Shown one piece after another: positions 1 to 64,000 of a stretch of DNA of 64,000 nt. The stretch is taken from positions 6,634,001 to 6,698,000 of the forward strand of contig NZ_CP109031.1 of assembly GCF_036226925.1 (NCBI RefSeq). The letters run 5' to 3'. Within the stretch, counting starts at the first letter, position 1. Every line of letters begins with the position of its first letter. The position numbers were made by a program, and so were the translations under genes. The notes beneath the pieces are model-generated. The model saw nothing but the letters and a program-made list of their open reading frames with translations, was not told where the DNA came from and did not search any database. The DNA comes from Streptomyces sp. NBC_00659 (GTDB lineage: Bacteria; Actinomycetota; Actinomycetes; Streptomycetales; Streptomycetaceae).

Positions 1-269
1 GGACGCACCAGGGGGTTGCTGGCACCCCCGGCGGGTGACGCCTCGGGGGAGCGCCGCTGCGGCTGCACGGGCTGGATGCGCGGCGCCGACGGCTGGTCGT
101 AGGGAGAGGGCCCGGGGCCCTGCGGACCCTGGGGCGGGTACTGCCGTCGCTGGCCGGGTGCGGAGGGAAAGTTGTACGGGTTCTGTGAACCGTCGCCCTG
201 GCCGCCCTGCCCCTGGCCGGGGCCGTACGACCAGTTGCCCGAAGACGAACCGCCTGGGGGTGTTACCAC
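1..269 (-). CDS. cvnC2: Conservon protein CvnC (DUF742), 5' part only
   Basis: This is the N-terminal part of a DUF742 protein, running off the left edge. The GTG start at 269 follows a strong purine-rich ribosome site (GGAGGAG, about 275-283). The visible ~89 residues are Gly/Gln/Pro-rich and end in SNPLVR, the start of the DUF742 core (the other copy here reads QPLVRPYAMTGGRT). It lies 94 bp downstream of cvnB2 and would be the third gene of this conservon. DUF742 proteins carry a winged-helix-like fold and act with a roadblock protein and a Ras-like GTPase at the membrane. Its disordered leader (about 85 residues before NPLVR) is much longer than the ~20-residue leader of the copy at 4930-5328. 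The numbering follows synteny with S. coelicolor cvn2 and is an inference. Confidence 0.85.
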   Translation of the reverse strand, partial: MVTPPGGSSSGNWSYGPGQGQGGQGDGSQNPYNFPSAPGQRRQYPPQGPQGPGPSPYDQPSAPRIQPVQPQRRSPEASPAGGASNPLVR

Positions 270-363
270 TCTCTCTCCTCCTCCGACCGTGCCGGGCACC
301 CAACGCTGGGACCGCGTCCCGAAACCTTACGGCCCCGGGACGCGAATTCGCACCGTCTGTCTA

Positions 364-786
364 TTAGTTGAGAAGGCTGCCCTGGAGCTCCGCACGAAGG
401 TCCGGAGTGAGAACCGTGCCCGCACGGTCCACCAGAAGCGCCATCTCGTACCCAATGAGACCGATGTCCGCCTCAGGGTGTGCAAGTACTGCGAGTGAAG
501 AACCATCCGAAACGGACATCAGGAAGAGGAATCCTCGCTCCATCTCCACAACGGTCTGGTTCACGTGGCCGCCCTCGAAGATACGGGACGCGCCCGCGGT
601 CAAAGAGGTCAGACCGGACGCGACGGCTGCCAGCTGGTCGGCGCGGTCGCGGGGAAAGCCTTCGGACATAGCCAGAAGGAGTCCGTCGGCGGAGACCACC
701 ACTGTGTGCGACACCCCGGGGGTGTTGTCCACGAAGTTGGTGATCAACCAGTTCAGGTTCTGTGCCGCCTGGCTCATCGGGCTCAC
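364..786 (-). CDS. cvnB2: Conservon protein CvnB, roadblock/LC7 domain
   Basis: 140-residue roadblock/LC7 (MglB-like) protein. Such proteins act as GAP or scaffold for the small GTPase of the same conservon. The roadblock core is visible as HTVVVSADGLLLAMSEG followed by the hydrophobic strand GFLFLMSVSDGSSLAVL. The gene begins 2 bp after the cvnA2 stop, so it is likely translated from the same mRNA; starting at the second Met (MSQAAQ) is also possible. It is 133/140 identical to the paralogue at 5440-5862, and the first 73 residues are identical. The seven differences all lie in the second half, including H74/N76 changing to A/A. Confidence 0.93.
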   Translation of the reverse strand: MSPMSQAAQNLNWLITNFVDNTPGVSHTVVVSADGLLLAMSEGFPRDRADQLAAVASGLTSLTAGASRIFEGGHVNQTVVEMERGFLFLMSVSDGSSLAVLAHPEADIGLIGYEMALLVDRAGTVLTPDLRAELQGSLLN

Positions 787-788
787 AA

Positions 789-3700
789 CTAACGCTCCTG
801 GTTGTAGGTGCTGTCAGAACCGAAGCCCTGACCGTTCGTGTCAGTACCTGCACTGCGTCCCCGCTCCACGCCGCGACGCAGGTTGCTCAGCCTGCCCCGG
901 ACGTCCTCAGGAGCGCGGGAGACCTGGGGGCCTCCCTGGGGGGTCGATTCCGCGGTTCCCTCGACCAGGTTGGCCTTGGGCACCCGCCGCGGCAGACCGG
1001 ACGAGGTGACCCCGCCCGCCTTGGGCTTCTTCAGCTGCTCGGCGCGCTGCCACCGATCGTCGTTCGACGACCGCCAATCGTCACCCGTGTTCCCGGAGGG
1101 CATGGGCGCCGACTGCTCCCTCGCCGGTTCCGCGGGGCGCCGGGCGTTGCCGGCGGGGGCGGGTCCGCGACGGGGAAGTCCCGCGTTGGTCATCGTGTGG
1201 GGGGCCGAAGAGGCCGGACCCGGACGACCAAAGCCTACGCTGTTCTGCTCGCCCGCGTCAGCGACCTGCGGGGATTCCGCTTGCGGAGCGTAGTCGGGCC
1301 GGTACCCGCCCTGGTACGCGTCCTGGCGCCCGTCCTGCTGCGGCCAGTCGTCCTGGTAGGACGGCTCACCGAAGCCCGGCACCGTCTCCGGGGCGGAGCC
1401 GCCCATTCCGGCGTGCTCCTGCTGGACCGGCTCCGTGTAGGAAGGCTCAGGGTAGCCGCCGTTGGACGGGAAGTACGCCTCGTCGTACGCGGCCTGCTGC
1501 GGCTCCTCGTACGACGTCTGCTGGTCGTACGTGGTCTGCTGCTCCTCGTGGACACCCTGGGTGCCGTCGTACGCCTGGGTGCCGTCGAAGGACGCCTGCC
1601 CGTTGTCGTACGAGGAGGCGGGCTGCCCGTCGAAGCCGTCGGCGTAGGCCTGGGGGGCCTCGATGGCCTCCGGACCCTGCGCCTGGGCCTCCAGGGCCGC
1701 ACGGCGCTCCTCGCGCATCAGAGAGCGGCCCACGGGGTCCAGATCACGGATGTCGTCCGGGACCTCGTAGCGGCTGTCGTCGAAGCCGAGGTCCGCGGCG
1801 GTCAGCACAGGCTGCTGCTGCGGGACACCGAAGTTCTCGCCCTGGAACGACTGCTGCTGCTGCTCGGGGATGATCTGCGACACGGTGAACTCGTCGGCCA
1901 TCGGCTGGTGCTCGCCACCGCCACCGTGGGTGATGGCGTCGGGGAGCATGACCAGGGACGTGGTGCCGGCCTGCTCGCCCGAGGGGCGGAGCTGGACGCG
2001 GATGCCGTGGCGGTCGGACAGCCGGCCGACCACGAAGAGGCCCATGCGCTGCGAGATCGCGGCGTCCACGGTCGGCGGGTTGGCCAGCTTGTGGTTGATG
2101 TCCGCGAAGTCCTCGGCGGTGAGGCCGATGCCCTTGTCGTGGATCTCGACCATGACGCGGCCGTCGGGAAGACGGGTCGCGGTGACACGGACCTTGGTCT
2201 GCGGGGAGGAGAACGTGGTCGCGTTCTCCAGGAGCTCGGCGAGCAGGTGCACGAGGTCGGTCACGGCGCGGCCGTGGATCTCGGCCTCCGGGACGCCGGA
2301 GAGCTCGACGCGCTCGTACTGCTCCACCTCGGAGGAGGCGGCGCGCAGGACGTCGACCAGCGGGACCGGCTGGTCCCAGCGGCGTCCGGGCTCCTCGCCG
2401 GCGAGGACCAGGAGGTTCTCGCCGTTGCGGCGCATACGGGTCGCGAGGTGGTCCAGGCGGAAGAGGTTCTCCAGCTGGTCCGGGTCGGCCTCGTTGTTCT
2501 CCAGGTCGGTGATCAGGGTCAGCTGGCCCTCGATCAGCGACTGGTTGCGGCGCGAGAGGTTGGTGAAGATCGCGTTGATGTTGCCTCGCAGGAGGGCCTG
2601 CTCGGCGGCCAGTCGCACGGCCTCGCGGTGGACCTGGTCGAAGGCGCGGGCGACCTCGCCGATCTCGTCCGTGGTGGTGATCGGGATCGGCTGCACGCGG
2701 GTGTCGACCCGGCCGGGGTCGGTGCGCGAGAGCTGGTCGACCAGCATCGGCAGACGCTGCTCGGCGACATTGAAGGCGGCGCTGCGCAGCTGGCGCATCG
2801 CGCGGCTCATCTGGCGGGCCACCATGCCGGCCAGGATGAACGCGGCGAGCAGGGCGATCACGACAGCGGCACCGGTGATGAAGGCGTCGGTCCGAGCGGT
2901 GTCGGAGATGTCACCGGCCTCGGCCACGGCCTTGTCGGCGAGGTCCGACTCGATCTGGCGGTACGCGTTGTACTTGGCGGTGTTGACCGCCATCCAGTTC
3001 TGGGCGGTGACGCCCTTCGCGGCGAGCCCCGCACGGTCGCTCTCCAGCGTGGACGGGAGCCCCGAGAGTTCCTTGACCATCTCGGTGTCGCCGGAGGGCG
3101 GCGGCACGTAGTTCGGGTCGGCGCCTGCGGCCTCGCGCGCCTTCGCGGTCAGATCCGTCTTGATCTTCGCCGCCGCGGATTCGAGCTTGGTCGTGTCTTC
3201 CTCGGTGCCGCCACCCTTGTACTCCTCGATGGCGATGCCTTCGAGGTAGGCGTACGAGGACAGGGCGACGCGCTGGCTGGCGAGGCTGCTGGTGCCGGGA
3301 CCCGGCTTGATCAGCATGTGCATGCCGATGGACCGCTCCAGCGACAGCGCGGCCTTGGACAGCGAGATCGCGTAGACCGTACGGCCGTAGCTGGTGATGT
3401 TGCCGGTGCCCAGACCGAGCTCGTTGGCGAACTCCATCAGCGGGTGCTGGATCTGGAGGTAGCCCTCTTCGGTCGTCACACCGGGACGCTTGGTGGTGTA
3501 CGCCTCGTCCCGCAGCTTCTGGAGACCGGGCTCCACATTGCGGAAGACCGAGAGGCGCCGCTCCAGGCCCGGAGTCTTGGGCATGTCCTTGGCGGCCACC
3601 TCGAAGGCGTCGGCGGCCAGGTTGGTGTCGCGGCGGACCTTGACGACGGTGGCGTCCTTGTCCCCCTTGCCGGACAGCAGCGGGTAGGCGCTGAGGTCAC

Positions 3701-4010
3701 GCTCGACGAACAGCTTGTCGCCGTAGTTCAGTGCCGCCTGCACGAGGCGCGCCGTCTTCTCGGCGTCCTGCGCTTCCTGCCAGGTGTCGATCGAGCCCTT
3801 CACCTGGAAGCCGCCCATGACGAGGCCGACCACCACGGGTATGAGCAGGATCGCGTTCAGCCTGGTCGGCACACGCCAGTTACGCGGGGAGAATCGGCTC
3901 CCGCTCGGCGCGGGCGCCGGCATGGGCTCCGGGCCGGCGACTTGTGCGGGCGCCGCTCCGCGCGACGGCGGGGTGAAGTTGCCCCGTGCCGACGGCTCGG
4001 GACCGTTCAT
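789..4010 (-). CDS. cvnA2: Conservon sensor CvnA, NIT-HAMP histidine kinase-like ATPase
   Basis: 1073-residue membrane sensor. Order: disordered Pro/Ala N-terminus; membrane helix at about 51-70; extracytoplasmic nitrate/nitrite-sensing (NIT)-type helical domain; second membrane helix at about 377-398; HAMP (399-465); dimerisation-like segment with RLDHLATRMRRNGENL (about 518-533); GHKL ATPase with N-box HLLAELLENA, DKGIG and GLFVVGRL (to about 690). A disordered ~380-residue Tyr/Gln/Glu-rich tail follows. I chose ATG 4010 because GAGG lies 6 bases upstream; an in-frame GTG at 4022 is possible. First gene of a conservon, followed at once by cvnB2. Such kinases are thought to signal to the CvnB/C/D GTPase complex at the membrane. 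Confidence 0.9.
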   Translation of the reverse strand: MNGPEPSARGNFTPPSRGAAPAQVAGPEPMPAPAPSGSRFSPRNWRVPTRLNAILLIPVVVGLVMGGFQVKGSIDTWQEAQDAEKTARLVQAALNYGDKLFVERDLSAYPLLSGKGDKDATVVKVRRDTNLAADAFEVAAKDMPKTPGLERRLSVFRNVEPGLQKLRDEAYTTKRPGVTTEEGYLQIQHPLMEFANELGLGTGNITSYGRTVYAISLSKAALSLERSIGMHMLIKPGPGTSSLASQRVALSSYAYLEGIAIEEYKGGGTEEDTTKLESAAAKIKTDLTAKAREAAGADPNYVPPPSGDTEMVKELSGLPSTLESDRAGLAAKGVTAQNWMAVNTAKYNAYRQIESDLADKAVAEAGDISDTARTDAFITGAAVVIALLAAFILAGMVARQMSRAMRQLRSAAFNVAEQRLPMLVDQLSRTDPGRVDTRVQPIPITTTDEIGEVARAFDQVHREAVRLAAEQALLRGNINAIFTNLSRRNQSLIEGQLTLITDLENNEADPDQLENLFRLDHLATRMRRNGENLLVLAGEEPGRRWDQPVPLVDVLRAASSEVEQYERVELSGVPEAEIHGRAVTDLVHLLAELLENATTFSSPQTKVRVTATRLPDGRVMVEIHDKGIGLTAEDFADINHKLANPPTVDAAISQRMGLFVVGRLSDRHGIRVQLRPSGEQAGTTSLVMLPDAITHGGGGEHQPMADEFTVSQIIPEQQQQSFQGENFGVPQQQPVLTAADLGFDDSRYEVPDDIRDLDPVGRSLMREERRAALEAQAQGPEAIEAPQAYADGFDGQPASSYDNGQASFDGTQAYDGTQGVHEEQQTTYDQQTSYEEPQQAAYDEAYFPSNGGYPEPSYTEPVQQEHAGMGGSAPETVPGFGEPSYQDDWPQQDGRQDAYQGGYRPDYAPQAESPQVADAGEQNSVGFGRPGPASSAPHTMTNAGLPRRGPAPAGNARRPAEPAREQSAPMPSGNTGDDWRSSNDDRWQRAEQLKKPKAGGVTSSGLPRRVPKANLVEGTAESTPQGGPQVSRAPEDVRGRLSNLRRGVERGRSAGTDTNGQGFGSDSTYNQER

Positions 4011-4195
4011 GCTTCGCCTCACTCGACCAACAACCTCTCGGCGTCGGCACCTACTGTGTGCCGCCGTATCTACCAGCGCCCTTGACTACTGGGCAGTTCA
4101 GCGCATTCCAGCACGTCAAGCAGCGCCCTTCCAAACACTCGGAACGGATGATTCCGAGTGGCGCTGACCACAGACAAAACGGTCATAAAGAGCGA

Positions 4196-4215
4196 GCCCC
4201 GTCAAAAGACGGGGC
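4196..4215 (-). terminator. Hairpin with AAAA loop upstream of cvn2
   Basis: Perfect 8-bp stem GCCCCGTC/GACGGGGC with an AAAA loop (UUUU on the minus strand). Second stop signal after the cvn1 operon. Confidence 0.6.
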
Positions 4216-4298
4216 CTTCATGAACGCAGGGGTACCGGGCGACCGCTATGCGTGTCGGGGCCGGCGAAATTCTCTGTCGAAACGTTATGAACACTGAG

Positions 4299-4326
4299 GC
4301 CGGCCGTGTCAAATGACACAGCCGGC
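4299..4326 (-). terminator. Terminator of the cvn1 operon
   Basis: Stem GCCGGC + GTGTC / GACAC + GCCGGC with one mismatch and an AAAT loop, about 50 bp past the cvnD1 stop. No U-tract, as is usual in Streptomyces. Confidence 0.7.
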
Positions 4327-4373
4327 TCCAACGCGTCTACGACAACTTCCATACAGAGTCGTCTACTTGGCTG

Positions 4374-4949
4374 CTACCGCAGCCGTGCCATGAGAGCGTG
4401 CTCGACCAGCGTGATGAGAGCGCTCTTCGCGTCTGCACGGTGGCGCGCGTCCGTCGTGATGATCGGAGCGTCCGGGCCGATCTGAAGAGCCTCGCGCACT
4501 TCCTCCGGGTTGTACGGCTGGTGACCGTCGAAGCCGTTGAGGGCGATGACGAACGGCAGGCCGCTGTTCTCGAAGTAGTCGACCGCGGGGAAGCAGTCGG
4601 CCAGACGCCGGGTGTCCACCAGGACCACGGCGCCGATGGCGCCGCGGACCAGGTCGTCCCACATGAACCAGAAGCGGTCCTGGCCCGGCGTACCGAAGAG
4701 GTACAGGATCAGGTCCTGGTCGAGGGTGATACGGCCGAAGTCCATGGCCACCGTGGTGGTGGTCTTGTCCCCGGTGTGGGTGAGGTCGTCGATGCCCGCC
4801 GAGGCGGAGGTCATGACGGCCTCGGTACGCAGGGGGTTGATCTCGGAGACGGCACCCACGAACGTGGTCTTGCCGACACCGAAGCCACCCGCTACGACGA
4901 TCTTCGCGGAGGTGGTCGCCCGGCCTCCGTCAGAGCTTGCGAAGTCCAC
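4374..4949 (-). CDS. cvnD1: Conservon small GTPase CvnD
   Basis: 191-residue Ras/MglA-like GTPase. Walker A GGFGVGKTTF (residues about 21-30) binds the phosphates; FGTPGQDRFW is the switch II/G3 segment; ALNGFDG replaces the usual NKxD base-recognition motif, as is common in the CvnD family. Last gene of the conservon: its start overlaps the 3' end of cvnC1 by 20 bp, implying coupled translation. It probably cycles on the CvnA membrane complex with roadblock CvnB as regulator. cvnD2 of the other operon lies outside the window. Confidence 0.93.
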   Translation of the reverse strand: MDFASSDGGRATTSAKIVVAGGFGVGKTTFVGAVSEINPLRTEAVMTSASAGIDDLTHTGDKTTTTVAMDFGRITLDQDLILYLFGTPGQDRFWFMWDDLVRGAIGAVVLVDTRRLADCFPAVDYFENSGLPFVIALNGFDGHQPYNPEEVREALQIGPDAPIITTDARHRADAKSALITLVEHALMARLR

Positions 4950-5328
4950 TGAGCACCCTTTCGAGCAGTGTCACGGCCGGCACGCCGCCGTTGTTCTCAT
5001 CGCCGCCAGGCTGGTGAATGGCGACGAGTCCGGCCTCCGCGAGGTCCGCGACAAGGATCCTGGCCACGCCGAGCGGCATGGACAGGAGGGCCGACACCTC
5101 GGCCACCGACTTCACTTCCCGGCACAGATGGCAGATGCGCTGGTGTTCGGGCAGCAGTCCCATCAGCTGGGCCGGATCGGCCGTGGTGCTGATCAGAGCT
5201 TCTATGGCCAGTTGGTACCGCGGCCGGGTCCGGCCACCGGTCATCGCGTACGGACGTACCAGCGGCTGGTCGCCTTCATCCCCGTACGACTCGGCGTACG
5301 GATCATGAGAGGCGGGGGGCGGGGTCAT
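4930..5328 (-). CDS. cvnC1: Conservon protein CvnC (DUF742)
   Basis: 132-residue DUF742 protein. After a short leader it has the family hallmark PLVRPYAMTGGRTRP, then a winged-helix-like core (EHQRICHLCREVKSVAEVSALLSM and GVARILVADLAEAGLVAI). It bridges CvnB and CvnD in conservon complexes. Third gene of the operon, 111 bp after cvnB1 and overlapping cvnD1. Its leader (YAESYGDEGDQ) differs completely from that of CvnC2, although the cores begin alike. Confidence 0.93.
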   Translation of the reverse strand: MTPPPASHDPYAESYGDEGDQPLVRPYAMTGGRTRPRYQLAIEALISTTADPAQLMGLLPEHQRICHLCREVKSVAEVSALLSMPLGVARILVADLAEAGLVAIHQPGGDENNGGVPAVTLLERVLSGLRKL

Positions 5329-5439
5329 GAATCCTCCGGGCGGGACAGCAAGTCGGTCAGTCGTGCCGTCTGTTAGGGCCGGTGGGGGGATTGTGGCGGC
5401 CGGACGGTGATTTCGTGCGGTGTCTGGATCCGGCGGCGG

Positions 5440-5862
5440 TCAGTGAAGCAGACTGCCTTGTAGTTCGGCACGCAGGTCCGGCGTGAGGACGGCGCCCGCA
5501 CGGTCGACGAGCAGTGCCATCTCGTAGCCGACGAGGCCGATGTCGCATTCCGGGTGGGAGAGGACCGCGAGAGACGATCCGTCCGAAACCGACATCAGGA
5601 AGAGGAAACCGCGCTCCATCTCCACGACCGTCTGGGCCACCGCACCGCCTTCGAAGATCCGGGAAGCCCCGGCAGTCAGCGAAGTGAGTCCGGAGGCGAC
5701 GGCCGCCAGTTGGTCCGCGCGGTCGCGGGGGAAGCCTTCGGACATCGCCAGAAGGAGTCCGTCGGCGGACACGACGACGGTGTGGGACACCCCGGGGGTG
5801 TTGTCCACAAAGTTGGTGATCAACCAGTTGAGGTTCTGTGCCGCCTGGCTCATCGGGCTCAA
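5440..5862 (-). CDS. cvnB1: Conservon protein CvnB, roadblock/LC7 domain
   Basis: 140-residue roadblock/LC7 protein, next to the cvnA1 stop with no gap. It is identical to CvnB2 over residues 1-73 and differs at only seven positions after that (for example a Cys in HPECDIG where CvnB2 has Ala). It is the likely GTPase-activating or scaffold partner of CvnD1. Such close identity beside strongly diverged CvnA partners suggests either gene conversion or a constraint to bind a shared partner. Confidence 0.93.
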   Translation of the reverse strand: MSPMSQAAQNLNWLITNFVDNTPGVSHTVVVSADGLLLAMSEGFPRDRADQLAAVASGLTSLTAGASRIFEGGAVAQTVVEMERGFLFLMSVSDGSSLAVLSHPECDIGLVGYEMALLVDRAGAVLTPDLRAELQGSLLH

Positions 5863-8800
5863 CTAACGCTCCTGCTGGTGAGTGGGGCTGGGGAAGCTGC
5901 CGGTCTGGCCGTTGGGAGCGGCCTGTCGACCTTGCTGAATGCCCCTACGGAGATTGGTCAGCCGGCCGCGTACGTCATCAGGCGCACGCGAGACCTGCGG
6001 ACCGCTTTGGTGCTGTTGCTGCTGTGCCGTGCCCGCGACGAGGTTGGCTCGCGGGACGCGGCGCGGCAGGCCTGAGGTGGTGACCCCGCCTGCCGACGGC
6101 TTACGGGAACGCTCCGCCTGCTTGACGAGGTCGTCGTTCGGAGAGCTGCGCCACGTCGTGGTGGCGGCCGGTGCGGCGGTCGGTGCGGCGGCCGGTGCGG
6201 CGGCCGGCCGCTGCGGAGCCGGGGGAGTCTGCGGCTGCTGTGGGGCGGCCGGCGGGTATCCCTGGGAACCGTTGTCCTGGTGGGCGGTGCCGTTGGCCGG
6301 AGCGCCGTCCGAGCCGTTGGCCTGACCGTGGAACCAGTTGGTCTCCAGCGTGTCGTACAGCGGGGTACGGCCGTCACCGGGGTTCGAGGCCGGGGGAAGC
6401 GCCTCGGGGACCTGCGGACGGGCGGGCGGCTGTGGGGTTGCCGGTCGCTCGTACTGTCCGGTGGACGAACCCTGCCCGTTGCCGTAGCCGGTTGCCGCGA
6501 ACTGCCCGGTGGACGCGGGGTCCTGGGAAGGCGCGTAGCCCGGCTGGGCGAACTGGCCGGTGGACGACGGGGACTGGGAGGCCCCGTAGCCCTGGGCGGG
6601 GAACTGTCCCGTGGCGGCCGGGTTCTGGCCGGTGGGGGACTGGTTGCCGTAACCGTACTGGCCGTTGTTCTGGCCGTTGTTCTGCGGCGCGCTCGCGCCG
6701 GGGCGCGGGGCGTCGAAGTCGGGACGGGCGAACTCCGCGGTGGAGGCGGGGCCCCGGTCCTCGACCCGCGGCATGCGGGACGTGGCGTCGGGCTCCTCGT
6801 GACCACGCGGGGTGTCGAGGGACGTACGCGGAACCGGCGGCTGCGCGTTGTCGTCGCTCCAGCTCGGCGTGCGGGAGCCGGCGTTGCCACCGGGCAGCTC
6901 GGCGCGCGCGGCGCCACCGCGTCCCGGAAGCTGCGGCCGGCGACGGCCGCCCTTGCCGTTGGACGGTGCCTTCGCGGGCGGCGCTGCCGGAGCCGCGTTG
7001 CTGTCGCCGAAGGCGTTCTGGCCCGTGCCGTTGCCGTTGCCGAAGCCCTGCTGCTGCGAGCCGTTCTGGGCGGGGAAGCCCTGCTGCGGGCTCTGCCCGA
7101 AGGCGTTCGCACCGGCGGGAGCCTGCCTGCCCTGCTGGCCGCCGGCCTGGCCCTGCTGGCCATGCGCACCGCCGGAGCCACCCGGGCGACCGCCCTGGTT
7201 GCTGCCGGGCAGCGCGGCCCGCGGACCCTGGCCCGCGCCGACCTGTCCGCGCTGCGGCGGGGCCCCGAGGGGACCGCCGGGGGCGGAGGGGGCTCCGGCA
7301 CCGAGCGAGGGACCGCCCGAGCGACGGGCCGCGGACGCACCGGCCGAGGCCTGCGCCGCGGCGGGGCCGCCGCCGACGGCACTCTGGCCCGGCTTGTTCG
7401 GCATGGGCTTCTTGCCGCCCTGAGCGACGTCCACCGGCAGCATGACCAGCGCGGTCGTACCGCCGGAGTCGGACGGGCGAAGCTGGATACGGATGCCGTG
7501 ACGCTGCGACAGACGACCGACCACGAACAGACCCATGCGTCGGGAGACGGAGACGTCCACCGTGGGCGGAGCGGCGAGCCGCTCGTTGATCGCGGCCAGG
7601 TCCTCGGGGGACAGACCGATACCGGTGTCGTGGATCTCGATCAGCACCCGGCCGTCGGGCAGGGCGTGACCGGTGACCTTGACCTTGGTCTGCGGGGAGG
7701 AGAACGACGTGGCGTTCTCCAGCAGCTCCGCGAGCAGGTGGACGAGGTCGTTGACGACCCGGCCGGCGACCTCGGTGCCGGGCACCGAGGAGAGTTCGAT
7801 GCGCTCGTACTGCTCCACCTCGGAGGCGGCGGCGCGGAGCACGTCGACCAGCGGGACCGGGCGGGTCCAGCGGCGACCGGGCTCTTCACCGGCGAGGACG
7901 AGGAGGTTTTCACCGTTACGGCGCATGCGGGTCGCGAGGTGGTCGAGCTTGAACAGCGAGGAGAGCTGGTCGGGGTCGGCCTCGCGGGACTCCAGCTCGG
8001 ATATGAGCGAGAGCTGACGCTGGATAAGACCCTGGGAACGGCGCGAGAGGTTGGTGAACATCGCGTTGACGTTGCCTCGCAGAAGGGCCTGCTCGGCGGC
8101 GAGGCGGACAGCCTCGCGGTGCACGTCGTCGAAGGCCGCGGCCACCTGGCCGATCTCGTCCCGGGAGTGCACACCGACCGACTCCACGGAGGTGTCGACG
8201 TCCTGCGGGTCCGACTCCGAGAGCTGCTTGACGAGCTCGGGCAGACGGTCCGAGGCGACCCGGGTGGCGGTGTCCTGGAGACGGCGCAGCGAGCGGATCA
8301 TGGACCGGGCCACGACGAAGGCGCCGACGAGCGAGACACCGAGGACGAGCAGGATCAGTACACCGGAGATGATCGCTTCACTCTGGGACTCGTTACGCAG
8401 CTCACGGGCCTTCTGCTCCATCTCGCTGAGCAGCGTGGTCTCGATCTTCGACATCTGGTCGATCTTGGCCGAGTCGTCGTCGAGCCAGTCCTTGTAGGAC
8501 CGCTTGTTCTGCGACTTGAGGCCCTCGGAGTTGCTCAGCACACGCTTGGCGTACTGGTCGGCCGACTTGATCGTCGGGTTGTCACCCTCGATCGGCAGGA
8601 GCAGTTCCGTGTTGCCCTCGCCGTAGATGTTCTTGAAGCTGCTGGTCTCGGACTCCTGGCTCTGCTGCGCGGACTGCGCGTACTGCTGGTCGTTCTTGGA
8701 GAGGGTTCCGAAGACCTTCGGCTGCGTGGGAAGCGCGGCGGCGATGACGGCCCGCTGGATGGAGGCGTACTCCTTGGCGGAGGAGAACGCGGCCAGCGCG

Positions 8801-9552
8801 CGGGTGCGCTGGATCATCTCCGGGTTGCTGGTCGCCTCGGCCATGTCCTGCGAGAGCGCGAGGAGCTCGGTGATCAGGCGGTGGTAGGCGTCCACCGTCT
8901 GGGTCGAGTTCTGCGGGTCGTTGTAGGCGGCACCGCGGATCGTGTTGAGGTTGTACAGCTCGTGCACGACACCGACGAGGCTGTCGTGCACGCCGACGAG
9001 CTGGCCCTCGGCCGTCGCGTTGTCGACCTGCTGCGTGCCTTGGAGGAAGTGCTTCCTCGCCACGTCGGTCTTGTCGCGCGCCGACTTGACCTCGTAGTCG
9101 TTGGCCAGGGCGCCCTGTGTCAGCGGACCGGCCGTCTCGTCGCGCTCCTGCTGGAGCGCGGCGGCGAGCTCGGTGGCCTGCTTGGTCATCTCGGTCAGCA
9201 GCCGCATGTTGTCGAGCTGCTGGATGTTGTCCATCGACTCGTTGATGCGGAGCGCACCCAGCGAGGTCGCGGCGACCACGGGGAGCGCGAGCAGCGAGAC
9301 AAGTCGCGTCGAGATGCGCCAGTTGCGCAGGGCTACACGCGAGCCGTAGCTCGGTGTGCCCGTCGACGTGGCATCGGTCGTGGTGGCGGGAGCCTTGGGC
9401 TTCGCGCCGGCGCGAGCGGAGTGTTCACCGCTGCCGCCGACCTCTGCCGGTCCCGGGTTCTGGGCGTGCTGGGGCGAGGAACCGCGGTCGGTCCCGCCGC
9501 GCGGCTCCGGCTCCGCCGAAGCGCTGCCATCCCTCTTGAAACGTCCCTGCAC
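5863..9552 (-). CDS. cvnA1: Conservon sensor CvnA, NIT-HAMP histidine kinase-like ATPase
   Basis: 1229 residues from GTG 9552 (MQGRFKRDGS). The frame stays open to 9807, but those 85 residues look non-coding, and AGAGG lies 11 bases before GTG 9552. Order: disordered N-terminus; membrane helix at about 83-102; NIT-type sensor; membrane helix at about 393-416; HAMP; dimerisation segment KLDHLATRMRRNGENL; GHKL ATPase with HLLAELLENA, DTGIG and GLFVVGRLSQ. A ~470-residue Gly/Pro/Gln/Asn-rich tail contains four STGQF/Y repeats and ends in a block also found in CvnA2. Heads the cvn1 operon. The S. coelicolor numbering comes from its position beside gltX. Confidence 0.9.
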   Translation of the reverse strand: MQGRFKRDGSASAEPEPRGGTDRGSSPQHAQNPGPAEVGGSGEHSARAGAKPKAPATTTDATSTGTPSYGSRVALRNWRISTRLVSLLALPVVAATSLGALRINESMDNIQQLDNMRLLTEMTKQATELAAALQQERDETAGPLTQGALANDYEVKSARDKTDVARKHFLQGTQQVDNATAEGQLVGVHDSLVGVVHELYNLNTIRGAAYNDPQNSTQTVDAYHRLITELLALSQDMAEATSNPEMIQRTRALAAFSSAKEYASIQRAVIAAALPTQPKVFGTLSKNDQQYAQSAQQSQESETSSFKNIYGEGNTELLLPIEGDNPTIKSADQYAKRVLSNSEGLKSQNKRSYKDWLDDDSAKIDQMSKIETTLLSEMEQKARELRNESQSEAIISGVLILLVLGVSLVGAFVVARSMIRSLRRLQDTATRVASDRLPELVKQLSESDPQDVDTSVESVGVHSRDEIGQVAAAFDDVHREAVRLAAEQALLRGNVNAMFTNLSRRSQGLIQRQLSLISELESREADPDQLSSLFKLDHLATRMRRNGENLLVLAGEEPGRRWTRPVPLVDVLRAAASEVEQYERIELSSVPGTEVAGRVVNDLVHLLAELLENATSFSSPQTKVKVTGHALPDGRVLIEIHDTGIGLSPEDLAAINERLAAPPTVDVSVSRRMGLFVVGRLSQRHGIRIQLRPSDSGGTTALVMLPVDVAQGGKKPMPNKPGQSAVGGGPAAAQASAGASAARRSGGPSLGAGAPSAPGGPLGAPPQRGQVGAGQGPRAALPGSNQGGRPGGSGGAHGQQGQAGGQQGRQAPAGANAFGQSPQQGFPAQNGSQQQGFGNGNGTGQNAFGDSNAAPAAPPAKAPSNGKGGRRRPQLPGRGGAARAELPGGNAGSRTPSWSDDNAQPPVPRTSLDTPRGHEEPDATSRMPRVEDRGPASTAEFARPDFDAPRPGASAPQNNGQNNGQYGYGNQSPTGQNPAATGQFPAQGYGASQSPSSTGQFAQPGYAPSQDPASTGQFAATGYGNGQGSSTGQYERPATPQPPARPQVPEALPPASNPGDGRTPLYDTLETNWFHGQANGSDGAPANGTAHQDNGSQGYPPAAPQQPQTPPAPQRPAAAPAAAPTAAPAATTTWRSSPNDDLVKQAERSRKPSAGGVTTSGLPRRVPRANLVAGTAQQQQHQSGPQVSRAPDDVRGRLTNLRRGIQQGRQAAPNGQTGSFPSPTHQQER

Positions 9553-10153
9553 TAGCGTCGCAACCTCTGGACCAGGCGCCCCTCCGCTGGAACGGCGGGG
9601 CGGTGTCGGCGTTGTACACGGACGCAGATGCGCCCTGTGTCTGTGGTCTGAATGACCGGCGCAGGTTCCCCCTTCCCGCCGCCACTCGGCGCTGAGTAGC
9701 GCCCCTGCGCGCCGGATTCGTGAATCCGCGGCGGTCCGAGGAATTCCAGCACAGTGCAGGATCTCCAACAAGGGCCATGTACCAGGCTGTGACCTCCGTG
9801 ACAGCATGTGAGTGACAGGTCACGAGGCGTGTAAAGGGTTCTCGTACATACCGGGCATAGGCCTACGAGCCATGGGCGTCACAGCCGTGTCCCAGTCGCG
9901 ATGATCAGGAGCGGAATGACTGGTTCAGTGGAGTAATGTCCGTTTGGTCGGCCCGTATTGGGGGCCACGATTGACCGGTTTGCCCCTTGGTAAGTGAGCA
10001 AACTCACACAGCGATCATGGCCTCTTCACGGCATCGCCAGGGAATTGAATGTTTAGCCTGACGCTTTACAGGGATGGCGAATCCGACAACCCGCGTCTAT
10101 GTGGGGCTCTTTGACCCCGACCGGCGCCCAGGACGACAAGGTCGAGCAAAACG
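9553..10153. other. Long intergenic region upstream of cvn1
   Basis: 601 bp between cvnA1 (leftward) and the small gene at 10154 (rightward). It must hold both promoters. Visible structure: three GTGAC pentamers with a 7-bp inverted repeat GTGACCT/AGGTCAC (9789-9823), and an inverted repeat GTGAG-CAAA-CTCAC (9994-10007). No gene is supported here. Confidence 0.6.
9789..9823. promoter_or_regulatory. GTGAC repeats / inverted repeat upstream of cvn1
   Basis: GTGAC occurs at 9789, 9798 and 9812 and as GTCAC at 9819; the outer units form GTGACCT/AGGTCAC. The position, 240-270 bp before cvnA1, suits a regulator site. The binding protein is unknown. Confidence 0.35.
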
Positions 10154-10345
10154 GTGAAGACGACGATGATGTTCCGCAACATTGCCAATCCGCGGCGCAC
10201 GACGCTGGCGCACCTCGAGGACGCCGATGCCCTGCGCACGCCGGAGCGGCCGGAGCACTCGGTCGAGCTCCCCCTCCAGACGGCCAACCCCCGCCGCACC
10301 GTCCTGATGGACGCCCCGGTCACGGTCGCCGCCGCCGCGGAGTGA
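10154..10345 (+). CDS. Small hypothetical protein with a repeated ANPRRT motif
   Basis: 63 residues from GTG 10154, or 59 from ATG 10166 (MFRNIANPRR). I do not recognise the family. It carries the same motif twice: IANPRRTTL near the N-terminus and TANPRRTVL near the middle, about 33 residues apart, joined by an acidic linker (HLEDADALRTPERPEH). The third-position GC pattern and a clean stop support a real gene. It stands alone between cvn1 and the FAH-gltX operon. It has no signal peptide or membrane helix. The ribosome site is weak (GAAG before ATG 10166), so the start is uncertain. Confidence 0.6.
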   Translation: MKTTMMFRNIANPRRTTLAHLEDADALRTPERPEHSVELPLQTANPRRTVLMDAPVTVAAAAE

Positions 10346-10572
10346 ACGCGGTGACCGGCGAAGGGCCGCGCACCGCGCGGCCCGGCCGGTCACGGACACC
10401 CCTCCACGAGGGCACCCCCACCCCTGGCCCGGACCGGCGCGCCGCCGCCCGTCACCCCGGAGCACGCCCCGCCGTTCACCGCACCGGCGGATATACGCGA
10501 AGCCCGCAGCCCTTGCCGCGTTAGCCTGGAGCGTCAGACTCCAGCCAGCTCAGTGAGGGGCGCCAGGATCCC

Positions 10573-11349
10573 GTGCGCATCGCCAGATTCTCCATCGACG
10601 GCAACGTCGCTTTCGGCGCGGTCGAGGGCGACAAGCCGGACGAGCTCGTCCTCGACATCATCAAGGGCATCCCGTTCGCGGACTTCGAGCTCTCCGGTAC
10701 GAAGGTCCCGCTGAACAAGGTCCGGCTGCTGCCGCCGGTGCTCCCGAACAAGGTCGTGGCCTTCGGCCGCAACTACGCGGAGCACGCCAAGGAGCTCGGC
10801 AACGAGGTGCCCGACGCCCCGTTCGCCTTCTTCAAGCCGTCGACCTCCGTGACCGGTCCGGGCGACCCGATCCAGTACCCCTCCTTCTCCAGCGAGCTGC
10901 ACCACGAGGCCGAGCTCGCCGTCGTCATCGGCCGCATGTGCCGCGAGGTCCCGCGCGAGCGCGTCAAGGACGTCATCCTGGGCTACACCTGCGCCAACGA
11001 CGTCACCGCCCGCGATGTGCAGAGGCGCGAGAAGCAGTGGGCCCGCGCCAAGGGCTTCGACAGCTCCTGCCCCCTCGGCCCCTGGGTGGAGACGGACCTG
11101 GACCCCGCGGACCTGACCATCCAGTGCACGGTCAACGGCCAGCAGCGCCAGCTCGGCCGGACCAGCGAGATGATCCACTCCATCGAGGACCTGATCGTCA
11201 ACATCACCGAGGCCATGACGCTGCTCCCCGGCGACGTGATCCTCACCGGCACCCCGGCTGGGGTCGGCCCCCTGAACGTCGGCGACGAGGTCGCCGTCAC
11301 CATCGAAGGCATCGGCACTCTCACCAACAAGGTGATCAAGCGTGGCTAA
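10573..11349 (+). CDS. Fumarylacetoacetate hydrolase (FAH) family protein
   Basis: 258 residues. The FAH C-terminal fold is clear: [26 protein letters not shown] with the metal-binding Glu pair, [13 protein letters not shown], and [14 protein letters not shown]. Family members hydrolyse or isomerise acylpyruvates or 2-hydroxyhepta-diene-dioate-like substrates, or decarboxylate oxaloacetate; the substrate cannot be read from sequence. The GTG start follows AGGA. Its last 8 bp overlap the start of gltX, a tight coupling kept across Streptomyces as far as I recall. The link to Glu-tRNA synthesis is unexplained; oxaloacetate clean-up is one possibility. Confidence 0.9.
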
Positions 11350-12811
11350 CGTCCGTGTACGTTTCTGTCCCTCCCCGACCGGCAACCCCCATGTCGGGCT
11401 GGTCCGCACCGCCCTGTTCAACTGGGCGTTCGCCCGGCACAACGAAGGCACCCTGGTCTTCCGCATCGAGGACACCGACGCGGCCCGCGACTCCGAGGAG
11501 TCGTACGACCAGCTCCTCGACTCGATGCGCTGGCTGGGCTTCGACTGGGACGAGGGCCCCGAGATCGGCGGCCCGCACGCGCCGTACCGCCAGTCGCAGC
11601 GCATGGACATCTACGCGGATGTCGCCGCCAAGCTCCTGGACGCGGGCCACGCGTACCGCTGCTACTGCTCGACCGAGGAGCTGGACACCCGCCGCGACGC
11701 CGCCCGCGCCGCCGGCAAGCCCTCCGGCTACGACGGCCACTGCCGCGACCTGTCCGCCGAGCAGAAGGCCGCCTACGAGGCCGAGGGCCGCAAGCCCATC
11801 GTCCGCTTCCGGATGCCCGACGAGGCGATCACCTTCGACGACCTGGTCCGCGGCGAGATCACGTACCTCCCGGAGAACGTCCCGGACTACGGCATCGTCC
11901 GTGCCAACGGCGCCCCGCTGTACACGCTCGTCAACCCCGTCGACGACGCCCTGATGGAGATCACCCACGTCCTGCGCGGCGAGGACCTGCTCTCCTCCAC
12001 CCCCCGGCAGATCGCCCTCTACAAGGCGCTGACCGAGCTGGGCATCGCCAAGGAGACCCCGGCCTTCGGCCACCTCCCGTACGTGATGGGCGAGGGCAAC
12101 AAGAAGCTCTCCAAGCGCGACCCGGAGTCGTCGCTCAACCTCTACAGGGAGCGCGGCTTCCTCCCCGAGGGCCTGCTGAACTACCTCTCCCTGCTCGGCT
12201 GGTCGCTCGCGGCGGACCGCGACATCTTCTCGATCGACGAGATGGTCGCCGCGTTCGACGTCACGGACGTGAACCCGAACCCGGCCCGCTTCGACCTGAA
12301 GAAGTGCGAGGCGATCAACGCCGACCACATCCGCATGCTCGATGTGAAGGACTTCACCGAGCGCTGCGCCCCCTGGCTGCGCGCCCCCTTCGCGCCCTGG
12401 GCGCCGGAGGACTTCGACGAGGCGCAGTGGCAGGCCATCGCCCCGCACGCCCAGTCGCGGATGAAGGTCCTCTCCGAGATCACGGACAACGTCGACTTCC
12501 TGTTCCTGCCGGAGCCGGCCGTCGACGAGGCGTCCTGGACGAAGGCGATGAAGGAGGGCAGCGACGCCCTGCTCCGGACGGCCCGCGAGAAGCTGGAGGC
12601 GGCCGACTGGACCTCCCCGGAGTCCCTGAAGGAGGCCGTCCTGGCCGCCGGTGAGGAGCACGGCCTCAAGCTCGGCAAGGCCCAGGCCCCGGTCCGCGTC
12701 GCCGTCACCGGCCGCACGGTCGGCCTGCCGCTCTTCGAGTCCCTGGAGATCCTGGGCAAGGAGAAGACGCTGGCGCGCGTCGACGCCGCGCTGGAGCGGC
12801 TCGCGGCCTAG
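11342..12811 (+). CDS. gltX: Glutamyl-tRNA synthetase
   Basis: 489 residues, the normal length for a bacterial class I GluRS. The HIGH-type motif is NPHVG (15-19) after RFCPSPTG; the KMSKS-type motif is KKLSKR (254-259). It joins glutamate to tRNA-Glu and, in actinobacteria lacking GlnRS, also mischarges tRNA-Gln for conversion by GatCAB. GTG start overlapping the FAH stop by 8 bp. A strong hairpin follows at 12823. Five tRNA-Gln/Glu genes, its own substrates, lie 1 kb downstream. Confidence 0.97.
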
Positions 12812-12822
12812 CCCGCAGACGT

Positions 12823-12867
12823 ACGCGACAGGGGCGGTGTCCGGTTCGGGCGCCGCCCCTGTCGCGT
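12823..12867 (+). terminator. Terminator of FAH-gltX
   Basis: 15-bp perfect stem (ACGCGACAGGGGCGG and its complement) with a 15-nt loop, starting 12 bp after the gltX stop. Confidence 0.85.
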
Positions 12868-13029
12868 GTGCGCCGCCCCTGCCGCATGTGCCCGGCCTGT
12901 CACTCTCGGTTCACCGTTCCCGTCAACTCCCTCTTGAGGTAGCGCAGTTGTACGTCCGCTGTGCCCCTGACCGACACGACTGCCACCGTCCGAGGGACAG
13001 CCGCCCGCCCCCGGGGATACCGTCGGCGC

Positions 13030-13761
13030 ATGAGCATCGACGCCGTGGTCTGGGACATCGACGACACGCTCTTCGACTACACGGCCGCCGACCGGGCGGG
13101 CATGCGGGACCATCTCGCCGCCGAGGGCCTGCTCGACGGCGGGACGACCGTCGAGCAGGCCCTCGCGCGCTGGCGGGAGATCACCGACGCCCAGTGGGCG
13201 AGGTACGCGGCCGGCGAGACGGACTGGCAGGGCCAGCGGCGGGACCGTGTCCGGGTGTTCCTGGGGGAGCCGCTGAGCGACACCGAGGCCGACGCCTGGT
13301 TCGACCGGTACGTCACGCACTACGAGGGCGCCTGGGCGCTCTTCCCGGACGTCCTGCCCGTCCTGGACGCGCTCGTGGCCAGCCACCGGCACGCCGTGCT
13401 GTCCAACTCCAGCCTCCTCGTGCAGGACCGCAAGCTGCGCGTCCTCGGTGTGCACGACCGCTTCGAGGCCATCCTGTGCGCCGCCGAACTCGGCGTCTCC
13501 AAACCCGCGGCGGCCGCCTTCCACGCGGCCTGTGACGCCCTGGGGCTGCCGCCGCACCGCGTCGCCTATGTCGGGGACCATCCGGAGATCGACGGGCGCG
13601 GCGCCGCCGACGCCGGTCTGCTCTCGGTCTGGATCGACCGGGGCGGTGCCCACGCCGCCGCCGCCGGACGGACGGGTCCGCGTCGCATCGGATCGCTGGC
13701 CGAGTTGCCCGCGATCCTCGACACGGATACCCGTTTTGGAGCGTGGTCCACCTTCGGGTAA
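13030..13761 (+). CDS. HAD-superfamily hydrolase
   Basis: 243 residues from ATG 13030. All HAD motifs are visible: I DIDDTLFD with nucleophile D9 and acid D11; II VLSNSS; III Lys in SKPAAAAF; IV YVGDHPEID. The alpha-helical cap lies between motifs I and II (C1 type), as in pyrimidine nucleotidases and phosphoglycolate phosphatases; the substrate is not determinable. The frame is open upstream, but those codons sit in leader-like sequence. Single gene between gltX and the tRNA array. Its stop codon overlaps the putative -10 box of the tRNA promoter. Confidence 0.9.
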   Translation: MSIDAVVWDIDDTLFDYTAADRAGMRDHLAAEGLLDGGTTVEQALARWREITDAQWARYAAGETDWQGQRRDRVRVFLGEPLSDTEADAWFDRYVTHYEGAWALFPDVLPVLDALVASHRHAVLSNSSLLVQDRKLRVLGVHDRFEAILCAAELGVSKPAAAAFHAACDALGLPPHRVAYVGDHPEIDGRGAADAGLLSVWIDRGGAHAAAAGRTGPRRIGSLAELPAILDTDTRFGAWSTFG

Positions 13762-13764
13762 TGT
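13736..13764 (+). promoter_or_regulatory. Putative promoter of the tRNA array
   Basis: TTGGAG, 17 bp, then TAATGT: a good sigma-70/HrdB-type match. The -10 includes the TAA stop of the HAD gene. It lies 88 bp before the first tRNA. Confidence 0.55.
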
Positions 13765-13851
13765 TCTTTCTGCGCCGCCGGGAGCGGGCCGAAAGGCCGG
13801 AGCCCGGAGGTGCCAGCTAAAACAAGATCCCCCTGAGGGGTTGCGTTTCAG

Positions 13852-13923
13852 TGGCCTATGGTGTAATTGGCAACACTACGGTTTCTGGTACCGTCATTCT
13901 AGGTTCGAGTCCTGGTAGGCCAG
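13852..13923 (+). tRNA. tRNA-Gln (CTG)
   Basis: 72-nt cloverleaf. Acceptor TGGCCTA/TAGGCCA, anticodon CTG in TTTCTGGTA, T-loop GGTTCGAGTCC, discriminator G. First of five tRNAs. No CCA is encoded. Confidence 0.95.
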
Positions 13924-13967
13924 CTCGCAGAGCTCATCTGCACACGCGGAAATCCAGATCCGCACCC

Positions 13968-14040
13968 GCCCCCGTTGTGTAGCGGCCTAGCACGCTGCCC
14001 TCTCACGGCAGTAGCGCCGGTTCGAATCCGGTCGGGGGTA
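13968..14040 (+). tRNA. tRNA-Glu (CTC), copy 1
   Basis: 73 nt. Acceptor GCCCCCG/CGGGGGT, anticodon loop CTCTCAC (anticodon CTC), T-arm CCGGTTCGAATCCGG, discriminator A. Identical in sequence to the copies at 14103 and 14293. Confidence 0.95.
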
Positions 14041-14102
14041 CAGATCCTTCCCAGGGAGGCAGTCCGGGTCGCACCCGCTGCCCCTCATGCAGGATCGCTA
14101 GG

Positions 14103-14175
14103 GCCCCCGTTGTGTAGCGGCCTAGCACGCTGCCCTCTCACGGCAGTAGCGCCGGTTCGAATCCGGTCGGGGGTA
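14103..14175 (+). tRNA. tRNA-Glu (CTC), copy 2
   Basis: Exact copy of the tRNA-Glu at 13968, separated from it by a 62-bp spacer of unrelated sequence. Confidence 0.95.
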
Positions 14176-14191
14176 CTGGTCTAAACCACCA

Positions 14192-14263
14192 TGGGCTATG
14201 GTGTAATTGGCAACACTACGGTTTCTGGTACCGTCATTCTAGGTTCGAGTCCTGGTAGCCCAG
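14192..14263 (+). tRNA. tRNA-Gln (CTG), copy 2
   Basis: 72 nt, same as the first tRNA-Gln except at one acceptor pair: TGGGCTA/TAGCCCA instead of TGGCCTA/TAGGCCA. Both sides changed, so pairing is kept. It starts 16 bp after tRNA-Glu copy 2. Confidence 0.95.
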
Positions 14264-14292
14264 CTCCGAATCTGCGGAAACGCAGGATTCAG

Positions 14293-14365
14293 GCCCCCGT
14301 TGTGTAGCGGCCTAGCACGCTGCCCTCTCACGGCAGTAGCGCCGGTTCGAATCCGGTCGGGGGTA
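14293..14365 (+). tRNA. tRNA-Glu (CTC), copy 3
   Basis: Third identical tRNA-Glu and last gene of the array, followed at 14376 by a terminator hairpin. Confidence 0.95.
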
Positions 14366-14375
14366 CAAGGTCCGC

Positions 14376-14403
14376 AAGGGTCTCCACTTCGGTGGGGGCC
14401 CTT
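14376..14403 (+). terminator. Terminator of the tRNA array
   Basis: AAGGG-TCTCCAC stem with a TTCG tetraloop and GTGGGGG-CCCTT return strand (12 pairs, two G-T), 10 bp after the last tRNA. Confidence 0.8.
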
Positions 14404-14413
14404 TCGGCGTTCG

Positions 14414-14466
14414 GAGATCAACTCGGACCGCGGTGCCATGAGGGAGATCGGCTCGGACCACGGTGC
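14414..14466. repeat. Two 23-bp direct repeats, 30-bp period
   Basis: GAGATC-nn-CTCGGACC-n-CGGTGC occurs at 14414-14436 and 14444-14466 with three mismatches. Lies between the tRNA terminator and ndgR; function unknown. Confidence 0.6.
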
Positions 14467-14615
14467 GGTGAGTTGGATCACCCCGGAAACGAGGCGCGGG
14501 GTGCACGGGCTCGGTGAGCCGGTACACCCCGCGTACGGGACGGTGCGCTTCGGGAAGGGCCTGCCGCGGCGTTGAGGCCGGCCCTTCCCCTCGCGCGGGG
14601 GAATCGGAGCGAAGG

Positions 14616-15332
14616 TCAGCCCGTGCGGCGCAGGGCCTCGGAGAGGCGGCCGGCGGCGTCGATGACCGCCTGGGCGTGCATACGGCCCGGGTGGCGGGAC
14701 AGGCGCTCGATCGGCCCGGAGACCGAGACGGCGGCCACGACACGGTTCGAGGGGCCGCGGACCGGCGCGGAGACGGACGCCACGCCCGGCTCGCGTTCAC
14801 CGATCGACTGGGCCCAGCCGCGGCGCCGTACTCCCGACAGCGCGGTGGCGGTGAAGCGGGCGCCCTGGAGACCGCGGTGCAGCCGCTCCGGCTCCTCCCA
14901 GGCCATCAGGATCTGGGCGGAGGAACCGGCCTTCATGGTGAGCGTGGAGCCCACCGGGACCGTGTCCCGCAGACCGGACAGCCGCTCGGCCGCGGCGACG
15001 CAGATGCGCATGTCGCCCTGGCGGCGGTAGAGCTGCGCGCTCTCGCCCGTGATGTCCCTCAGGTGCGTGAGCACCGGGCCCGCCGTCGCGAGGAGGCGGT
15101 CCTCCCCGGCGGCCGCGGCCAGTTCGGCGAGCCGGGGTCCGAGGATGAAACGGCCCTGCATGTCGCGCGCCACCATGCGGTGGTGTTCAAGTGCCACGGC
15201 GAGGCGATGTGCCGTGGGTCGTGCCAGTCCGGTCGCCGCGACCAAGCCTGCGAGGGTGGCCGGACCGGACTCCAGAGCGCTCAGGACAAGGGCTGCCTTG
15301 TCCAGAACGCCGACGCCGCTACTGTTGTCCAT
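14616..15332 (-). CDS. ndgR: IclR-family regulator NdgR
   Basis: 238 residues. N-terminal winged helix (VLDKAALVLSALESGPATLA, then GLARPTAHRLAVALEHH) and C-terminal IclR effector domain (from about residue 75). Its place divergent from leuCD identifies it as NdgR/AreB, known in Streptomyces to control leuCD and other amino-acid genes and to affect antibiotic production. I chose ATG 15332; the frame is open further upstream into the promoter region. It probably binds in the 192-bp gap shared with leuC and so controls both genes. Confidence 0.92.
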   Translation of the reverse strand: MDNSSGVGVLDKAALVLSALESGPATLAGLVAATGLARPTAHRLAVALEHHRMVARDMQGRFILGPRLAELAAAAGEDRLLATAGPVLTHLRDITGESAQLYRRQGDMRICVAAAERLSGLRDTVPVGSTLTMKAGSSAQILMAWEEPERLHRGLQGARFTATALSGVRRRGWAQSIGEREPGVASVSAPVRGPSNRVVAAVSVSGPIERLSRHPGRMHAQAVIDAAGRLSEALRRTG

Positions 15333-15367
15333 GAAACGATACTCGCGTCTCACTCTGTGAAACGCAA

Positions 15368-15386
15368 GTTCAATTTCCGGTGGAAC
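15368..15386. promoter_or_regulatory. Dyad in the ndgR-leuC intergenic region
   Basis: GTTC...GAAC ends with an inner TTCC-GGT-GGAA inverted repeat (15375-15385). It sits about 40 bp before ndgR and 140 bp before leuC. Candidate NdgR operator; inferred from position and symmetry only. Confidence 0.45.
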
Positions 15387-15524
15387 GCGCCACCCTTGTA
15401 GACACAGCGGCCCGCGAACCAACGGGTCCGGCGGACGACGTCCGGTACGAGGGGTACGGACGTTCAACCGCCCCGGAAATCTCTAGTTGGGCCGGCGCCA
15501 CACAAGCCGGCCGGAGGGAAAGCG

Positions 15525-16949
15525 ATGGGTAGGACACTCGCGGAGAAGGTCTGGGACGACCATGTCGTCCGGCGCGCCGATGGCGAACCCGACCTCCTCT
15601 TCATCGATCTGCACCTGCTGCACGAGGTGACCAGCCCGCAGGCCTTCGACGGCCTGCGTCAGGCGGGGCGCCCGGTGCGCCGCCTCGACCTCACCATCGC
15701 CACCGAGGACCACAACACCCCGACCCTCGACATCGACAAGCCCATCGCGGACCCGGTCTCCCGGGTCCAGCTGGAGACGCTGCGCAAGAACGCCGCCGAA
15801 TTCGGCGTGCGGCTGCACTCGCTGGGCGACGTCGAGCAGGGCGTGGTGCACGTGGTGGGGCCGCAGCTGGGTCTGACCCAGCCGGGCACCACCGTGGTCT
15901 GCGGTGACTCGCACACCTCCACGCACGGCGCCTTCGGCGCCCTGGCGTTCGGCATCGGCACCTCCCAGGTGGAGCATGTGCTGGCCACCCAGACGCTGCC
16001 GCTGGCCCGCCCGAAGACCATGGCCATCACCATCGACGGCGAACTGCCCGACGGTGTCAGCGCCAAGGACCTGATCCTGGCGATCATCGCCAAGATCGGT
16101 ACCGGCGGCGGCCAGGGCTACATCCTGGAATACCGCGGCTCCGCCATCGAGAAGCTCTCGATGGAAGCCCGGATGACCATCTGCAACATGTCGATCGAGG
16201 CCGGCGCCCGCGCGGGCATGATCGCCCCCGACGAGACCGCCTTCGCGTATCTCAAGGGCCGCGCCCACGCCCCCGAGGGCGAGGAGTGGGACGCCGCGGT
16301 CGCGTACTGGAAGACCCTGAAGTCCGACGACGACGCCGAATTCGACGCGGAGGTCGTCATCGACGCCGCCTCCCTGTCGCCGTTCGTCACCTGGGGCACC
16401 AACCCCGGCCAGGGCGCGCCGCTGTCGGCGAACGTCCCCGACCCGGCTTCGTACGAAGACGCTTCGGAGCGCCACGCCGCCGAAAAGGCCCTGGAGTACA
16501 TGGGGTTGACCGCCGGACAGCCGCTGCGTGACATCCAGGTCGACACCGTCTTCGTAGGTTCGTGCACCAACGGCCGTATCGAGGACCTGCGCGCGGCCGC
16601 CGCGGTCGTCGAGGGCCGCAAAGTCGCCGACGGCGTACGGATGCTGGTCGTCCCCGGCTCCGCGCGGGTCGGTCTCCAGGCCGTCTCCGAGGGCCTGGAC
16701 GTGGTCTTCAAGGAGGCCGGCGCCGAATGGCGGCACGCGGGCTGCTCGATGTGTCTGGGCATGAACCCGGACCAGCTGGCCCCCGGCGAGCGCTCCGCGT
16801 CGACCTCCAACCGCAACTTCGAGGGGAGGCAGGGCAAGGGCGGCCGTACGCACCTGGTCTCGCCCGAGGTCGCCGCCGCCTCGGCGGTCGCCGGCCGCCT
16901 GGCCTCCCCGGCCGACCTGTCCGACGCCCCTGTGCCCGCTGGAGTCTGA
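15525..16949 (+). CDS. leuC: 3-isopropylmalate dehydratase large subunit
   Basis: 474 residues. Aconitase-type enzyme of leucine synthesis, converting 2- to 3-isopropylmalate with LeuD. The three 4Fe-4S cysteines are C347 (CTNGR), C407 and C410 (CSMC); the substrate motif [14 protein letters not shown] is intact. ATG start behind GGAGGGA. A 7-bp hairpin (GGCCGGC/GCCGGCC, 15490-15512) ends one base before the ribosome site and could modulate initiation. leuD starts 5 bp after the stop. Confidence 0.97.
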
Positions 16950-16954
16950 GAGCC

Positions 16955-17548
16955 ATGGAAGCATTCACCACGCACACCGGCCGGGCGGTCCCGCTGCGCC
17001 GCAGCAACGTCGACACCGACCAGATCATCCCCGCCCACTGGCTCAAGAAGGTGACCAGGGACGGCTTCGAGGACGGCCTCTTCGAGGCCTGGCGCAAGGA
17101 CGCCTCCTTCATCCTCAACCAGCCCGAGCGCCAGGGCGCCACGGTTCTGGTCGCGGGTCCCGACTTCGGTACGGGCTCCTCCCGTGAGCACGCCGTCTGG
17201 GCGCTCCAGAACTACGGCTTCAAGACCGTCATCTCGTCCCGGTTCGCCGACATCTTCCGCGGCAACTCGCTCAAGAACGGCCTGCTCACGGTGGTTCTGG
17301 ACCAGAAGATCGTGGACGCGCTCCAGGAGCTGTCGGAGAAGGACCCGCAGGCCGAGATCACGGTCGACCTCGAGGCCCGTGAGGTGCGCGCCGAGGGCAT
17401 CACCGCCGCCTTCGAGCTCGACGAGAACGCCCGCTGGCGGCTGCTGAACGGGCTGGACGACATCTCCATCACCCTCCAGAACGAGGGCGACATCGCGGCG
17501 TACGAGGCCAAGCGCCCCTCGCACAAGCCGAAGACGCTCCAGGTCTGA
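16955..17548 (+). CDS. leuD: 3-isopropylmalate dehydratase small subunit
   Basis: 197 residues, the normal size. Swivel domain with [13 protein letters not shown] and [14 protein letters not shown], which completes the active site of LeuC. Co-transcribed with leuC (5-bp gap). Two hairpins follow. Confidence 0.97.
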
Positions 17549-17550
17549 CA

Positions 17551-17571
17551 CCCGGCCCGGCTCCGGCCGGG
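17551..17571 (+). terminator. First hairpin after leuD
   Basis: CCCGGCC/GGCCGGG, 7-bp stem with a 7-nt loop, 2 bp after the leuD stop. Confidence 0.65.
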
Positions 17572-17601
17572 CACGGCTGATTCCAGCCACGCGGCATCAC
17601 T

Positions 17602-17635
17602 CTGTACCCCCAATCGTGGACGGTTGGGGGTACAG
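17602..17635 (+). terminator. Strong terminator after leuCD
   Basis: 15-bp stem (CTGTACCCCCAATCG and complement, one G-T) with a TGGA loop. Confidence 0.85.
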
Positions 17636-17822
17636 CTGTTTCCGCTCCCGGAGGGCTCCCGCGCACCCTCACGAGGACGGTCAACTCCCTTAGTTACAAG
17701 GCGGGTTGCCTGGGTAGGCGACTATGTGGGCGACTTCCGGCCAAGAGGGTCAGAAGGCCTCCGGTGGGCGGCAGTTACCCCCTGCGCAGGCGACAACTCG
17801 CCCCAGATGGCACAATCTGTGC

Positions 17823-18053
17823 ATGGAACGTGACAGCCAACTCGAGCTCTACGCGGCGGTCGCGGCCCAACTCAAGGAAGCGCACACAAGAGTGCGCGCA
17901 CTGCAAGTCCCGGAGGGCGTACGGATGGCGCTGGCCCGGAAGCTGCTGGTCATTACGGCCGCGGCCAAGCACGATCTCGCCGACGCGACAAGGCGGCTGG
18001 AGCGGTTCACCACCGACCTCGACGAGGGTCGATTCCTCGAAGGGGATCACTGA
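17823..18053 (+). CDS. Small conserved hypothetical protein
   Basis: 76 residues from ATG 17823 (MERDSQLELYAAV). All-helical, amphipathic, with AVAAQLKEAHTRVRAL and KLLVITAAAKHDLADATRRL. No domain recognised; the position matches a small unknown gene between leuD and hupS in other Streptomyces. There is no ribosome site, but CACAAT lies 6 bases before the ATG and could be a -10 for a leaderless mRNA. The frame is open upstream to 17724, but that part looks non-coding. Confidence 0.7.
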   Translation: MERDSQLELYAAVAAQLKEAHTRVRALQVPEGVRMALARKLLVITAAAKHDLADATRRLERFTTDLDEGRFLEGDH

Positions 18054-18191
18054 CGAACTGCGCTACGGCCCGAGTTCGTTGCGGCACAAGGGTGATTAGC
18101 CCGTTTCGTGTTTGATTTGCGGTATATATCTGCCTAACGTGCGAAAAAGCTTGAACGCATTCGTTCGGGCAATGTCTCCGAAGGGGAAGAC

Positions 18192-18827
18192 GTGAACAAG
18201 GCGCAGCTCGTAGAAGCGATTGCCGACAAGGTCGGCGGGCGTCAGCAGGCCGCCGACGCGGTCGACGCTGTACTGGACGCCATCGTCCGTGCGGTTGTCG
18301 GCGGAGACCGGGTCTCGGTCACGGGCTTCGGTTCCTTCGAGAAGGTCGACCGCCCCGCCCGTTACGCCCGCAACCCTCAGACGGGTGAGCGTGTTCGGGT
18401 CAAGAAGACCTCTGTGCCGCGCTTCCGCGCCGGCCAGGGCTTCAAGGACCTGGTGAGCGGCTCGAAGAAGCTCCCGAAGCACGACGTCGCGGTCAAGAAG
18501 GCCCCGAAGGGCAGCCTCTCCGGCGGCGCTTCCGCGACGGTGAAGAAGGCCGCGGCCAAGAAGGCCACCACCGCCAAGAAGGCGGCGGTCAGGAAGATCG
18601 CGGCGAAGAAGACGGTCGCGAAGAAGACCACGGCCGCGGTGAAGAAGACCGCGGCGAAGAAGACGGTCGCGAAGACGGCCGCCGCCAAGAAGACGACGGC
18701 GAAGACGACCACGGCCAAGAAGACCGCCGCCAAGAAGGCTCCGGCGAAGAAGGCCACGGCCAAGAAGGCCCCCGCGAAGAAGTCGACGGCTCGCAAGATC
18801 ACCGCCAAGAAGGCCACCGCCCGCTAG
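18192..18827 (+). CDS. hupS: HupS: HU-type nucleoid protein with histone H1-like tail
   Basis: 211 residues. HU domain (1-90): MNKAQLVEAIADK, SVTGFGSFEK, and the DNA-binding arm ARNPQTGERVRV. The C-terminal ~110 residues are Lys/Ala-rich repeats of the AAKKTTAKK kind, like eukaryotic H1 and mycobacterial HupB. It compacts DNA; in S. coelicolor HupS acts mainly in sporulating hyphae. GTG start after GGGGAAG. Single gene with its own terminator. Residue 110 onward is low complexity, so repeat number may vary between strains. Confidence 0.95.
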   Translation: MNKAQLVEAIADKVGGRQQAADAVDAVLDAIVRAVVGGDRVSVTGFGSFEKVDRPARYARNPQTGERVRVKKTSVPRFRAGQGFKDLVSGSKKLPKHDVAVKKAPKGSLSGGASATVKKAAAKKATTAKKAAVRKIAAKKTVAKKTTAAVKKTAAKKTVAKTAAAKKTTAKTTTAKKTAAKKAPAKKATAKKAPAKKSTARKITAKKATAR

Positions 18828-18856
18828 AAGCAGGGCCGAGGGGCACCTCACACGCC

Positions 18857-18885
18857 GGGCCGGGCTCCCACCGGGAGCCCGGCCC
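18857..18885 (+). terminator. Terminator of hupS
   Basis: 13-bp perfect stem GGGCCGGGCTCCC/GGGAGCCCGGCCC with a 3-nt ACC loop. Confidence 0.85.
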
Positions 18886-18898
18886 GCGGCACGTTCGG

Positions 18899-18953
18899 AA
18901 CGTCTGCGTCAGAACGTCTGCGTCAGAACATCTCTGCGTCAGAACGTCTGCAG
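18899..18953. repeat. Four tandem 14-16-bp repeats at a gene end
   Basis: AACGTCTGCGTCAG at 18899 and 18913, a 16-bp variant at 18927, and a partial at 18943. On the minus strand each unit holds TTC-TGA, the last codon and stop of the gene at 18939, so the gene's 3' end has been copied downstream three times. Confidence 0.8.
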
Positions 18954-19142
18954 CGTGATCAGGGTGATCCTGAGCTCCGCGCCCTCGCCCTCGGTCTCGA
19001 TCCGCACGCGCTGTCCCGGCCGCAGCAGCCGCAGCCCGCCGGCGTCGAACGCCGGACCGTCGAAGGGCACCGGGGTGCCGTCGTCGAGCAGCACCTGTCC
19101 GCTGCGGGTCTCGGGGTCGTACGTGTACGAGGTCGCCTGCAT
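18939..19142 (-). CDS. Small hypothetical protein, cold-shock-like beta fold
   Basis: 67 residues. The pattern YTYDPETRSGQVLLDDGTPVPF followed by RLLRPGQRVRIE resembles a small OB/cold-shock-type barrel, though the RNP motifs of true cold-shock proteins are missing. Its position between hupS and cofC is conserved in Streptomyces, as I recall. The ATG at 19142 has AGG 8 bases upstream. The end of the gene lies inside the tandem repeat at 18899-18953. Confidence 0.75.
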   Translation of the reverse strand: MQATSYTYDPETRSGQVLLDDGTPVPFDGPAFDAGGLRLLRPGQRVRIETEGEGAELRITLITLQTF

Positions 19143-19219
19143 GGGGGCAGCCTACTGATCCCGCCCCGCGCGGGACGCGAGCAGTCCCGCCACACCCGGG
19201 CTCGGCCGCCCATTGCCGC

Positions 19220-19858
19220 CTACTGCCCGGGAATCAGTAGCCGTGCCGCCGCGGCCGCCGTGCGCGGTCCGACGCCGAGTGCCAGCGCCGCCCGCAGATC
19301 CTCCCGGGTGTCCACGTCCTGGCGTACGGAATCCACCGCGTCGAGACGGAGTTCCGCGGCCCCCGAGGCGCGATGGCGGGCCCGGGAATCACCGCCGAAA
19401 GCGGGGAGCAATTCCCGGCCCGGGGAAGCGGCCAGGAGCGTCGTGCCGATTGCAGCAGCATCGGCCAGAAAAGCGCGGGGGAATTCGCCCGCGGCGGCCA
19501 GTACCCGGGCCAGTTCCGAAGGCCGCAGAGCGGGCAGATCGGCGTTCAGGGCCGCGACGGCGCATTCGGGATCCCGGGCCCGTACGGCCTCGGCCCCGTG
19601 CGCCAGCGCCGCGTTGAGACCCCCGCCCGGCTCGTCCGCGACGATGTGCGCGCCGAGCGCGGCCAGCTCCCTCCCGGCCAGGGCGTCGCCCGTGACGACC
19701 GCCACACCCCGGACGGTGGCGCAGGCCAGCGCCGCCGCCACGGTGTCCTGCGCGAACGCGAGGGCGAGCCCTGGGCGCAGTACGTCGGAAGCGGTGTCCG
19801 CCAGCCTGCTCTTGGCCCGCGCCAGGGGTTTGAGGGGTACGACCAAGGTCCACCGCAC
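19220..19858 (-). CDS. cofC: 2-phospho-L-lactate (or PEP) guanylyltransferase CofC/FbiD
   Basis: 212 residues from GTG 19858, chosen because GGTGGAG lies just upstream; a GTG 24 bases earlier (MTGEGGAL) is possible. Nucleotidyltransferase of coenzyme F420 synthesis. Visible: the N-terminal VVPLKPLARAKSRLA (GTP-binding Lys/Arg), ALNADLPAL (metal Asp) and the C-terminal FGGDSRARHRASGA and DVDTREDLRAAL. In actinobacteria the enzyme probably uses phosphoenolpyruvate to make the F420 precursor. The other F420 genes are not nearby. Confidence 0.88.
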   Translation of the reverse strand: MRWTLVVPLKPLARAKSRLADTASDVLRPGLALAFAQDTVAAALACATVRGVAVVTGDALAGRELAALGAHIVADEPGGGLNAALAHGAEAVRARDPECAVAALNADLPALRPSELARVLAAAGEFPRAFLADAAAIGTTLLAASPGRELLPAFGGDSRARHRASGAAELRLDAVDSVRQDVDTREDLRAALALGVGPRTAAAAARLLIPGQ

Positions 19859-20002
19859 GAGCGCTCCACCCTCTCCAGTCACGCCTTATTGTGACCTGGT
19901 CACCCTGGCGGTCAGGGTGTCGGGGCGTACGGTGTTCTCGACAGACAGGCGGCCTGGAGCGACACTTGTGCGGCCCCCCAGGCTCTAGAGGAAGGTGTCC
20001 GC

Positions 20003-20773
20003 GTGCCCCGCCGCAGAATCGGCTTCTGGTACCGCTTCGCAGCGGTTCTCTGCAAACCGCCGCTGGTGCTTCTCATCAAGCGGGACTGGCGCGGGATGGA
20101 GAACATTCCGGCCGAGGGCGGATTTATCACCGCGGTGAACCACAATTCCCATGTGGACCCGTTCGCGTATGCGCACTACCAGTACAACACCGGGCGTGTT
20201 CCGCGCTTCCTGGCGAAGGCCGGGCTTTTCAAGAAGGGATTCGTCGGCGCCGCGATGCGCGGCACCGGACAGATTCCCGTCTACCGCGAGAGCACCGACG
20301 CCCTGAGCGCCTTCCGGGCCGCGATCGACGCGGTGGAACGCGGTGAGTGCGTGGCGTTCTACCCCGAGGGCACGCTCACCCGTGACCCCGACGGCTGGCC
20401 GATGACCGGCAAGACCGGTGCGGCCAGGGTCGCCCTGCAGACCCGGTGCCCGGTGATCCCGGTCGCGCAGTGGGGCGCCAACGAACTGCTGCCCCCGTAC
20501 GCCAAGAAGCCCGACATCCTTCCGCGCAAGACCCACCACGTGCTCGCGGGCCCGCCGGTGGACCTCTCGCGCTACTACGACCGGGAGATGAACCCGGACC
20601 TCCTGAAGGAGGTCACCGAGGTCATCATGGCGGCCGTCACCGCGCAGCTTGAGCTGATCCGCGGCGAGAAGGCGCCCGAGAACGTGTACGACCCGCGCGA
20701 GGTGCGCATCGCGCAGCGCCGTAGGACCGCGGCCAAGCCGAAGGCACAGCAGGAAGAGGGGCAGAGCACGTGA
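20003..20773 (+). CDS. plsC: Lysophospholipid acyltransferase (1-acyl-G3P acyltransferase)
   Basis: 256 residues. The PlsC family motifs are HX4D (NHNSHVD, catalytic His and Asp), GQIPVYRES, YPEGT and a late V-I-P-V. It adds the second acyl chain in phosphatidic acid synthesis at the membrane. GTG start with GGAAGG upstream. Overlaps gpsA by 4 bp (GTGA), so the acyltransferase is made with the enzyme that supplies glycerol-3-phosphate, its pathway precursor. The Lys/Arg/Gln-rich C-terminus is probably unstructured. Confidence 0.93.
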   Translation: MPRRRIGFWYRFAAVLCKPPLVLLIKRDWRGMENIPAEGGFITAVNHNSHVDPFAYAHYQYNTGRVPRFLAKAGLFKKGFVGAAMRGTGQIPVYRESTDALSAFRAAIDAVERGECVAFYPEGTLTRDPDGWPMTGKTGAARVALQTRCPVIPVAQWGANELLPPYAKKPDILPRKTHHVLAGPPVDLSRYYDREMNPDLLKEVTEVIMAAVTAQLELIRGEKAPENVYDPREVRIAQRRRTAAKPKAQQEEGQST

Positions 20774-21780
20774 GCAAGCCGGTCAGGGCGGCCGTCTTCG
20801 GGACCGGATCGTGGGGTACGGCCTTCGGCATGGTGCTCGCCGACGCGGGGTGCGACGTCACCCTGTGGGCACGCCGTCCCGAACTCGCCGACGCGGTCAA
20901 CTCCACGCGCATGAACCCGGACTACCTCCCGGGCATCGAACTCCCGGAGAACCTGCGGGCCACCGCCGACCCGGCGAAGGCCGCGCGCGGAGCCGATTTC
21001 ACCGTCCTCGCCGTGCCTTCCCAGACACTGCGCGGCAACCTCGCGGACTGGGTGCCGCTGCTCGCCCCCGACACCGTGCTCGTCTCGCTCATGAAGGGCG
21101 TCGAACTCGGCACCGTGAAGCGGATGAGCGAGGTCATCGAGGAGGTCGCGAAGGTCTCCGCGGACCGTGTCGCCGTCGTCACGGGGCCCAACCTCGCCAA
21201 GGAGGTCGCCCAGCGGATGCCGGCGGCGGGCGTCGTCGCCTGCCGCGACGAGGCGGTGGCCCGGCGCATCCAGACCGCCTGCCACACGCCGTACTTCCGC
21301 CCGTACACGAACACCGACGTGGTGGGCTGTGAACTCGGCGGAGCCGTCAAGAACGTGATCGGTCTCGCCGTCGGCATCGCCGACGGCATGGGTCTGGGCG
21401 ACAACGCCAAGGGCTCGCTGATCACCCGCGGCCTGGCCGAGACCACCCGCCTCGGACTCGTGATGGGCGCGGACCCGATGACGTTCTCCGGCCTCGCGGG
21501 CCTCGGCGACCTCGCCGCGACCTGCTCGTCGCCGCTGTCCCGCAACCACACCTTCGGCATCAACCTCGGCCGGGGCATGACCCTCCAGGAGACCATCGCG
21601 GTCACCCGGCAGACCGCCGAGGGGGTCAAGTCCTGTGAGTCGGTGCTGGATCTGGCACGCCGGCACGGCGTCGACATGCCGATCACGGAGACCGTCGTCA
21701 GCATCGTCCACGAGGGCAAGCCGCCGGTGGTCGCCCTCAAGGAGCTGATGGGGCGCAGCGCCAAGCCCGAACGCCGCTGA
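20770..21780 (+). CDS. gpsA: NAD(P)-dependent glycerol-3-phosphate dehydrogenase
   Basis: 336 residues. Rossmann motif FGTGSWGTAF (9-18), then GPNLAKEV, and the catalytic Lys in GGAVKNVIGLAVG, then LAGLGDL and RNHTFG. It makes sn-glycerol-3-phosphate from dihydroxyacetone phosphate for phospholipids. Start overlaps the plsC stop by 4 bp. ddl follows in the same direction after 117 bp and may have its own promoter. Confidence 0.97.
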   Translation: MSKPVRAAVFGTGSWGTAFGMVLADAGCDVTLWARRPELADAVNSTRMNPDYLPGIELPENLRATADPAKAARGADFTVLAVPSQTLRGNLADWVPLLAPDTVLVSLMKGVELGTVKRMSEVIEEVAKVSADRVAVVTGPNLAKEVAQRMPAAGVVACRDEAVARRIQTACHTPYFRPYTNTDVVGCELGGAVKNVIGLAVGIADGMGLGDNAKGSLITRGLAETTRLGLVMGADPMTFSGLAGLGDLAATCSSPLSRNHTFGINLGRGMTLQETIAVTRQTAEGVKSCESVLDLARRHGVDMPITETVVSIVHEGKPPVVALKELMGRSAKPERR

Positions 21781-21897
21781 ACCGGCTCCGCCGAACCACC
21801 AGGTGGGCGACGCTCCGCAACGGTGGGTACGACGCTGAGCAACAGCCGCCGTGGGGCGCTGACTCACCGCCGTACCACCGGGTACTCTCAACCCGAT

Positions 21898-23055
21898 ATG
21901 AGCACCGAGAACCTCCCCCAGAGCCCTGAGCAGCCGACGCGCAAGCCGCGCGTGGCCGTCGTCTTCGGCGGCCGAAGCTCCGAACACGGGATCTCCGTGG
22001 TCACCGCCGGCGCCGTCCTCAGCGCGATCGACCGTACGAAGTACGACGTACTGCCGATCGGCATCACCCAGGACGGCCGTTGGGCGCTCACCGCGGACGA
22101 GCCGGAACGCATGGCGATCGTCGACCGCAAGCAGCCCAGCGTCGAGCAGCTCGCCGAGTCCGGCGAGGGCGGCGTGGTGCTCCCCGTCGACCCGGCCAGC
22201 CGTGAAGTCGTCTACAACGAGCCGGGGTCGGTCCCCAAGGCGCTCGGTGAGGTCGACGTCGTCTTCCCGATGCTGCACGGCCCTTACGGCGAGGACGGCA
22301 CCCTCCAGGGCCTGCTGGAACTGTCCGGGGTCCCCTACGTCGGCTCGGGCGTCCTCGCCTCGGCCGTCGGCCAGGACAAGGACTACATGAAGCGGGTGTT
22401 CACCTCGTTCGGCCTGAAGGTGGGCCCGTACGTGGTGATCCGGCCGCGCGAGTGGCAGCAGGACGAGGCCGCCGCCCGCAAGAAGATCGTCGACTTCGCG
22501 GGTGAGCACGGCTGGCCGCTCTTCGTGAAGCCCGCGCGCGCGGGTTCTTCGTTCGGCATCACGAAGGTCGACGACCTCTCGGGCCTCGACGAGGCCATCG
22601 AGGAGGCCCAGCGGCACGACCCGAAGATCATCGTGGAGGCGCTGCTGCGCGGCCGCGAGATCGAGTGCGGAGTCCTGGAGTTCGAGGACGGCCCGCGCGC
22701 GTCGGTCCCCGCGGAGATCCCGCCCGTGCAGTCGCACGCGTTCTACGACTTCGAGGCCAAGTACATCGACGCCGCCGACGGGATCGTGCCGGCGCCGCTC
22801 ACCGAGGAGCAGACCGCGGAGGTCCGCCGTCTGGCCGTCGAGGCCTTCGACGCGGCGTCCTGCGAGGGCCTGGTCCGCGCGGACTTCTTCCTCACCGAGG
22901 ACGGCGAGTTCGTGATCAACGAGATCAATACGATGCCGGGCTTCACGCCGATCTCCATGTACCCGCGCATGTGGCGGGAGACGGGCGTCGGCTACGCGGA
23001 GCTCGTCGACCGCCTGATCCAGGCGGCGCTTCGGCGGTCCACCGGACTGCGCTGA
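21898..23055 (+). CDS. ddl: D-alanine--D-alanine ligase
   Basis: 385 residues. ATP-grasp enzyme making D-Ala-D-Ala for peptidoglycan. Motifs: VVFGGRSSEHGISVVTAG; MLHGPYGEDGTLQGLLEL; the ATP-binding VKPARAGSSFGITKV; and the metal site NEINTMPGFTPISMYP. The serine/lysine pattern is that of a D-Ala ligase, not D-lactate. ATG 21898; an ATPase-unlike 25-residue upstream extension is rejected. TACTCT lies 9 bases before the ATG and may be a -10 element. Confidence 0.96.
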   Translation: MSTENLPQSPEQPTRKPRVAVVFGGRSSEHGISVVTAGAVLSAIDRTKYDVLPIGITQDGRWALTADEPERMAIVDRKQPSVEQLAESGEGGVVLPVDPASREVVYNEPGSVPKALGEVDVVFPMLHGPYGEDGTLQGLLELSGVPYVGSGVLASAVGQDKDYMKRVFTSFGLKVGPYVVIRPREWQQDEAAARKKIVDFAGEHGWPLFVKPARAGSSFGITKVDDLSGLDEAIEEAQRHDPKIIVEALLRGREIECGVLEFEDGPRASVPAEIPPVQSHAFYDFEAKYIDAADGIVPAPLTEEQTAEVRRLAVEAFDAASCEGLVRADFFLTEDGEFVINEINTMPGFTPISMYPRMWRETGVGYAELVDRLIQAALRRSTGLR

Positions 23056-23076
23056 GTACGTCGCGGGACCAGCACG

Positions 23077-23586
23077 TCAGTCGGCGATCCCCTTGGGGAT
23101 CGCCTTCTTGACGGAGGTGGCCAGGTCGACGAGCACGCCGGAGGCATCGGCCCCTTCGGGCACGGTGACCTGGACGTACGCCAGACGCGACGCGGTGGTG
23201 AGGCGGGTCGTCCCGTCGTCCTGCGTCTCCATCAGCCAGTCGACGCCGTTCACTCCGCCGCCCACCGCCTTCGGGTCGTCGCCCGCCGCCACCTTCGGAT
23301 CGATCATCTTCGGCGGCCGCTCGACACCGCAGCGCAGTATGATCGCCGGGCTTCCCCAGCCCGCGGTCAGCGCGGACCGGGGCTCCGGGTCCTCCCGGCG
23401 CCGGCCGTCCACGGTCCGCGGCAGCGCCTTGTCCAGGTTCTGGCACAGCTCGGTGACCTTCGTGTCCGGGCTCGGAACCGCGACGGACGCGCTGTCGTCT
23501 GCTGAGGAGCAGCCCGCGATCGCGATCAGTGCCGCGAGAACGGGCAGCCCGGGGGAAGCGGTGTGCCGGTGACGGAAGAAGTTCAC
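23077..23586 (-). CDS. DUF3515 lipoprotein
   Basis: 169 residues. Lipoprotein signal peptide MNFFRHRHTASPGLPV...LIAIAGC with lipobox IAGC (Cys about 26), so it is exported and lipid-anchored. The mature part matches the DUF3515 family (actinobacterial, function unknown): paired CQNL and LRCGVERP cysteines and VDWLMETQDDGTTRL. Convergent with ddl; its last codons contain the shared terminator hairpin. Its location beside the cell-wall gene ddl hints at an envelope role. Confidence 0.88.
   Translation of the reverse strand: MNFFRHRHTASPGLPVLAALIAIAGCSSADDSASVAVPSPDTKVTELCQNLDKALPRTVDGRRREDPEPRSALTAGWGSPAIILRCGVERPPKMIDPKVAAGDDPKAVGGGVNGVDWLMETQDDGTTRLTTASRLAYVQVTVPEGADASGVLVDLATSVKKAIPKGIAD
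23083..23104. terminator. Bidirectional terminator inside the DUF3515 3' end
   Basis: GGCGATCCCC-TT-GGGGATCGCC, a perfect 22-bp palindrome. It encodes the last residues of the lipoprotein (IPKGIAD) and lies 28 bp past the ddl stop. Confidence 0.75.
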
Positions 23587-23606
23587 CGGCCAAGGGTAGA
23601 CGGGGG

Positions 23607-23840
23607 CTACAGGTGCACGACCGGACAGGTCAGGGTGCGGGTGATGCCGTCCACCTGCTGGACCTTGGCCACCACCATGCGACCGAGTGCGTCGACGGTG
23701 TCGGCCTGGGCGCGCACGATCACGTCGTAGGGTCCGGTCACGTCCTCGGCCTGGATCACCCCCGGGATCTTGGCGATCGTCTCGGCGACGGTCGACGCTT
23801 TGCCGACCTCCGTCTGGATCAGGATGTACGCCTGTACCAC
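23607..23840 (-). CDS. Stand-alone Lrp/AsnC ligand-binding domain protein
   Basis: 77 residues from GTG 23840, behind a near-perfect GGAGG. Consists only of the RAM/Lrp effector domain: VVQAYILIQTEVGKASTVAE, VTGPYDVIVRAQADTVDALG and the closing VDGITRTLTC. It lacks the helix-turn-helix, so it may sense amino acids or assemble with full-length Lrp proteins, or modulate another enzyme. Divergent from thiL. Confidence 0.88.
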   Translation of the reverse strand: MVQAYILIQTEVGKASTVAETIAKIPGVIQAEDVTGPYDVIVRAQADTVDALGRMVVAKVQQVDGITRTLTCPVVHL

Positions 23841-23966
23841 GGAACCTCCAGGGCGGCCACGAGGATCATGTGGGGAAAAGGAACGCCACGGTATCGCGTT
23901 GCCGCTCGCCGCGGGGAGACCCGCGGTCACTGGGGCTCGCGCGCCGGGGTGGAGGGACTGCGCAAG

Positions 23967-23977
23967 TTGACGGTCAA
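23967..23977. repeat. Palindrome TTGACGGTCAA upstream of thiL
   Basis: 11-bp palindrome TTGAC-G-GTCAA in the gap between the Lrp-like gene and thiL. The same pattern with a C centre recurs at 53210-53220. TTGAC could also serve as a -35. Confidence 0.4.
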
Positions 23978-24046
23978 CTCGACCGTACCGAGTACTCAGA
24001 CGGCTCGCGACCGGGCACGAGCAGCGACAGAGGGAGCACGACGATC

Positions 24047-25012
24047 ATGAAGGGCACCGTGGGCGAGTTGGGGGAGTTCGGGCTCATCCGAGAGCTCACC
24101 TCGCGTCTCACCACCACCCCGGCGGTCCGGGTCGGCCCCGGCGACGACGCCGCGGTGGTGGCAGCGCCGGACCGCAGGGTCGTGGCGAGCACCGACATCC
24201 TCCTCGAAGGGCGTCACTTCCGCCGCGACTGGTCCACGGCGTACGACGTCGGCCGCAAGGCCGCCGCACAGAACCTCGCGGACATCGCCGCGATGGGCGC
24301 CGTGCCGACCGCGCTGCTGCTCGGCCTGGTCGTGCCCGCCGAGCTCCCGGCCACCTGGCCCTCGGAGCTGATGGACGGGCTGCGCGACGAGTGCCAGGTC
24401 GCGGGCGCCGCCGTGGTCGGCGGTGATGTCGTACGGGGGGAGACCATCACCGTCGCGATCACCGCGCTCGGCGATCTGCGCAACCACGAGCCGGTCACCC
24501 GGGGCGGTGCCCAGCCCGGTGACGTCGTCGCCGTGACGGGCTGGCTGGGCTGGTCCGCGGCCGGGTTCGCGGTGCTCTCCCGGGGCTTCCGCTCGCCGCG
24601 CGCCTTCGTCGAGGCCCACCGTCGCCCCGAACCGCCGTATCACGCGGGTCCGGCCGCCGCCGGGCTCGGCGCGACCTCGATGACGGATGTCAGCGACGGC
24701 CTGATCGCCGACCTCGGGCACATCGCCGAGGCGAGCAAGGTCCGTATCGACATCCGTTCCGGGGACATCGACATCCCCTCGCAGATGAACGACATCGGTC
24801 AGGCCGTGGGGGTCGACCCCATCCAGTGGGTGCTCACCGGCGGCGAGGACCACGCGATCGTCGCCACCTTCCCGCCCGACGTGAAACTGCCCGCGCGCTG
24901 GAAGGTGATCGGCGAGGTCCTCAACCCGTCGGCGCTGCCCCGGGTGACCGTGGACGGCGCTCCCTGGACGAGAAAGGGCGGCTGGGACCACTTCGGGGGC
25001 ATCGAGTCCTGA
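24047..25012 (+). CDS. thiL: Thiamine-monophosphate kinase
   Basis: 321 residues. AIR-synthase-fold enzyme that phosphorylates TMP to TPP. Motifs: LGEFGLIREL; GPGDDAAVV (Mg/ATP); DILLEGRHF; KAAAQNLADIAAMGA; MTDVSDGLIADL; and the adenine-binding GGEDHAIVATF. ATG 24047 with GGGAG upstream. Single gene; perfect hairpin 8 bp downstream. Confidence 0.96.
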   Translation: MKGTVGELGEFGLIRELTSRLTTTPAVRVGPGDDAAVVAAPDRRVVASTDILLEGRHFRRDWSTAYDVGRKAAAQNLADIAAMGAVPTALLLGLVVPAELPATWPSELMDGLRDECQVAGAAVVGGDVVRGETITVAITALGDLRNHEPVTRGGAQPGDVVAVTGWLGWSAAGFAVLSRGFRSPRAFVEAHRRPEPPYHAGPAAAGLGATSMTDVSDGLIADLGHIAEASKVRIDIRSGDIDIPSQMNDIGQAVGVDPIQWVLTGGEDHAIVATFPPDVKLPARWKVIGEVLNPSALPRVTVDGAPWTRKGGWDHFGGIES

Positions 25013-25019
25013 GCCCCCG

Positions 25020-25044
25020 GCGCCCGGGGTGCATCCCCGGGCGC
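25020..25044 (+). terminator. Terminator of thiL
   Basis: GCGCCCGGGG-TGCAT-CCCCGGGCGC, 10-bp perfect stem. Confidence 0.8.
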
Positions 25045-25071
25045 TCGGGCGGCCGACGGAACGCGGGCAGC

Positions 25072-25103
25072 AAAAAACCCGCCCACCGTGAGGTGGACGG
25101 GTT
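25072..25103 (-). terminator. Intrinsic terminator of rpmB
   Basis: On the minus strand: 12-bp stem AACCCGTCCACC/GGTGGGCGGGTT with a TCAC loop, followed by TTTT. One of few textbook U-tract terminators here. Confidence 0.9.
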
Positions 25104-25143
25104 CAGTGCAAGCGAACCAGCAGTGGCCGCGCGCTAGCGGTTG

Positions 25144-25329
25144 TCAGCGCGTGACCTTGCCGGCCTTGATGCACGAGGTGCAAGCGTTCACGCGCTTCGG
25201 CGTCCCGCCCACCACGGTACGAACGCGCTGGATGTTGGGGTTCCAGCGACGCGGTGTACGGCGGTGCGAGTGCGAGATGTTGTTGCCGAAGCCCGGCCCC
25301 TTGCCGCAGACATCGCAGTTGGCAGCCAC
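25144..25329 (-). CDS. rpmB: 50S ribosomal protein L28, zinc-ribbon (C+) form
   Basis: 61 residues. [25 protein letters not shown] is the L28 N-terminus. Two CxxC pairs (C5/C8 and CTSC near residue 50) make it the zinc-binding form; Streptomyces also keep Zur-controlled zinc-free copies used when zinc is scarce. Single gene with an intrinsic terminator, divergent from the FakA-like gene. Confidence 0.97.
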
Positions 25330-25593
25330 GGGTCACTCCAAAGACTTCAGATGCATTTACGGTTGATCCCGGCATGCCGAGGATCAAGATCTAGGATCTG
25401 AGTGGCGCTGCCAGGGGGATGGCCCGATCGGATCGGGCAACTGGAGCAGCATACAACGACTGCGTCCGGAGAACGAAACTACCATGACCTGCCGGTTGCC
25501 ACTCCGCCCTCCTCGGGCCCGGGACCCTCTACCGGCAGTAACCCGTTCTGGGTCTACGCTGCCTCCCACGTCCAGCAGCTCAAGGAGGCGCAG

Positions 25594-27402
25594 GTGCCGC
25601 AGGTGCCGCAGACATTCGATGCTGTCGCGGTGCGCACCTGGTGCGGGCTCGCGCTGGAGGCCCTGGGCCGTGCGCGCGAGGAGATCGACGCGATCAATGT
25701 CTACCCGGTCGCCGACGGGGACACCGGGACGAACCTGTATCTGACGGTGGAGTCGGCGGCGGCGGCCGTCGAGGCGGTGTTCGCGGGGCACGAGGCGGCC
25801 GCGACGGCCGAAGGAGCCGGGGCCGCCGGTGAGAGCGACGTCTCCCTCGCCGACGCCATCAGGGCCATGGCGCACGGCGCCCTGATCGGGGCCCGGGGCA
25901 ACTCCGGAACGATCCTCGCCCAGCTGCTGCGGGGCATGGCCCAGGTGCTCGCGGCCGAGGGCGAGGCCGCTCACACCGATGGCCGGGGCCTGTGCCTCGC
26001 GCTGCGCAACGCCGCCGATTCCGCTCGCGGGGCCGTCGCGCACCCCGTCGAGGGCACGGTCCTCACCGTCGCCTCGGCCGCCGCCGAAGCGGCCTGCGGC
26101 GCCGAGGGGGACTGCGGCACGGTCGCGCTCGCCGCCCACGAGGGAGCGGGCACGGCGCTCGCCGCGACCACCGGGCAGCTCGCCGTCCTGCGGCACGCCG
26201 GCGTGGTCGACGCGGGCGGGCGAGGACTGGTGGCGGTCCTGGCGGCGCTGGTCGAGACGTTCACGGGGGAGGCGCCGAGACCGTTCGCGGCCTCCGCCGC
26301 ACCGCATGAGCCGGCGGAGGGGGCCGTTCCCGGCACCAAGGGTGTGCCCGGCCGGATCGGCACCCCGGATGTCGACGCCGGAGCCGGCGGCTCCGGTGCC
26401 GCCGGGCCGGACGTGCCGGACGGTCACGGCGCCGACGCGACGGCAGCCTGCGGGGACGTGGCCGCGGAGACCGGCCATCCCGCCTTCGAGGTGATCTACC
26501 TCCTGGAAGCGGAGGACGCCGCCGTGGAGCGGCTGCGGGACCGGCTCGACGGCCTCGGCGACTCCCTCGTCGTGGTCGGCGGCGACGGCCTGTGGAACGT
26601 CCATGTGCACGTGGACGACGCGGGCGCGGCCGTCGAGGCGGGCGTCGAGGCGGGGCGTCCGCACCGCATCAGGATCACCCACTTCGGGCTCGGTGACGCG
26701 CACACCGGAGCCGGGACGGGGCGCCCGCCCCGGGAGCGGGCGCAGCGGGCCGTCGTGGCCGTCGTGCCCGGCGAGGGCCTGGCCGGGCTCTACACGGAGG
26801 CCGGGGCGACGACCGTCCTCGCCCGGCCGGGGGAGCCGCCCGCCAGCGGGGAGCTGGTGGAGGCCGTACGACGGGCCCACGCGCGCGAGGTGGTGCTGCT
26901 GCCCAACGACGCCGACCTGCGGCACACCGCGGCGGCCGCCGCCGAACAGGCCCGCGCCGAGGGCGTCCGGGTCGCGCTGATCCCGACCCGCTCCGCGGTG
27001 CAGGGCATCGCCGCGCTGGCCGTGCACGAACCCGACCGCCGCTTCGACGAGGATGTCGTCGCCATGACCTCGGCGGCCGGCGCCACCCGCTACGCCGAGG
27101 TCGCCGTCGCCGAACGGCAGTCCTGGACGATGGCCGGCATCTGCCAGGCCGGAGACGTTCTCGGCCTCATCGACGGCGACGTCGCCGTCATCGGCGCCGA
27201 CGTGACCGCCACGGCCGAGACCGTCCTCGACCGCATGCTCTCGGCGGGCGGCGAGATGGTCACCCTCGTCCTGGGCGACGAGGCCCCCGAGACCATCGCC
27301 GCGCGCCTGGAGTCCCGGGTGCGGGAGTCGTACCTCGCGGTGGACACCGTGGTGTACCGGGGCGGGCGCCAGGGCGCGTTGCTGCTGATCGGGGTCGAGT
27401 AG
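25594..27402 (+). CDS. FakA-like DAK/DegV-partner kinase
   Basis: 602 residues from GTG 25594 (AAGGAGG 5 bases upstream); the frame is open back to 25402 but that part is leader-like. N-terminal DhaL (Dak phosphatase) domain: INVYPVADGDTGTNLYLT (ATP-Mg aspartates) and GARGNSGTILAQLLRGM. C-terminal FakA-type domain from about 300: VIYLLEAEDAAVERLRD and ending SYLAVDTVVYRGGRQGALLLI. Family members phosphorylate fatty acids bound to a DegV-type protein (FakB). Between them lies an Ala/Gly-rich linker (about residues 235-290). In many bacteria this gene precedes recG, as here, though other genes intervene. Confidence 0.88.
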   Translation: MPQVPQTFDAVAVRTWCGLALEALGRAREEIDAINVYPVADGDTGTNLYLTVESAAAAVEAVFAGHEAAATAEGAGAAGESDVSLADAIRAMAHGALIGARGNSGTILAQLLRGMAQVLAAEGEAAHTDGRGLCLALRNAADSARGAVAHPVEGTVLTVASAAAEAACGAEGDCGTVALAAHEGAGTALAATTGQLAVLRHAGVVDAGGRGLVAVLAALVETFTGEAPRPFAASAAPHEPAEGAVPGTKGVPGRIGTPDVDAGAGGSGAAGPDVPDGHGADATAACGDVAAETGHPAFEVIYLLEAEDAAVERLRDRLDGLGDSLVVVGGDGLWNVHVHVDDAGAAVEAGVEAGRPHRIRITHFGLGDAHTGAGTGRPPRERAQRAVVAVVPGEGLAGLYTEAGATTVLARPGEPPASGELVEAVRRAHAREVVLLPNDADLRHTAAAAAEQARAEGVRVALIPTRSAVQGIAALAVHEPDRRFDEDVVAMTSAAGATRYAEVAVAERQSWTMAGICQAGDVLGLIDGDVAVIGADVTATAETVLDRMLSAGGEMVTLVLGDEAPETIAARLESRVRESYLAVDTVVYRGGRQGALLLIGVE

Positions 27403-27421
27403 CGGACCCGGGTGCCGGCGG

Positions 27422-28348
27422 TCAGGCCTCCGCGGGCACCTCGGACCGCCGGGGGAGTTCCGGGGTCCCGGCCGTCCGGTGGACGCGTTCGACGGCCTGC
27501 CCCCAGTAGGTCCCGGCGACCATGACCACGGCACCGAGGGCGGTGAGGGCCGTCAGGTGTTCGCCGCCCAGGGCGAGGCCGACCGCGACGGCCCAGACCG
27601 GCTCGGTGCCCAGCAGCAGACTGACCCGGCTCGCGGAACTGCGCTGCACGGCCCAGGTCTGGGCGAGGAAGGCGAACAGGCCGCAGAACAGGGCGAGATA
27701 GAGAAGCCGTGCCCAGCCCCCGGCGTCGACCCCGCCGAGCGTCGTCAGGCTGCCCGCGACGGGCACCGTGAACAGGACGGCGCCGACGACCGTCTGGACG
27801 GCCGTGACGTGCAACGGCCGAACCGGGTGACGGGCGGTGAGCCGCCCCACCAGGGCCACATGGGCCGCGCGGACCAGGGCGGCGGCGAGGATCAGCAGGT
27901 CACCGCCGCGAGGGGAGTGGAAGCCGCTGCCCGACACCAGGAGCCCGACGGCCAGCAGACACAGGCCGGTGGCGGCGAAGTAGCGAAGCGGCAGCCGCGC
28001 CGCGCCGGACGTACGGTCCAGCAGCGGGGTGAGGACGATGGTGAGGCTGATGATCAGGCCCGCGTTGGCCGCGCTGGTGTGCGCGACCCCGTACGTCTCC
28101 AGGATCAGGACCGCCGCCTGAGTGACCCCCAGCAGGGCCCCGACGCGCAGCTCGTCGCGCGTGCAGCGCCGGGTCCGGCGCCGGGCGGCGACCAGGGCGA
28201 CGCAGGCGACGGCGGAGATGCCGTACCGGGCGAACAGGACGAGCAGGACGGGGAGCGCCGACGTGGCGGTCTTGGCGGCCAGATAACTGGAACCCCAGAC
28301 GACGGCGACAAGGAGAAGCACCGCGTCGGTGCTGCGGACTCGGGACAC
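27422..28348 (-). CDS. EamA/DMT-family transporter
   Basis: 308 residues from GTG 28348; a GTG at 28369 is also possible. Ten predicted membrane helices in two EamA repeats; the first begins STDAVLLLVAVVWGSSYLAAK and the second half carries LGTEPVWAVAVGLALGGE, the hallmark of drug/metabolite exporters. Substrate unknown. Convergent with the FakA-like gene (19-bp gap) and divergent from a LysR regulator, which probably controls it. Confidence 0.9.
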   Translation of the reverse strand: MSRVRSTDAVLLLVAVVWGSSYLAAKTATSALPVLLVLFARYGISAVACVALVAARRRTRRCTRDELRVGALLGVTQAAVLILETYGVAHTSAANAGLIISLTIVLTPLLDRTSGAARLPLRYFAATGLCLLAVGLLVSGSGFHSPRGGDLLILAAALVRAAHVALVGRLTARHPVRPLHVTAVQTVVGAVLFTVPVAGSLTTLGGVDAGGWARLLYLALFCGLFAFLAQTWAVQRSSASRVSLLLGTEPVWAVAVGLALGGEHLTALTALGAVVMVAGTYWGQAVERVHRTAGTPELPRRSEVPAEA

Positions 28349-28394
28349 GCCCCACACACTCCCGTACACCGACCATGAAGCCCAGACGGAAGTT

Positions 28395-28411
28395 CTTCAA
28401 GGTCTTTTAAG
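28395..28411. promoter_or_regulatory. Candidate LysR operator
   Basis: Imperfect 17-bp dyad CTTnAAnGnCnTTnAAG, between the divergent EamA and LysR genes, 19 bp before the LysR start. AT-rich against the background. Confidence 0.5.
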
Positions 28412-28429
28412 CATCACTACAATGAACGG

Positions 28430-29365
28430 GTGAACGAGCGGCAGTTGCGGATCCTGCGTGAACTGGGCGAGCTGGGAAGTGTCACCGCCGTGGCGGAGGC
28501 GCTCCTGATGACTCCCTCGGCGGTCTCGCAGCACCTGCGCCTGCTGCAACGCTCGATCCCGGTCCCGCTCACCGAACGCGACGGACGACGGCTGGTGCTG
28601 ACGGACGCCGGGCGGGTGCTGGCCGGTGCGGCGATCGAGGTGGAGAGCGCCCTCGCCCGGGCACGGCACTGCGTGGACGAGTTCGTCGGGGAGCCGGCCG
28701 GAGACGTGTCGGTGGCCGCCTTCCACAGCGAGGCCGCCACGTTCTTCCCGGTCCTGCTGCGCGACCGGGCCGAGACGGCCCCGCGGCTCTCGCTCGCCGA
28801 CCAGGACGTGGCGCAGGACCACTTCCCCCGGCTGACCCGGGACTACGACCTCGTGCTCGCCCACCATCTCGCGCACACCCCGCCCTGGCCGCGCACCGTC
28901 ACCGCGACCACGCTGCTGAGCGAACCCCTCGACGTCGCCCTGCCGGCCGACCACCCGCTGGCCCGCGAGGCGAGCCTGACCCCGGACGATGTCGCGGGTC
29001 TGCCCTGGATCACCGTGCACGACGGTTTCCCGCTGATGGCCACCGTCGACGCCATCGCGACCGCCGCGAACCGGCGGCTCGACATCGTCCACCGCATCAA
29101 CGAGTTCGCGGTGGTCGCGGAGACCGTCGCCGCGGGAGGCGGCCTCGCCCTGATGCCCCGCTGGACCACACGCCCGCATCCCGCCCTGGTCCTCAGACCG
29201 CTGACCGGGGTCCACGCCGTACGCCGCATCGACGTGCTCCACCGTCCCGAGAGCGCGGCCCGCAAGGCCGTACGGACGGTCCTCGGCGAACTGCGCCGCG
29301 CGGCCGAGACGATCCGCGCCGGCGACGACCCGGATCCCGGGCCCGCCCGTCCGCCGCGGGGCTAG
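28430..29365 (+). CDS. LysR-family transcriptional regulator
   Basis: 311 residues. N-terminal winged helix RQLRILRELGELGSVTAVAEALLMTPSAVSQHLRLL with the LysR linker; effector domain from about 90. Alternative start codons are blocked (an ATG at 28422 is out of frame), so GTG 28430. Divergent from the EamA transporter, with a dyad in the shared 81-bp gap. Divergent LysR-transporter pairs are usually autoregulated with induction of the exporter; this is inferred here. Confidence 0.92.
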   Translation: MNERQLRILRELGELGSVTAVAEALLMTPSAVSQHLRLLQRSIPVPLTERDGRRLVLTDAGRVLAGAAIEVESALARARHCVDEFVGEPAGDVSVAAFHSEAATFFPVLLRDRAETAPRLSLADQDVAQDHFPRLTRDYDLVLAHHLAHTPPWPRTVTATTLLSEPLDVALPADHPLAREASLTPDDVAGLPWITVHDGFPLMATVDAIATAANRRLDIVHRINEFAVVAETVAAGGGLALMPRWTTRPHPALVLRPLTGVHAVRRIDVLHRPESAARKAVRTVLGELRRAAETIRAGDDPDPGPARPPRG

Positions 29366-29397
29366 GGCTTGTCTGACAATTCCCGTCTGACAAGCCC
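29365..29397. terminator. Hairpin between LysR and TPR genes
   Basis: GGGCTTGTC/GACAAGCCC, 9-bp stem with a 15-nt loop that holds a second TCTGACAA copy. It serves the convergent LysR and TPR genes. Confidence 0.7.
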
Positions 29398-29449
29398 CAG
29401 GCCGCTCCCGCCCGCCCTGCCGGCGACGACGGGAACGGCCGGACAGCTC

Positions 29450-32400
29450 CTAGCCGGCCTTCTCCGTGAGCTTGCGCATCTTCTCGGCCTCGGCCCGCCG
29501 GGCCCCGGCGGTCTCCGCGTCCAGCCGGTCGCACACGGCGAGGACCGTGCCCGCGCGGGCCGACGCGGCCTCGTGGCGCCCCAGGTCGGCCTCCAGCCAG
29601 CCTGCCGCCAGTTCGGCGCCCGTCCGGGCACCGAGCAGCGAGTCGCCGAGGGAGGCGAACACGGTGATCGCCCGGACCATGTGCCCGAGGGCCTCCTCGA
29701 GCGCCTCCCGTACGACGGCCTCCTCCGCGTCGTCCGGTACCGAGCGCGTCACCAGGTCACCGAACTGACGGTGGGTGTGCGCGAGTTCGGCGACGAGACG
29801 GCGCCCCGCCTCGGCCTCCGCTTCCGCGTCCTCGCTTTCGACACCGTCACCGGCCCCGGACCCGTCACCGGCCCCGGACCCGTCACCGGCCCCGGACCCG
29901 TCACCGGCCCCGGACCCGTCACCGGCCCCGGACCCGTCACCGGCCCCGGACCCGTCACCGGCCCCGGACCCGTCACCGGCCCCGGACCCGTCACCGACCC
30001 CGGCGGCGCGGTCCGTCCTCGCCGCCCCGGCCTCGGACGGGCCGTCCGCTCCGCCCGGCTGTCCGGCCCCCGGCGAGTCCGTGGCGGCCGTCCGGCCCTC
30101 GGCCGCCGACGCGCACTCCTGGATCGCCTCCGCCATGAGCTCCCGCGCCTCGTCGAGCCCTCCGTCCCGCCGGGCCGCGCCCCACGCGCGTGCCCGGAGC
30201 GCGCGGACGAGCCCGTCGACGTTGCCCAGCTCGCGCCAGAGGTCGCCGGCACGGACGTACGCCTGATCGGCCTGGGCGGTCATCCCGGCGTGCGTGAGGG
30301 CCTCGGCCGCGAGGTTCGCGAGCATCGCGTGGTCGCGCTGCTCGGGCCAGTGCCGGGCCGTGTCGGCGGCGCGCAGCCAGTGCTCGGCGGCCCCGCGGTG
30401 TTCGCCGAGCTCGGTGAGACAGTCGCCGAGCCACCAGCGCGTCTGCACGATCGTGCCCTCGCCGTGCATCTCGGCGGTCAGATCCGGCAGCGCCGACTCC
30501 AGGATCTCGGCGGCCTCGGCCCACCGGCCCCGGCGGAGCAGGAACCCACCGAGGTGGTGGCGCGCCCAGGCTCCGAACGTGGCCGCCTCGCCCGCTTCGT
30601 CGGCCCAGTGCGCGGCCTCCAGGGCATGCTCCGAGGCGGGGCCGAACCGCCCGGTGGCGGCGAGCGTCTCGGCGAGCCGGAGATGCAGCTGGGCATGGCC
30701 CATCGGCTCCAGATGGGAGCCCCCGTGATCCAGCGCGTCGCGCGTCGCCCGTTCCGCCGCCTCCATGTCGCCGAGATGCGTCGCGATCCCGGCGAGCCGG
30801 GAGTCGTACTCGACGGCGAACCACGGCAGCCCCGCCGCCACGAACCCGTCGACGGCGCACCGCAGGAGTCCGGCGGCCGCTTCGGCGTCGTCGGCGCGGG
30901 CCGCGAGCTCCCCGAGCATCGCGTACGCCTCGGCGGCCCGCGACGTGAGGCCCACGTCGTCCCCGGCGTGCGCCTCCGCGAGGGCCAGCAGCTCCCGCGC
31001 GGCCTCGTCGGCGGCGGCCATGACAGCGGCCTCGGATCCGTAGCCGGAGCCGGTGTCGCTGTCGCTGGCGGAGGGCGTCTGCCCGCTCACCGCGCCGGTC
31101 TCCAGTTCGTCCACCCGGTGCATCAGCGTCCGGGCCCGGCTCACCAGCACGGACGCCGTCTGCGCGACCCCCGTCCCACCCTCCGCGAACAGGGCGAGCA
31201 CCTGCGCGCGCAGCTCCGTGACGACCTCCAGGGCCTGCGCGGACCCGCCCGCCAGCGCCTGGACGTACACGGCGCGGGAACGGGCCGCCAGCGCCTCACC
31301 CGGGTCGCCCGCCTCGGCGTACAGCCCGGCGGCCCGGTGGAAGAGCGCGGCGCCCTGCGGCCCGAGGCCCATGGCCGCGTGATCGGCGATCTCCGCGCGG
31401 TCGCGGACCGCCAACTCCTGGCCCTCGGCGGCGCGCGCGACCGCCGCCCACGCCTCGACCGCGTCCGGGTCCCGCAGCGCCGAGAGCCGCCGGGCCTCGG
31501 CGAGCAGCGCGTCCAGGCCCGGCTCGGCGGCCTCGGCCCCGGCCTCCCCCGGAGGCGCGGGCACCGGCGCCGACGGACGGGACCCGGAGCGTGCCGGGGC
31601 CGCGGAGCGAACGCCCAGCGGCAGCCGGCCGACGAGCACCGGCTGGTCCATGCGCGCGCGGGCCCGCTCACCGATGTACGACGTGCCGTTGCGCTCGTCG
31701 AACCGCGCGGCCAGCGCGAGCGCCTCCCCGCGCGCGTGCACGGCGAGTTCCGCCGCCGTCCACCCGCGCCCCGCGGGCCCGGGAACCGGCTGCTTGCCGA
31801 GCCCGAGGGCGGTCAGCCTGTCCATGGCGAGCGCCACGACCGACATGAAGTCCAGTTGGCTGCGCGGATCACCGGAGTCCGTGAAATAGGCCGGGCGCTC
31901 CGCGAGCAGCTCCAGGGCGCGCGCCTCGTTGCCGGTCAGGGCACAGAACTCCACATGGTCCGCGTACGCGCCCCGCATGCTCTCCATGGCCCGCACCAGC
32001 CGGAAACCCCGGAGATGATGGGAGCGTGCCTCCTCGATCCGTCCCAGGCGCAGCAGCGGCAGCAGGGAGGACGCGAGGATGGTGTGCGGCTCATGGGCGC
32101 AGGTGTACTCGCCCTGAAGCACCGGCGCCCACAGCTCCAGCGCCTCCTCGTCCGCGCCGCGCACCGCGCGCCACCACCCCTGCCCGTGCAGCTCGCAGGC
32201 GTGGCAGTCGGCCATCGCGTCGCGGTCCGCCGCCAGCCAGGCGGTGTACGCCCGTTCGGCGCGCTCCAGGTCGCCCAGATGGGCGGCGACGCTGAACTCG
32301 GCGCCGCGCACGGCCCGTTCGGAGTGACCGGCGAGGCGGTAGCGCCGCTCCATCTCGCCGAGCCACTTCTCTATGGAGGCGAGCGGGACGTGCGGCTGGT

Positions 32401-32713
32401 CGAGCATGCCCGCCGACATCCACTTGAAGACCCAGTGCAGGGAGTGGATCTCGAACTCGTCGAAGTCCTCCGGGTGTTCGTCCCACATGCGCAGCAGGCG
32501 CGCGAAGGGCACGAACATCTTGCCCTTCTCGGAGCTGTAGTTGTAGACCTTCAGCTGGTGTCCGAGCGCCTCGATGACGGCGAGCGGGATGTTCAGCTGC
32601 TCGGCCTCCACGAGCAGTTGCTCCGCGCGCGCGTTGCGCCCGGGGCCCTCCGGCTGCTCGTAGTTGTCCGCCATGGCCCGGCGCAGCGTGTCGAAGTCCA
32701 TGGCCGGGGTCAT
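29450..32713 (-). CDS. Large TPR-repeat protein coupled to HSP90-family gene
   Basis: 1087 residues from ATG 32713, overlapping the HSP90-like stop by 4 bp (ATGA). Rich in helical repeats of TPR type, for example HLGDLERAERAYTAWLAADR, LRLAETLAATGRFGPASEHA and QTRWWLGDCLTELGEHRGAA; I count upward of ten. Two low-complexity stretches: Pro/Ala around 355-380, and the Gly-Ala-Gly-Asp-Gly-Ser repeat at about 907-954. No enzyme domain, signal peptide or membrane helix seen, so it is a cytoplasmic scaffold or cofactor. The coupling strongly suggests it works with the HSP90-like ATPase, as TPR co-chaperones do with eukaryotic HSP90. Confidence 0.88.
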   Translation of the reverse strand: MTPAMDFDTLRRAMADNYEQPEGPGRNARAEQLLVEAEQLNIPLAVIEALGHQLKVYNYSSEKGKMFVPFARLLRMWDEHPEDFDEFEIHSLHWVFKWMSAGMLDQPHVPLASIEKWLGEMERRYRLAGHSERAVRGAEFSVAAHLGDLERAERAYTAWLAADRDAMADCHACELHGQGWWRAVRGADEEALELWAPVLQGEYTCAHEPHTILASSLLPLLRLGRIEEARSHHLRGFRLVRAMESMRGAYADHVEFCALTGNEARALELLAERPAYFTDSGDPRSQLDFMSVVALAMDRLTALGLGKQPVPGPAGRGWTAAELAVHARGEALALAARFDERNGTSYIGERARARMDQPVLVGRLPLGVRSAAPARSGSRPSAPVPAPPGEAGAEAAEPGLDALLAEARRLSALRDPDAVEAWAAVARAAEGQELAVRDRAEIADHAAMGLGPQGAALFHRAAGLYAEAGDPGEALAARSRAVYVQALAGGSAQALEVVTELRAQVLALFAEGGTGVAQTASVLVSRARTLMHRVDELETGAVSGQTPSASDSDTGSGYGSEAAVMAAADEAARELLALAEAHAGDDVGLTSRAAEAYAMLGELAARADDAEAAAGLLRCAVDGFVAAGLPWFAVEYDSRLAGIATHLGDMEAAERATRDALDHGGSHLEPMGHAQLHLRLAETLAATGRFGPASEHALEAAHWADEAGEAATFGAWARHHLGGFLLRRGRWAEAAEILESALPDLTAEMHGEGTIVQTRWWLGDCLTELGEHRGAAEHWLRAADTARHWPEQRDHAMLANLAAEALTHAGMTAQADQAYVRAGDLWRELGNVDGLVRALRARAWGAARRDGGLDEARELMAEAIQECASAAEGRTAATDSPGAGQPGGADGPSEAGAARTDRAAGVGDGSGAGDGSGAGDGSGAGDGSGAGDGSGAGDGSGAGDGSGAGDGSGAGDGVESEDAEAEAEAGRRLVAELAHTHRQFGDLVTRSVPDDAEEAVVREALEEALGHMVRAITVFASLGDSLLGARTGAELAAGWLEADLGRHEAASARAGTVLAVCDRLDAETAGARRAEAEKMRKLTEKAG
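29852..29995. repeat. 18-bp minisatellite, eight perfect copies
   Basis: GGCCCCGGACCCGTCACC repeated eight times without a mismatch, ending in a diverged ninth unit. Inside the TPR gene it encodes (GDGSGA)n. The unit length is a multiple of 3, so copy-number change keeps the frame. Confidence 0.95.
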
Positions 32714-34548
32714 CGCCGGTCGTCCTTTCCGGGGTCGGTGTGGGTGGCCCACTCCAGGAGGCCGATGAAGGCGCGGTTGAGCAGCGCCGAGTCCGCGGGC
32801 CGCAGCGGGCGCTGGGCCATCAGCAGGGCCTGTCCGTACAGGGACTCCGTGGCGGTGCCTATCAGGTCCGGATCACCGAGCGAACTGATCCTGCGGATCA
32901 GCGGATTGAGGTGGTTGAGGACCAGACGCGCGCGCGGGGCGCTGCCGCGCAGCGAGCCGAGGATGCCCGCCCACAGGTCGTCGGCCTGCTCCTCGGCCTC
33001 CGCCCGGGCCTGTTCGTGGCGGGCCGACCGGTCGTCCAGATGCAGGGCGGGCACCGACAGGGGGTGGAAGGCGCGCAGCACCACATCGCAGTTCAGCGGG
33101 TCGAGCCGGGCCCGCGCGGCCGCGAGGAATCCGGCCAGCGCCAGCTCCTCGGCCGGGTCGACCGTGTCCAGGTGGGCCGTCACGGTGTCCGCGTCCAGCT
33201 CCGAGACGGCCGTACCCGGACGGACGGCGGGCAGCGCCTCGATCAGCTCGCTGTCGTACGTGTAGCCGCCGTTGACGACCCCGACACCCTGCGCGGAGGC
33301 GATCGCCGCGACCTGCCGGTACTCCTCCACGGTCCGGGTGAAGTGGACCACCGGGTGCCGCTGCGCGAACTCCTCCAGGGACAGCCGTCCGTCGGTCGTC
33401 TCGAAGGGCAGCCACGGCAGCATCGTGCGCAGCATCTCCGCGTCGTGCCGGGCCAGCGACTTCACGCCCAGGTGATGCACGGACAGGAAGGCGGCCAGCC
33501 GTTCCGGATCGCCGGCCGCGAGTCCGGTCAGCCAGGACCGGATGCGCTCGCCCAGCGCCTCCCGTACGGCGGCGAGGGTCTCGTCCTCGTACAGCGACTC
33601 CCGCGACGCGGTGGGCCGCAGACTGTCCGTGTCGAGGACGCAGCGCACGAAGAACGCCCAGTCGGGCAGCAGCTGTTCGGCCCGCTCGGTGAGCAGCATG
33701 CCCTTCAGGTGCACACGGTGGGTCGCGCGCTGTGCGGGACTGACCGCCGTCGGCAGCACGTAGGCCACGCCCCGGATGCCCGCCAGCGGCACGTCCAGGT
33801 CGATGGAGTCCAGCGGAGTGAACCCGAACAGCTCCCGGCAGTGCCGGGCCAGGGCGACCCGCCGGCCGGAGGGGCTCGGATAGGGCCGGTCCCAGGGCGC
33901 GGGCAGGTCCGCGATCGCCTCGTCGCCGACCCGTACGTCGTACGGCAGCAGCGCGCCGAAATCGCGCGCCAGCGAACGGACCCGCTCCTCGCTCAGCCAC
34001 TCGCCGGCCCCGGCGCGCGCCACCAGATGCACGGTGGTGCCGGGTTCGGCGCGCGCCTCGTGCGGCAGGGTGCGCACCGTGTACGAGCCGTCGTCGGCCG
34101 CCGTCCACTCGACGGGCGCCGCATCGGGCATCCGGGCGCTGCGGCTGACCACCCGGATCCGCTCGGCGACGACGAAACACGCCAGCAACCCGATCCCGAA
34201 CTGGCCGAGGAAGTCCGAACGCGCCGACTCCAGGCCGTCGTTCCGCTTGGAACTGCGGCCGATGGTCGCCAGCAGACTGTGCACGTCGGACTCGGTGAGC
34301 CCGACACCGGAGTCCTCCACCCGCAGGGTCCCGCCTTCGGCGTACAGCCGAACGGTGGCCGGGGCGTCCGGCTGCTCGGCGCGCCGCGCGGTGATCGCGT
34401 CGACGGCGTTCTGCAGCAGCTCGCGCAGATAGACCTTGGGGCTGGAGTAGAGGTGATGGGAGAGGAGGTCGACCAGACCGCGCAGGTCGACCTGGAACGT
34501 ATGAGGTGACGGGGAGGCCTGGGACGGCTGTGAGGTCTGGGAGTCCAT
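32710..34548 (-). CDS. HSP90-family (HtpG-like) GHKL ATPase
   Basis: 612 residues. N-terminal GHKL ATPase: N-box LRELLQNAVDA (E43, N47), DSGVG (79-83), GQFGIGLLACF (115-125). Middle domain with the catalytic-loop motif in the form PTASRESLYED (canonical HtpG has a similar xSREx loop). The C-terminal part is short and diverged, and there is no C-terminal MEEVD. It is clearly HSP90-like but not the standard HtpG, which is usually more conserved. Operon of two with the TPR gene. Divergent from recG over 166 bp. Confidence 0.9.
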   Translation of the reverse strand: MDSQTSQPSQASPSPHTFQVDLRGLVDLLSHHLYSSPKVYLRELLQNAVDAITARRAEQPDAPATVRLYAEGGTLRVEDSGVGLTESDVHSLLATIGRSSKRNDGLESARSDFLGQFGIGLLACFVVAERIRVVSRSARMPDAAPVEWTAADDGSYTVRTLPHEARAEPGTTVHLVARAGAGEWLSEERVRSLARDFGALLPYDVRVGDEAIADLPAPWDRPYPSPSGRRVALARHCRELFGFTPLDSIDLDVPLAGIRGVAYVLPTAVSPAQRATHRVHLKGMLLTERAEQLLPDWAFFVRCVLDTDSLRPTASRESLYEDETLAAVREALGERIRSWLTGLAAGDPERLAAFLSVHHLGVKSLARHDAEMLRTMLPWLPFETTDGRLSLEEFAQRHPVVHFTRTVEEYRQVAAIASAQGVGVVNGGYTYDSELIEALPAVRPGTAVSELDADTVTAHLDTVDPAEELALAGFLAAARARLDPLNCDVVLRAFHPLSVPALHLDDRSARHEQARAEAEEQADDLWAGILGSLRGSAPRARLVLNHLNPLIRRISSLGDPDLIGTATESLYGQALLMAQRPLRPADSALLNRAFIGLLEWATHTDPGKDDRR

Positions 34549-34714
34549 CGTCGCTGCGCCGGTCGGTGGGGGGACGGGCCACGGCGCGGGGTCGGGCGGT
34601 CCCGGGGGCGGTGACCGCGAAGAGGGCCGGAGCGCGTCATCCTAGGCCCGGAACGAGCCGTCTGACCAGCGGATTTCCAGGACGTATACGGCAATGTCAG
34701 TGCCGTGGTGTGCA

Positions 34715-36931
34715 ATGGATCTCGTGCCCGTGCTCGAAGAACCACTGAAGAAGGCGCTCGGTCCCGCCACCGCGAAGGTGATGGCCGAGCACCTCGGCCT
34801 GCACACCGTCGGCGACCTGCTGCACCACTACCCCCGCAGATACGAGGAGCGCGGGCAGCTCACCCACCTCGCCGACCTGCCGCTGGACGAGCACGTGACC
34901 GTGGTCGCCCAGGTCGCCGACGCGCGCCTGCTCACCTTCGCCTCCTCCAAGGCGCCCCGCGGCAAGGGCCAGCGCCTCGAAGTCACCATCACGGACGGCA
35001 GCGGCCGCCTCCAGCTGGTCTTCTTCGGGCACGGCGTGCACAAGCCCCACAAGGACCTGCTGCCCGGCACCCGCGCGATGTTCTCCGGCAAGGCCTCCCT
35101 CTTCAACCGCCGTCTCCAGCTGGCCCACCCGGCCTACGAACTGCTGCGCGGCGAGGGCGACGAGGCCGCGGAGAGCGTCGACAGCTGGGCGGGCGCCCTC
35201 ATCCCGATCTACCCGGCGACCGCCAAGCTGGAGTCCTGGAAGATCGCCAAGTCGGTGCAGACGGTGCTGCCGAGCGCGCAGGAGGCGGTCGATCCCCTCC
35301 CGGACCCGCTGCGCGACGGCCGCGGCCTGGTCACCCTCCCCGAGGCCCTCCTCAAGATCCACCGCCCGCACACCAAGGCGGACATCCACGACGCCCGCGC
35401 CCGCCTCAAGTGGGACGAGGCCTTCGTCCTCCAGGTCGCCCTGGCCCGCCGCCGCCACGCCGACGCCCAGCTCCCCGCCGTCGCCCGCGTCCCCGCGCCG
35501 GACGGCCTGCTGACCGCCTTCGACGCCAAGCTCCCCTTCACCCTCACCGAGGGCCAGCGGAAGGTCTCCAAGGAGATCTTCGACGACCTCGCCACCGAAC
35601 ACCCGATGCACCGGCTGCTCCAGGGGGAGGTCGGAAGCGGGAAGACAATGGTGGCCCTGCGCGCCATGCTCGCCGTGGTCGACGCCGGCGGGCAGGCCGC
35701 GATGCTCGCGCCCACCGAGGTGCTCGCCCAGCAGCACCACCGGTCGGTCACCGAGATGATGGGCGAGCTGGCCGAGGGCGGCATGCTCGGCGGGGCCGAG
35801 CACTCCACGAAGGTCGTGCTGCTCACCGGCTCCATGGGGGCGGCGGGCCGGCGGCAGGCGCTGCTCGACCTGGTCACCGGCGAGGCCGGGATCGTGATCG
35901 GCACGCACGCGCTGATCGAGGACAAGGTGCAGTTCCACGATCTGGGCCTGGTCGTGGTCGACGAACAGCACCGCTTCGGCGTCGAGCAGCGCGACGCCCT
36001 GCGCGGCAAGGGCAAACAGCCCCCGCACCTCCTGGTGATGACCGCCACCCCCATCCCGCGCACGGTCGCGATGACGGTCTTCGGCGACCTGGAGACCTCC
36101 GTGCTCGACCAGCTCCCCGCCGGACGGTCCCCGATCGCCAGCCATGTCGTCCCGGCCGCGGACAAACCGCACTTCCTCACGCGCGCCTGGGAGCGCGTGC
36201 GCGAAGAGGTGGAGAACGGCCATCAGGCGTACGTCGTCTGCCCCCGCATCGGTGACGAGGACGACGACCCGAAGAAGGGCGGCAGGAAGAAGTCCTCCGA
36301 GGACGAGGCCGAGAAGCGCCCGCCGCTGGCCGTCCTGGACGTCGCCGACCAGCTCACCAAGGGCCCCCTCCAGGGACTCAGGGTCGAAGTCCTGCACGGC
36401 AGGATGCACCCCGACGACAAGGACGCCGTGATGCGCCGCTTCGCCGCGGGCGAGACACACGTCCTGGTCGCCACGACCGTGATCGAGGTCGGGGTGAACG
36501 TACCGAACGCCACCGCCATGGTGATCATGGATGCCGACCGCTTCGGCGTCTCCCAGCTCCACCAGCTGCGCGGCCGGGTCGGCCGTGGCTCGGCGGCGGG
36601 GCTGTGCCTGCTGGTCTCCGAGATGCCGGAGGCGAGCCCGGCCCGTCAGCGGCTGAACGCGGTGGCCTCGACCCTGGACGGCTTCGAGCTCTCCCGCATC
36701 GACCTCGAACAGCGCCGCGAGGGCGACGTCCTCGGCCAGGCACAGTCCGGTGTCCGTTCCTCGCTGCGCATGCTCGCCGTCATCGAGGACGAGGAGATCA
36801 TCGCGGAGGCCCGCGAGGAGGCCGCCGCGGTCGTCGCCGCGGACCCGGATCTCACGGGCCTGCCCGGCCTGCGCGTCGCCCTGGACGCCCTGCTGGACGA
36901 GGAACGGGAGCAGTACCTGGACAAGGGCTGA
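34715..36931 (+). CDS. recG: ATP-dependent DNA helicase RecG
   Basis: 738 residues. N-terminal wedge/OB domain; helicase motifs I GEVGSGKTMVAL, Ia LAPTEVLAQQHH, II VVDEQHRFGV (DEQH), III MTATPIPRT, and V/VI TTVIEVGVNVPNA and QLRGRVGRGS. It rescues stalled forks and reverses branched DNA. I chose ATG 34715 (MDLVPVLEEPL); an ATG at 34694 would add seven residues. A charged insertion (DDPKKGGRKKSSEDEAEKR, about 515-535) interrupts the second RecA fold. Followed by rsmD and coaD. Confidence 0.95.
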   Translation: MDLVPVLEEPLKKALGPATAKVMAEHLGLHTVGDLLHHYPRRYEERGQLTHLADLPLDEHVTVVAQVADARLLTFASSKAPRGKGQRLEVTITDGSGRLQLVFFGHGVHKPHKDLLPGTRAMFSGKASLFNRRLQLAHPAYELLRGEGDEAAESVDSWAGALIPIYPATAKLESWKIAKSVQTVLPSAQEAVDPLPDPLRDGRGLVTLPEALLKIHRPHTKADIHDARARLKWDEAFVLQVALARRRHADAQLPAVARVPAPDGLLTAFDAKLPFTLTEGQRKVSKEIFDDLATEHPMHRLLQGEVGSGKTMVALRAMLAVVDAGGQAAMLAPTEVLAQQHHRSVTEMMGELAEGGMLGGAEHSTKVVLLTGSMGAAGRRQALLDLVTGEAGIVIGTHALIEDKVQFHDLGLVVVDEQHRFGVEQRDALRGKGKQPPHLLVMTATPIPRTVAMTVFGDLETSVLDQLPAGRSPIASHVVPAADKPHFLTRAWERVREEVENGHQAYVVCPRIGDEDDDPKKGGRKKSSEDEAEKRPPLAVLDVADQLTKGPLQGLRVEVLHGRMHPDDKDAVMRRFAAGETHVLVATTVIEVGVNVPNATAMVIMDADRFGVSQLHQLRGRVGRGSAAGLCLLVSEMPEASPARQRLNAVASTLDGFELSRIDLEQRREGDVLGQAQSGVRSSLRMLAVIEDEEIIAEAREEAAAVVAADPDLTGLPGLRVALDALLDEEREQYLDKG

Positions 36932-36998
36932 GCGGCGGCGAGGGGCCGGCGGCTGAGAGACTGGGAGGAACCGACCACCCCCAGCGCAAAGGACCCTC

Positions 36999-37586
36999 AT
37001 GACCCGCGTGATCGCCGGCCGGGCCGGCGGACGCCGTCTGGCCGTCCCGCCGGGCACCGGCACCCGCCCCACCTCCGACCGCGCGCGCGAGGGCCTCTTC
37101 TCCACCTGGCAGTCCCTGCTCGGCGGCCCGCTGGAGGGCGAGCGCGTGCTCGACCTGTACGCCGGCTCGGGCGCCGTCGGCCTGGAGGCGCTCAGCCGCG
37201 GTGCCGGACACACCCTGCTCGTGGAGGCGGACGCCCGCGCGGCCAGGGTCATCCGCGACAACGTGAAGACGCTGGGCCTGCCCGGCGCCGAGGTCAGAGC
37301 GGGCAAAGCGGAGCAGATCGTCAAGGCGGCGGCGCCCGAGGCACCGTACGACCTGGTCTTCCTGGACCCCCCGTATGTCGTCGCGGACGGCGATCTTCGG
37401 GAGATTCTGCTCACACTCCGCACCGGGGGCTGGCTCGCGGAGGATGCGCTCGTCACCGTGGAGCGCAGCACCAGAGGCGGTGAATTCGGCTGGCCGGACG
37501 GTTTCGAGGCCGTCAGGGCCCGTCGCTACGGCGAGGGCACGTTTTGGTACGGTCGCGCCGCCTCTACGTGCGAAGACGCACGATGA
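36999..37586 (+). CDS. rsmD: 16S rRNA (guanine(966)-N(2))-methyltransferase
   Basis: 195 residues. SAM motif [20 protein letters not shown] and catalytic motif IV DPPY (FLDPPYV), the N2-guanine methyltransferase signature. The N-terminus [17 protein letters not shown] is typical of RsmD. It modifies G966 of 16S rRNA. The usual pairing with coaD is kept; the two ends overlap or nearly touch depending on the coaD start. Confidence 0.95.
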
Positions 37587-37612
37587 CCGGACCGGAGAGC
37601 GAGGGACCACTG

Positions 37613-38092
37613 TTGCGCCGCGCCGTCTGTCCGGGGTCATTCGACCCCATCACCAACGGACACCTCGACATCATCGCCCGCGCCTCCGCGCTCTACGACG
37701 TCGTGCACGTCGTGGTGATGATCAATCAGTCGAAGAAGGGCCTGTTCACGGTCGACGAGCGGATCGAGCTGATCCGCGAGGTCACGGCCGAGTTCGGCAA
37801 CGTCCAGGTCGAGGCCTATCACGGCCTCCTCGTCGACTACTGCAAGCAGCGGGACATCCCGGCCATCGTCAAGGGCCTGCGCGCGGTCAGCGACTTCGAC
37901 TACGAACTCCAGATGGCCCAGATGAACATCGGCCTCTCGGGTGTCGAGACGCTGTTCATCCCGACCAGCCCCACCTACAGCTTCCTCTCCTCGTCGCTGG
38001 TGAAGGAAGTCGCGAACTGGGGCGGTGACATCTCCCACCTGGTGCCGCCGGTGGTCCTGGAGGCGCTCAAGGGGCGGCTCGGCCAGGACTGA
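37613..38092 (+). CDS. coaD: Pantetheine-phosphate adenylyltransferase
   Basis: 159 residues from TTG 37613 ([17 protein letters not shown]). GAGGGA lies 6 bases before this TTG, and 159 residues is the family's usual length; the upstream ATG 37583 overlaps the rsmD stop (ATGA) and would add ten residues. Motifs: [13 protein letters not shown] (nucleotidyl transferase HxGH), [13 protein letters not shown] and [15 protein letters not shown]. Transfers AMP to 4'-phosphopantetheine in CoA synthesis. Confidence 0.95.
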
Positions 38093-38191
38093 GCGACTGA
38101 CAGTCCGTCACCCGGTGTCGGACGGTAAGGGTGTGGTCGTACAGTCGTCCCGTCCGTCTCCATCACAGCTGTAGAGAGTGGCGAGCACACG

Positions 38192-39289
38192 GTGGACGTG
38201 CAGAAGAAGCTCGATGAGATCGTCCAGACGGTCGGCAGTGCCCGTTCCATGCCCATGTCGGCATCGTGCGTGGTCAACCGCGCCGAGCTGCTCTCGTTGC
38301 TGGAGGAGGTGCGCCAGGCGCTGCCCGGCTCCCTCGCCCAGGCGCAGGAGCTGATCGGCGGACGCGAGGAGATGGTCGAGCGGGCCCGTCAGGAGGCCGA
38401 GCGGATCATCGAGACCGCGCACGCCGAGCGCGGCTCGCTCATCTCCGACACCGAGGTTGCCCGCCGCTCGCAGAACGAGGCGGACCGCATCCTGAACGAG
38501 TCCCGCAGGGAGGCCGAGGAGATCCGCGCGGAGGCCGACGACTACGTCGACTCCCAGCTCGCCAACTTCGAGGTCGTCCTCACCAAGACCCTCGGCTCCG
38601 TCGGCCGTGGCCGCGAGAAGCTCCTCGGCACCGGCCCGGGCCTCGACGAGCAGGGCTACGAGGACGAGGACGCCCCCGAACGCAGCTACGACCCGGAGAC
38701 CTTGCGCCGTAACGCCGACGAGTACGTCGACGTCAAGCTCGGTGCCTTCGAGGCCGTCCTCGCCAAGACCCTGGAGGCCGTCGGCCGCGGCCGGGAGAAG
38801 CTCCAGGGCCGGATCGCCAGCGACGACCTCGGCGAACTCGGCTCCTTCGGGGACGACGGGACGCCGGGGGCGCACACCAGCGACGCCGACTACCTCGCCG
38901 GCCTCGCGGAGCTCTCCGACGGTCCCGAACAGGGCGCCCGGACCTCGGAGCCGGCCGCCCGGACCCCGGAGCCAGCCGCCCAGCCGTCCTACGGGCAGCA
39001 GGACGCGTACGGCTACCAGCAGCAGGCCGACCCGTACGGCTACCAGCAGCAGCAGTACGCCCAGCAGCAGGACGCCTACGGCTACCAGCAGGCAGACCCG
39101 TACGCCGCCTATCAGCAGCAGGGCTACGACCAGCAGGGGTACGACCAGAACCAGCAGGCCTACGCCCAGCAGCAGGCCCACGCCATGGACCAGCAGAACC
39201 ACGCCCTCGACGAGGCCAGCCTCTTCGACACCAGCATGATCAGCGCGGACCAGCTCAGGGCGTACGAGCAGGGGCGCGGCGGCCACTGA
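38192..39289 (+). CDS. DivIVA-like coiled-coil protein with Gln/Tyr-rich tail
   Basis: 365 residues. N-terminal 1-115: coiled coil with acidic/Arg heptads (REEMVERARQEAERIIETAH), as in DivIVA/SepIVA-type cell-division proteins. An internal duplication follows: residues 115-146 and 175-206 are 22/32 identical (YVDxxLxxFExVLxKTL...VGRGREKL). Residues about 263-335 are a Gln/Tyr/Asp tail with repeated AYGYQQQ/DPYGYQQ units. It ends in a conserved-looking FDTSMISADQLRAYEQ. GTG start. It probably binds at curved membrane or scaffolds envelope enzymes; this is inferred. Confidence 0.85.
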   Translation: MDVQKKLDEIVQTVGSARSMPMSASCVVNRAELLSLLEEVRQALPGSLAQAQELIGGREEMVERARQEAERIIETAHAERGSLISDTEVARRSQNEADRILNESRREAEEIRAEADDYVDSQLANFEVVLTKTLGSVGRGREKLLGTGPGLDEQGYEDEDAPERSYDPETLRRNADEYVDVKLGAFEAVLAKTLEAVGRGREKLQGRIASDDLGELGSFGDDGTPGAHTSDADYLAGLAELSDGPEQGARTSEPAARTPEPAAQPSYGQQDAYGYQQQADPYGYQQQQYAQQQDAYGYQQADPYAAYQQQGYDQQGYDQNQQAYAQQQAHAMDQQNHALDEASLFDTSMISADQLRAYEQGRGGH

Positions 39290-39462
39290 CCGCCCGGTCA
39301 GGAGGGGCGCGCGCCGCCGGCCGGGGGGCGAGCGCGCACCGGATTGGGCCGAGAGCGAAAGGTCCAGTATCCTGGCTCTTCGGTCGCGTGTACGTCCGCG
39401 ATCAACGCTGCCCGCGGGACACCGGGGGTGGCATCCCCTGAGATCGAGAACCGAAAGCAGTC

Positions 39463-40116
39463 ATGGCTCTGAACGCCCGCCTCGACCACCGCAATCCTCT
39501 CGTGTTCGACACACACGAGCTGGGGCGGCGTCCTGGCGCGCTCCAGCGCCTGACCCGCACGATCGACGCTCCCAGGGATCTCGGGATCCAGGGTGTCATC
39601 GGAGTGCCGGAAGGCGCCCCGATGGAGCTCGAACTTCGTCTCGAGTCGGTCATGGAAGGGGTGCTTGTCACAGGCACCGCCCGTGCATCGGCCGAGGGGG
39701 AGTGCGTAAGGTGTCTTGAGCCGCTTGAGCAGGTGCTCGAAGCGGATTTCCAGGAGATGTTCTCGTACCCTGACGCCGACGACCGGGGCCGCCCCAAGGC
39801 GGAGCCGGCCGACGACGCCGAGGAAGACGAGGACACGCTCCCTCTCGAGGACGGATTGTTCGACCTCGAACCCGTGCTGCGTGATGCGGTGGTGCTCGCA
39901 CTGCCGATGCAGCCGGTGTGCCAGGACGACTGCCCGGGTCTGTGCTCCGAATGCGGAGCCCGGCTCGCGGACGACCCGGAGCACCACCATGACGCCGTCG
40001 ACATCCGTTGGGCGGCACTGCAGGGACTCGCCGGTTCACTCGAAGATGGCGAGAAGGACGAGATGAGCGGCGGCGCGCTTCCATCAGCGCACGCCGACGA
40101 GAAGCAGGAGAAGTAG
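39463..40116 (+). CDS. DUF177 / YceD-family protein
   Basis: 217 residues. DUF177 with zinc-like cysteines: ECVRCLEPL, then [16 protein letters not shown]. An acidic linker ([17 protein letters not shown]) and a Ser/Lys-rich tail. This gene is paired with rpmF across bacteria and is linked in plants and E. coli to 23S rRNA accumulation. It is 2 bp from rpmF, so co-transcribed. Confidence 0.93.
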
Positions 40117-40118
40117 CC

Positions 40119-40292
40119 GTGGCTGTTCCGAAGCGGAAGATGTCGCGCAGCAACACGCGCCACCGCCGGTCGCAGTGGAAGGCTGCGGTCCCCACCCTGG
40201 TTGCGTGCGAGCGTTGCCACGAGCCCAAGCTGCAGCACATCGCGTGCCCGGCCTGTGGCACCTACAACAAGCGCCAGGTCCTCGAGGTCTGA
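40119..40292 (+). CDS. rpmF: 50S ribosomal protein L32
   Basis: 57 residues from GTG 40119. [18 protein letters not shown] is the classic L32 start; [17 protein letters not shown] is the zinc ribbon (four Cys). Between DUF177 and rnc, the usual order. Confidence 0.97.
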
Positions 40293-40311
40293 GCGGCTGG
40301 TGAGAGGTCTG

Positions 40312-41169
40312 ATGTCTGACGCCAAGGCGGATTCAACCGCCAAGAAAAAGGCGGACAACACAGCCTCGTCCCACACGCTTCTGGAAGGGCGGCTCGGCTA
40401 CAAGCTCGAGTCCGCCCTTCTGGTGCGTGCGCTGACCCACCGTTCCTACGCGTACGAGAACGGCGGTCTGCCGACCAACGAGCGTCTGGAGTTCCTCGGG
40501 GACTCCGTACTGGGCCTCGTGGTCACGGACACGCTGTACCGCATCCACCCCGACCTGCCCGAGGGCCAACTGGCCAAACTGCGGGCCGCGGTGGTCAATT
40601 CTCGTGCACTTGCGGAGGTGGGCCGCGGCCTCGAACTCGGCTCCTTCATCCGGCTCGGCCGGGGCGAGGAAGGCACGGGAGGCCGGGACAAGGCGTCCAT
40701 CCTCGCCGACACCCTCGAAGCGGTGATCGGCGCTGTCTATCTCGACCAGGGGCTGGAGGCTGCGGGCGAACTCGTCCACCGGCTCTTCGACCCGCTGATC
40801 GAGAAGTCCTCGAATCTCGGTGCCGGCCTGGACTGGAAGACCAGCCTCCAGGAACTCACCGCGACCGAGGGGCTCGGGGTTCCCGAGTACCTGGTCACGG
40901 AGACCGGCCCGGATCACGAGAAGGTCTTCACTGCTGCCGCCCGCGTCGGAGGCGTCTCGTACGGCACCGGCACCGGCCGCAGCAAGAAGGAGGCGGAGCA
41001 GCAGGCCGCGGAATCCGCGTGGCGTGCCATCCACTCCGCCGCGGACGAACGCGCGAAGTCGGCCCAGGCCGCCGAACAGGCGGCTCGTGCCGCCCAGCAG
41101 GCGGCTCAGGACATCGAGGAGACCGCCGACACCTCCTCGACGCCCACCACCGACACGGCCACGGCCTGA
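40312..41169 (+). CDS. rnc: Ribonuclease III (AbsB)
   Basis: 285 residues. RNase III catalytic signature [16 protein letters not shown] and the second metal site [13 protein letters not shown]; then a double-stranded-RNA-binding domain ([15 protein letters not shown] to [11 protein letters not shown]). The Ala/Gln-rich C-tail ([13 protein letters not shown]) is disordered. In S. coelicolor this gene is absB, needed for normal antibiotic production. ATG 40312 with AGAGG just upstream. The strongest hairpin in this region follows. Confidence 0.95.
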
Positions 41170-41178
41170 ATCCTTCAC

Positions 41179-41217
41179 CCCCCGCACGGACCGCGGTGTT
41201 CGCGGCCCGTGCGGGGG
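41179..41217 (+). terminator. Terminator of the rpmF-rnc operon
   Basis: 16 pairs with one mismatch: CCCCCGCACGG-a-CCGCG, loop GTGTT, return CGCGG-c-CCGTGCGGGGG. Confidence 0.9.
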
Positions 41218-41461
41218 ACCCGCACCAACGGACCCCGCCCCGGCGCACTCGCGCCGCGGCGGGGTCCGCGCGTTCCGCGTCGCGCGTCGCCGTGCCGCGC
41301 GTCCCGAGTTGCCGCGCCCAGCGCCCAGCGTTCCGCCTCCACCTCGCCTCCCCCTTCCGGGACGGACCCCTCCCGGGACGAACCGCCCGCCGACGGCCGC
41401 CGCCGGGTGCGATGTACCCTTCCGGCATCACCGGCCCAGTCCGCCCCTCAGGAGGAGTCCC

Positions 41462-42322
41462 GTGCCCGAGCTGCCCGAAGTCGAAGTCGTGCGGCGGGGG
41501 TTGGAGCGCTGGATCACCGGGCGGGTCGTGCGATCCGTGGACGTCCGGCATCCGCGGGCGGTGCGGCGGCATCTGGCGGGCCCCGACGGCTTCGCGAAGG
41601 CGCTCGCCGGGCACCGGGTGGGCGAGGCGATGCGCCGCGGCAAGTACCTGTGGCTGCCGCTCGACGACTCGCCGTACTCCGTGCTCGCGCACCTCGGCAT
41701 GAGCGGTCAGCTCCTCGTGCAGCCGGAGGACGCCGCCGAGGAGAAGCATCTGCGCATCCGCGTCCGCTTCGATGACGACCGCGGCACCGAGCTGCGCTTC
41801 GTCGACCAGCGCACCTTCGGCGGGCTGTCCCTGCACGAGAACACCCCGGACGGCCTCCCCGACGTCATCGCGCACATCGCCCGCGACCCGCTCGACCCCC
41901 TCTTCGACGACGCCGCGTTCCACACCGCGCTGCGGGCCCGCCGTACGACCCTCAAGCGCGCCCTGCTCGACCAGTCGCTGATCAGCGGTGTCGGGAACAT
42001 CTACGCGGACGAGGCGCTGTGGCGCTCCAAGCTGCACTACGAACGCCCGGCCGGAACCATGACCCGGCCGCGCACCGCCGAACTCCTCGGCCACGTCCGC
42101 GACGTCATGAACGACGCCCTCGCCGCCGGAGGGACGAGCTTCGACAGCCTGTACGTCAACGTGAACGGCGAGTCGGGCTACTTCGACCGCTCGCTCGACG
42201 CGTACGGGCGTGAGGGCGAACCCTGCCGCCGCTGCGGGACCCCGATGCGCCGACGGGCCTGGATGAACCGCTCCAGCTACTTCTGCCCGCGCTGCCAGCG
42301 CGCGCCGCGCCCGGCCGCCTGA
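41462..42322 (+). CDS. mutM: Formamidopyrimidine-DNA glycosylase
   Basis: 286 residues. It starts [10 protein letters not shown], where Pro2 is the nucleophile after Met removal and Glu3 assists; the C-terminal zinc finger is [11 protein letters not shown]...CPRC. It removes 8-oxoguanine and opens the strand by beta/delta elimination. GTG 41462 follows AGGAGGAG. It sits 292 bp after rnc with its own strong ribosome site, and is the last core gene before the accessory island. Confidence 0.97.
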
Positions 42323-42384
42323 CGGTCCGGGCCGCCCGGCCTGCCGGTCCGAGACGCAGCCTCGGGTCCACACGCCCCTACGCC

Positions 42385-42855
42385 CTACGCCTCTTTCTGG
42401 GCCTCTTTCTGGGCCTCTTTCTGGGCCGCGCGGGTCTCGTCGTAGCGCCCACGGGCCTGCAGGACGTCGTCCATGCGCCCTTCGACGAAGCCGATGAGGG
42501 CCAGCAGTCGCTCGGCGACCTCGCGGCCCAGCGGTGTGAGGGTGTAGTCGACGCGCGGCGGGTTCGTGGGCCACGCGTCACGGTGCACCAGACCGTCGCG
42601 CTCCAACGCGTGCAGGGTCTGCGAGAGCATCTTCTCGCTGACGCCGTCGACCCGGCGGCGCAGCTCGTTGAACCGGAACGTGCCCTCGTACAGCGCCCCC
42701 AGTGTGAGGGAGCCCCAGCGGCCGGTGACGTGCTCCAGCGTGCCCCGGGACGGACAGCCGCGGGCGAACACGTCGTACGCGAGGTCCTTGCCGCCGGCGC
42801 ACACGGCACCCTCGCCACTTCCGGCGCGCTCCGTGATCCGCGCGGACAATTCCAT
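42385..42855 (-). CDS. HxlR-family transcriptional regulator
   Basis: 156 residues from ATG 42855 (MELSARITERAG); GTG 42876 would add seven. HxlR winged helix: GTLEHVTGRWGSLTLGALYEG, FNELRRRVDGVSEKMLSQTL, ERDGLVHRDAWPTNPPRVDYTLTPLG. The N-terminal Cys (CAGGKDLAYDVFARGCPSR) suggests redox sensing, as in other HxlR proteins. The C-terminus is three copies of AQKE from a 12-bp tandem repeat. Convergent with mutM. Its target is not visible. Confidence 0.88.
   Translation of the reverse strand: MELSARITERAGSGEGAVCAGGKDLAYDVFARGCPSRGTLEHVTGRWGSLTLGALYEGTFRFNELRRRVDGVSEKMLSQTLHALERDGLVHRDAWPTNPPRVDYTLTPLGREVAERLLALIGFVEGRMDDVLQARGRYDETRAAQKEAQKEAQKEA
42389..42424. repeat. 12-bp tandem repeat x3
   Basis: GCCTCTTTCTGG three times; encodes the (AQKE)n tail of the HxlR protein. 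Confidence 0.9.
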
Positions 42856-42969
42856 AGCACCACCATACTCAGCCACAGCGCCACCCGGCAGGTTGCACTA
42901 ACTCCTGGTCAGTGTCTCGAAGTCCGCACGTCGATTGCCAGGGGTCTTCTGCTGCGCGACCATCGCCGG

Positions 42970-43269
42970 ATGACGGGTGAGGGCCGGAAGCTGACGCGGG
43001 TTGTGCAGACGTGTTCTGCCTACCCATCGCAGTGGGATGCCTGGACTGCAGACGGCCAGTACCTGTATCTCCGATACCGGCATGGTGTGGGCTGCGTCGA
43101 GTGGCATCCGGGCCCTGAGGATGATGCCGATACGCCGGACTCTTGGAACGAGGGCCTCTCGGGGCTCCTGATCGAATGGGACGACGGCACCGAGAGCGGC
43201 GTCATCGGCCTTGAGGACTTCCTCGTGGCGGCGGGTCTGGTGCTGGCGCCGGGTGCCTCGGTGAGCTGA
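42970..43269 (+). CDS. Hypothetical protein, accessory
   Basis: 99 residues. Acidic, with several Trp and Tyr (YPSQWDAWTADGQYLYLRYRH, EWHPGPEDDADTPDSW). No family recognised. Codon third positions are less GC-biased than in core genes, which fits recent acquisition. Divergent from the HxlR gene. No paired toxin or enzyme is evident. Confidence 0.65.
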   Translation: MTGEGRKLTRVVQTCSAYPSQWDAWTADGQYLYLRYRHGVGCVEWHPGPEDDADTPDSWNEGLSGLLIEWDDGTESGVIGLEDFLVAAGLVLAPGASVS

Positions 43270-43299
43270 GGTCGTGGCACGGAGTCAGGAACCGGTCAC

Positions 43300-43511
43300 C
43301 CGCCCTGTCGTACAGAGGCTTTGCGGTGCCGCCTCATCCATATCAGGTCAATCGCAAGGGGTGGCCGCCGTAGCGTTGCCGCTCTTGAACCTTGGTCGGC
43401 CATCCGTTGCAGTCAACCGTCAACCGCCGGTGTTCGTGCTTGTTGGTGTCAGGTACTGATGTCAAACATGTCAGACGTCTGGCCTTACCCGGCAAGTGAA
43501 CCTCGCCGGCT
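43300..43511. other. Possible relic of the membrane-protein 3' end at 46089
   Basis: On the minus strand CLTSVPDTNKHEHRR resembles LLTSLADTNKPEPHR from the membrane protein at 46089-46487, and nearby DNA (CTTGTTGGTGTCAG, TGATGTCA, ATCAGGTC) is shared. No start, and the reading frame has no other match, so I read it as a fragment of a duplicated gene. Confidence 0.4.
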
Positions 43512-43679
43512 TTACGCGCTCTCATCACTGTTCACAGGGGTGGCGTCCCCCGCGTTGTTCGAAGTGCTTCCCCCGGTACTGGCCCGAGTCACACGCCACG
43601 CCACTAGGGCTGTAATCAAGCTCGCTACTGCGGTGACCAAACCAGTAATGGCGCTGATGATGCCGATGGCGGCGGTCAC
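43512..43679 (-). CDS. Small one-helix membrane protein, doubtful
   Basis: 55 residues from GTG 43679: a single hydrophobic stretch (AIGIISAITGLVTAVASLITALVAW) and a Ser/Asn-rich end. No ribosome site. The 258 bp to its right (43680-43937) hold no gene I can support; a plus-strand Arg-rich stretch there looks like a broken coding end. Confidence 0.3.
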   Translation of the reverse strand: MTAAIGIISAITGLVTAVASLITALVAWRVTRASTGGSTSNNAGDATPVNSDESA

Positions 43680-43937
43680 GGCCGCGCGGCCCGCCGACCA
43701 GCGCGAGCACGACGTCCTGGACGAGGACGTCGCCTTCGCCGGCGCAAGCACACTGCCGCCACCCCGACGTCCTCGCCGCCCAGCGCCGAGAACGCGCCCG
43801 CGTATCCGCAGCGAGAAGGGCATCCGCTGGGGCCGCCCCCGCACCCGAGCAGCCTGATCACCCCAACCCGGCGCACCCTCACGGACAACGCACGAGCTGG
43901 AAGGGGTTGCCCTCTTCCCTCGCGGTACGGTGCTGCC

Positions 43938-44594
43938 ATGTCTCGATCAGCCGAAACCGGATCAGTCTTGTCTCCCGTCACCGCGGACGACGTCGACCTT
44001 GCCGTGCGGCTCGCCGTGGGCATCCTTCGGGACGCACCCCCGGAGGGGTGGGGCGGCAAGGCCGGTTCACTGGAGTGGGACTGCTGGGAGACCGTCGAGC
44101 ACCTCGCCGACGACCTGTTCTACTACGCCGTGCAGCTGGGGCCGCAGAGCCCGCCGCTGGACACCCATGTGCCTTTCGTGTTGAGCCGGAAGAGGCCGGA
44201 CGGACCCGCGAACTTCCTCTTCGCGGACCGTGATGCGGGTCCGGCCGGCCTGGTGCAGGTGCTGGAAGCGAGCGGCGCGCTGCTGGTCGCCATGGTGCGT
44301 ACCGCGCCGCCCCGGGTCCGCGCCCACCACGCCGCCGGGGTGTCGGACCCCGAAGGCTTCGCGGCGATGGGGGTGGTAGAGACGCTGGTACACATGCACG
44401 ATGTGGCGGAAGGCTTCGGGCTTGCCTGGACCCCGCCCTCCGCTCTCTGCTCGCGGGTGCTCGCCCGACTGTTTCCAGAGGCTCCGGGCGGCGCGGATCC
44501 CTGGCTCACCCTGTTGTGGGCCACCGGCCGCGCCGAACTGCCGGGGCACCCTCGTCTCACCACGTGGCGCTGGGCCAGCACACCGCGGTCATAG
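43938..44594 (+). CDS. DinB-like / mycothiol-dependent maleylpyruvate isomerase-family protein
   Basis: 218 residues. Four-helix DinB-like fold: SLEWDCWETVEHLADDLFYYA supplies one metal-binding His, and MGVVETLVHMHDVAEGFGL another pair (HxHD). Actinobacterial members use mycothiol or serve as thiol-transferases; the substrate is unknown. ATG 43938 without a strong ribosome site. It stands alone inside the accessory island, and codon use is close to that of the core genes. Confidence 0.75.
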   Translation: MSRSAETGSVLSPVTADDVDLAVRLAVGILRDAPPEGWGGKAGSLEWDCWETVEHLADDLFYYAVQLGPQSPPLDTHVPFVLSRKRPDGPANFLFADRDAGPAGLVQVLEASGALLVAMVRTAPPRVRAHHAAGVSDPEGFAAMGVVETLVHMHDVAEGFGLAWTPPSALCSRVLARLFPEAPGGADPWLTLLWATGRAELPGHPRLTTWRWASTPRS

Positions 44595-44770
44595 GAGCGG
44601 ATCGGCTTCAGCCGCGGCCAGGCTGATGATCGTGGAGTCTACGACAGGGGCGCGCTTCGGACCGGAAGGGAAGGTTCGCGTGCTGCGGGGTTCCGCGCTG
44701 GGTAAGCCCTGGGAGACCGCGGTGTTTGTTCACGAATGAGCCTGCGATCTCTGACGACGGGAGTTGCACG

Positions 44771-45283
44771 TTGGACACGTCAACGCTGATCAACATTGGT
44801 GCAGTGGTGGTGTCGCTCTCGGCTCTCGTCATCTCTTCGTGGCTGGCGAGAAACCAGTTCAGAGCACAGAGGCACGGCAACCACCTCGCTCCGGTTCTTG
44901 AGCTCCTGCGCGAGTTCCGGTCACTCGATTTCCAGCGCAACTACGCGTTCATTCGTGACGAGTTGCCGCATCTGCCGAGCGACCACGGGATCTCAGGTCT
45001 TGATGCAGACGTGCAGCGAAGGGTCTACGACATCGGATACTTCTTCCAGCTCTGGGCCGTCCTGGCCTACCTCGGCATCATGGACGAGCGGTTCGTCAAC
45101 GCCTTGCTGCGCCGCCGCTACCTTGAGATCTGGACTGCTCTGAAGCCGTTTGTCTACAAGGAGCGTGAACTCCTGGGAGTGCCCGACAGCGCCGTCCTGA
45201 GCGTCCTGGAGGACTTCGCGAACCGGCTTGAGGCGGCCTCTGTGGAGAGGCCGCAACTGCTGGCTGGCCGACTTCAGCGTTAG
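44771..45283 (+). CDS. DUF4760-like membrane protein
   Basis: 170 residues from TTG 44771 (GGGAG 7 bases upstream); ATG 44726 is the alternative. One N-terminal membrane helix (LINIGAVVVSLSALVISSWLA), then a cytoplasmic helical part: FRAQRHGNHLAPVLELLREF, SLDFQRNYAFIRDELP. This resembles DUF4760, whose function is unknown. Less GC-rich at third positions than core genes. An accessory gene; orientation and spacing give no operon partner. Confidence 0.65.
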   Translation: MDTSTLINIGAVVVSLSALVISSWLARNQFRAQRHGNHLAPVLELLREFRSLDFQRNYAFIRDELPHLPSDHGISGLDADVQRRVYDIGYFFQLWAVLAYLGIMDERFVNALLRRRYLEIWTALKPFVYKERELLGVPDSAVLSVLEDFANRLEAASVERPQLLAGRLQR

Positions 45284-45351
45284 AGCCGCCATCTCCGCTT
45301 TCGGGCGCACGCGCGTTACAGCGGCCAACACAATGAGCCCCGCGGGCTGAC

Positions 45352-45637
45352 CTACAGAGATCCCGGCTCGCCGTCGGCGACGAACCGCGTCAGGGATTCC
45401 TCCAGCAGTTCCAGAAATTTCCGCAGGCCGTCGGCTACCGGCGGCTACCGTGTCGAGCTCCGGTTCGTCCAGTGATGCCGTCCGCGTCCGATGAACCGAC
45501 CCATCAGGGCCCGCGATGCAGGAGAAGCCACCGCCGTTCGAGCCGATGGCCACCTTCTGATCCGCGCCGACATCGCCGGCGCCGTGCTCCTGGAGTCGCA
45601 GAAGGACGTCACTTGCGTCGCGGCCGGCCGGACTCCA
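45352..45637 (-). pseudogene. Broken SMI1/KNR4 (SUKH)-like gene
   Basis: Minus-strand fragment with the C-terminal half of a SUKH-type protein: DVLLRLQEHGAGDVGADQ, then VAIGSNGGGFSCIAGPDGSV, then DEPELDTV and, after a frame change, ADGLRKFLELLEESLTRF and a TAG stop at 45352. The frame break coincides with a 10-bp tandem duplication (CGGTAGCCGC, about 45434-45455). Removing one copy restores one open frame from DEPELDTVADGLRKF to the stop. Its N-terminal half is cut off where the integrase fragment begins (45638). SUKH proteins are often toxin-immunity factors. Confidence 0.65.
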
Positions 45638-45778
45638 CCCGTCACAGCATCGCTGATCTTCACGGGGCTCATGGGGTTATCGCTGGACCGGAACCGCTTC
45701 GACGACCGTGAACGGCGGCCGGCGCTTCGGGCCGCGGGCGTGGAGACCGGGCGGGACAACGGCATGCACGCGCTGCGG
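45638..45778 (+). pseudogene. Fragment A of a tyrosine integrase gene
   Basis: 141 bp, 134 of them identical to 51192-51332 in the integrase relic (fragment B). Encodes PVTASLIFTGLMGLSLDRNR...GMHALR, part of the catalytic domain up to the HxLR motif, and stops there. The rest of the gene is missing. The reading frame runs on by chance into the next gene. Confidence 0.85.
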
Positions 45779-45782
45779 CAGA

Positions 45783-45800
45783 CCCGTCCGCCTGGACGGG
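45783..45800. repeat. Hairpin at the end of integrase fragment A
   Basis: CCCGTCC-GCCT-GGACGGG, 7-bp perfect stem, 4 bp after the fragment's break. Confidence 0.6.
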
Positions 45801-45838
45801 ACAGCATTGACGGCTGGCGCTTGCGCGATCATGAGCAC

Positions 45839-46045
45839 ATGGAATCGTGGACGATCAAATACTTCTCCCAGGCCAACCCGGAGGGAACCGGGCAGGATGA
45901 CGTGCCTGCGCTGCTCCGTAGAGTCGCAGACTCCATCGAAGACCTTGGCTTGGTCGAGGTTCAGGATTTCGTCATGCATACGGAGATCACCGCGGACGGC
46001 TACCGGCCAAGTCTTACGGTCTACTACCACGACGCCGAAGACTGA
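45839..46045 (+). CDS. Small hypothetical protein
   Basis: 68 residues (MESWTIKYFSQANPEGTGQD to TVYYHDAED). Looks like a compact alpha/beta domain: DDVPALLRRVADSIEDLGLVEV followed by two strands. I do not recognise the family. Start chosen at ATG 45839; the upstream open frame belongs to the integrase fragment. No clear ribosome site. Confidence 0.6.
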   Translation: MESWTIKYFSQANPEGTGQDDVPALLRRVADSIEDLGLVEVQDFVMHTEITADGYRPSLTVYYHDAED

Positions 46046-46088
46046 TCCGGGCTGTACACGGACGCTTTGCACTTGGTCCGCTTCCTTA

Positions 46089-46487
46089 TCAGGTCGGTCG
46101 TGGGTCACCATCGCCAAAGGTCGGGCCTTGCTCTTCCTCGGCCGGCGCACCGCTGACGTTCGCTGTTGTCCGGTGCGGTTCGGGCTTGTTGGTGTCAGCC
46201 AGTGATGTCAGGAGTCGGGTTGCCCGTAGCTTGGGTCCGCCGAGGAACTGAAGCACGCCGCCGAGCACGATGAGAATCATGGCTACGCCCGCGAGGTCCG
46301 AGCCCACCGCATAGGACCATCCGACCAGTCTCGGCAGTCCGTCCAGGACAAATGCGGAACCCATCAGGATGAGGCCCCAACCAGCCTTCCGGGGATCGCT
46401 GCGATCCGCTCCCAGTCGACTGTTCAAAGTCAACGTCCCCACGAACGCCGTCAAGCATCCGCAGGCCAACATGATCAACGAACTCAT
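46089..46487 (-). CDS. Small integral membrane protein
   Basis: 132 residues from ATG 46487, behind a strong GGAGGGG. Three membrane helices (SSLIMLACGCLTAFVGTLTL; GWGLILMGSAFVLDGLPRLV; LAGVAMILIVLGGVLQFLGG) and a hydrophilic, Pro/Thr-rich C-tail with LADTNKPEPHRTT. No family recognised. The frame is open upstream into a tRNA fragment, but that translation is artefact. A relic of its 3' end may exist at 43300-43470. Confidence 0.65.
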   Translation of the reverse strand: MSSLIMLACGCLTAFVGTLTLNSRLGADRSDPRKAGWGLILMGSAFVLDGLPRLVGWSYAVGSDLAGVAMILIVLGGVLQFLGGPKLRATRLLTSLADTNKPEPHRTTANVSGAPAEEEQGPTFGDGDPRPT

Positions 46488-46543
46488 GGCACCCCTCCGC
46501 CGGGAGAGTACCTCGCCGGTGTCGGAGTCTCTGTGGGGCCCGT

Positions 46544-46603
46544 GAACGGTCTTGAAAACCGTCGTGGCGCGAGTCACCGTGGGTTCAAATCCCACACCCA
46601 CCG
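46544..46603 (+). tRNA. tRNA-Ser(TGA) 3' half, partial gene
   Basis: From the anticodon arm (ACGGT-CTTGAAA-ACCGT), variable arm, T-arm GTGGG-TTCAAAT-CCCAC to acceptor strand ACCCACC-G. The 5' half is missing: the upstream sequence gives only 4 of 7 acceptor pairs and no usual D-arm. Integrases of the type found nearby use the 3' end of tRNA genes, so this looks like an attachment-site remnant. Confidence 0.7.
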
Positions 46604-46612
46604 CAGGTGAAC

Positions 46613-46643
46613 GGCCCCTGACCAGGTAAATCGGTCAGGGGCC
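46613..46643 (+). terminator. Terminator after the tRNA-Ser fragment
   Basis: GGCCCCTGACC-(9 nt)-GGTCAGGGGCC, 11-bp perfect stem, 9 bp after the tRNA end. Likely the original terminator of the tRNA gene. Confidence 0.85.
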
Positions 46644-46814
46644 ATGCTCGTGGGCATTGTCCGCCGGTGACCGTGACTCCCTGCTGCTTCCCGACCGAAC
46701 GGGCACAGGAGGGGCACGGGCACAGTCCCAGGTGTACGGAGCCAAACAGGTTACGACTGCCTGATCCGTCCCGCAGTCCCGTGTCCGTCCGCGCGCAACA
46801 GTCGTTCCCTGGGC

Positions 46815-47099
46815 ATGACCAAGATCTTCAGCCGAACCCTCGGAGTCGCGGCCGTCGTCGGCGCCTTCGCCCTTGCCGCTGCCGCCCCCGCGTCGGCCGA
46901 CCCCAACCCCGACCCCGGGGACGACATCAGAGTCAGCCAGACTGCCAGCGGCAACGAAGGTGCCAACAGCGGAAACGACGGGTTGCTCAGCAACCACAAC
47001 AGCGGCAACGGCAACTCTGCCGCCAACAACATCGTCGACCCATCGAACGTTGCCCTCATCAACACGGTGAAGCAGCTCGGAGGCTTCCTGGTGCCCTGA
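46815..47099 (+). CDS. Small secreted Asn/Gly/Ser-rich protein
   Basis: 94 residues. Sec signal peptide TKIFSRTLGVAAVVGAFALA with cleavage at PASA-DP. The mature 66 residues are Asn/Gly/Ser-rich (ASGNEGANSGNDGLLSNHN) and end in a hydrophobic patch (VALINTVKQLGGFLVP). No cysteine, so it is not a typical chaplin; the layout is reminiscent of rodlins or other Streptomyces surface proteins, but I cannot assign it. An IS4-type element has inserted right at its stop codon, leaving the gene intact. Confidence 0.75.
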   Translation: MTKIFSRTLGVAAVVGAFALAAAAPASADPNPDPGDDIRVSQTASGNEGANSGNDGLLSNHNSGNGNSAANNIVDPSNVALINTVKQLGGFLVP

Positions 47100-47107
47100 G
47101 CTAGGCC
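47098..47107. repeat. Target-site duplication, left copy (right copy 48570-48579)
   Basis: GAGCTAGGCC flanks the IS4-type element on both sides. The left copy overlaps the TGA stop of the secreted-protein gene; the right copy overlaps the left tip of the IS5-type element. Confidence 0.9.
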
Positions 47108-48569
47108 CAATGCCGTTGCGTTACGGGCTTGCGGGTTGGGGTCTGGTGATGAGGACGGCTTGAGGTCCGGTTCGGGTCGGCTGTGGCCAGGCACGGTGTT
47201 CAGGTCGTTTGAGGTGGTAGTTGGACATCTTGCGTTTCACGACGCGGGGCTGGCTGCGCAGGCGTCTGACGGGCAGGAGCCGTTCCAGGAGGTCCTGCTC
47301 CAGCATCACCAGTGCCCTGACCAGGAGGTCAGGGGGAAAAACTGCCCGGCGTGACGGTCACGCTGCGCCGGGCGGAGCGCAGGGTTTCGGTGAAGGAGAC
47401 CCGGTCGGGGTCCAGGCCGCGGGTGGCGGCCGTTCTCAGCATGAGTTCCCGCAGAGCGTGGTGGACCAGCAGGTGTGCCCAGATCTGCTGGCGTACACCG
47501 TCGGGTGTTTTGCTGCTGAGGACGACGCGTGGACCGCGCTGATGGGTTTTGATCTCGGCGAACACGGACTCGATCTCCCAGCGTTCGCGGTAGAGCGCGG
47601 CCAGCTGCCGGGCCGGATACCGTCGGGCGTCCAGCAGGGTGGTGACCAGGCGATAGCCGTCGCTCTCGCCCTGACCGGACCGGTCCTTGAGCCGGTAGGC
47701 CAGGACCCGGACCACGACCGGCTCCCGGCGGGCCGGACCGCTGCTTGCTCTGATGTGTGAGAGCCAGGACCCGTCGCGGAACTGCTTGATCACGGGCAGG
47801 ACGCGGTTGGCGGGCACCCGCCACAGCAGGTCGGCGCCGGTGACAGTGAACGCCTGCCACAACAGGACGCCGAGGAACTCGCGATCGGCCAGGACGAGCT
47901 GGCCCGGGCCGGTCGAACGCGGCAAGCGGCTCACCAGGGTGACTTCACCGGTGCGGCAGCCGGCCAGTTCCGCGTCCAGCACCGCATGACTGCCCACCTC
48001 CACCAGAGCAGCCATCCGCACCTGCGGAAATGCGCTCCGGCCCGACCCGCGGCCACTGCCCGGGCGATCGAAGGCAGCCTCGTTGGCTTCGCTGTCCGCG
48101 ACGTCCCAGCAGGTGCCGTCGACGGCCAGCAGCCGCAGGCCCCGCCAGAACGCGCCGGGCGTCGCCTCGGTCGCCATCGGCTTCGCGGTCGTGGCGAACA
48201 GCACCCGCAAGGGTTCGGAGCCCAGCCGCTGCCGGGCCCTGAACAGGGAGGACTTCGCCGGAACACGCCAGTTGCCCAGCAGCCCCAACCCCCGCAAACC
48301 CTCAACGAGGTGGCGCATCACTTCCAGATACGGGGCAGGCGAGAAGAGGGCCAACGCCAGCACGAAATACACCACCAACCGCGCGGGAAGCAGCCGCTGA
48401 CGTTGCTCGGCACGACCGCATGCCGCCACCACCCGATCCACCAACCCTGGCGGATACACCCAGGTCAACAGGCCAAGACCCGATAACTCAGACACGCTCG
48501 CAGCCACCCGAACCACCCCCGGCACCCACTGCCAAGCAGCCTACGCCCACGGCAAAGACAACGGCATTG
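47108..48569 (-). mobile_element. IS4-family insertion sequence, 1462 bp
   Basis: Perfect 11-bp terminal inverted repeats (CAATGCCGTTG at 47108-47118, CAACGGCATTG at 48559-48569) enclose one transposase gene on the minus strand and are flanked by a 10-bp direct repeat. Both ends are intact, so the insertion is structurally complete. Confidence 0.93.
47121..48525 (-). pseudogene. IS4-family transposase with a homopolymer frameshift
   Basis: DDE transposase with the exact IS4 signature Y-(2)-R-(3)-E-(6)-K in YRERWEIESVFAEIK and catalytic aspartates in LLAVDGTCWDVADS and LVLADREFLG. The frame ends early at 47329 (TPGSFSP, then stop), right after a TTTTTCCCCC run. Reading with one base fewer in this run restores PDLLVRALVMLEQDLLERLL and the usual C-terminus KRKMSNYHLKRPEHRAWPQP to 47121. 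So it has a one-base insertion, a sequencing error, or programmed slippage. All catalytic residues lie before the break. Confidence 0.85.
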
Positions 48570-48575
48570 GAGCTA

Positions 48576-49500
48576 GGCCGTGTTTTGAAAGTGGCTCGAT
48601 CCCTCGTCTCGCTTCGTAATGATCTAGGTATGGGGCGAGGGGATCTTTCTGACGAGCAGTGGTCGATGCTGGAGCCGTGGTTGCCGATTGTGATGTTGGG
48701 GCGACTGCCGTTGGGCCGACGGAGGCTAATCGACGGGATCCGGTGGCGGGTGCGAACCGGTGTTCCGTGGCGGGATCTGCCGTCGGAGTACGGTCCGTGG
48801 CAGACGGTCTACGGCCTCTTTCGCCGCTGGCAGCGTGACGGCACCTGGTTCGTCCTGCTGAGCGCGCTGCAAGCCCGGGCGGATGCGGCCGGGCTGATCA
48901 CGTGGGAGGTCAACGTCGACTCCACGATCTGCCGGGCCCATCAACACGCTGCAGGCGCCCGCCGTGACGGTTAGGTCCAGAAGGAACCGCCGGGCGGCGC
49001 ACGCCCTGAGCCTGACGATCACGGCCTGGGCAGGTCCCGCGGCGGCTTCACCACCAAGATTCACCTGGCCTGCGAGCAAGGCCAGCGGCCTCTGGCCCTA
49101 CTGGTCACAGCAGGTCAGCGCGGCGACAGTCCCCAGTTCGCCGCCGTCCTGGACAGGATCCGAGTGCCCCGTATCGGGGTAGGCCGTCCCTGTGTCCGCC
49201 CTCGGCGAGTGCGGGGCGACAAGGCGTATTCGTCCCGAGCCAACCGGGCCTACCTGAGAAAGCGCGGGATCCAGTGCACGGTTCCTGAACCCGCCGACCA
49301 GGCGGGCCACCGCAAGCGCCGCGGGAAGGCGGGCGGGCGGCCTCCCGCCTTCGATCGTGAGGACTACAAGGCTCGGCACGCGGTCGAGTGCGGAATCAAC
49401 CGCCTGAAGCGGAACCGGGCGGTGGCCTGCCGCTTCGACAAACTTGCGGTCCGTTTCGAGGCCACCGTCCTCGTTGCCGCAATCAACGAATGGCTGTGAC
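48576..49500 (+). mobile_element. IS5-family insertion sequence, right end lost
   Basis: Left end GGCCGTGTTTTGAAAGTGG at 48576 is typical of this IS5 subgroup in Streptomyces. The matching right end is not found after the transposase stop (49499); the next bases are unrelated. The end point given is approximate. Confidence 0.75.
48630..49499 (+). pseudogene. IS5-family transposase with in-frame amber codon
   Basis: Starts MGRGDLSDEQWSMLEPWLP (48630). Reads through GIRWRVRTGVPWRDLP and VNVDSTICRAHQH (catalytic D) to a TAG at 48972. The same frame then continues without other stops: [37 protein letters not shown] (second D), [14 protein letters not shown] (E), and INEWL-stop at 49499. Related transposases have Gln (CAG) at this point, so one C-to-T change broke the gene. 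An alternative, two separate proteins, is unlikely because DDE residues are split. Confidence 0.88.
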
Positions 49501-49539
49501 CAGCCGATAGCCGCTGACCGATACAGCCACATCGGGTGC

Positions 49540-50253
49540 TCACCTCTGTGATGCCTCGTAGGCCTCGCGGATGGATGCAGGGACACGTCCACGATCATTT
49601 ACGAGATAGCCGTTGGTCCGTGCCCAGAGGCGTATCGGCTCGTCTTCCAGACAGGGATCGAGCTTACGAGGTCTAGCAGACTTGCCGGGGCCGCTCCAGT
49701 CTCCCGAGGACACCCCTTCCAGCCGGTCCGCCGCCTCTTGGAAGAAAGCGAACAACGAGGCGTACACACCCTCCTCAGGATTGCCTGCGTCAGCCCACGT
49801 TCCGATGGTGCCGTTGAGCGTGTCCAGAAACGTCCCGTATAGGCCGTCGCGCTCCGCGGCAATTGGCACCCACTCACGACGCCAGAACGGATAGTCGGGG
49901 TCTGTGGACGGCTGCATCTCCTCCAAGCCCATCCGGCTGAGGTAGACCCGCTGAATGTCCGTCAGGCCGAGGAGGAGATGACCGCCAGGGATGGCCATCT
50001 CGCACCCCAGCGCCACCAGACACGATTGGCCATCGGGTTGCCTGCCGGCATCGATGTCGTTCGCCAGCAGCCACTGCCACATCTCCCCTGGCAGCTTCAG
50101 ACCCATGCGCAGTTCGGCTTCCCTTATGGCCGCTTGGCTCCCCGGCCCACCGAGCGCAGCAAGAGTTTCAGGGTCGTTGCGTTCAAGCCACGCGGTGACC
50201 CGGCCCCAGGCCTCTCGTACGTCTCCTGCCTCGCGCATCGGAGTTTCGTTCAC
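49540..50253 (-). CDS. SMI1/KNR4 (SUKH) domain fused to Lsr2-type DNA-binding tail
   Basis: 237 residues from GTG 50253 (GGAG 7 bases upstream). Residues ~10-165: SUKH fold, with WGRVTAWLERNDPETLAALG, LPGEMWQWLLANDI and PFWRREWVPIAAERDGLYG. Residues 202-237: EPIRLWARTNGYLVNDRGRV and the following IREAYEAS match the C-terminal DNA-binding domain of Lsr2, including the RGR minor-groove clamp. A basic linker (KSARPRKLDP) joins them. SUKH proteins are often immunity factors or protein-interaction modules; here the target may be directed to AT-rich DNA. It lies beside a broken IS5 element. The frame upstream of 50253 is open but looks non-coding. Confidence 0.85.
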   Translation of the reverse strand: MNETPMREAGDVREAWGRVTAWLERNDPETLAALGGPGSQAAIREAELRMGLKLPGEMWQWLLANDIDAGRQPDGQSCLVALGCEMAIPGGHLLLGLTDIQRVYLSRMGLEEMQPSTDPDYPFWRREWVPIAAERDGLYGTFLDTLNGTIGTWADAGNPEEGVYASLFAFFQEAADRLEGVSSGDWSGPGKSARPRKLDPCLEDEPIRLWARTNGYLVNDRGRVPASIREAYEASQR

Positions 50254-51011
50254 GTGTGATCTCCACCCAGGCAGGATGCGCACATCCGTGGAACACGCCC
50301 ACCCATATCGCTGGCACACAGGGAGCGTTGCCCGGTCTCCCGGACTTTGAAGTTGTCCTCTTGGTGAGGCGACGACCGCTGATGATTCATTGGAGAACCG
50401 TATGCGGGGCCACTGACAGTGACTGACGCGGAACGCGTTTCTCCAGACCATCTACGGCGCACACCTGGCACCCGGAGCACGCCGCCAACTTCTAAAACGC
50501 TCCCTAGGCCACCGGTCTTCTCCCTCTCCGCCGGGTGGGTCGTCCATCTGTACCGGTGGAGTCGCGATTCATGGCGGGCACTCGCCCCGGGGAAAGGTCC
50601 TCGGCCTGAGCCTTCGGGAATGAGGTCGGCGGAACGGCTTTGGGCGGGAGCTGCCATGGAGCGAGTGATCATGGCCCCTTAAGCTTCCGGCGAGTCGGGC
50701 AGTCTGTGGACCTGCCCGTTAAAGCACGACGTTGGGGCCATGATCTTCGAGGCTCGCCCCATGGTGGCTGCCTAAAGCCGTTGAGCCGACCGCCCCGGCC
50801 ACGACGTGTTCTGACCTCGTGCCGCCGGCCAACCCTCTCCAGGGCGCGCGTCGGCGCAGCCCGCGCGGAGCGGAGCCGGGAGCGCGCCCGGCGGAGCGGA
50901 GCGCAGCCGGGGCTTGATGAGGTAGAGAAATTCGTGACCCTGGTCTGCTCCGAGGGTGTGTTCCGTCTCAACTCACGTTTGAGGTTGGGCACCTGCCGAG
51001 GAACGGGAGTG
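50254..51011. other. Non-coding or decayed stretch before the integrase relic
   Basis: 758 bp. Contains a long inverted repeat (50667-50745) and GAGCGGAGC-type short repeats around 50866-50915. Frames are open on both strands but I recognise no protein. Probably the remains of the integrase N-terminus and other element DNA. Confidence 0.5.
50667..50745. repeat. Nested inverted repeats, 12-bp outer and 7-bp inner
   Basis: Outer GATCATGGCCCC (50667) / GGGGCCATGATC (50734), perfect, 55 bp apart. Inner CGGGCAG (50696) / CTGCCCG (50712), loop 9. Could be transposon ends, a resolution/attachment structure, or a cruciform. Confidence 0.75.
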
Positions 51012-51542
51012 GTGCACGTCGTACGGCAGGTCAAGTTGCTGCGGCTGCATCGCCCGGTGTTCGCCCCGCCGAAGGGCGGCAAGGAACGTGACGTGCCTCT
51101 GCCGGAGTCTGTTGGCTTCGCGCTGGCCAAGCACCTCAAGCGGTACCCGGCAGTCAGGATCACGCTGCCGTGGAAGACCTTGGACGGTCCGCCCGTCACG
51201 GCATCGCTGATCTTCACGGGGTCCATGGGGCTATCGCTGGACCGGAATCGCTTCGGCGACCGTGAATGGCGGCCGGCGCTTCGGGCCGCGGGCGTGGAGA
51301 CCGGGCGGGACAACGGCATGCACGCGCTGCGGCGCTTCTACGCCTCGGTGCTGATGGACGCGGGGGAGAGCGTCAAGGCTGTCAGTGAGTACCTGGGGCA
51401 CCATGACCCCGGCTTCATGCTGCGGACGTGTACGCACCTGATGCCGTCGAGCGGGAAACGGACTCGGGCCGCCGTGGATGGCGTCTTCACGGATGAAGAT
51501 TCCATTCACGACGGCCCGGACACGGCCCAGGAGGGCGCTTAG
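51012..51542 (+). pseudogene. Tyrosine integrase relic lacking N-terminus and catalytic Tyr (fragment B)
   Basis: About 176 residues of a phage-type integrase: VHVVRQVKLLRLHRPVFAPP, PKGGKERDVPLP, the HxLRR motif GMHALRRFYASVLMDAG, then YLGHHDPGFMLRTCTHLMP. Active relatives have Tyr where this has Cys (TGT at 51429-51431; TAT/TAC expected), so the nucleophile is lost. The first catalytic Arg region and the N-terminal domains are missing. A 141-bp part is duplicated at 45638. It ends by the CAP gene. Confidence 0.88.
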
Positions 51543-51562
51543 CTCTCTGACCTGCGGTTAGT

Positions 51563-52555
51563 TCAGTAGCCGAAGTCCTGCGTCCACCAAGGGCCGCCCT
51601 CGGCGAAGTGGACTCCGACGCCGAGGGTCTTGAAGTCGCAGTTCAGGATGTTGGCCTTGTGGCCGGGGCTGTTCATCCAGGCTTCCATGACGGCTGCCGC
51701 GTCGGCCTGGCCGCGGGCTATGTTCTCGCCGCCGAGGCTGGCTATCCCGGCCGTCGCCGCACGGTCCCACGGGCTGAGCCCGCTCGGGTCGGTGTGGTCG
51801 AAGAAGTCGCGCGCCGCCATGTCCTCGCTGAAGACCTGGGCCAGGTCCGTCAGGGCACTGTTCGCGGCGACCGGGCTGCAACCGACCTTGGCGCGCTCGT
51901 CGTTGACGAGCTTGAGCACCTCGGCCTCGGCGGCGGTCTGAGCGGACACGTCCACCGGGGTCTTGGCGACCGGGGCCTTCGTCTCCTTCTTGGAGGGCTT
52001 CGAAGCTTCGGGAGCCTTGGGCTCCTTCGTCTTCTCCTCCTTGGAGGCTCCGTTGCCCTTCTCCTTCGACGGCTCCGTCGTGGTCGGGGCGGCCGACGGC
52101 GACGCGACGTCCGAGGGGGCGACGGTCGAGGGGGTCGTCGCGCGACCGGAGCCGCGGCTGGTCGACGTGCCCTCACGGGACTCCGCGCTGCCCGAGGTGC
52201 CGCCCTGCTGGGTCTCCACGCTGGAGGGCGAGCCCGCGGCCTGGACGCTGTCGGAGTTGTTGCTGCCACCACCGAGCGCGTAGTTGTCGCTGCCGGGCAC
52301 GACACCGGCCGCGACGGCCACGGTGCCGAGGGCCACGGCCGCAGAGACGCCGAGCAGTCCCGTCTTGACCGGGCTCGGACCCTTCCGCTTGCGGTGCGAG
52401 CGGGCAGCGGCGGCGGACGGGAGATCGGCGACGGCCGCGTAGCCGTACAGGTTCTCCGGGCCGTAGCTTTCCGTGTGGGTCCCGCTCGTATCTGTGACTC
52501 CGGTGGCGCGCCCTGTGGCGGCGCGGCCGGCGTCGGAGCGTCGGTGGCGTCCCAT
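51563..52555 (-). CDS. CAP/SCP-domain secreted or membrane-anchored protein
   Basis: 330 residues from ATG 52555. A basic cytoplasmic N-terminus (ARSHRKRKGPSP), one membrane helix (64-87), a ~110-residue Ser/Thr/Pro/Lys-rich linker (SKEKGNGASKEEKTKEPKAP), then a CAP domain (205-330): DHTDPSGLSPWDRA, GENIARGQ, MNSPGHKANILN, WWTQDFG. YkwD-like CAP proteins are exported and of unclear function in bacteria. Divergent from acyP; the 153-bp gap holds a palindrome. Confidence 0.9.
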   Translation of the reverse strand: MGRHRRSDAGRAATGRATGVTDTSGTHTESYGPENLYGYAAVADLPSAAAARSHRKRKGPSPVKTGLLGVSAAVALGTVAVAAGVVPGSDNYALGGGSNNSDSVQAAGSPSSVETQQGGTSGSAESREGTSTSRGSGRATTPSTVAPSDVASPSAAPTTTEPSKEKGNGASKEEKTKEPKAPEASKPSKKETKAPVAKTPVDVSAQTAAEAEVLKLVNDERAKVGCSPVAANSALTDLAQVFSEDMAARDFFDHTDPSGLSPWDRAATAGIASLGGENIARGQADAAAVMEAWMNSPGHKANILNCDFKTLGVGVHFAEGGPWWTQDFGY

Positions 52556-52623
52556 CTCTTGGGCCTTCCTCGATCTTGAGTCAGCGATCCCCATCTGAAC
52601 CTCACCCGAAAGAGTGAGTTTCT

Positions 52624-52636
52624 AATGAGACTCATT
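52624..52636. promoter_or_regulatory. Palindrome between CAP gene and acyP
   Basis: AATGAG-A-CTCATT, perfect 13-bp palindrome in an AT-rich patch 69 bp before the CAP start, within a larger 20-bp dyad (52615-52634). Candidate operator for the CAP gene. Confidence 0.5.
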
Positions 52637-52708
52637 GGGTCGGGACGGTACCCCATGGCACGAGGGGAGGATGTGCTCCACGAGACATTGTCCGGTTAGC
52701 GTGCAGCC

Positions 52709-52990
52709 ATGAACGAGGTTTCACGGCTGGTCGTCTGGGTCCGCGGACGGGTCCAAGGTGTGGGTTTCCGCTGGTTTACCCGGGCCAGGGCGCTGGAGAT
52801 CGGGGGGCTGAGTGGTTTTGCTCTCAATCTCGACGACGGACGCGTCCAGGTGGTCGCGGAGGGTCCCCGAGCCGACTGCCAGAGTCTGCTCGACTGGCTC
52901 CAGGGAGACGACACGCCCGGCCGGGTGGACGGTGTGACTGAGATCTGGGACACGCCCCGAGGGATCTACGACAGCTTCGCCATCCGCTGA
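52709..52990 (+). CDS. acyP: Acylphosphatase
   Basis: 93 residues. Signature [15 protein letters not shown] with catalytic Arg21, and [17 protein letters not shown] with catalytic Asn40. Hydrolyses acyl phosphates such as carbamoyl phosphate. Position just upstream of smc is conserved. 382 bp separate it from the next gene. Confidence 0.95.
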
Positions 52991-53372
52991 CGGTGATGCC
53001 CGTGAAGGCCCCCGAAAGGTGGCGTGGCGTATGCCGGTGGCACCCGTCAGTAGTGGAAAGGGCCTGGTGGTTGCCAAGAATGGCTCGAAGTGGCAGGCTC
53101 CCGAGATAACGATGATCCCGACGCCCTGAGGGCCCCGCCGGAGTCGCAGCGCCGCCGCTTCACAAGCCGCGCGACAGTCGGTTGCCCGCCGATACAGGGC
53201 GTGATCGTGTTGACCGTCAAACTTTTTGGTGAGACGCTGAAAGCCCCGCGCACCTTAGCTGTTTGGCATGTGGAACGGCAGCAGGACATCAGCAGTGTCA
53301 AGCATCGCGGGTGCGATTCCCTCACGACCCACACCGCTTCGGTCGGTCACTCAGTGTGGAGGACCATCCATC
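52991..53372. other. Intergenic region between acyP and the small coiled-coil gene
   Basis: 382 bp. Holds the palindrome TTGACCGTCAA (53210-53220), the same pattern as upstream of thiL; TTGACC may be a -35. No gene or strong terminator seen. Confidence 0.5.
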
Positions 53373-53576
53373 ATGGCAAAGGCGCTTCTCGGTTACGTCG
53401 GCGGTTCCGACCCGCGACTCATCGCCGAGATGCGACGGCTCCAGCAGCGCGTCCAGGACCTCGAATCCGAGCTTGTACGGATCCAGGCCGAGAACGACGC
53501 GCTCGCGGCTGCCGCTTCTCACGACTCGCTTCTCGAGAGCATCGACGTACCCCAGGCGGAGCCTGCGCTCACCTGA
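53373..53576 (+). CDS. Small conserved coiled-coil protein
   Basis: 67 residues (MAKALLGYVGGSDPRLIAEM). The middle RRLQQRVQDLESELVRIQAENDAL is an ideal coiled coil; the end is acidic. GGAGGA ribosome site. Function unknown; found between acyP and smc in Streptomyces, as far as I recall. It could be a partner of a larger coiled-coil protein. Confidence 0.8.
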   Translation: MAKALLGYVGGSDPRLIAEMRRLQQRVQDLESELVRIQAENDALAAAASHDSLLESIDVPQAEPALT

Positions 53577-53783
53577 CCACTGCACCGCACCATGACAGCA
53601 GTGGTTGGGCAGCCCGAATCAACCGCTAAGTTGTCGGATTTGCAAGGGACGCCGTCCGGCGTCCCTTCTTTCTTTCCCCCGGGCACGTCTCCCCCTCTTT
53701 AACGTCTGGTGTGCCCTGCGCGTTCATGGGCGAAACCGCGCGTTCATGGAGTGAGACCGGCCCGAAAGGTAGAGTCCAGCGGC

Positions 53784-56700
53784 GTGCACCTCAAGGCCCT
53801 GACCCTGCGAGGGTTCAAGTCGTTCGCCTCCGCGACCACGCTGCGGTTCGAGCCGGGCATCACCTGTGTCGTGGGCCCCAACGGCTCGGGCAAGTCCAAC
53901 GTCGTGGACGCGCTCAGCTGGGTCATGGGCGAGCAGGGGGCCAAGTCGCTGCGCGGCGGCAAGATGGAGGACGTCATCTTCGCCGGCACCACGGGGCGTC
54001 CGCCGCTCGGCCGTGCCGAGGTCTCCCTCACCATCGACAACTCCGACGGGGCGCTGCCCATCGAGTACGCCGAGGTCACCATCACGCGGATCATGTTCCG
54101 CAACGGCGGCAGCGAGTACCAGATCAACGGCGACACCTGCCGACTGCTCGACATCCAGGAGCTGTTGTCCGACTCCGGCATCGGCCGTGAGATGCACGTC
54201 ATCGTCGGGCAGGGCCAGCTCGACTCCGTCCTGCACGCCGACCCGATGGGCCGCCGCGCCTTCATCGAGGAGGCGGCGGGCGTCCTCAAGCACCGCAAGC
54301 GCAAGGAGAAGGCGCTGCGGAAGCTGGACGCGATGAAGGCGAACCTCGCCCGCGTCCAGGACCTGACCGACGAACTGCGGCGCCAGCTCAAGCCGCTCGG
54401 CCGGCAGGCCGCCGTGGCCCGCCGCGCCGCCGTCATCCAGGCCGACCTGCGCGACGCCCGGCTGCGGCTCCTCGCCGACGACCTCGTACGTCTGCGCGGG
54501 GCGCTCCAGTCCGAGATCGCCGACGAGGCCGCGCTCAAGGAGCGCAAGGAATCCACCGAGGCCGAGCTGAAGAAGGCACTCCAGCGGGAGGCGCTGCTGG
54601 AGGACGAGGTGCGGCAGCTGACACCGCGTCTTCAGCGCGCCCAGCAGACCTGGTACGACCTCTCCCAGCTCGCGGAGCGGGTGCGTGGCACGGTCTCACT
54701 CGCGGACGCGCGGGTGAAGAGCGCCACCTCGGTGCCCGCGGAGGAACGGCGCGGACGCGACCCCGAGGACATGGAGCGCGAGGCCGCCCGCGTCCGCGAG
54801 CAGGAGGCCGAACTCGAAGCGGCCCTGGAGGCGGCCGAGCGGGCCCTGGAAGACACCGTCGCGCACCGCGCCGAACTGGAGCGCGAACTCACCGTCGAGG
54901 AGCGCCGGCTCAAGGACGTGGCCCGCGCCATCGCCGACCGCCGCGAGGGCCTCGCCCGCCTGGGCGGCCAGGTCAACGCCGCCCGTTCGCGCGCCGCCTC
55001 CGCGCAGGCCGAGATCGACCGGCTCGCCGCCTCCCGCGACGAGGCCCAGGAGCGCGCGGTCACGGCCCAGGAGGAGTACGAGCAGCTGAAGGCCGAGGTC
55101 GACGGTCTCGACGCGGGCGACGCCGACCTCGCCGAGCAGCACGAGGCGGCCCGGCGGGCCCTGTCCGACGCGGAGGCCGCGCTGACCGCCGCCCGCGAGG
55201 CCGCCACCGCCGCCGAACGCAAGCGGGCCGCCACCCAGGCCCGCCGTGACGCCCTCGCCCTCGGTCTGCGGCGCAAGGACGGCACGGGAGCGCTGCTCGG
55301 TGCCACGGACCGGCTCACCGGGGTCCTCGGTCCCGCCGCCGGACTGCTCTCGGTCACCCCCGGCTTCGAGGTCGCGCTCGCCGCCGCGTTCGGCGCGGCC
55401 GCCGACGCCGTCGCCGTCGCCACCCCCGCCACGGCCGCAGAAGCCATCCGCCTGCTGCGCAAACAGGACGCGGGCCGCGCGGCCCTGCTGCTCGCCGGAA
55501 CACCCGAGGAACCCGGCGCCGAGGCCCACGCCGGCGCCGGACCGGCGGACGGCGCCTCCGGGGACGTATCCCTTGACCACGACGAGCCGCCGTACGCCGG
55601 CGATCTCGTCCGGGGCCCCGCCGAACTGATGCCCGCCGTACGACGCCTGCTGCGCGGGATCGTCGTCGTCGGCACCCTGGAGGAGGCCGAGGACCTGGTC
55701 GCCGCGCGGCCCGGACTCACCGCGGTGACCACCGAGGGCGACCTGCTCGGGGCGCACTTCGCGCACGGCGGGTCCGCCGGAGCGCCCAGTCTGCTCGAAG
55801 TACAGGCCTCCGTGGACGAGGCGGCGGCCGAACTGGAAGAATTGGCCGTCCGCTGTGAGGAGTTGACCGAGGCACAGCGGCTGGCGACCGAGCAGCGCAA
55901 GGAACGGGCCGCGCTCGTCGAGGAGTTGGGGGAGCGGCGGCGGGCCGCCGAGCGGGAGAAGTCGTCCGTCGCGCAGCAGCTCGGCCGGCTGGCCGGGCAG
56001 GCGCGGGGTGCCGCGGGCGAGGCCGAGCGGAGCACCGCGGCGGCCGCCCGAGCGCAGGAAGCGCTCGACCGGGCCGTGACCGAGGCCGAGGAACTGGCCG
56101 AACGGCTCGCCGTGGCCGAGGAGATGCCCGTCGAGGAGGAACCCGACACCTCGGTACGGGACCGGCTCGCCGCCGACGGCGCCAACGCGCGGCAGACGGA
56201 GATGGAGGCCCGGCTCCAGGTGCGCACGCACGAGGAGCGGGTCAAGGGACTCGCGGGACGGGCCGACTCGCTCGACCGGGCCGCCCGCGCCGAACGTGAG
56301 GCACGCGCGCGTGCAGAACAGCGGCGCGCCCGGCTCCGCCACGAGGCGGCCGTCGCCGGGGCCGTCGCCTCCGGCGCACGGCAGCTGCTCGCGCACGTCG
56401 AGATCTCGCTCGCCCGTGCCGAGGAGGAGCGCACCGCGGCCGACAGCGCGAAGGCCCGCCGTGAGCAGGAGCTCGTGACCGCGCGAGGTCAGGGCCGCGA
56501 TCTCAAGGCAGAGCTCGACAAGCTCACCGACTCGGTGCACCGGGGCGAGGTGCTCGGCGCCGAGAAGCGGATGCGGATCGAGCAGCTGGAGGCGAAGGCG
56601 CTGGACGAACTCGGCGTCGAGCCGGCGGGACTCGTCGCGGACTACGGCCCCGACCAGCTCGTACCACCGTCGCTGCCCGCCGAGGGCGAGGAACTGCCCG

Positions 56701-57386
56701 AGGACCCCGAGCACCCGCGCAACCAGCCCCGGCGGTTCCACCGTGCCGAGCAGGAGAAGCGGCTCAGGTCGGCCGAGCGGGCGTACCAGCAGCTCGGCAA
56801 GGTCAATCCGCTGGCCCTGGAGGAGTTCGCCGCGCTGGAGGAGCGCCACAAGTTCCTCAGCGAGCAGCTGGAGGACCTCAAGAAGACGCGCGCCGACCTT
56901 CTCCAGGTGATCAAGGAGGTCGACGAGCGCGTCGAGCAGGTTTTCACCGAGGCGTACCGGGACACCGCCCGGGAGTTCGAGGGCGTCTTCAGCCGGCTGT
57001 TCCCGGGCGGCGACGGGCGGCTCATCCTGACCGACCCCGACAACATGCTCACCACGGGTGTCGACGTGGAGGCCAGGCCGCCGGGCAAGAAGGTCAAGCG
57101 GCTCAGCCTGCTCTCCGGCGGCGAACGGTCGCTGACCGCCGTCGCGCTCCTCGTGTCGATCTTCAAGGCGCGCCCCAGCCCGTTCTACGTGATGGACGAG
57201 GTCGAGGCCGCGCTGGACGACACCAACCTCCAGCGGCTGATCAGGATCATGCAGGAGCTGCAGGAGGCCTCCCAGCTCATCGTGATCACGCACCAGAAGC
57301 GCACGATGGAGGTCGCCGACGCGCTCTACGGCGTCTCCATGCAGGGCGACGGCGTCTCGAAGGTCATCAGCCAGCGCCTGCGCTGA
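53784..57386 (+). CDS. smc: Chromosome segregation ATPase SMC
   Basis: 1200 residues. Walker A GPNGSGKS (31-38), two long coiled-coil arms, a hinge at about 500-680 (starting LRRKDGTGALLGATDRLTGV), the ABC signature LSGGERS (1110-1116) and Walker B YVMDEVEAALDD (about 1136-1147). It loads with ScpAB to compact and align chromosome arms. GTG 53784 (MHLKALTLRGFKSFA). An Ala/Gly insert in the hinge (EEPGAEAHAGAGPADGASGD) is longer than usual. 207 bp from the upstream small gene, so probably its own promoter. Confidence 0.97.
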   Translation: MHLKALTLRGFKSFASATTLRFEPGITCVVGPNGSGKSNVVDALSWVMGEQGAKSLRGGKMEDVIFAGTTGRPPLGRAEVSLTIDNSDGALPIEYAEVTITRIMFRNGGSEYQINGDTCRLLDIQELLSDSGIGREMHVIVGQGQLDSVLHADPMGRRAFIEEAAGVLKHRKRKEKALRKLDAMKANLARVQDLTDELRRQLKPLGRQAAVARRAAVIQADLRDARLRLLADDLVRLRGALQSEIADEAALKERKESTEAELKKALQREALLEDEVRQLTPRLQRAQQTWYDLSQLAERVRGTVSLADARVKSATSVPAEERRGRDPEDMEREAARVREQEAELEAALEAAERALEDTVAHRAELERELTVEERRLKDVARAIADRREGLARLGGQVNAARSRAASAQAEIDRLAASRDEAQERAVTAQEEYEQLKAEVDGLDAGDADLAEQHEAARRALSDAEAALTAAREAATAAERKRAATQARRDALALGLRRKDGTGALLGATDRLTGVLGPAAGLLSVTPGFEVALAAAFGAAADAVAVATPATAAEAIRLLRKQDAGRAALLLAGTPEEPGAEAHAGAGPADGASGDVSLDHDEPPYAGDLVRGPAELMPAVRRLLRGIVVVGTLEEAEDLVAARPGLTAVTTEGDLLGAHFAHGGSAGAPSLLEVQASVDEAAAELEELAVRCEELTEAQRLATEQRKERAALVEELGERRRAAEREKSSVAQQLGRLAGQARGAAGEAERSTAAAARAQEALDRAVTEAEELAERLAVAEEMPVEEEPDTSVRDRLAADGANARQTEMEARLQVRTHEERVKGLAGRADSLDRAARAEREARARAEQRRARLRHEAAVAGAVASGARQLLAHVEISLARAEEERTAADSAKARREQELVTARGQGRDLKAELDKLTDSVHRGEVLGAEKRMRIEQLEAKALDELGVEPAGLVADYGPDQLVPPSLPAEGEELPEDPEHPRNQPRRFHRAEQEKRLRSAERAYQQLGKVNPLALEEFAALEERHKFLSEQLEDLKKTRADLLQVIKEVDERVEQVFTEAYRDTAREFEGVFSRLFPGGDGRLILTDPDNMLTTGVDVEARPPGKKVKRLSLLSGGERSLTAVALLVSIFKARPSPFYVMDEVEAALDDTNLQRLIRIMQELQEASQLIVITHQKRTMEVADALYGVSMQGDGVSKVISQRLR

Positions 57387-57413
57387 TCGCCGGGCAGGTC
57401 ACCGGGCCGCCGC

Positions 57414-57758
57414 CTACGGCTGGTCGTCCGGTTCCGGCAGATCCTCGCCCACACCCTCGTCGGCGAGTTCGGCGAGCACCTCGGCGTGGCAGCGCTCGGG
57501 GACGCACCAGCAGCCGAGGCGGTGACCGCGCAGGGCGGGGAGCCGGGCCAGCAGCTCCGGGCGTGCCAGCAGATAGGCGCGGTACATCTCGACGACCTCC
57601 TCCCGGGTGCCGTCGTGGCCCGGGCGGAACGGGCTCGCCAGCGGGGAGCCGGCCAGATGCCAGCCGCCCCGGTGCATGGCGCGCCCCACGTACACCACGT
57701 CGGCGTACGCGGGATCGTCGCGGTGACCCTTGAGGTTGACGACCGTGGTCTGCGGCAT
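57414..57758 (-). CDS. DUF4326 protein
   Basis: 114 residues from ATG 57758 (GAGGA upstream). TTVVNLKGHRDDPAYADVVYVGRAMHRGGW, PLASPFRPGHDGTREEVV, and LPALRGHRLGCWCVPERCHAEVLA are the DUF4326 core; the CWCxPxxCHAEVL cysteines and His look metal- or thiol-binding. Function unknown; often found on phages and near DNA-processing genes. Convergent with smc (27-bp gap). Confidence 0.9.
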   Translation of the reverse strand: MPQTTVVNLKGHRDDPAYADVVYVGRAMHRGGWHLAGSPLASPFRPGHDGTREEVVEMYRAYLLARPELLARLPALRGHRLGCWCVPERCHAEVLAELADEGVGEDLPEPDDQP

Positions 57759-58064
57759 GCCCGGATCCTCGTCGCTCGGAGGGTCGCGGGCAACGCGGAC
57801 ACGGCCGGTGCCGGAGCGGACGTCCGGCGTCCCTCTGCGGCACCGGCCCACCGCATGCCGCACGTCACACCTCGGGCGCCGTTCGTGACCGGCGCCCCGG
57901 AACAGCCCTTGTGCCCACCGCCCGAGCCGGTGGTTCCGGCGGGCCCGATCAGCCGAACGGGTCGGCCGCGGGCAAGCCGACACGCTGGGGAATCCGCCGA
58001 CTTCACCCGGCGGGGCGCGAGTTCGGCCGGGTGGGCCTCGTGGGCTTCGTTGGACCATTCAGGC

Positions 58065-58086
58065 ACTTGATGTTCAAGTCTTGAAC
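58065..58086. promoter_or_regulatory. Overlapping palindromes upstream of glcP
   Basis: ACTTGA-TGT-TCAAGT (58065-58079) overlaps GTTCAAG-T-CTTGAAC (58072-58086); both perfect. Three half-sites of CTTGAA type. Likely operator, 45 bp before the -35. Confidence 0.65.
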
Positions 58087-58130
58087 GCAACTGCGTCACG
58101 CCGATGGGAGATATTCGCAAGTACCCAAGT

Positions 58131-58158
58131 TTGACTTCGAAAGTTGAAGGCATATTCT
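58131..58158 (+). promoter_or_regulatory. Putative promoter of glcP
   Basis: TTGACT, 16 bp, TATTCT; 123 bp before the GTG start. A second dyad (ACTTCGAAAGT) overlaps the -35. Confidence 0.55.
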
Positions 58159-58280
58159 CTCCGACGTTGCTTTTACCTTCAGGTGGTGGCCCGCGTGAAC
58201 CTGTGCGCCACTGGTAACCACCAACGAAGGCTTTCGCCCCCCACCCCCGGCAGCGAGGCCGGTGGCCCGAGGAGTCTTAC

Positions 58281-59699
58281 GTGACCAGCGCATCGCAGGC
58301 ACCTGTGCCAGGAGCCAAGCCGGCTCCTCCCGAGCATCTCGGGCACGTCATCTTCATCGCGGCGGCGGCCGCGATGGGCGGCTTCCTGTTCGGCTACGAC
58401 AGCGCTGTGATCAACGGCGCGGTCGAGGCCATCCGGAGCCGCTACGACATCGGCTCCGCGGCCTTGGCCCAGGTCATCGCCATCGCGCTGATCGGCTGTG
58501 CCATCGGTGCCGCTGTGGCCGGCCGCATGGCCGACCGCATCGGGCGCATCCGCTGCATGCAGATCTCCGCGAGCCTCTTCACCGTCAGTGCCATCGGCTC
58601 GGCGCTGCCCTTCGCGCTGTGGGACCTCGCCTTCTGGCGCATCGTCGGCGGATTCGCCATCGGCATGGCCTCGGTCATCGGCCCCGCCTACATCGCCGAG
58701 GTCTCCCCGGCCGCGTACCGCGGACGGCTCGGCTCGTTCCAGCAGGCCGCGATCGTCGTGGGCATCGCCATCTCACAGCTCGTCAACTACGCCATCCTGA
58801 ACGCCGCAGACGGCGACCAGCGCGGTCAGCTCCTCGGCGTCGAGGCCTGGCAGGTCATGCTCGGCGTCATGGTCATCCCGGCCGTCCTCTACGGTCTGCT
58901 CTCCTTCGCCATCCCCGAGTCGCCGCGCTTCCTGCTCGAGGTGGGCCGCAGGGACCGTGCCCGTGAGGTGCTCAAGGAGGTCGAGGGCGACAAGATCGAC
59001 CTGGACGCCCGCGTCGCCGAGATCGAGCACGCCATGAAGCGCGAGCACAAGTCGACCTTCAAGGACCTGCTCGGCGGCGGTTTCCTCTTCCTGCCGATCG
59101 TCTGGGTCGGTATCGGCCTCTCGGTCTTCCAGCAGTTCGTCGGCATCAACATCGCGTTCTACTACTCCGCGACCCTGTGGCAGTCGGTCGGCGTCGACCC
59201 GACGGACTCGTTCTTCTACTCGTTCACCACGTCGATCATCAACATCATCGGCACCGTGATCGCCATGATCTTCGTGGACCGCATCGGCCGTAAGCCGCTC
59301 GCCCTCATCGGCTCGGTGGGTATGGCCATCGGTCTCGGCCTGGAAGCCTGGGCCTTCTCCTACGACCTGGTCGACGGCAAGCTGCCCGCCACCCAGGGCT
59401 GGGTAGCCCTGATCGCCGCCCATGTCTTCGTCCTCTTCTTCGCCCTCTCCTGGGGCGTCGTGGTCTGGGTCTTCCTCGGCGAGATGTTCCCGAACCACAT
59501 CCGCGCCGCCGCGCTCGGTGTCGCCGCCTCCGCGCAGTGGATCGCCAACTGGGCCATCACCGCGAGCTTCCCGTCGCTGGCCGACTGGAACCTCTCGGCC
59601 ACGTACGTGATCTACACCTGCTTCGCCGTGCTCTCCATCCCCTTCGTCCTCAAGTTCGTCAAGGAGACGAAGGGCAAGACCCTGGAGGAGATGGGCTGA
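58281..59699 (+). CDS. glcP: Glucose permease, MFS sugar porter
   Basis: 472 residues with 12 membrane helices. Sugar-porter motifs: GGFLFGYDSAVINGA; GRMADRIGR (loop 2-3); PESPRFLLEVGRRDRAREVL after helix 6; QQFVGINIAFYYS (helix 7); VDRIGRKPL (loop 8-9); and PFVLKFVKETKGKTLEEM at the end. S. coelicolor GlcP, at this position beside smc, is the main glucose/H+ symporter. GTG start with GAGG. Single gene with palindromic operators, probably induced by glucose. Confidence 0.93.
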   Translation: MTSASQAPVPGAKPAPPEHLGHVIFIAAAAAMGGFLFGYDSAVINGAVEAIRSRYDIGSAALAQVIAIALIGCAIGAAVAGRMADRIGRIRCMQISASLFTVSAIGSALPFALWDLAFWRIVGGFAIGMASVIGPAYIAEVSPAAYRGRLGSFQQAAIVVGIAISQLVNYAILNAADGDQRGQLLGVEAWQVMLGVMVIPAVLYGLLSFAIPESPRFLLEVGRRDRAREVLKEVEGDKIDLDARVAEIEHAMKREHKSTFKDLLGGGFLFLPIVWVGIGLSVFQQFVGINIAFYYSATLWQSVGVDPTDSFFYSFTTSIINIIGTVIAMIFVDRIGRKPLALIGSVGMAIGLGLEAWAFSYDLVDGKLPATQGWVALIAAHVFVLFFALSWGVVVWVFLGEMFPNHIRAAALGVAASAQWIANWAITASFPSLADWNLSATYVIYTCFAVLSIPFVLKFVKETKGKTLEEMG

Positions 59700-59708
59700 C
59701 CGCCCGTG

Positions 59709-59738
59709 TCACCGGCGGCTCCCCACGGCCGCCGGTGA
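59709..59738 (+). terminator. Terminator of glcP
   Basis: TCACCGGCGGC/GCCGCCGGTGA, 11-bp perfect stem, 8-nt loop, 9 bp past the stop. Confidence 0.85.
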
Positions 59739-59803
59739 TTCCCCGGAACTCGGGGAGAAGGGCCAAGTCCCCGCTGCCCCTCTCCCCGTACTCGTAAAAG
59801 AGG

Positions 59804-59854
59804 GCGTGCTGCCCCGGCTCGGACCGTCAGGTCACGCGAGCCGGGGCAGCACGC
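59804..59854 (-). terminator. Terminator overlapping the LLM gene's 3' end
   Basis: 18-bp perfect stem (GCGTGCTGCCCCGGCTCG and complement), 15-nt loop holding the stop codon. CTCTTTT follows on the minus strand. One arm encodes the last residues ESVLPRLA. Confidence 0.9.
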
Positions 59855-60800
59855 TTTCGCAGAAGAGATGCAGGCTGCGCCAGCCCTCGTCCACGGGCAT
59901 CCCGCCGGACAGCGGATGCAGGACGAGGTTGTCGAGGCCCTGCTCCACGCACTGGTCGGGCGTGAGGACGCGGTAGACGCCCTCGGCGCGCAGCTCCCCG
60001 ACCGTCGTGGCCGCCGACTTCACCGCCGAGCGGATCTCGCCGGACTGCCACGAGGCGTACGTCCGTGCCTCGTGCAGGAAGTGGCGGCCGTACTCGGCCC
60101 AGGCCCGGTCCGGGTCCTCGGCGATGTGCAGCAGCGGCGTCTCGGCGCCGGGCATCATGGTCCAGCCCTCGGTGCCGTACTCGATGAGCCGCTCCTTGTA
60201 ATAGGCCTCCAGCTCGGGCAGGTGCGCGCTCGGGAAGAACGGGAGCCCGAGCCGGGCGGCACGCCGGGCCGCGGCCCGGGAGGAGCCGCCCACCAGCAGC
60301 AGCGGGTGCGGGTCCGAGAACGGGCGCGGGGTGACCCGTACCGTGCGGCCCCGATAGGTGAACTCCTCGCCGGTCCACGCCTTCAGCAGCGTCTCCAGAA
60401 GCTCGTCCTGGAGTTTGCCGCGCCGCTTCCAATCCACGTCGAACTGCGCGTACTCCTCGGGCCGGTAGCCGATGCCGGCCACGGTCACCAGGCGGCCGCC
60501 GCTGAGCAGGTCGAGTACGGCGATGTCCTCGGCCAGACGCAGCGGGTCGTGCAGCGGGCCGATGACCGCCGAGACCGTGACCGCGACATGCCGGGTCGCT
60601 CCGAAGACCGCGCCCGCGAACGCGAAGGGCGAGGGCAGCCAGTTGTTGGCGGCGCCGTGGTGCTCCTCGGTCTGCACCGTGGTGATCCCGCGGTCGTCGG
60701 CGTACGTGGCCATCTCGACGGCGGCACGGTAGCGGGCGCTGAGCGAGGCGGGGGTGGCGTCGGGTTCGACGAGGTTGAAGCGCACGACCGTCACGGGCAT
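59832..60800 (-). CDS. LLM-class flavin-dependent oxidoreductase
   Basis: 322 residues from ATG 60800 (AGGGGGG upstream). Luciferase-like monooxygenase fold: VVRFNLVEP, TVQTEEHHGA, VAVTVSAVIGPLHDPLRLAEDIAVLDLLSGGRL and GIGYRPEEYAQFDVDWKRRG. Uses FMN or F420; cofactor and substrate not determinable. The cofC gene at 19220 shows F420 synthesis in this organism. Divergent from ftsY. Confidence 0.92.
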   Translation of the reverse strand: MPVTVVRFNLVEPDATPASLSARYRAAVEMATYADDRGITTVQTEEHHGAANNWLPSPFAFAGAVFGATRHVAVTVSAVIGPLHDPLRLAEDIAVLDLLSGGRLVTVAGIGYRPEEYAQFDVDWKRRGKLQDELLETLLKAWTGEEFTYRGRTVRVTPRPFSDPHPLLLVGGSSRAAARRAARLGLPFFPSAHLPELEAYYKERLIEYGTEGWTMMPGAETPLLHIAEDPDRAWAEYGRHFLHEARTYASWQSGEIRSAVKSAATTVGELRAEGVYRVLTPDQCVEQGLDNLVLHPLSGGMPVDEGWRSLHLFCESVLPRLA

Positions 60801-61153
60801 GGGGAGCCCCCCTTCGTGTGTGGAGGGGGACGGTAGCTGACTGGGCGTCAGGTTTCCAGAGCGCGGAACCGGTGGGGTCTGTCGATGGGAGGTGACGTTG
60901 CGGTAAGGGTGTGTCACGGCCCACGGCATGGGCCGTGACACACCCTGGGTACGCTGCGCGCACCCGTACGCACCCCGTGAAACCAGAGCAGTCGGCTTGC
61001 CGCCGCCCGCTGATACTGGGGCGTTGTGACTCCGCCCTGAAGGCTTCCCGTCGACGCGCGGCCGAGCGGCGGACCAGCCCGGCCCGCGGGGGCACGCGGC
61101 CCCCGCACGGACAACGCCTGGGCGGGGGACAGGTCACGCATACTGGGCTTGTT
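60801..61153. other. Divergent region between LLM gene and ftsY
   Basis: 353 bp, both genes point outward. Holds a perfect 17-bp-stem hairpin (60907-60945). No other gene. Confidence 0.6.
60907..60945. repeat. Perfect 17-bp stem hairpin in a divergent promoter region
   Basis: GGGTGTGTCACGGCCCA-CGGCA-TGGGCCGTGACACACCC. Terminator-like, but no gene ends here. Confidence 0.9.
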
Positions 61154-62356
61154 ATGGAAACCATCATCCTTGCTGTAGTCATCGCCGTGGTGGTGATCGG
61201 CGTACTCGGTGGGCTCGTCGTCGGCAGTCGCAAGCGGAAGCAGCTGCCCCCGCCGCCCCCCGCCGCCCCCGACATCACCGCCCCTCCGGCCGAACCGCAC
61301 GTCGGCGACGAAGCCGAGACGCCGCGCGAAGAACCGCGCCGCACGATAGAGGAGGTGGATCTCTCCGACGGCCCGGCCGCCCCGTCGGTCGTCGTCGAGG
61401 AACCTCCGGCCGCCCCCCAGATCGAGATCCCGGAGCCGACCGCGGGGCGTCTGGTACGCCTGCGCACCCGGCTCTCCCGCTCGCAGAACGCGCTCGGCAA
61501 GGGGCTGCTCACGCTGCTCTCGCGCGAGCACCTCGACGACGAGACCTGGGAGGAGATCGAGGACACGCTGCTCGTCGCCGACGTCGGTGTGCAGCCCACC
61601 CAGGAACTGGTCGACCGGCTGCGCGAGCGCGTGAAGGTGCTCGGCACGCGGACGCCGGACGAGCTGCGCGCCCTGCTGCGCGAGGAGCTGATCCAGCTGC
61701 TCGTCCCGGAGTTCGACCGCGTGGTCAAGACCGACTCGAACCTCGACACCCCGGGCATCGTGATGGTCGTCGGCGTCAACGGCACCGGCAAGACCACCAC
61801 CACCGGCAAGCTCGCGCGGGTGCTCGTCGCCGACGGCAAGAGCGTCGTGCTCGGCGCGGCCGACACCTTCCGTGCCGCCGCCGCCGACCAGCTCCAGACC
61901 TGGGGCGAGCGCGTGGGCGCGCGTACCGTCCGCGGCCCCGAGGGCGGCGACCCCGCCTCGGTCGCGTTCGACGCGGTCAAGGAGGGCATCGAGGAGGGTG
62001 CGGACGTCGTCCTCATCGACACCGCGGGCCGGCTCCACACCAAGACCGGCCTCATGGACGAGCTCGGCAAGGTCAAGCGCGTCGTGGAGAAGCACGCGCC
62101 GCTCGACGAGGTGCTGCTCGTGCTCGACGCGACCACCGGGCAGAACGGTCTGGTGCAGGCGCGTGTGTTCGCCGAGGTCGTCGAGATCACCGGCATCGTG
62201 CTGACCAAGCTCGACGGCACCGCGAAGGGCGGCATCGTCATCGCGGTGCAGCGCGAGCTGGGCGTCCCGGTCAAGCTGGTGGGGCTCGGCGAGGGCGCGG
62301 ACGACCTGGCGCCGTTCGAGCCGGAGGCGTTCGTTGACGCCCTTATCGGCGAGTGA
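61154..62356 (+). CDS. ftsY: Signal recognition particle receptor FtsY
   Basis: 400 residues. N-terminal membrane helix METIILAVVIAVVVIGVLGG; acidic Pro-rich A domain (to about 95); NG GTPase domain: GVNGTGKTTTTGKLA (G1), DTFRAAAADQL, DTAGRLHT (G3), TKLDGTAKGG (G4) and GLGEGADDLAPF. Docks SRP-ribosome complexes for membrane protein insertion. ATG 61154. Followed by a terminator; smc and ftsY are neighbours in many bacteria, here with three genes between. Confidence 0.97.
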   Translation: METIILAVVIAVVVIGVLGGLVVGSRKRKQLPPPPPAAPDITAPPAEPHVGDEAETPREEPRRTIEEVDLSDGPAAPSVVVEEPPAAPQIEIPEPTAGRLVRLRTRLSRSQNALGKGLLTLLSREHLDDETWEEIEDTLLVADVGVQPTQELVDRLRERVKVLGTRTPDELRALLREELIQLLVPEFDRVVKTDSNLDTPGIVMVVGVNGTGKTTTTGKLARVLVADGKSVVLGAADTFRAAAADQLQTWGERVGARTVRGPEGGDPASVAFDAVKEGIEEGADVVLIDTAGRLHTKTGLMDELGKVKRVVEKHAPLDEVLLVLDATTGQNGLVQARVFAEVVEITGIVLTKLDGTAKGGIVIAVQRELGVPVKLVGLGEGADDLAPFEPEAFVDALIGE

Positions 62357-62385
62357 CGAACCGCGTGAACGCGTAGGTGACCGAA

Positions 62386-62427
62386 GAAGCGCCCGCCCCC
62401 GCAGTGCTGCCGGGGGACGGGCGCTTC
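62386..62427 (+). terminator. Terminator of ftsY
   Basis: GAAGCGCCCG + CCCCCG stem with CGGGGG-a-CGGGCGCTTC return (16 pairs, one bulge), 30 bp past the stop. Confidence 0.85.
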
Positions 62428-62452
62428 GTCCTGTACGGACCGTTCCGGCGCG

Positions 62453-63115
62453 TCAGGCCCGCGAACGGTGTGCCACGTAGGCGAGCGTGCCCAGCAGCAG
62501 CCTGGCCGGGGGCGGCTTCGTGGCGGAGTCGAGAACGGGGGAGCGCAGCCAGCGGACCGGGCCGAGCCCCGCCCGGTCGGAGGGCGGGGCGGTGATGAAC
62601 GTGCCCGGGCCCAGGCCGTGCAGGTCGAGGGAGGCGTCGTCCCAGCCCATGCGGTAGAGCAGCTCGGGAAGTTCGGCGGCGGAACCGGGGGAGACGAAGA
62701 AGTGGGCGCGGCCGTCCGCGGTGGCCGTCACGGGGCCGAGCGGCAGACCCATGCGCTCCAGCCGGACGAGCGCGCGGCGCCCCGCCGGCTCGGCCATCTC
62801 GATCACGTCGAAGGTCCGGCCGACCGGCAGCATCACCGCGGCGCCCGGGAAGCCGGCCCAGATGCCGGTCGCCTCGTCCAGCGTCGTGCCCGCCGGGATC
62901 GTCGGGGCGAAGGCCAGGGGGTGCGCACCCGGTGCCGGGCAGTCGGCCCGGCCGCACGAGCACGCCCCCGCGGCGGCTCGGGCACCCGGGACCACGTCCC
63001 ATCCCCACAGTCCGGTGAACGCTGCTACGGCGGTGCCCTCCGACGAGCGGCCGCGGCGCCGTGCACCGGTCCGGATGTCGCGCATCGCCCGACTACTGCC
63101 GATCGTGAAGCCCAT
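62453..63115 (-). CDS. Primase/polymerase (Prim-Pol)-like protein
   Basis: 220 residues from ATG 63115 (GGAGGGGG upstream). N-terminal part of the bifunctional primase/polymerase family: FTGLWGWDVVPGARAAAGAC, SCGRADCPAPGAHPLAF (cysteine-rich stretch) and DATGIWAGFPGAAVMLPVG. The catalytic acidic motif of Prim-Pol enzymes is altered (FDVIEM), so it may be inactive. Position between ftsY and nsdA is conserved. Convergent with ftsY; divergent from nsdA. Confidence 0.8.
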   Translation of the reverse strand: MGFTIGSSRAMRDIRTGARRRGRSSEGTAVAAFTGLWGWDVVPGARAAAGACSCGRADCPAPGAHPLAFAPTIPAGTTLDEATGIWAGFPGAAVMLPVGRTFDVIEMAEPAGRRALVRLERMGLPLGPVTATADGRAHFFVSPGSAAELPELLYRMGWDDASLDLHGLGPGTFITAPPSDRAGLGPVRWLRSPVLDSATKPPPARLLLGTLAYVAHRSRA

Positions 63116-63562
63116 GCCCCCTCCAACGGGTCCGGTGCGCCCGTGGTTACGTGACGGAACCGGATTGTCACCCTCTGTTCCTGCCTGCCCGTTATCGCGC
63201 GATCCAGACGGCGCCTTGTCGCGCATGGGGTGGTGCGTTCGGCTCCGTGCGCCCTGGAGTGCGCTTCTTCGCCCACCCTTGGTCGTTCTGTGTCAAGTGA
63301 ATCGCGAGCAGGCCGACTGGAGTTCATTCGAAGGGGTGGCGAATGGTGGCGTTTCACGGATCGCCATGGCTGGACGCGTGATCGTAGGATTACTTTGAGT
63401 GCACGAGTCCTGGGGTTTTGTTTACTCGCGAGTATGCCAAGGGCAAGCCGGGTTCCCGTTCGAAGGGTGAGAACTACCGGACGCGCGGCCGTGTTTACGG
63501 GCATTCTGATAGGGCTTGGCGCAGAGCGGCGACAAGTGATCTCGGGGAGTGGGGGCGTTCCA

Positions 63563-64000
63563 GTGGGCGGCAACGGCGGAGGCGGGACGAACGCTGACAA
63601 GCGCCCCAACGAGCTGCTCGGCTCGTGGTTCGTGCGCAGTGGCTGGTCCAAGGGCGAGCTGGCGCGCCAAGTGAACCGCAGAGCGCGCCAGTTGGGGGCC
63701 AACCACATTTCCACGGACACCTCGCGGGTGCGTCGCTGGCTGGACGGGGAGAACCCGCGCGAGCCGATCCCGCGCATCCTGTCGGAGCTGTTCTCCGAGC
63801 GGTTCGGCTGTGTCGTCGCCGTGGAGGACCTCGGTCTGCGCGCGCCCCACCAGGCACCCTCCGTGTCCGGCATCGACCTTCCGTGGACCGGTCCCCAGAC
63901 CGTCGCGCTGATCAGCGAGTACTCGCGCAGCGACCTGATGCTGGCGCGGCGCGGCTTTCTCGGCAGTTCGCTGGGGCTCTCCGCCGGCCCGGCCCTCATC
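63563..64000 (+). CDS. nsdA: NsdA, negative regulator of differentiation (5' part)
   Basis: First 146 residues, cut by the window edge. GTG 63563 (MGGNGGGGTNADKRPNELLG); the frame is open back to ATG 63433 but lacks a ribosome site. N-terminal helix-turn-helix-like region: SWFVRSGWSKGELARQVNRR and TDTSRVRRWLDGENPREPIP. It matches NsdA, which represses sporulation and antibiotic synthesis in S. coelicolor; the identification rests on position and remembered sequence. Divergent from the Prim-Pol-like gene. Confidence 0.88.
   Translation, partial: MGGNGGGGTNADKRPNELLGSWFVRSGWSKGELARQVNRRARQLGANHISTDTSRVRRWLDGENPREPIPRILSELFSERFGCVVAVEDLGLRAPHQAPSVSGIDLPWTGPQTVALISEYSRSDLMLARRGFLGSSLGLSAGPALI

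Follow-up and report, generated by a model that had tools for sequence, protein, structure and literature searches.

A divergent Streptomyces HSP90 of the NF010683 branch is encoded together with a near-constant TPR-like partner

Results

A divergent HSP90 gene and a large TPR-like gene form an arrangement in Streptomyces that is far beyond chance: at 87/87 HSP90 loci identified in 121 genomes of the genus, the TPR gene lies directly downstream on the same strand. Bacterial HSP90s are generally thought to work without dedicated TPR co-chaperones. The gene arrangement suggests a dedicated HSP90 partner in bacteria and, because the pairing is conserved, the two proteins are probably a dedicated two-protein system, a possibility that the earlier note on this DNA had raised. 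An HSP90 branch accompanied by a single partner of its own offers a direct experimental handle consisting of two genes.

Locus and gene boundaries

We analyzed a 64,000-nt stretch of Streptomyces DNA (the window), which encodes the pair on the minus strand (Table 1). The TPR-protein reading frame is open from a GTG at 32752 to 29450, and its 1087 residues are counted from the ATG at 32713. The ATGA overlap said to join the two genes was read directly at 32713-32710. Among 80 named loci the HSP90/TPR junction is a −4 overlap in 46 and −1 in 17, figures that are biased to small gaps since the in-frame start closest to the HSP90 stop was taken.

Table 1. Coordinates of the HSP90-TPR pair and its features in the window.
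Feature	Position	Strand	Evidence
HSP90 gene, 612 aa, N-terminal GHKL ATPase, middle and C-terminal domains	32710..34548	-	translation of the window, NF010683, AlphaFold2
TPR partner gene, encoding 1087 aa when read from the ATG; ~360-aa conserved core plus a variable C-terminal region	29450..32713	-	
ATGA, HSP90 stop overlapping TPR start	32710..32713	-	sequence
N-terminal TPR core, 387 aa modeled; WxxKW, CxAC, G...C...P and FDxRNG motifs	31553..32713	-	
C-x-x-C motif, Cys170-Cys173 (ATG-based numbering)	32195..32206	-	row conservation
Cys205, third conserved Cys of the TPR protein	32099..32101	-	row conservation
Cys257, fourth Cys of the TPR protein, actinobacterial set only	31943..31945	-	row conservation
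E43 to N47, HSP90 ATPase site	34408..34422	-	invariant in 37 rows
R316, HSP90 SRE loop	33601..33603	-	invariant in 37 rows
18-bp tandem repeat, 8.9 copies, encoding a (GDGSGA)n linker within the TPR protein	29844..30003	-	

The HSP90 protein

The window HSP90 scores 868 bits against NF010683 (cut-off 455, residues 14-606) and 178 bits against the HtpG equivalog NF003555 (cut-off 371), in agreement with its proposed divergence from HtpG, with which it shares the three-domain HSP90 fold and the ATPase residues. The GHKL ATPase motifs described earlier are all present, DSGVG, GQFGIG, E43/N47 and the SRE loop (315-317), and over 37 aligned relatives they are near-invariant: E43, N47, D79, G81, G83, G115, F117, G118, G120, S315, R316 and E317 do not vary, and Q116 and I119 are at least 90% conserved. 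R316 occupies what we take to be the catalytic-arginine position of HSP90. With these residues intact, the protein is best read as ATPase-competent. Alignment of its AlphaFold2 model (pLDDT 77.4) with HtpG, TRAP1 and Hsp90, each at full length, spans ~620-670 columns, with a large global rmsd to the solved structures. The modeled three-domain fold, the GHKL ATP site and the catalytic arginine loop place it in the HSP90 superfamily. The C-terminus reads DPGKDDRR, confirming that the eukaryote-type MEEVD tail is missing, but this is no special feature because bacterial HtpG has no MEEVD tail either.

The HSP90 itself is not new, since it belongs to the named family NF010683. Chen et al. had already reported in 2006 (PMC1525184) that Streptomyces coelicolor has a second, divergent htpG, and they list HTPG2 as 615 aa, similar in length to the window HSP90. 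The window protein is probably a member of HTPG Group C, an assignment drawn from passages of that paper and not from sequence comparison. Group C, NF010683 and the hsp90B and hsp90C paralog groups, which Press et al. 2013 (PMC3708813) set aside, are likewise divergent bacterial HSP90s that sometimes occur beside an ordinary HtpG. Unlike the window pair, they come with no mention of a partner gene in the passages of the two papers that we drew on, and a 2012 review (PMC3603443) states that HtpG had no known specific function in a streptomycete. The description of the system as new thus fails for the HSP90 and stands for the pairing: as far as searched, the near-constant TPR partner is new, and no description of it appeared among the literature matches listed (e.g., the best 12 of 611 and 15 of 102). 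The mention of PA1068 examined in this literature refers to a strain number.

Constancy of the HSP90-TPR pairing

The TPR gene accompanied 45/46 HSP90 loci in a survey of 345 genomes of the class, 80/80 named loci chosen by similarity and, by tblastn, 14/15 loci across the phylum, the fifteenth having a different short neighbor that looks TPR-like by eye; the phylum, genus, class and named-locus sets overlap. The possibility that homologues are mostly unpaired was looked for and did not occur. Among the 345 class genomes the TPR is found in 39/40 carriers of an NF010683-type HSP90 and in 3/305 others (Fisher p 9e-47, relatedness ignored). For HtpG and the TPR the corresponding co-occurrence has p 0.09, and 0/63 HtpG genes in these genomes have such a TPR nearby, which bears out the expectation that bacterial HtpG usually lacks a TPR partner alongside. 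HSP90 and TPR distances are correlated over 86 pairs (r 0.95, best of 500 permutations 0.23), with shared ancestry contributing to the value.

Thirteen of the 74 genus carriers, including the window's genome, have two pairs, and the two in the window's genome are diverged from each other. The system is dispensable, since 47/121 genus genomes have no HSP90 match. Of seven records with a long HSP90 match in a plasmid collection, six encode a homologue of the Paenibacillus TPR immediately after the HSP90; they include Paenibacillus, again with an ATGA overlap, and two Listeria. The Listeria pair appears by position to be lmo0942/lmo0941; in the literature passages retrieved, a cloned fragment includes lmo0942, and lmo0941 is listed as hypothetical, with signatures of selection.

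Exceptions are mostly TPR genes without the HSP90, found at 4/49 class loci (genomes G171, G204, G766 and the second copy of G667), as a remnant in G472, and in Actinomyces oris. They lie next to YbjN genes in three cases and otherwise next to a transposase-like gene or other genes; the link to YbjN can be adjacency or fusion. Within the genus and class surveys, G325 has the sole HSP90 over the cut-off found without a homologous TPR; the control genomes Deinobacterium chartae and Corynebacterium glutamicum also exceed the cut-off and lie outside the pairing inspection. A Pseudanabaena relative below the cut-off is followed by an unrelated gene, with a TPR protein two genes on.

The TPR partner

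Pfam TPR models remain below cut-off on the 1087-aa protein (TPR_12 20.2 bits, cut-off 30.1). Its first 387 residues are modeled confidently by AlphaFold2 (pLDDT 94.6, pTM 0.90) as a nearly all-helical chain of successive helix pairs, whose PDB neighbors are helical-repeat chains from APC/C, CNOT and LGN, one match reaching E 0.001 or better. The modeled core is thus a TPR-like helical-hairpin solenoid. The Cys170-Cys173 C-x-x-C motif is present in 78/78 actinobacterial rows, with an equivalent pair in 74/74 rows of a Paenibacillus-based set. Cys205 is found in 78/78 and 73/74 rows, respectively. Cys257 occurs in 77/78 actinobacterial rows, and at its equivalent no column of the 74 Paenibacillus-based rows exceeds 30% Cys. 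In the core model the conserved cysteines lie at helix starts and in loops and should share one edge of the solenoid. The actinobacterial and Paenibacillus-based profiles match at E 6e-57, and the TPR proteins of Paenibacillus and Listeria are just 320-353 aa. The family comprises at least 1911 homologues (8000 candidates scored).

Proposed mechanism and alternatives

Gene order, overlap, pairing, ATPase residues, the HSP90 fold, the TPR-like core fold and cysteine conservation are the observed basis on which we propose, with moderate confidence, a dedicated two-protein machine in which an ATPase-competent HSP90 acts with a TPR co-chaperone or client adaptor bearing a metal or thiol site. The first gene would supply the HSP90 of the NF010683 branch and the second, translationally coupled, its near-obligate large TPR solenoid. 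We infer a physical complex in which the ~360-aa core would dock on HSP90 and the variable C-terminal part would hold the client. The three- to four-Cys site on one edge of the core may bind metal (Zn or Fe-S) or act as a thiol switch, and could make ATPase control or the release of clients depend on the metal or redox state. More tentatively, and short of what we would call probable, this would be an old HSP90 branch that has its own Cys-gated (metal or redox) TPR co-chaperone independently of eukaryotes, with the Cys-TPR module also working with YbjN. Should the TPR prove to control the ATPase via its Cys site, evolution would have solved HSP90 regulation in a second way; the proposal, if true, would also open an uncharacterized TPR protein family.

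The TPR protein might instead be a dedicated client, a scaffold or sensor that the HSP90 folds or assembles, and no co-chaperone, which we consider rather unlikely. A one-to-one ratio of TPR to HSP90 genes, their coupled translation and their parallel divergence would all fit, and finding the TPR a few times with no HSP90 but next to YbjN, or fused to it, is expected if the TPR is the functional center. An HSP90 over the cut-off, however, was not found without the TPR except in G325, and a protein as short as the TPR of Paenibacillus and Listeria would seem too simple to fold to require an HSP90 of its own.

A role for the pair in defence or stress sensing, with an invader or damage as the trigger, was not borne out, and we judge it improbable; the earlier note had allowed for a sensing or defence-type pair. 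The GHKL domain resembles the PADLOC TmtA and restriction-enzyme (REase) models, the diverged copy in G325 has a type I restriction R-subunit-like gene ~4 kb away, and TIR, methylase and helicase genes are found close to the Pseudanabaena relative, whose C-terminus gives a weak TIR match. The PADLOC matches, however, are confined to the ATPase domain (the best, TmtA, is matched over positions 23-128 of a 1302-position model), no PADLOC model matches the TPR protein, a search of viral contigs for close relatives confirmed nothing, and the window copy sits in a gene setting conserved among many Streptomyces, with neighbors that we take to be housekeeping genes. With no real support from PADLOC, viral contigs or neighbors, this reading was dropped.

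That two unrelated functions are only co-transcribed and co-inherited, with no physical contact, is also an improbable reading: gene order alone never proves contact and A-locus orthologues have flanking synteny in common, but the pair is kept across several genomic settings (no other neighbor cluster exceeds 45 of 88 loci compared), where a genome has two copies, and also in Firmicutes, which is not easily explained by passive linkage.

Within the 64,000-nt window, no CIRCE or HAIR heat-shock operator was found at up to 3 mismatches from the consensus.

Comparison with known systems

Eukaryotic HSP90 works with the TPR co-chaperones HOP, FKBP51/52 and PP5. The window pair resembles these in combining an HSP90 with a TPR protein, but its TPR protein differs in its far greater length, its conserved cysteines and its gene position beside an HSP90 that has no MEEVD. 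In the Leptospira bat cluster, as the passages used from PMC3557215 describe it, an HSP90 gene lies directly downstream of genes including that for the TPR-domain protein BatB; the HSP90 there is named HtpG, and the Bat proteins are predicted to be vWF/TPR proteins associated with the membrane. At two loci inspected in Pseudomonas and Xanthomonas, an HSP90-like gene is directly followed by one for a 764-774 aa TPR protein, and the HSP90-like proteins score 293 and 277 bits against NF010683, below the 455 cut-off. Merging the Streptomyces and Pseudomonas TPR partners into one family was considered and dropped: hhalign detected no homology between the Streptomyces and Pseudomonas/Xanthomonas partners, and they are therefore kept apart. 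The Pseudomonas/Xanthomonas TPR family has an invariant C-x-x-C of its own.

The HSP90 and TPR proteins

The HSP90 of the window scores 868 bits against the curated NCBIfam model NF010683, 'HSP90 family protein' (cut-off 455). Its branch already has a name, and probably a described clade as well. The earlier note had described the protein as diverged from HtpG; against the HtpG model it reaches 178 bits, below the cut-off of 371. Among the best 60 of 165 matches in a PDB sequence search, TRAP1, HtpG and Hsp90 ranked highest. Full-length structures of these proteins align almost end to end with the AlphaFold2 model of the window's HSP90 (pLDDT 77.4, alignment of 29 rows; E about 1e-29), at TM 0.44-0.64 and rmsd 8-16, so domain placement differs from the solved structures. 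The ATP-site residues and SRE loop are invariant in 37 relatives, including those from Listeria, Paenibacillus, Pseudomonas and Xanthomonas. No HtpG scored above the profile cut-off in the window's genome, a single contig of 9.66 Mb.

The in-frame ATG of the TPR gene gives the 1087 aa reported earlier, and an alternative upstream GTG gives 1100 aa (P0002); residue numbers here start at the ATG and are 13 lower than those of P0002. The best named homologues are from Streptomyces. Pfam yields weak TPR matches, and the first 387 residues (the TPR core) are modelled as a TPR-like solenoid (pLDDT 94.6, 63 rows) whose PDB neighbours are helical-repeat chains. Chain O of APC/C ranks first among these (E 6e-4; TM 0.61 by query), and no other reaches E 0.001. 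Chain Heter-Zn2-HEHE-22A, which matches the TPR protein by sequence profile (E 9e-4), was given no weight.

Coordinates of features in the window, in its genome and in loci cut from other genomes or plasmids (L, own coordinates)
Feature	Position	Strand	Remarks
HSP90 gene	window 32710-34548	-	612 aa
TPR gene	window, ATG at 32713	-	in frame; ATGA overlap with HSP90 stop
18-bp tandem repeat, 8.9 copies	window 29844-30003		codes (GDGSGA)n within TPR protein; eight exact units
Second HSP90-TPR pair	window's genome 544453-548861		
CxxC-TPR without HSP90, adjoining YbjN genes	L176 4532-6609; L178 4939-7019; L109 4286-9036		YbjN domain fused to TPR in L178
P0123 gene	L008 6377-7366		about 330 aa, without Pfam match
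HSP90-TPR pair following MoxR-like and VWA_CoxE genes	L009 6240-10446; L098; L106		two are Nocardia
HSP90 of G325 with its short TPR-like neighbour	L011 8593-11369		HSP90 diverged, 32% identical to window's
HSP90 relative, Pseudanabaena plasmid	L024 7932-10565		877 aa
Diverged HSP90, then TPR protein of 764-774 aa (Pseudomonas, Xanthomonas)	L027 7881-12122; L025 7947-12170		
Five-tRNA cluster	window 13852-14366		two Gln (ctg), three Glu (ctc)
Two 140-aa ORFs	window 364-786, 5440-5862		first 50 residues nearly identical

Conservation of the pair

The two proteins, first noticed as neighbours in the window, co-occur across four overlapping sets, the counts of which are not to be summed. In the genus survey (121 genomes) HSP90 occurs at 87 loci in 74 genomes and the TPR core at 89 loci in 75; a TPR gene lies directly downstream on the same strand at 87/87 HSP90 loci, and HSP90 is present at 87/89 TPR loci. 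The class survey (345 genomes) gave 46 HSP90 loci in 40 genomes, two pieces in G772 being taken as one locus, and TPR profile matches at 49 or more loci in 42 genomes, a count that may miss some, scoring having been limited to the top five candidates of each genome. Pairing holds at 45/46 of these HSP90 loci, 17 of which fall outside the genus, and at 45/49 TPR loci. In the phylum survey (396 genomes) 15 HSP90 loci in 12 genomes exceeded the cut-off and 14 have a homologous TPR; at the fifteenth (G325) the neighbour is a different short ORF, TPR-like as judged by eye. These counts leave out the control genomes Deinobacterium chartae and Corynebacterium glutamicum, with HSP90 over the cut-off.

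The named loci are the 80 most similar to the window's HSP90 among 554 confirmed matches and are therefore mostly Streptomyces, with Kitasatospora, Embleya, Nocardia, Acrocarpospora, Virgisporangium and others. TPR follows HSP90 in 80/80. The distance from HSP90 stop to TPR start, taking the nearest in-frame start, is -4 in 46 and -1 in 17, and lies outside -10 to +20 in three (-103, +109, +250). Complete TPR proteins (73/80 loci) span 648-1222 aa (median 989), and core-sized ones occur in Paenibacillus and Listeria (353, 324 and 320 aa).

Genuine HtpG, with one gene in each of 63 of the 345 class genomes, had a TPR nearby in 0/63 cases, the nearest on one contig being 178 kb away, and tblastn found no TPR match in five HtpG loci, each about 14 kb long. 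TPR is present in 39/40 carriers of the NF010683 HSP90 versus 3/305 non-carriers (Fisher 9e-47), and in 12/63 HtpG carriers versus 30/282 others (p 0.09), both ignoring relatedness. The TPR tracks the NF010683 HSP90 and not HtpG. These observations are most simply explained by a private machine in which the HSP90 would work with a TPR co-chaperone or adaptor; as the chief alternative, the TPR protein may be the client. Among the open-access literature matches listed, we found no description of the pairing, the partner family or its cysteines.

TPR genes without HSP90

A lone TPR in G171 adjoins a transposase-like gene (named by eye), and G472 holds a remnant, a 31-residue HSP90 stub running into a TPR piece. 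A YbjN gene (PF10722, 93 and 99 bits) lies directly upstream of the TPR in G204 and in the second G667 copy, and the latter TPR protein itself ends in a YbjN domain (63 bits). Two YbjN-like genes precede the TPR of Actinomyces oris, one at 33 bits and the other, at 18.6 bits, under the cut-off of 22. YbjN may substitute for HSP90 as the TPR partner. In G766, a photolyase and a cyclic-nucleotide-binding gene flank the TPR. The C-x-x-C is kept in 5/6 of these TPRs; in the G472 remnant, the match begins after that position.

Conserved cysteines

Four of the eight cysteines of the window's TPR protein lie within the core. C170, C173 and C205 are conserved in 78/78 actinobacterial rows (77/80 named loci, three short ones dropped, plus the window) and C257 in 77/78. 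A Paenibacillus-based set of 74 rows, Listeria, Hyalangium and numerous unnamed sequences among them, has cysteines equivalent to the first three in 74, 74 and 73 rows and one more, at its own position 68, in 68; its profile matches the actinobacterial one at E 6e-57. In the model C170 and C173 lie where helix 171-184 begins and C205 sits in the loop past helix 188-199; given an antiparallel hairpin, we infer that they would share one edge of the solenoid. The Pseudomonas/Xanthomonas-type partner also has a C-x-x-C, among five cysteines found in 115/115 rows (5/120 dropped as short), but hhalign detected no homology to the window's TPR. A homologue of this partner is present in a 12-kb Nonomuraea locus (L180), with no HSP90 match alongside.

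Second copies, neighbours and plasmids

Two pairs per genome occur in 13/74 genus carriers. In the window's genome the second-copy TPR is 34% identical to the window's. Neighbours were compared at 88 loci (the 80 named and eight others). The window's type of pair adjoins a gene that we take to be recG-like in 45/88, the maximum, with no other neighbour cluster common to more loci. P0123 lies just upstream of HSP90 in 11/88 and forms a three-gene cluster with HSP90 and TPR at the second locus. At the MoxR-like/VWA_CoxE loci, MoxR was named by eye and VWA_CoxE by Pfam (L009 scanned only).

Searching a plasmid collection with HSP90 gave 7 records whose match covers 80% or more of the query. With the Paenibacillus TPR as query the number was again 7, six of these HSP90 records plus Actinomyces oris; in the six shared, S. 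chartreusis among them, TPR is directly downstream of HSP90 by coordinates. In the remaining HSP90 record, from Pseudanabaena, the next gene is unrelated and a 474-aa TPR protein is encoded two genes on. The HSP90 relative there has a weak C-terminal TIR-like match (below cut-off), with genes for a TIR protein, a helicase and a DNA methylase beside it. In G325, a type I restriction R-subunit-like gene lies about 4 kb from HSP90. Elsewhere in the window, each of the two 140-aa ORFs that are alike in their first 50 residues has a long ORF beside it, an arrangement resembling a duplicated operon.
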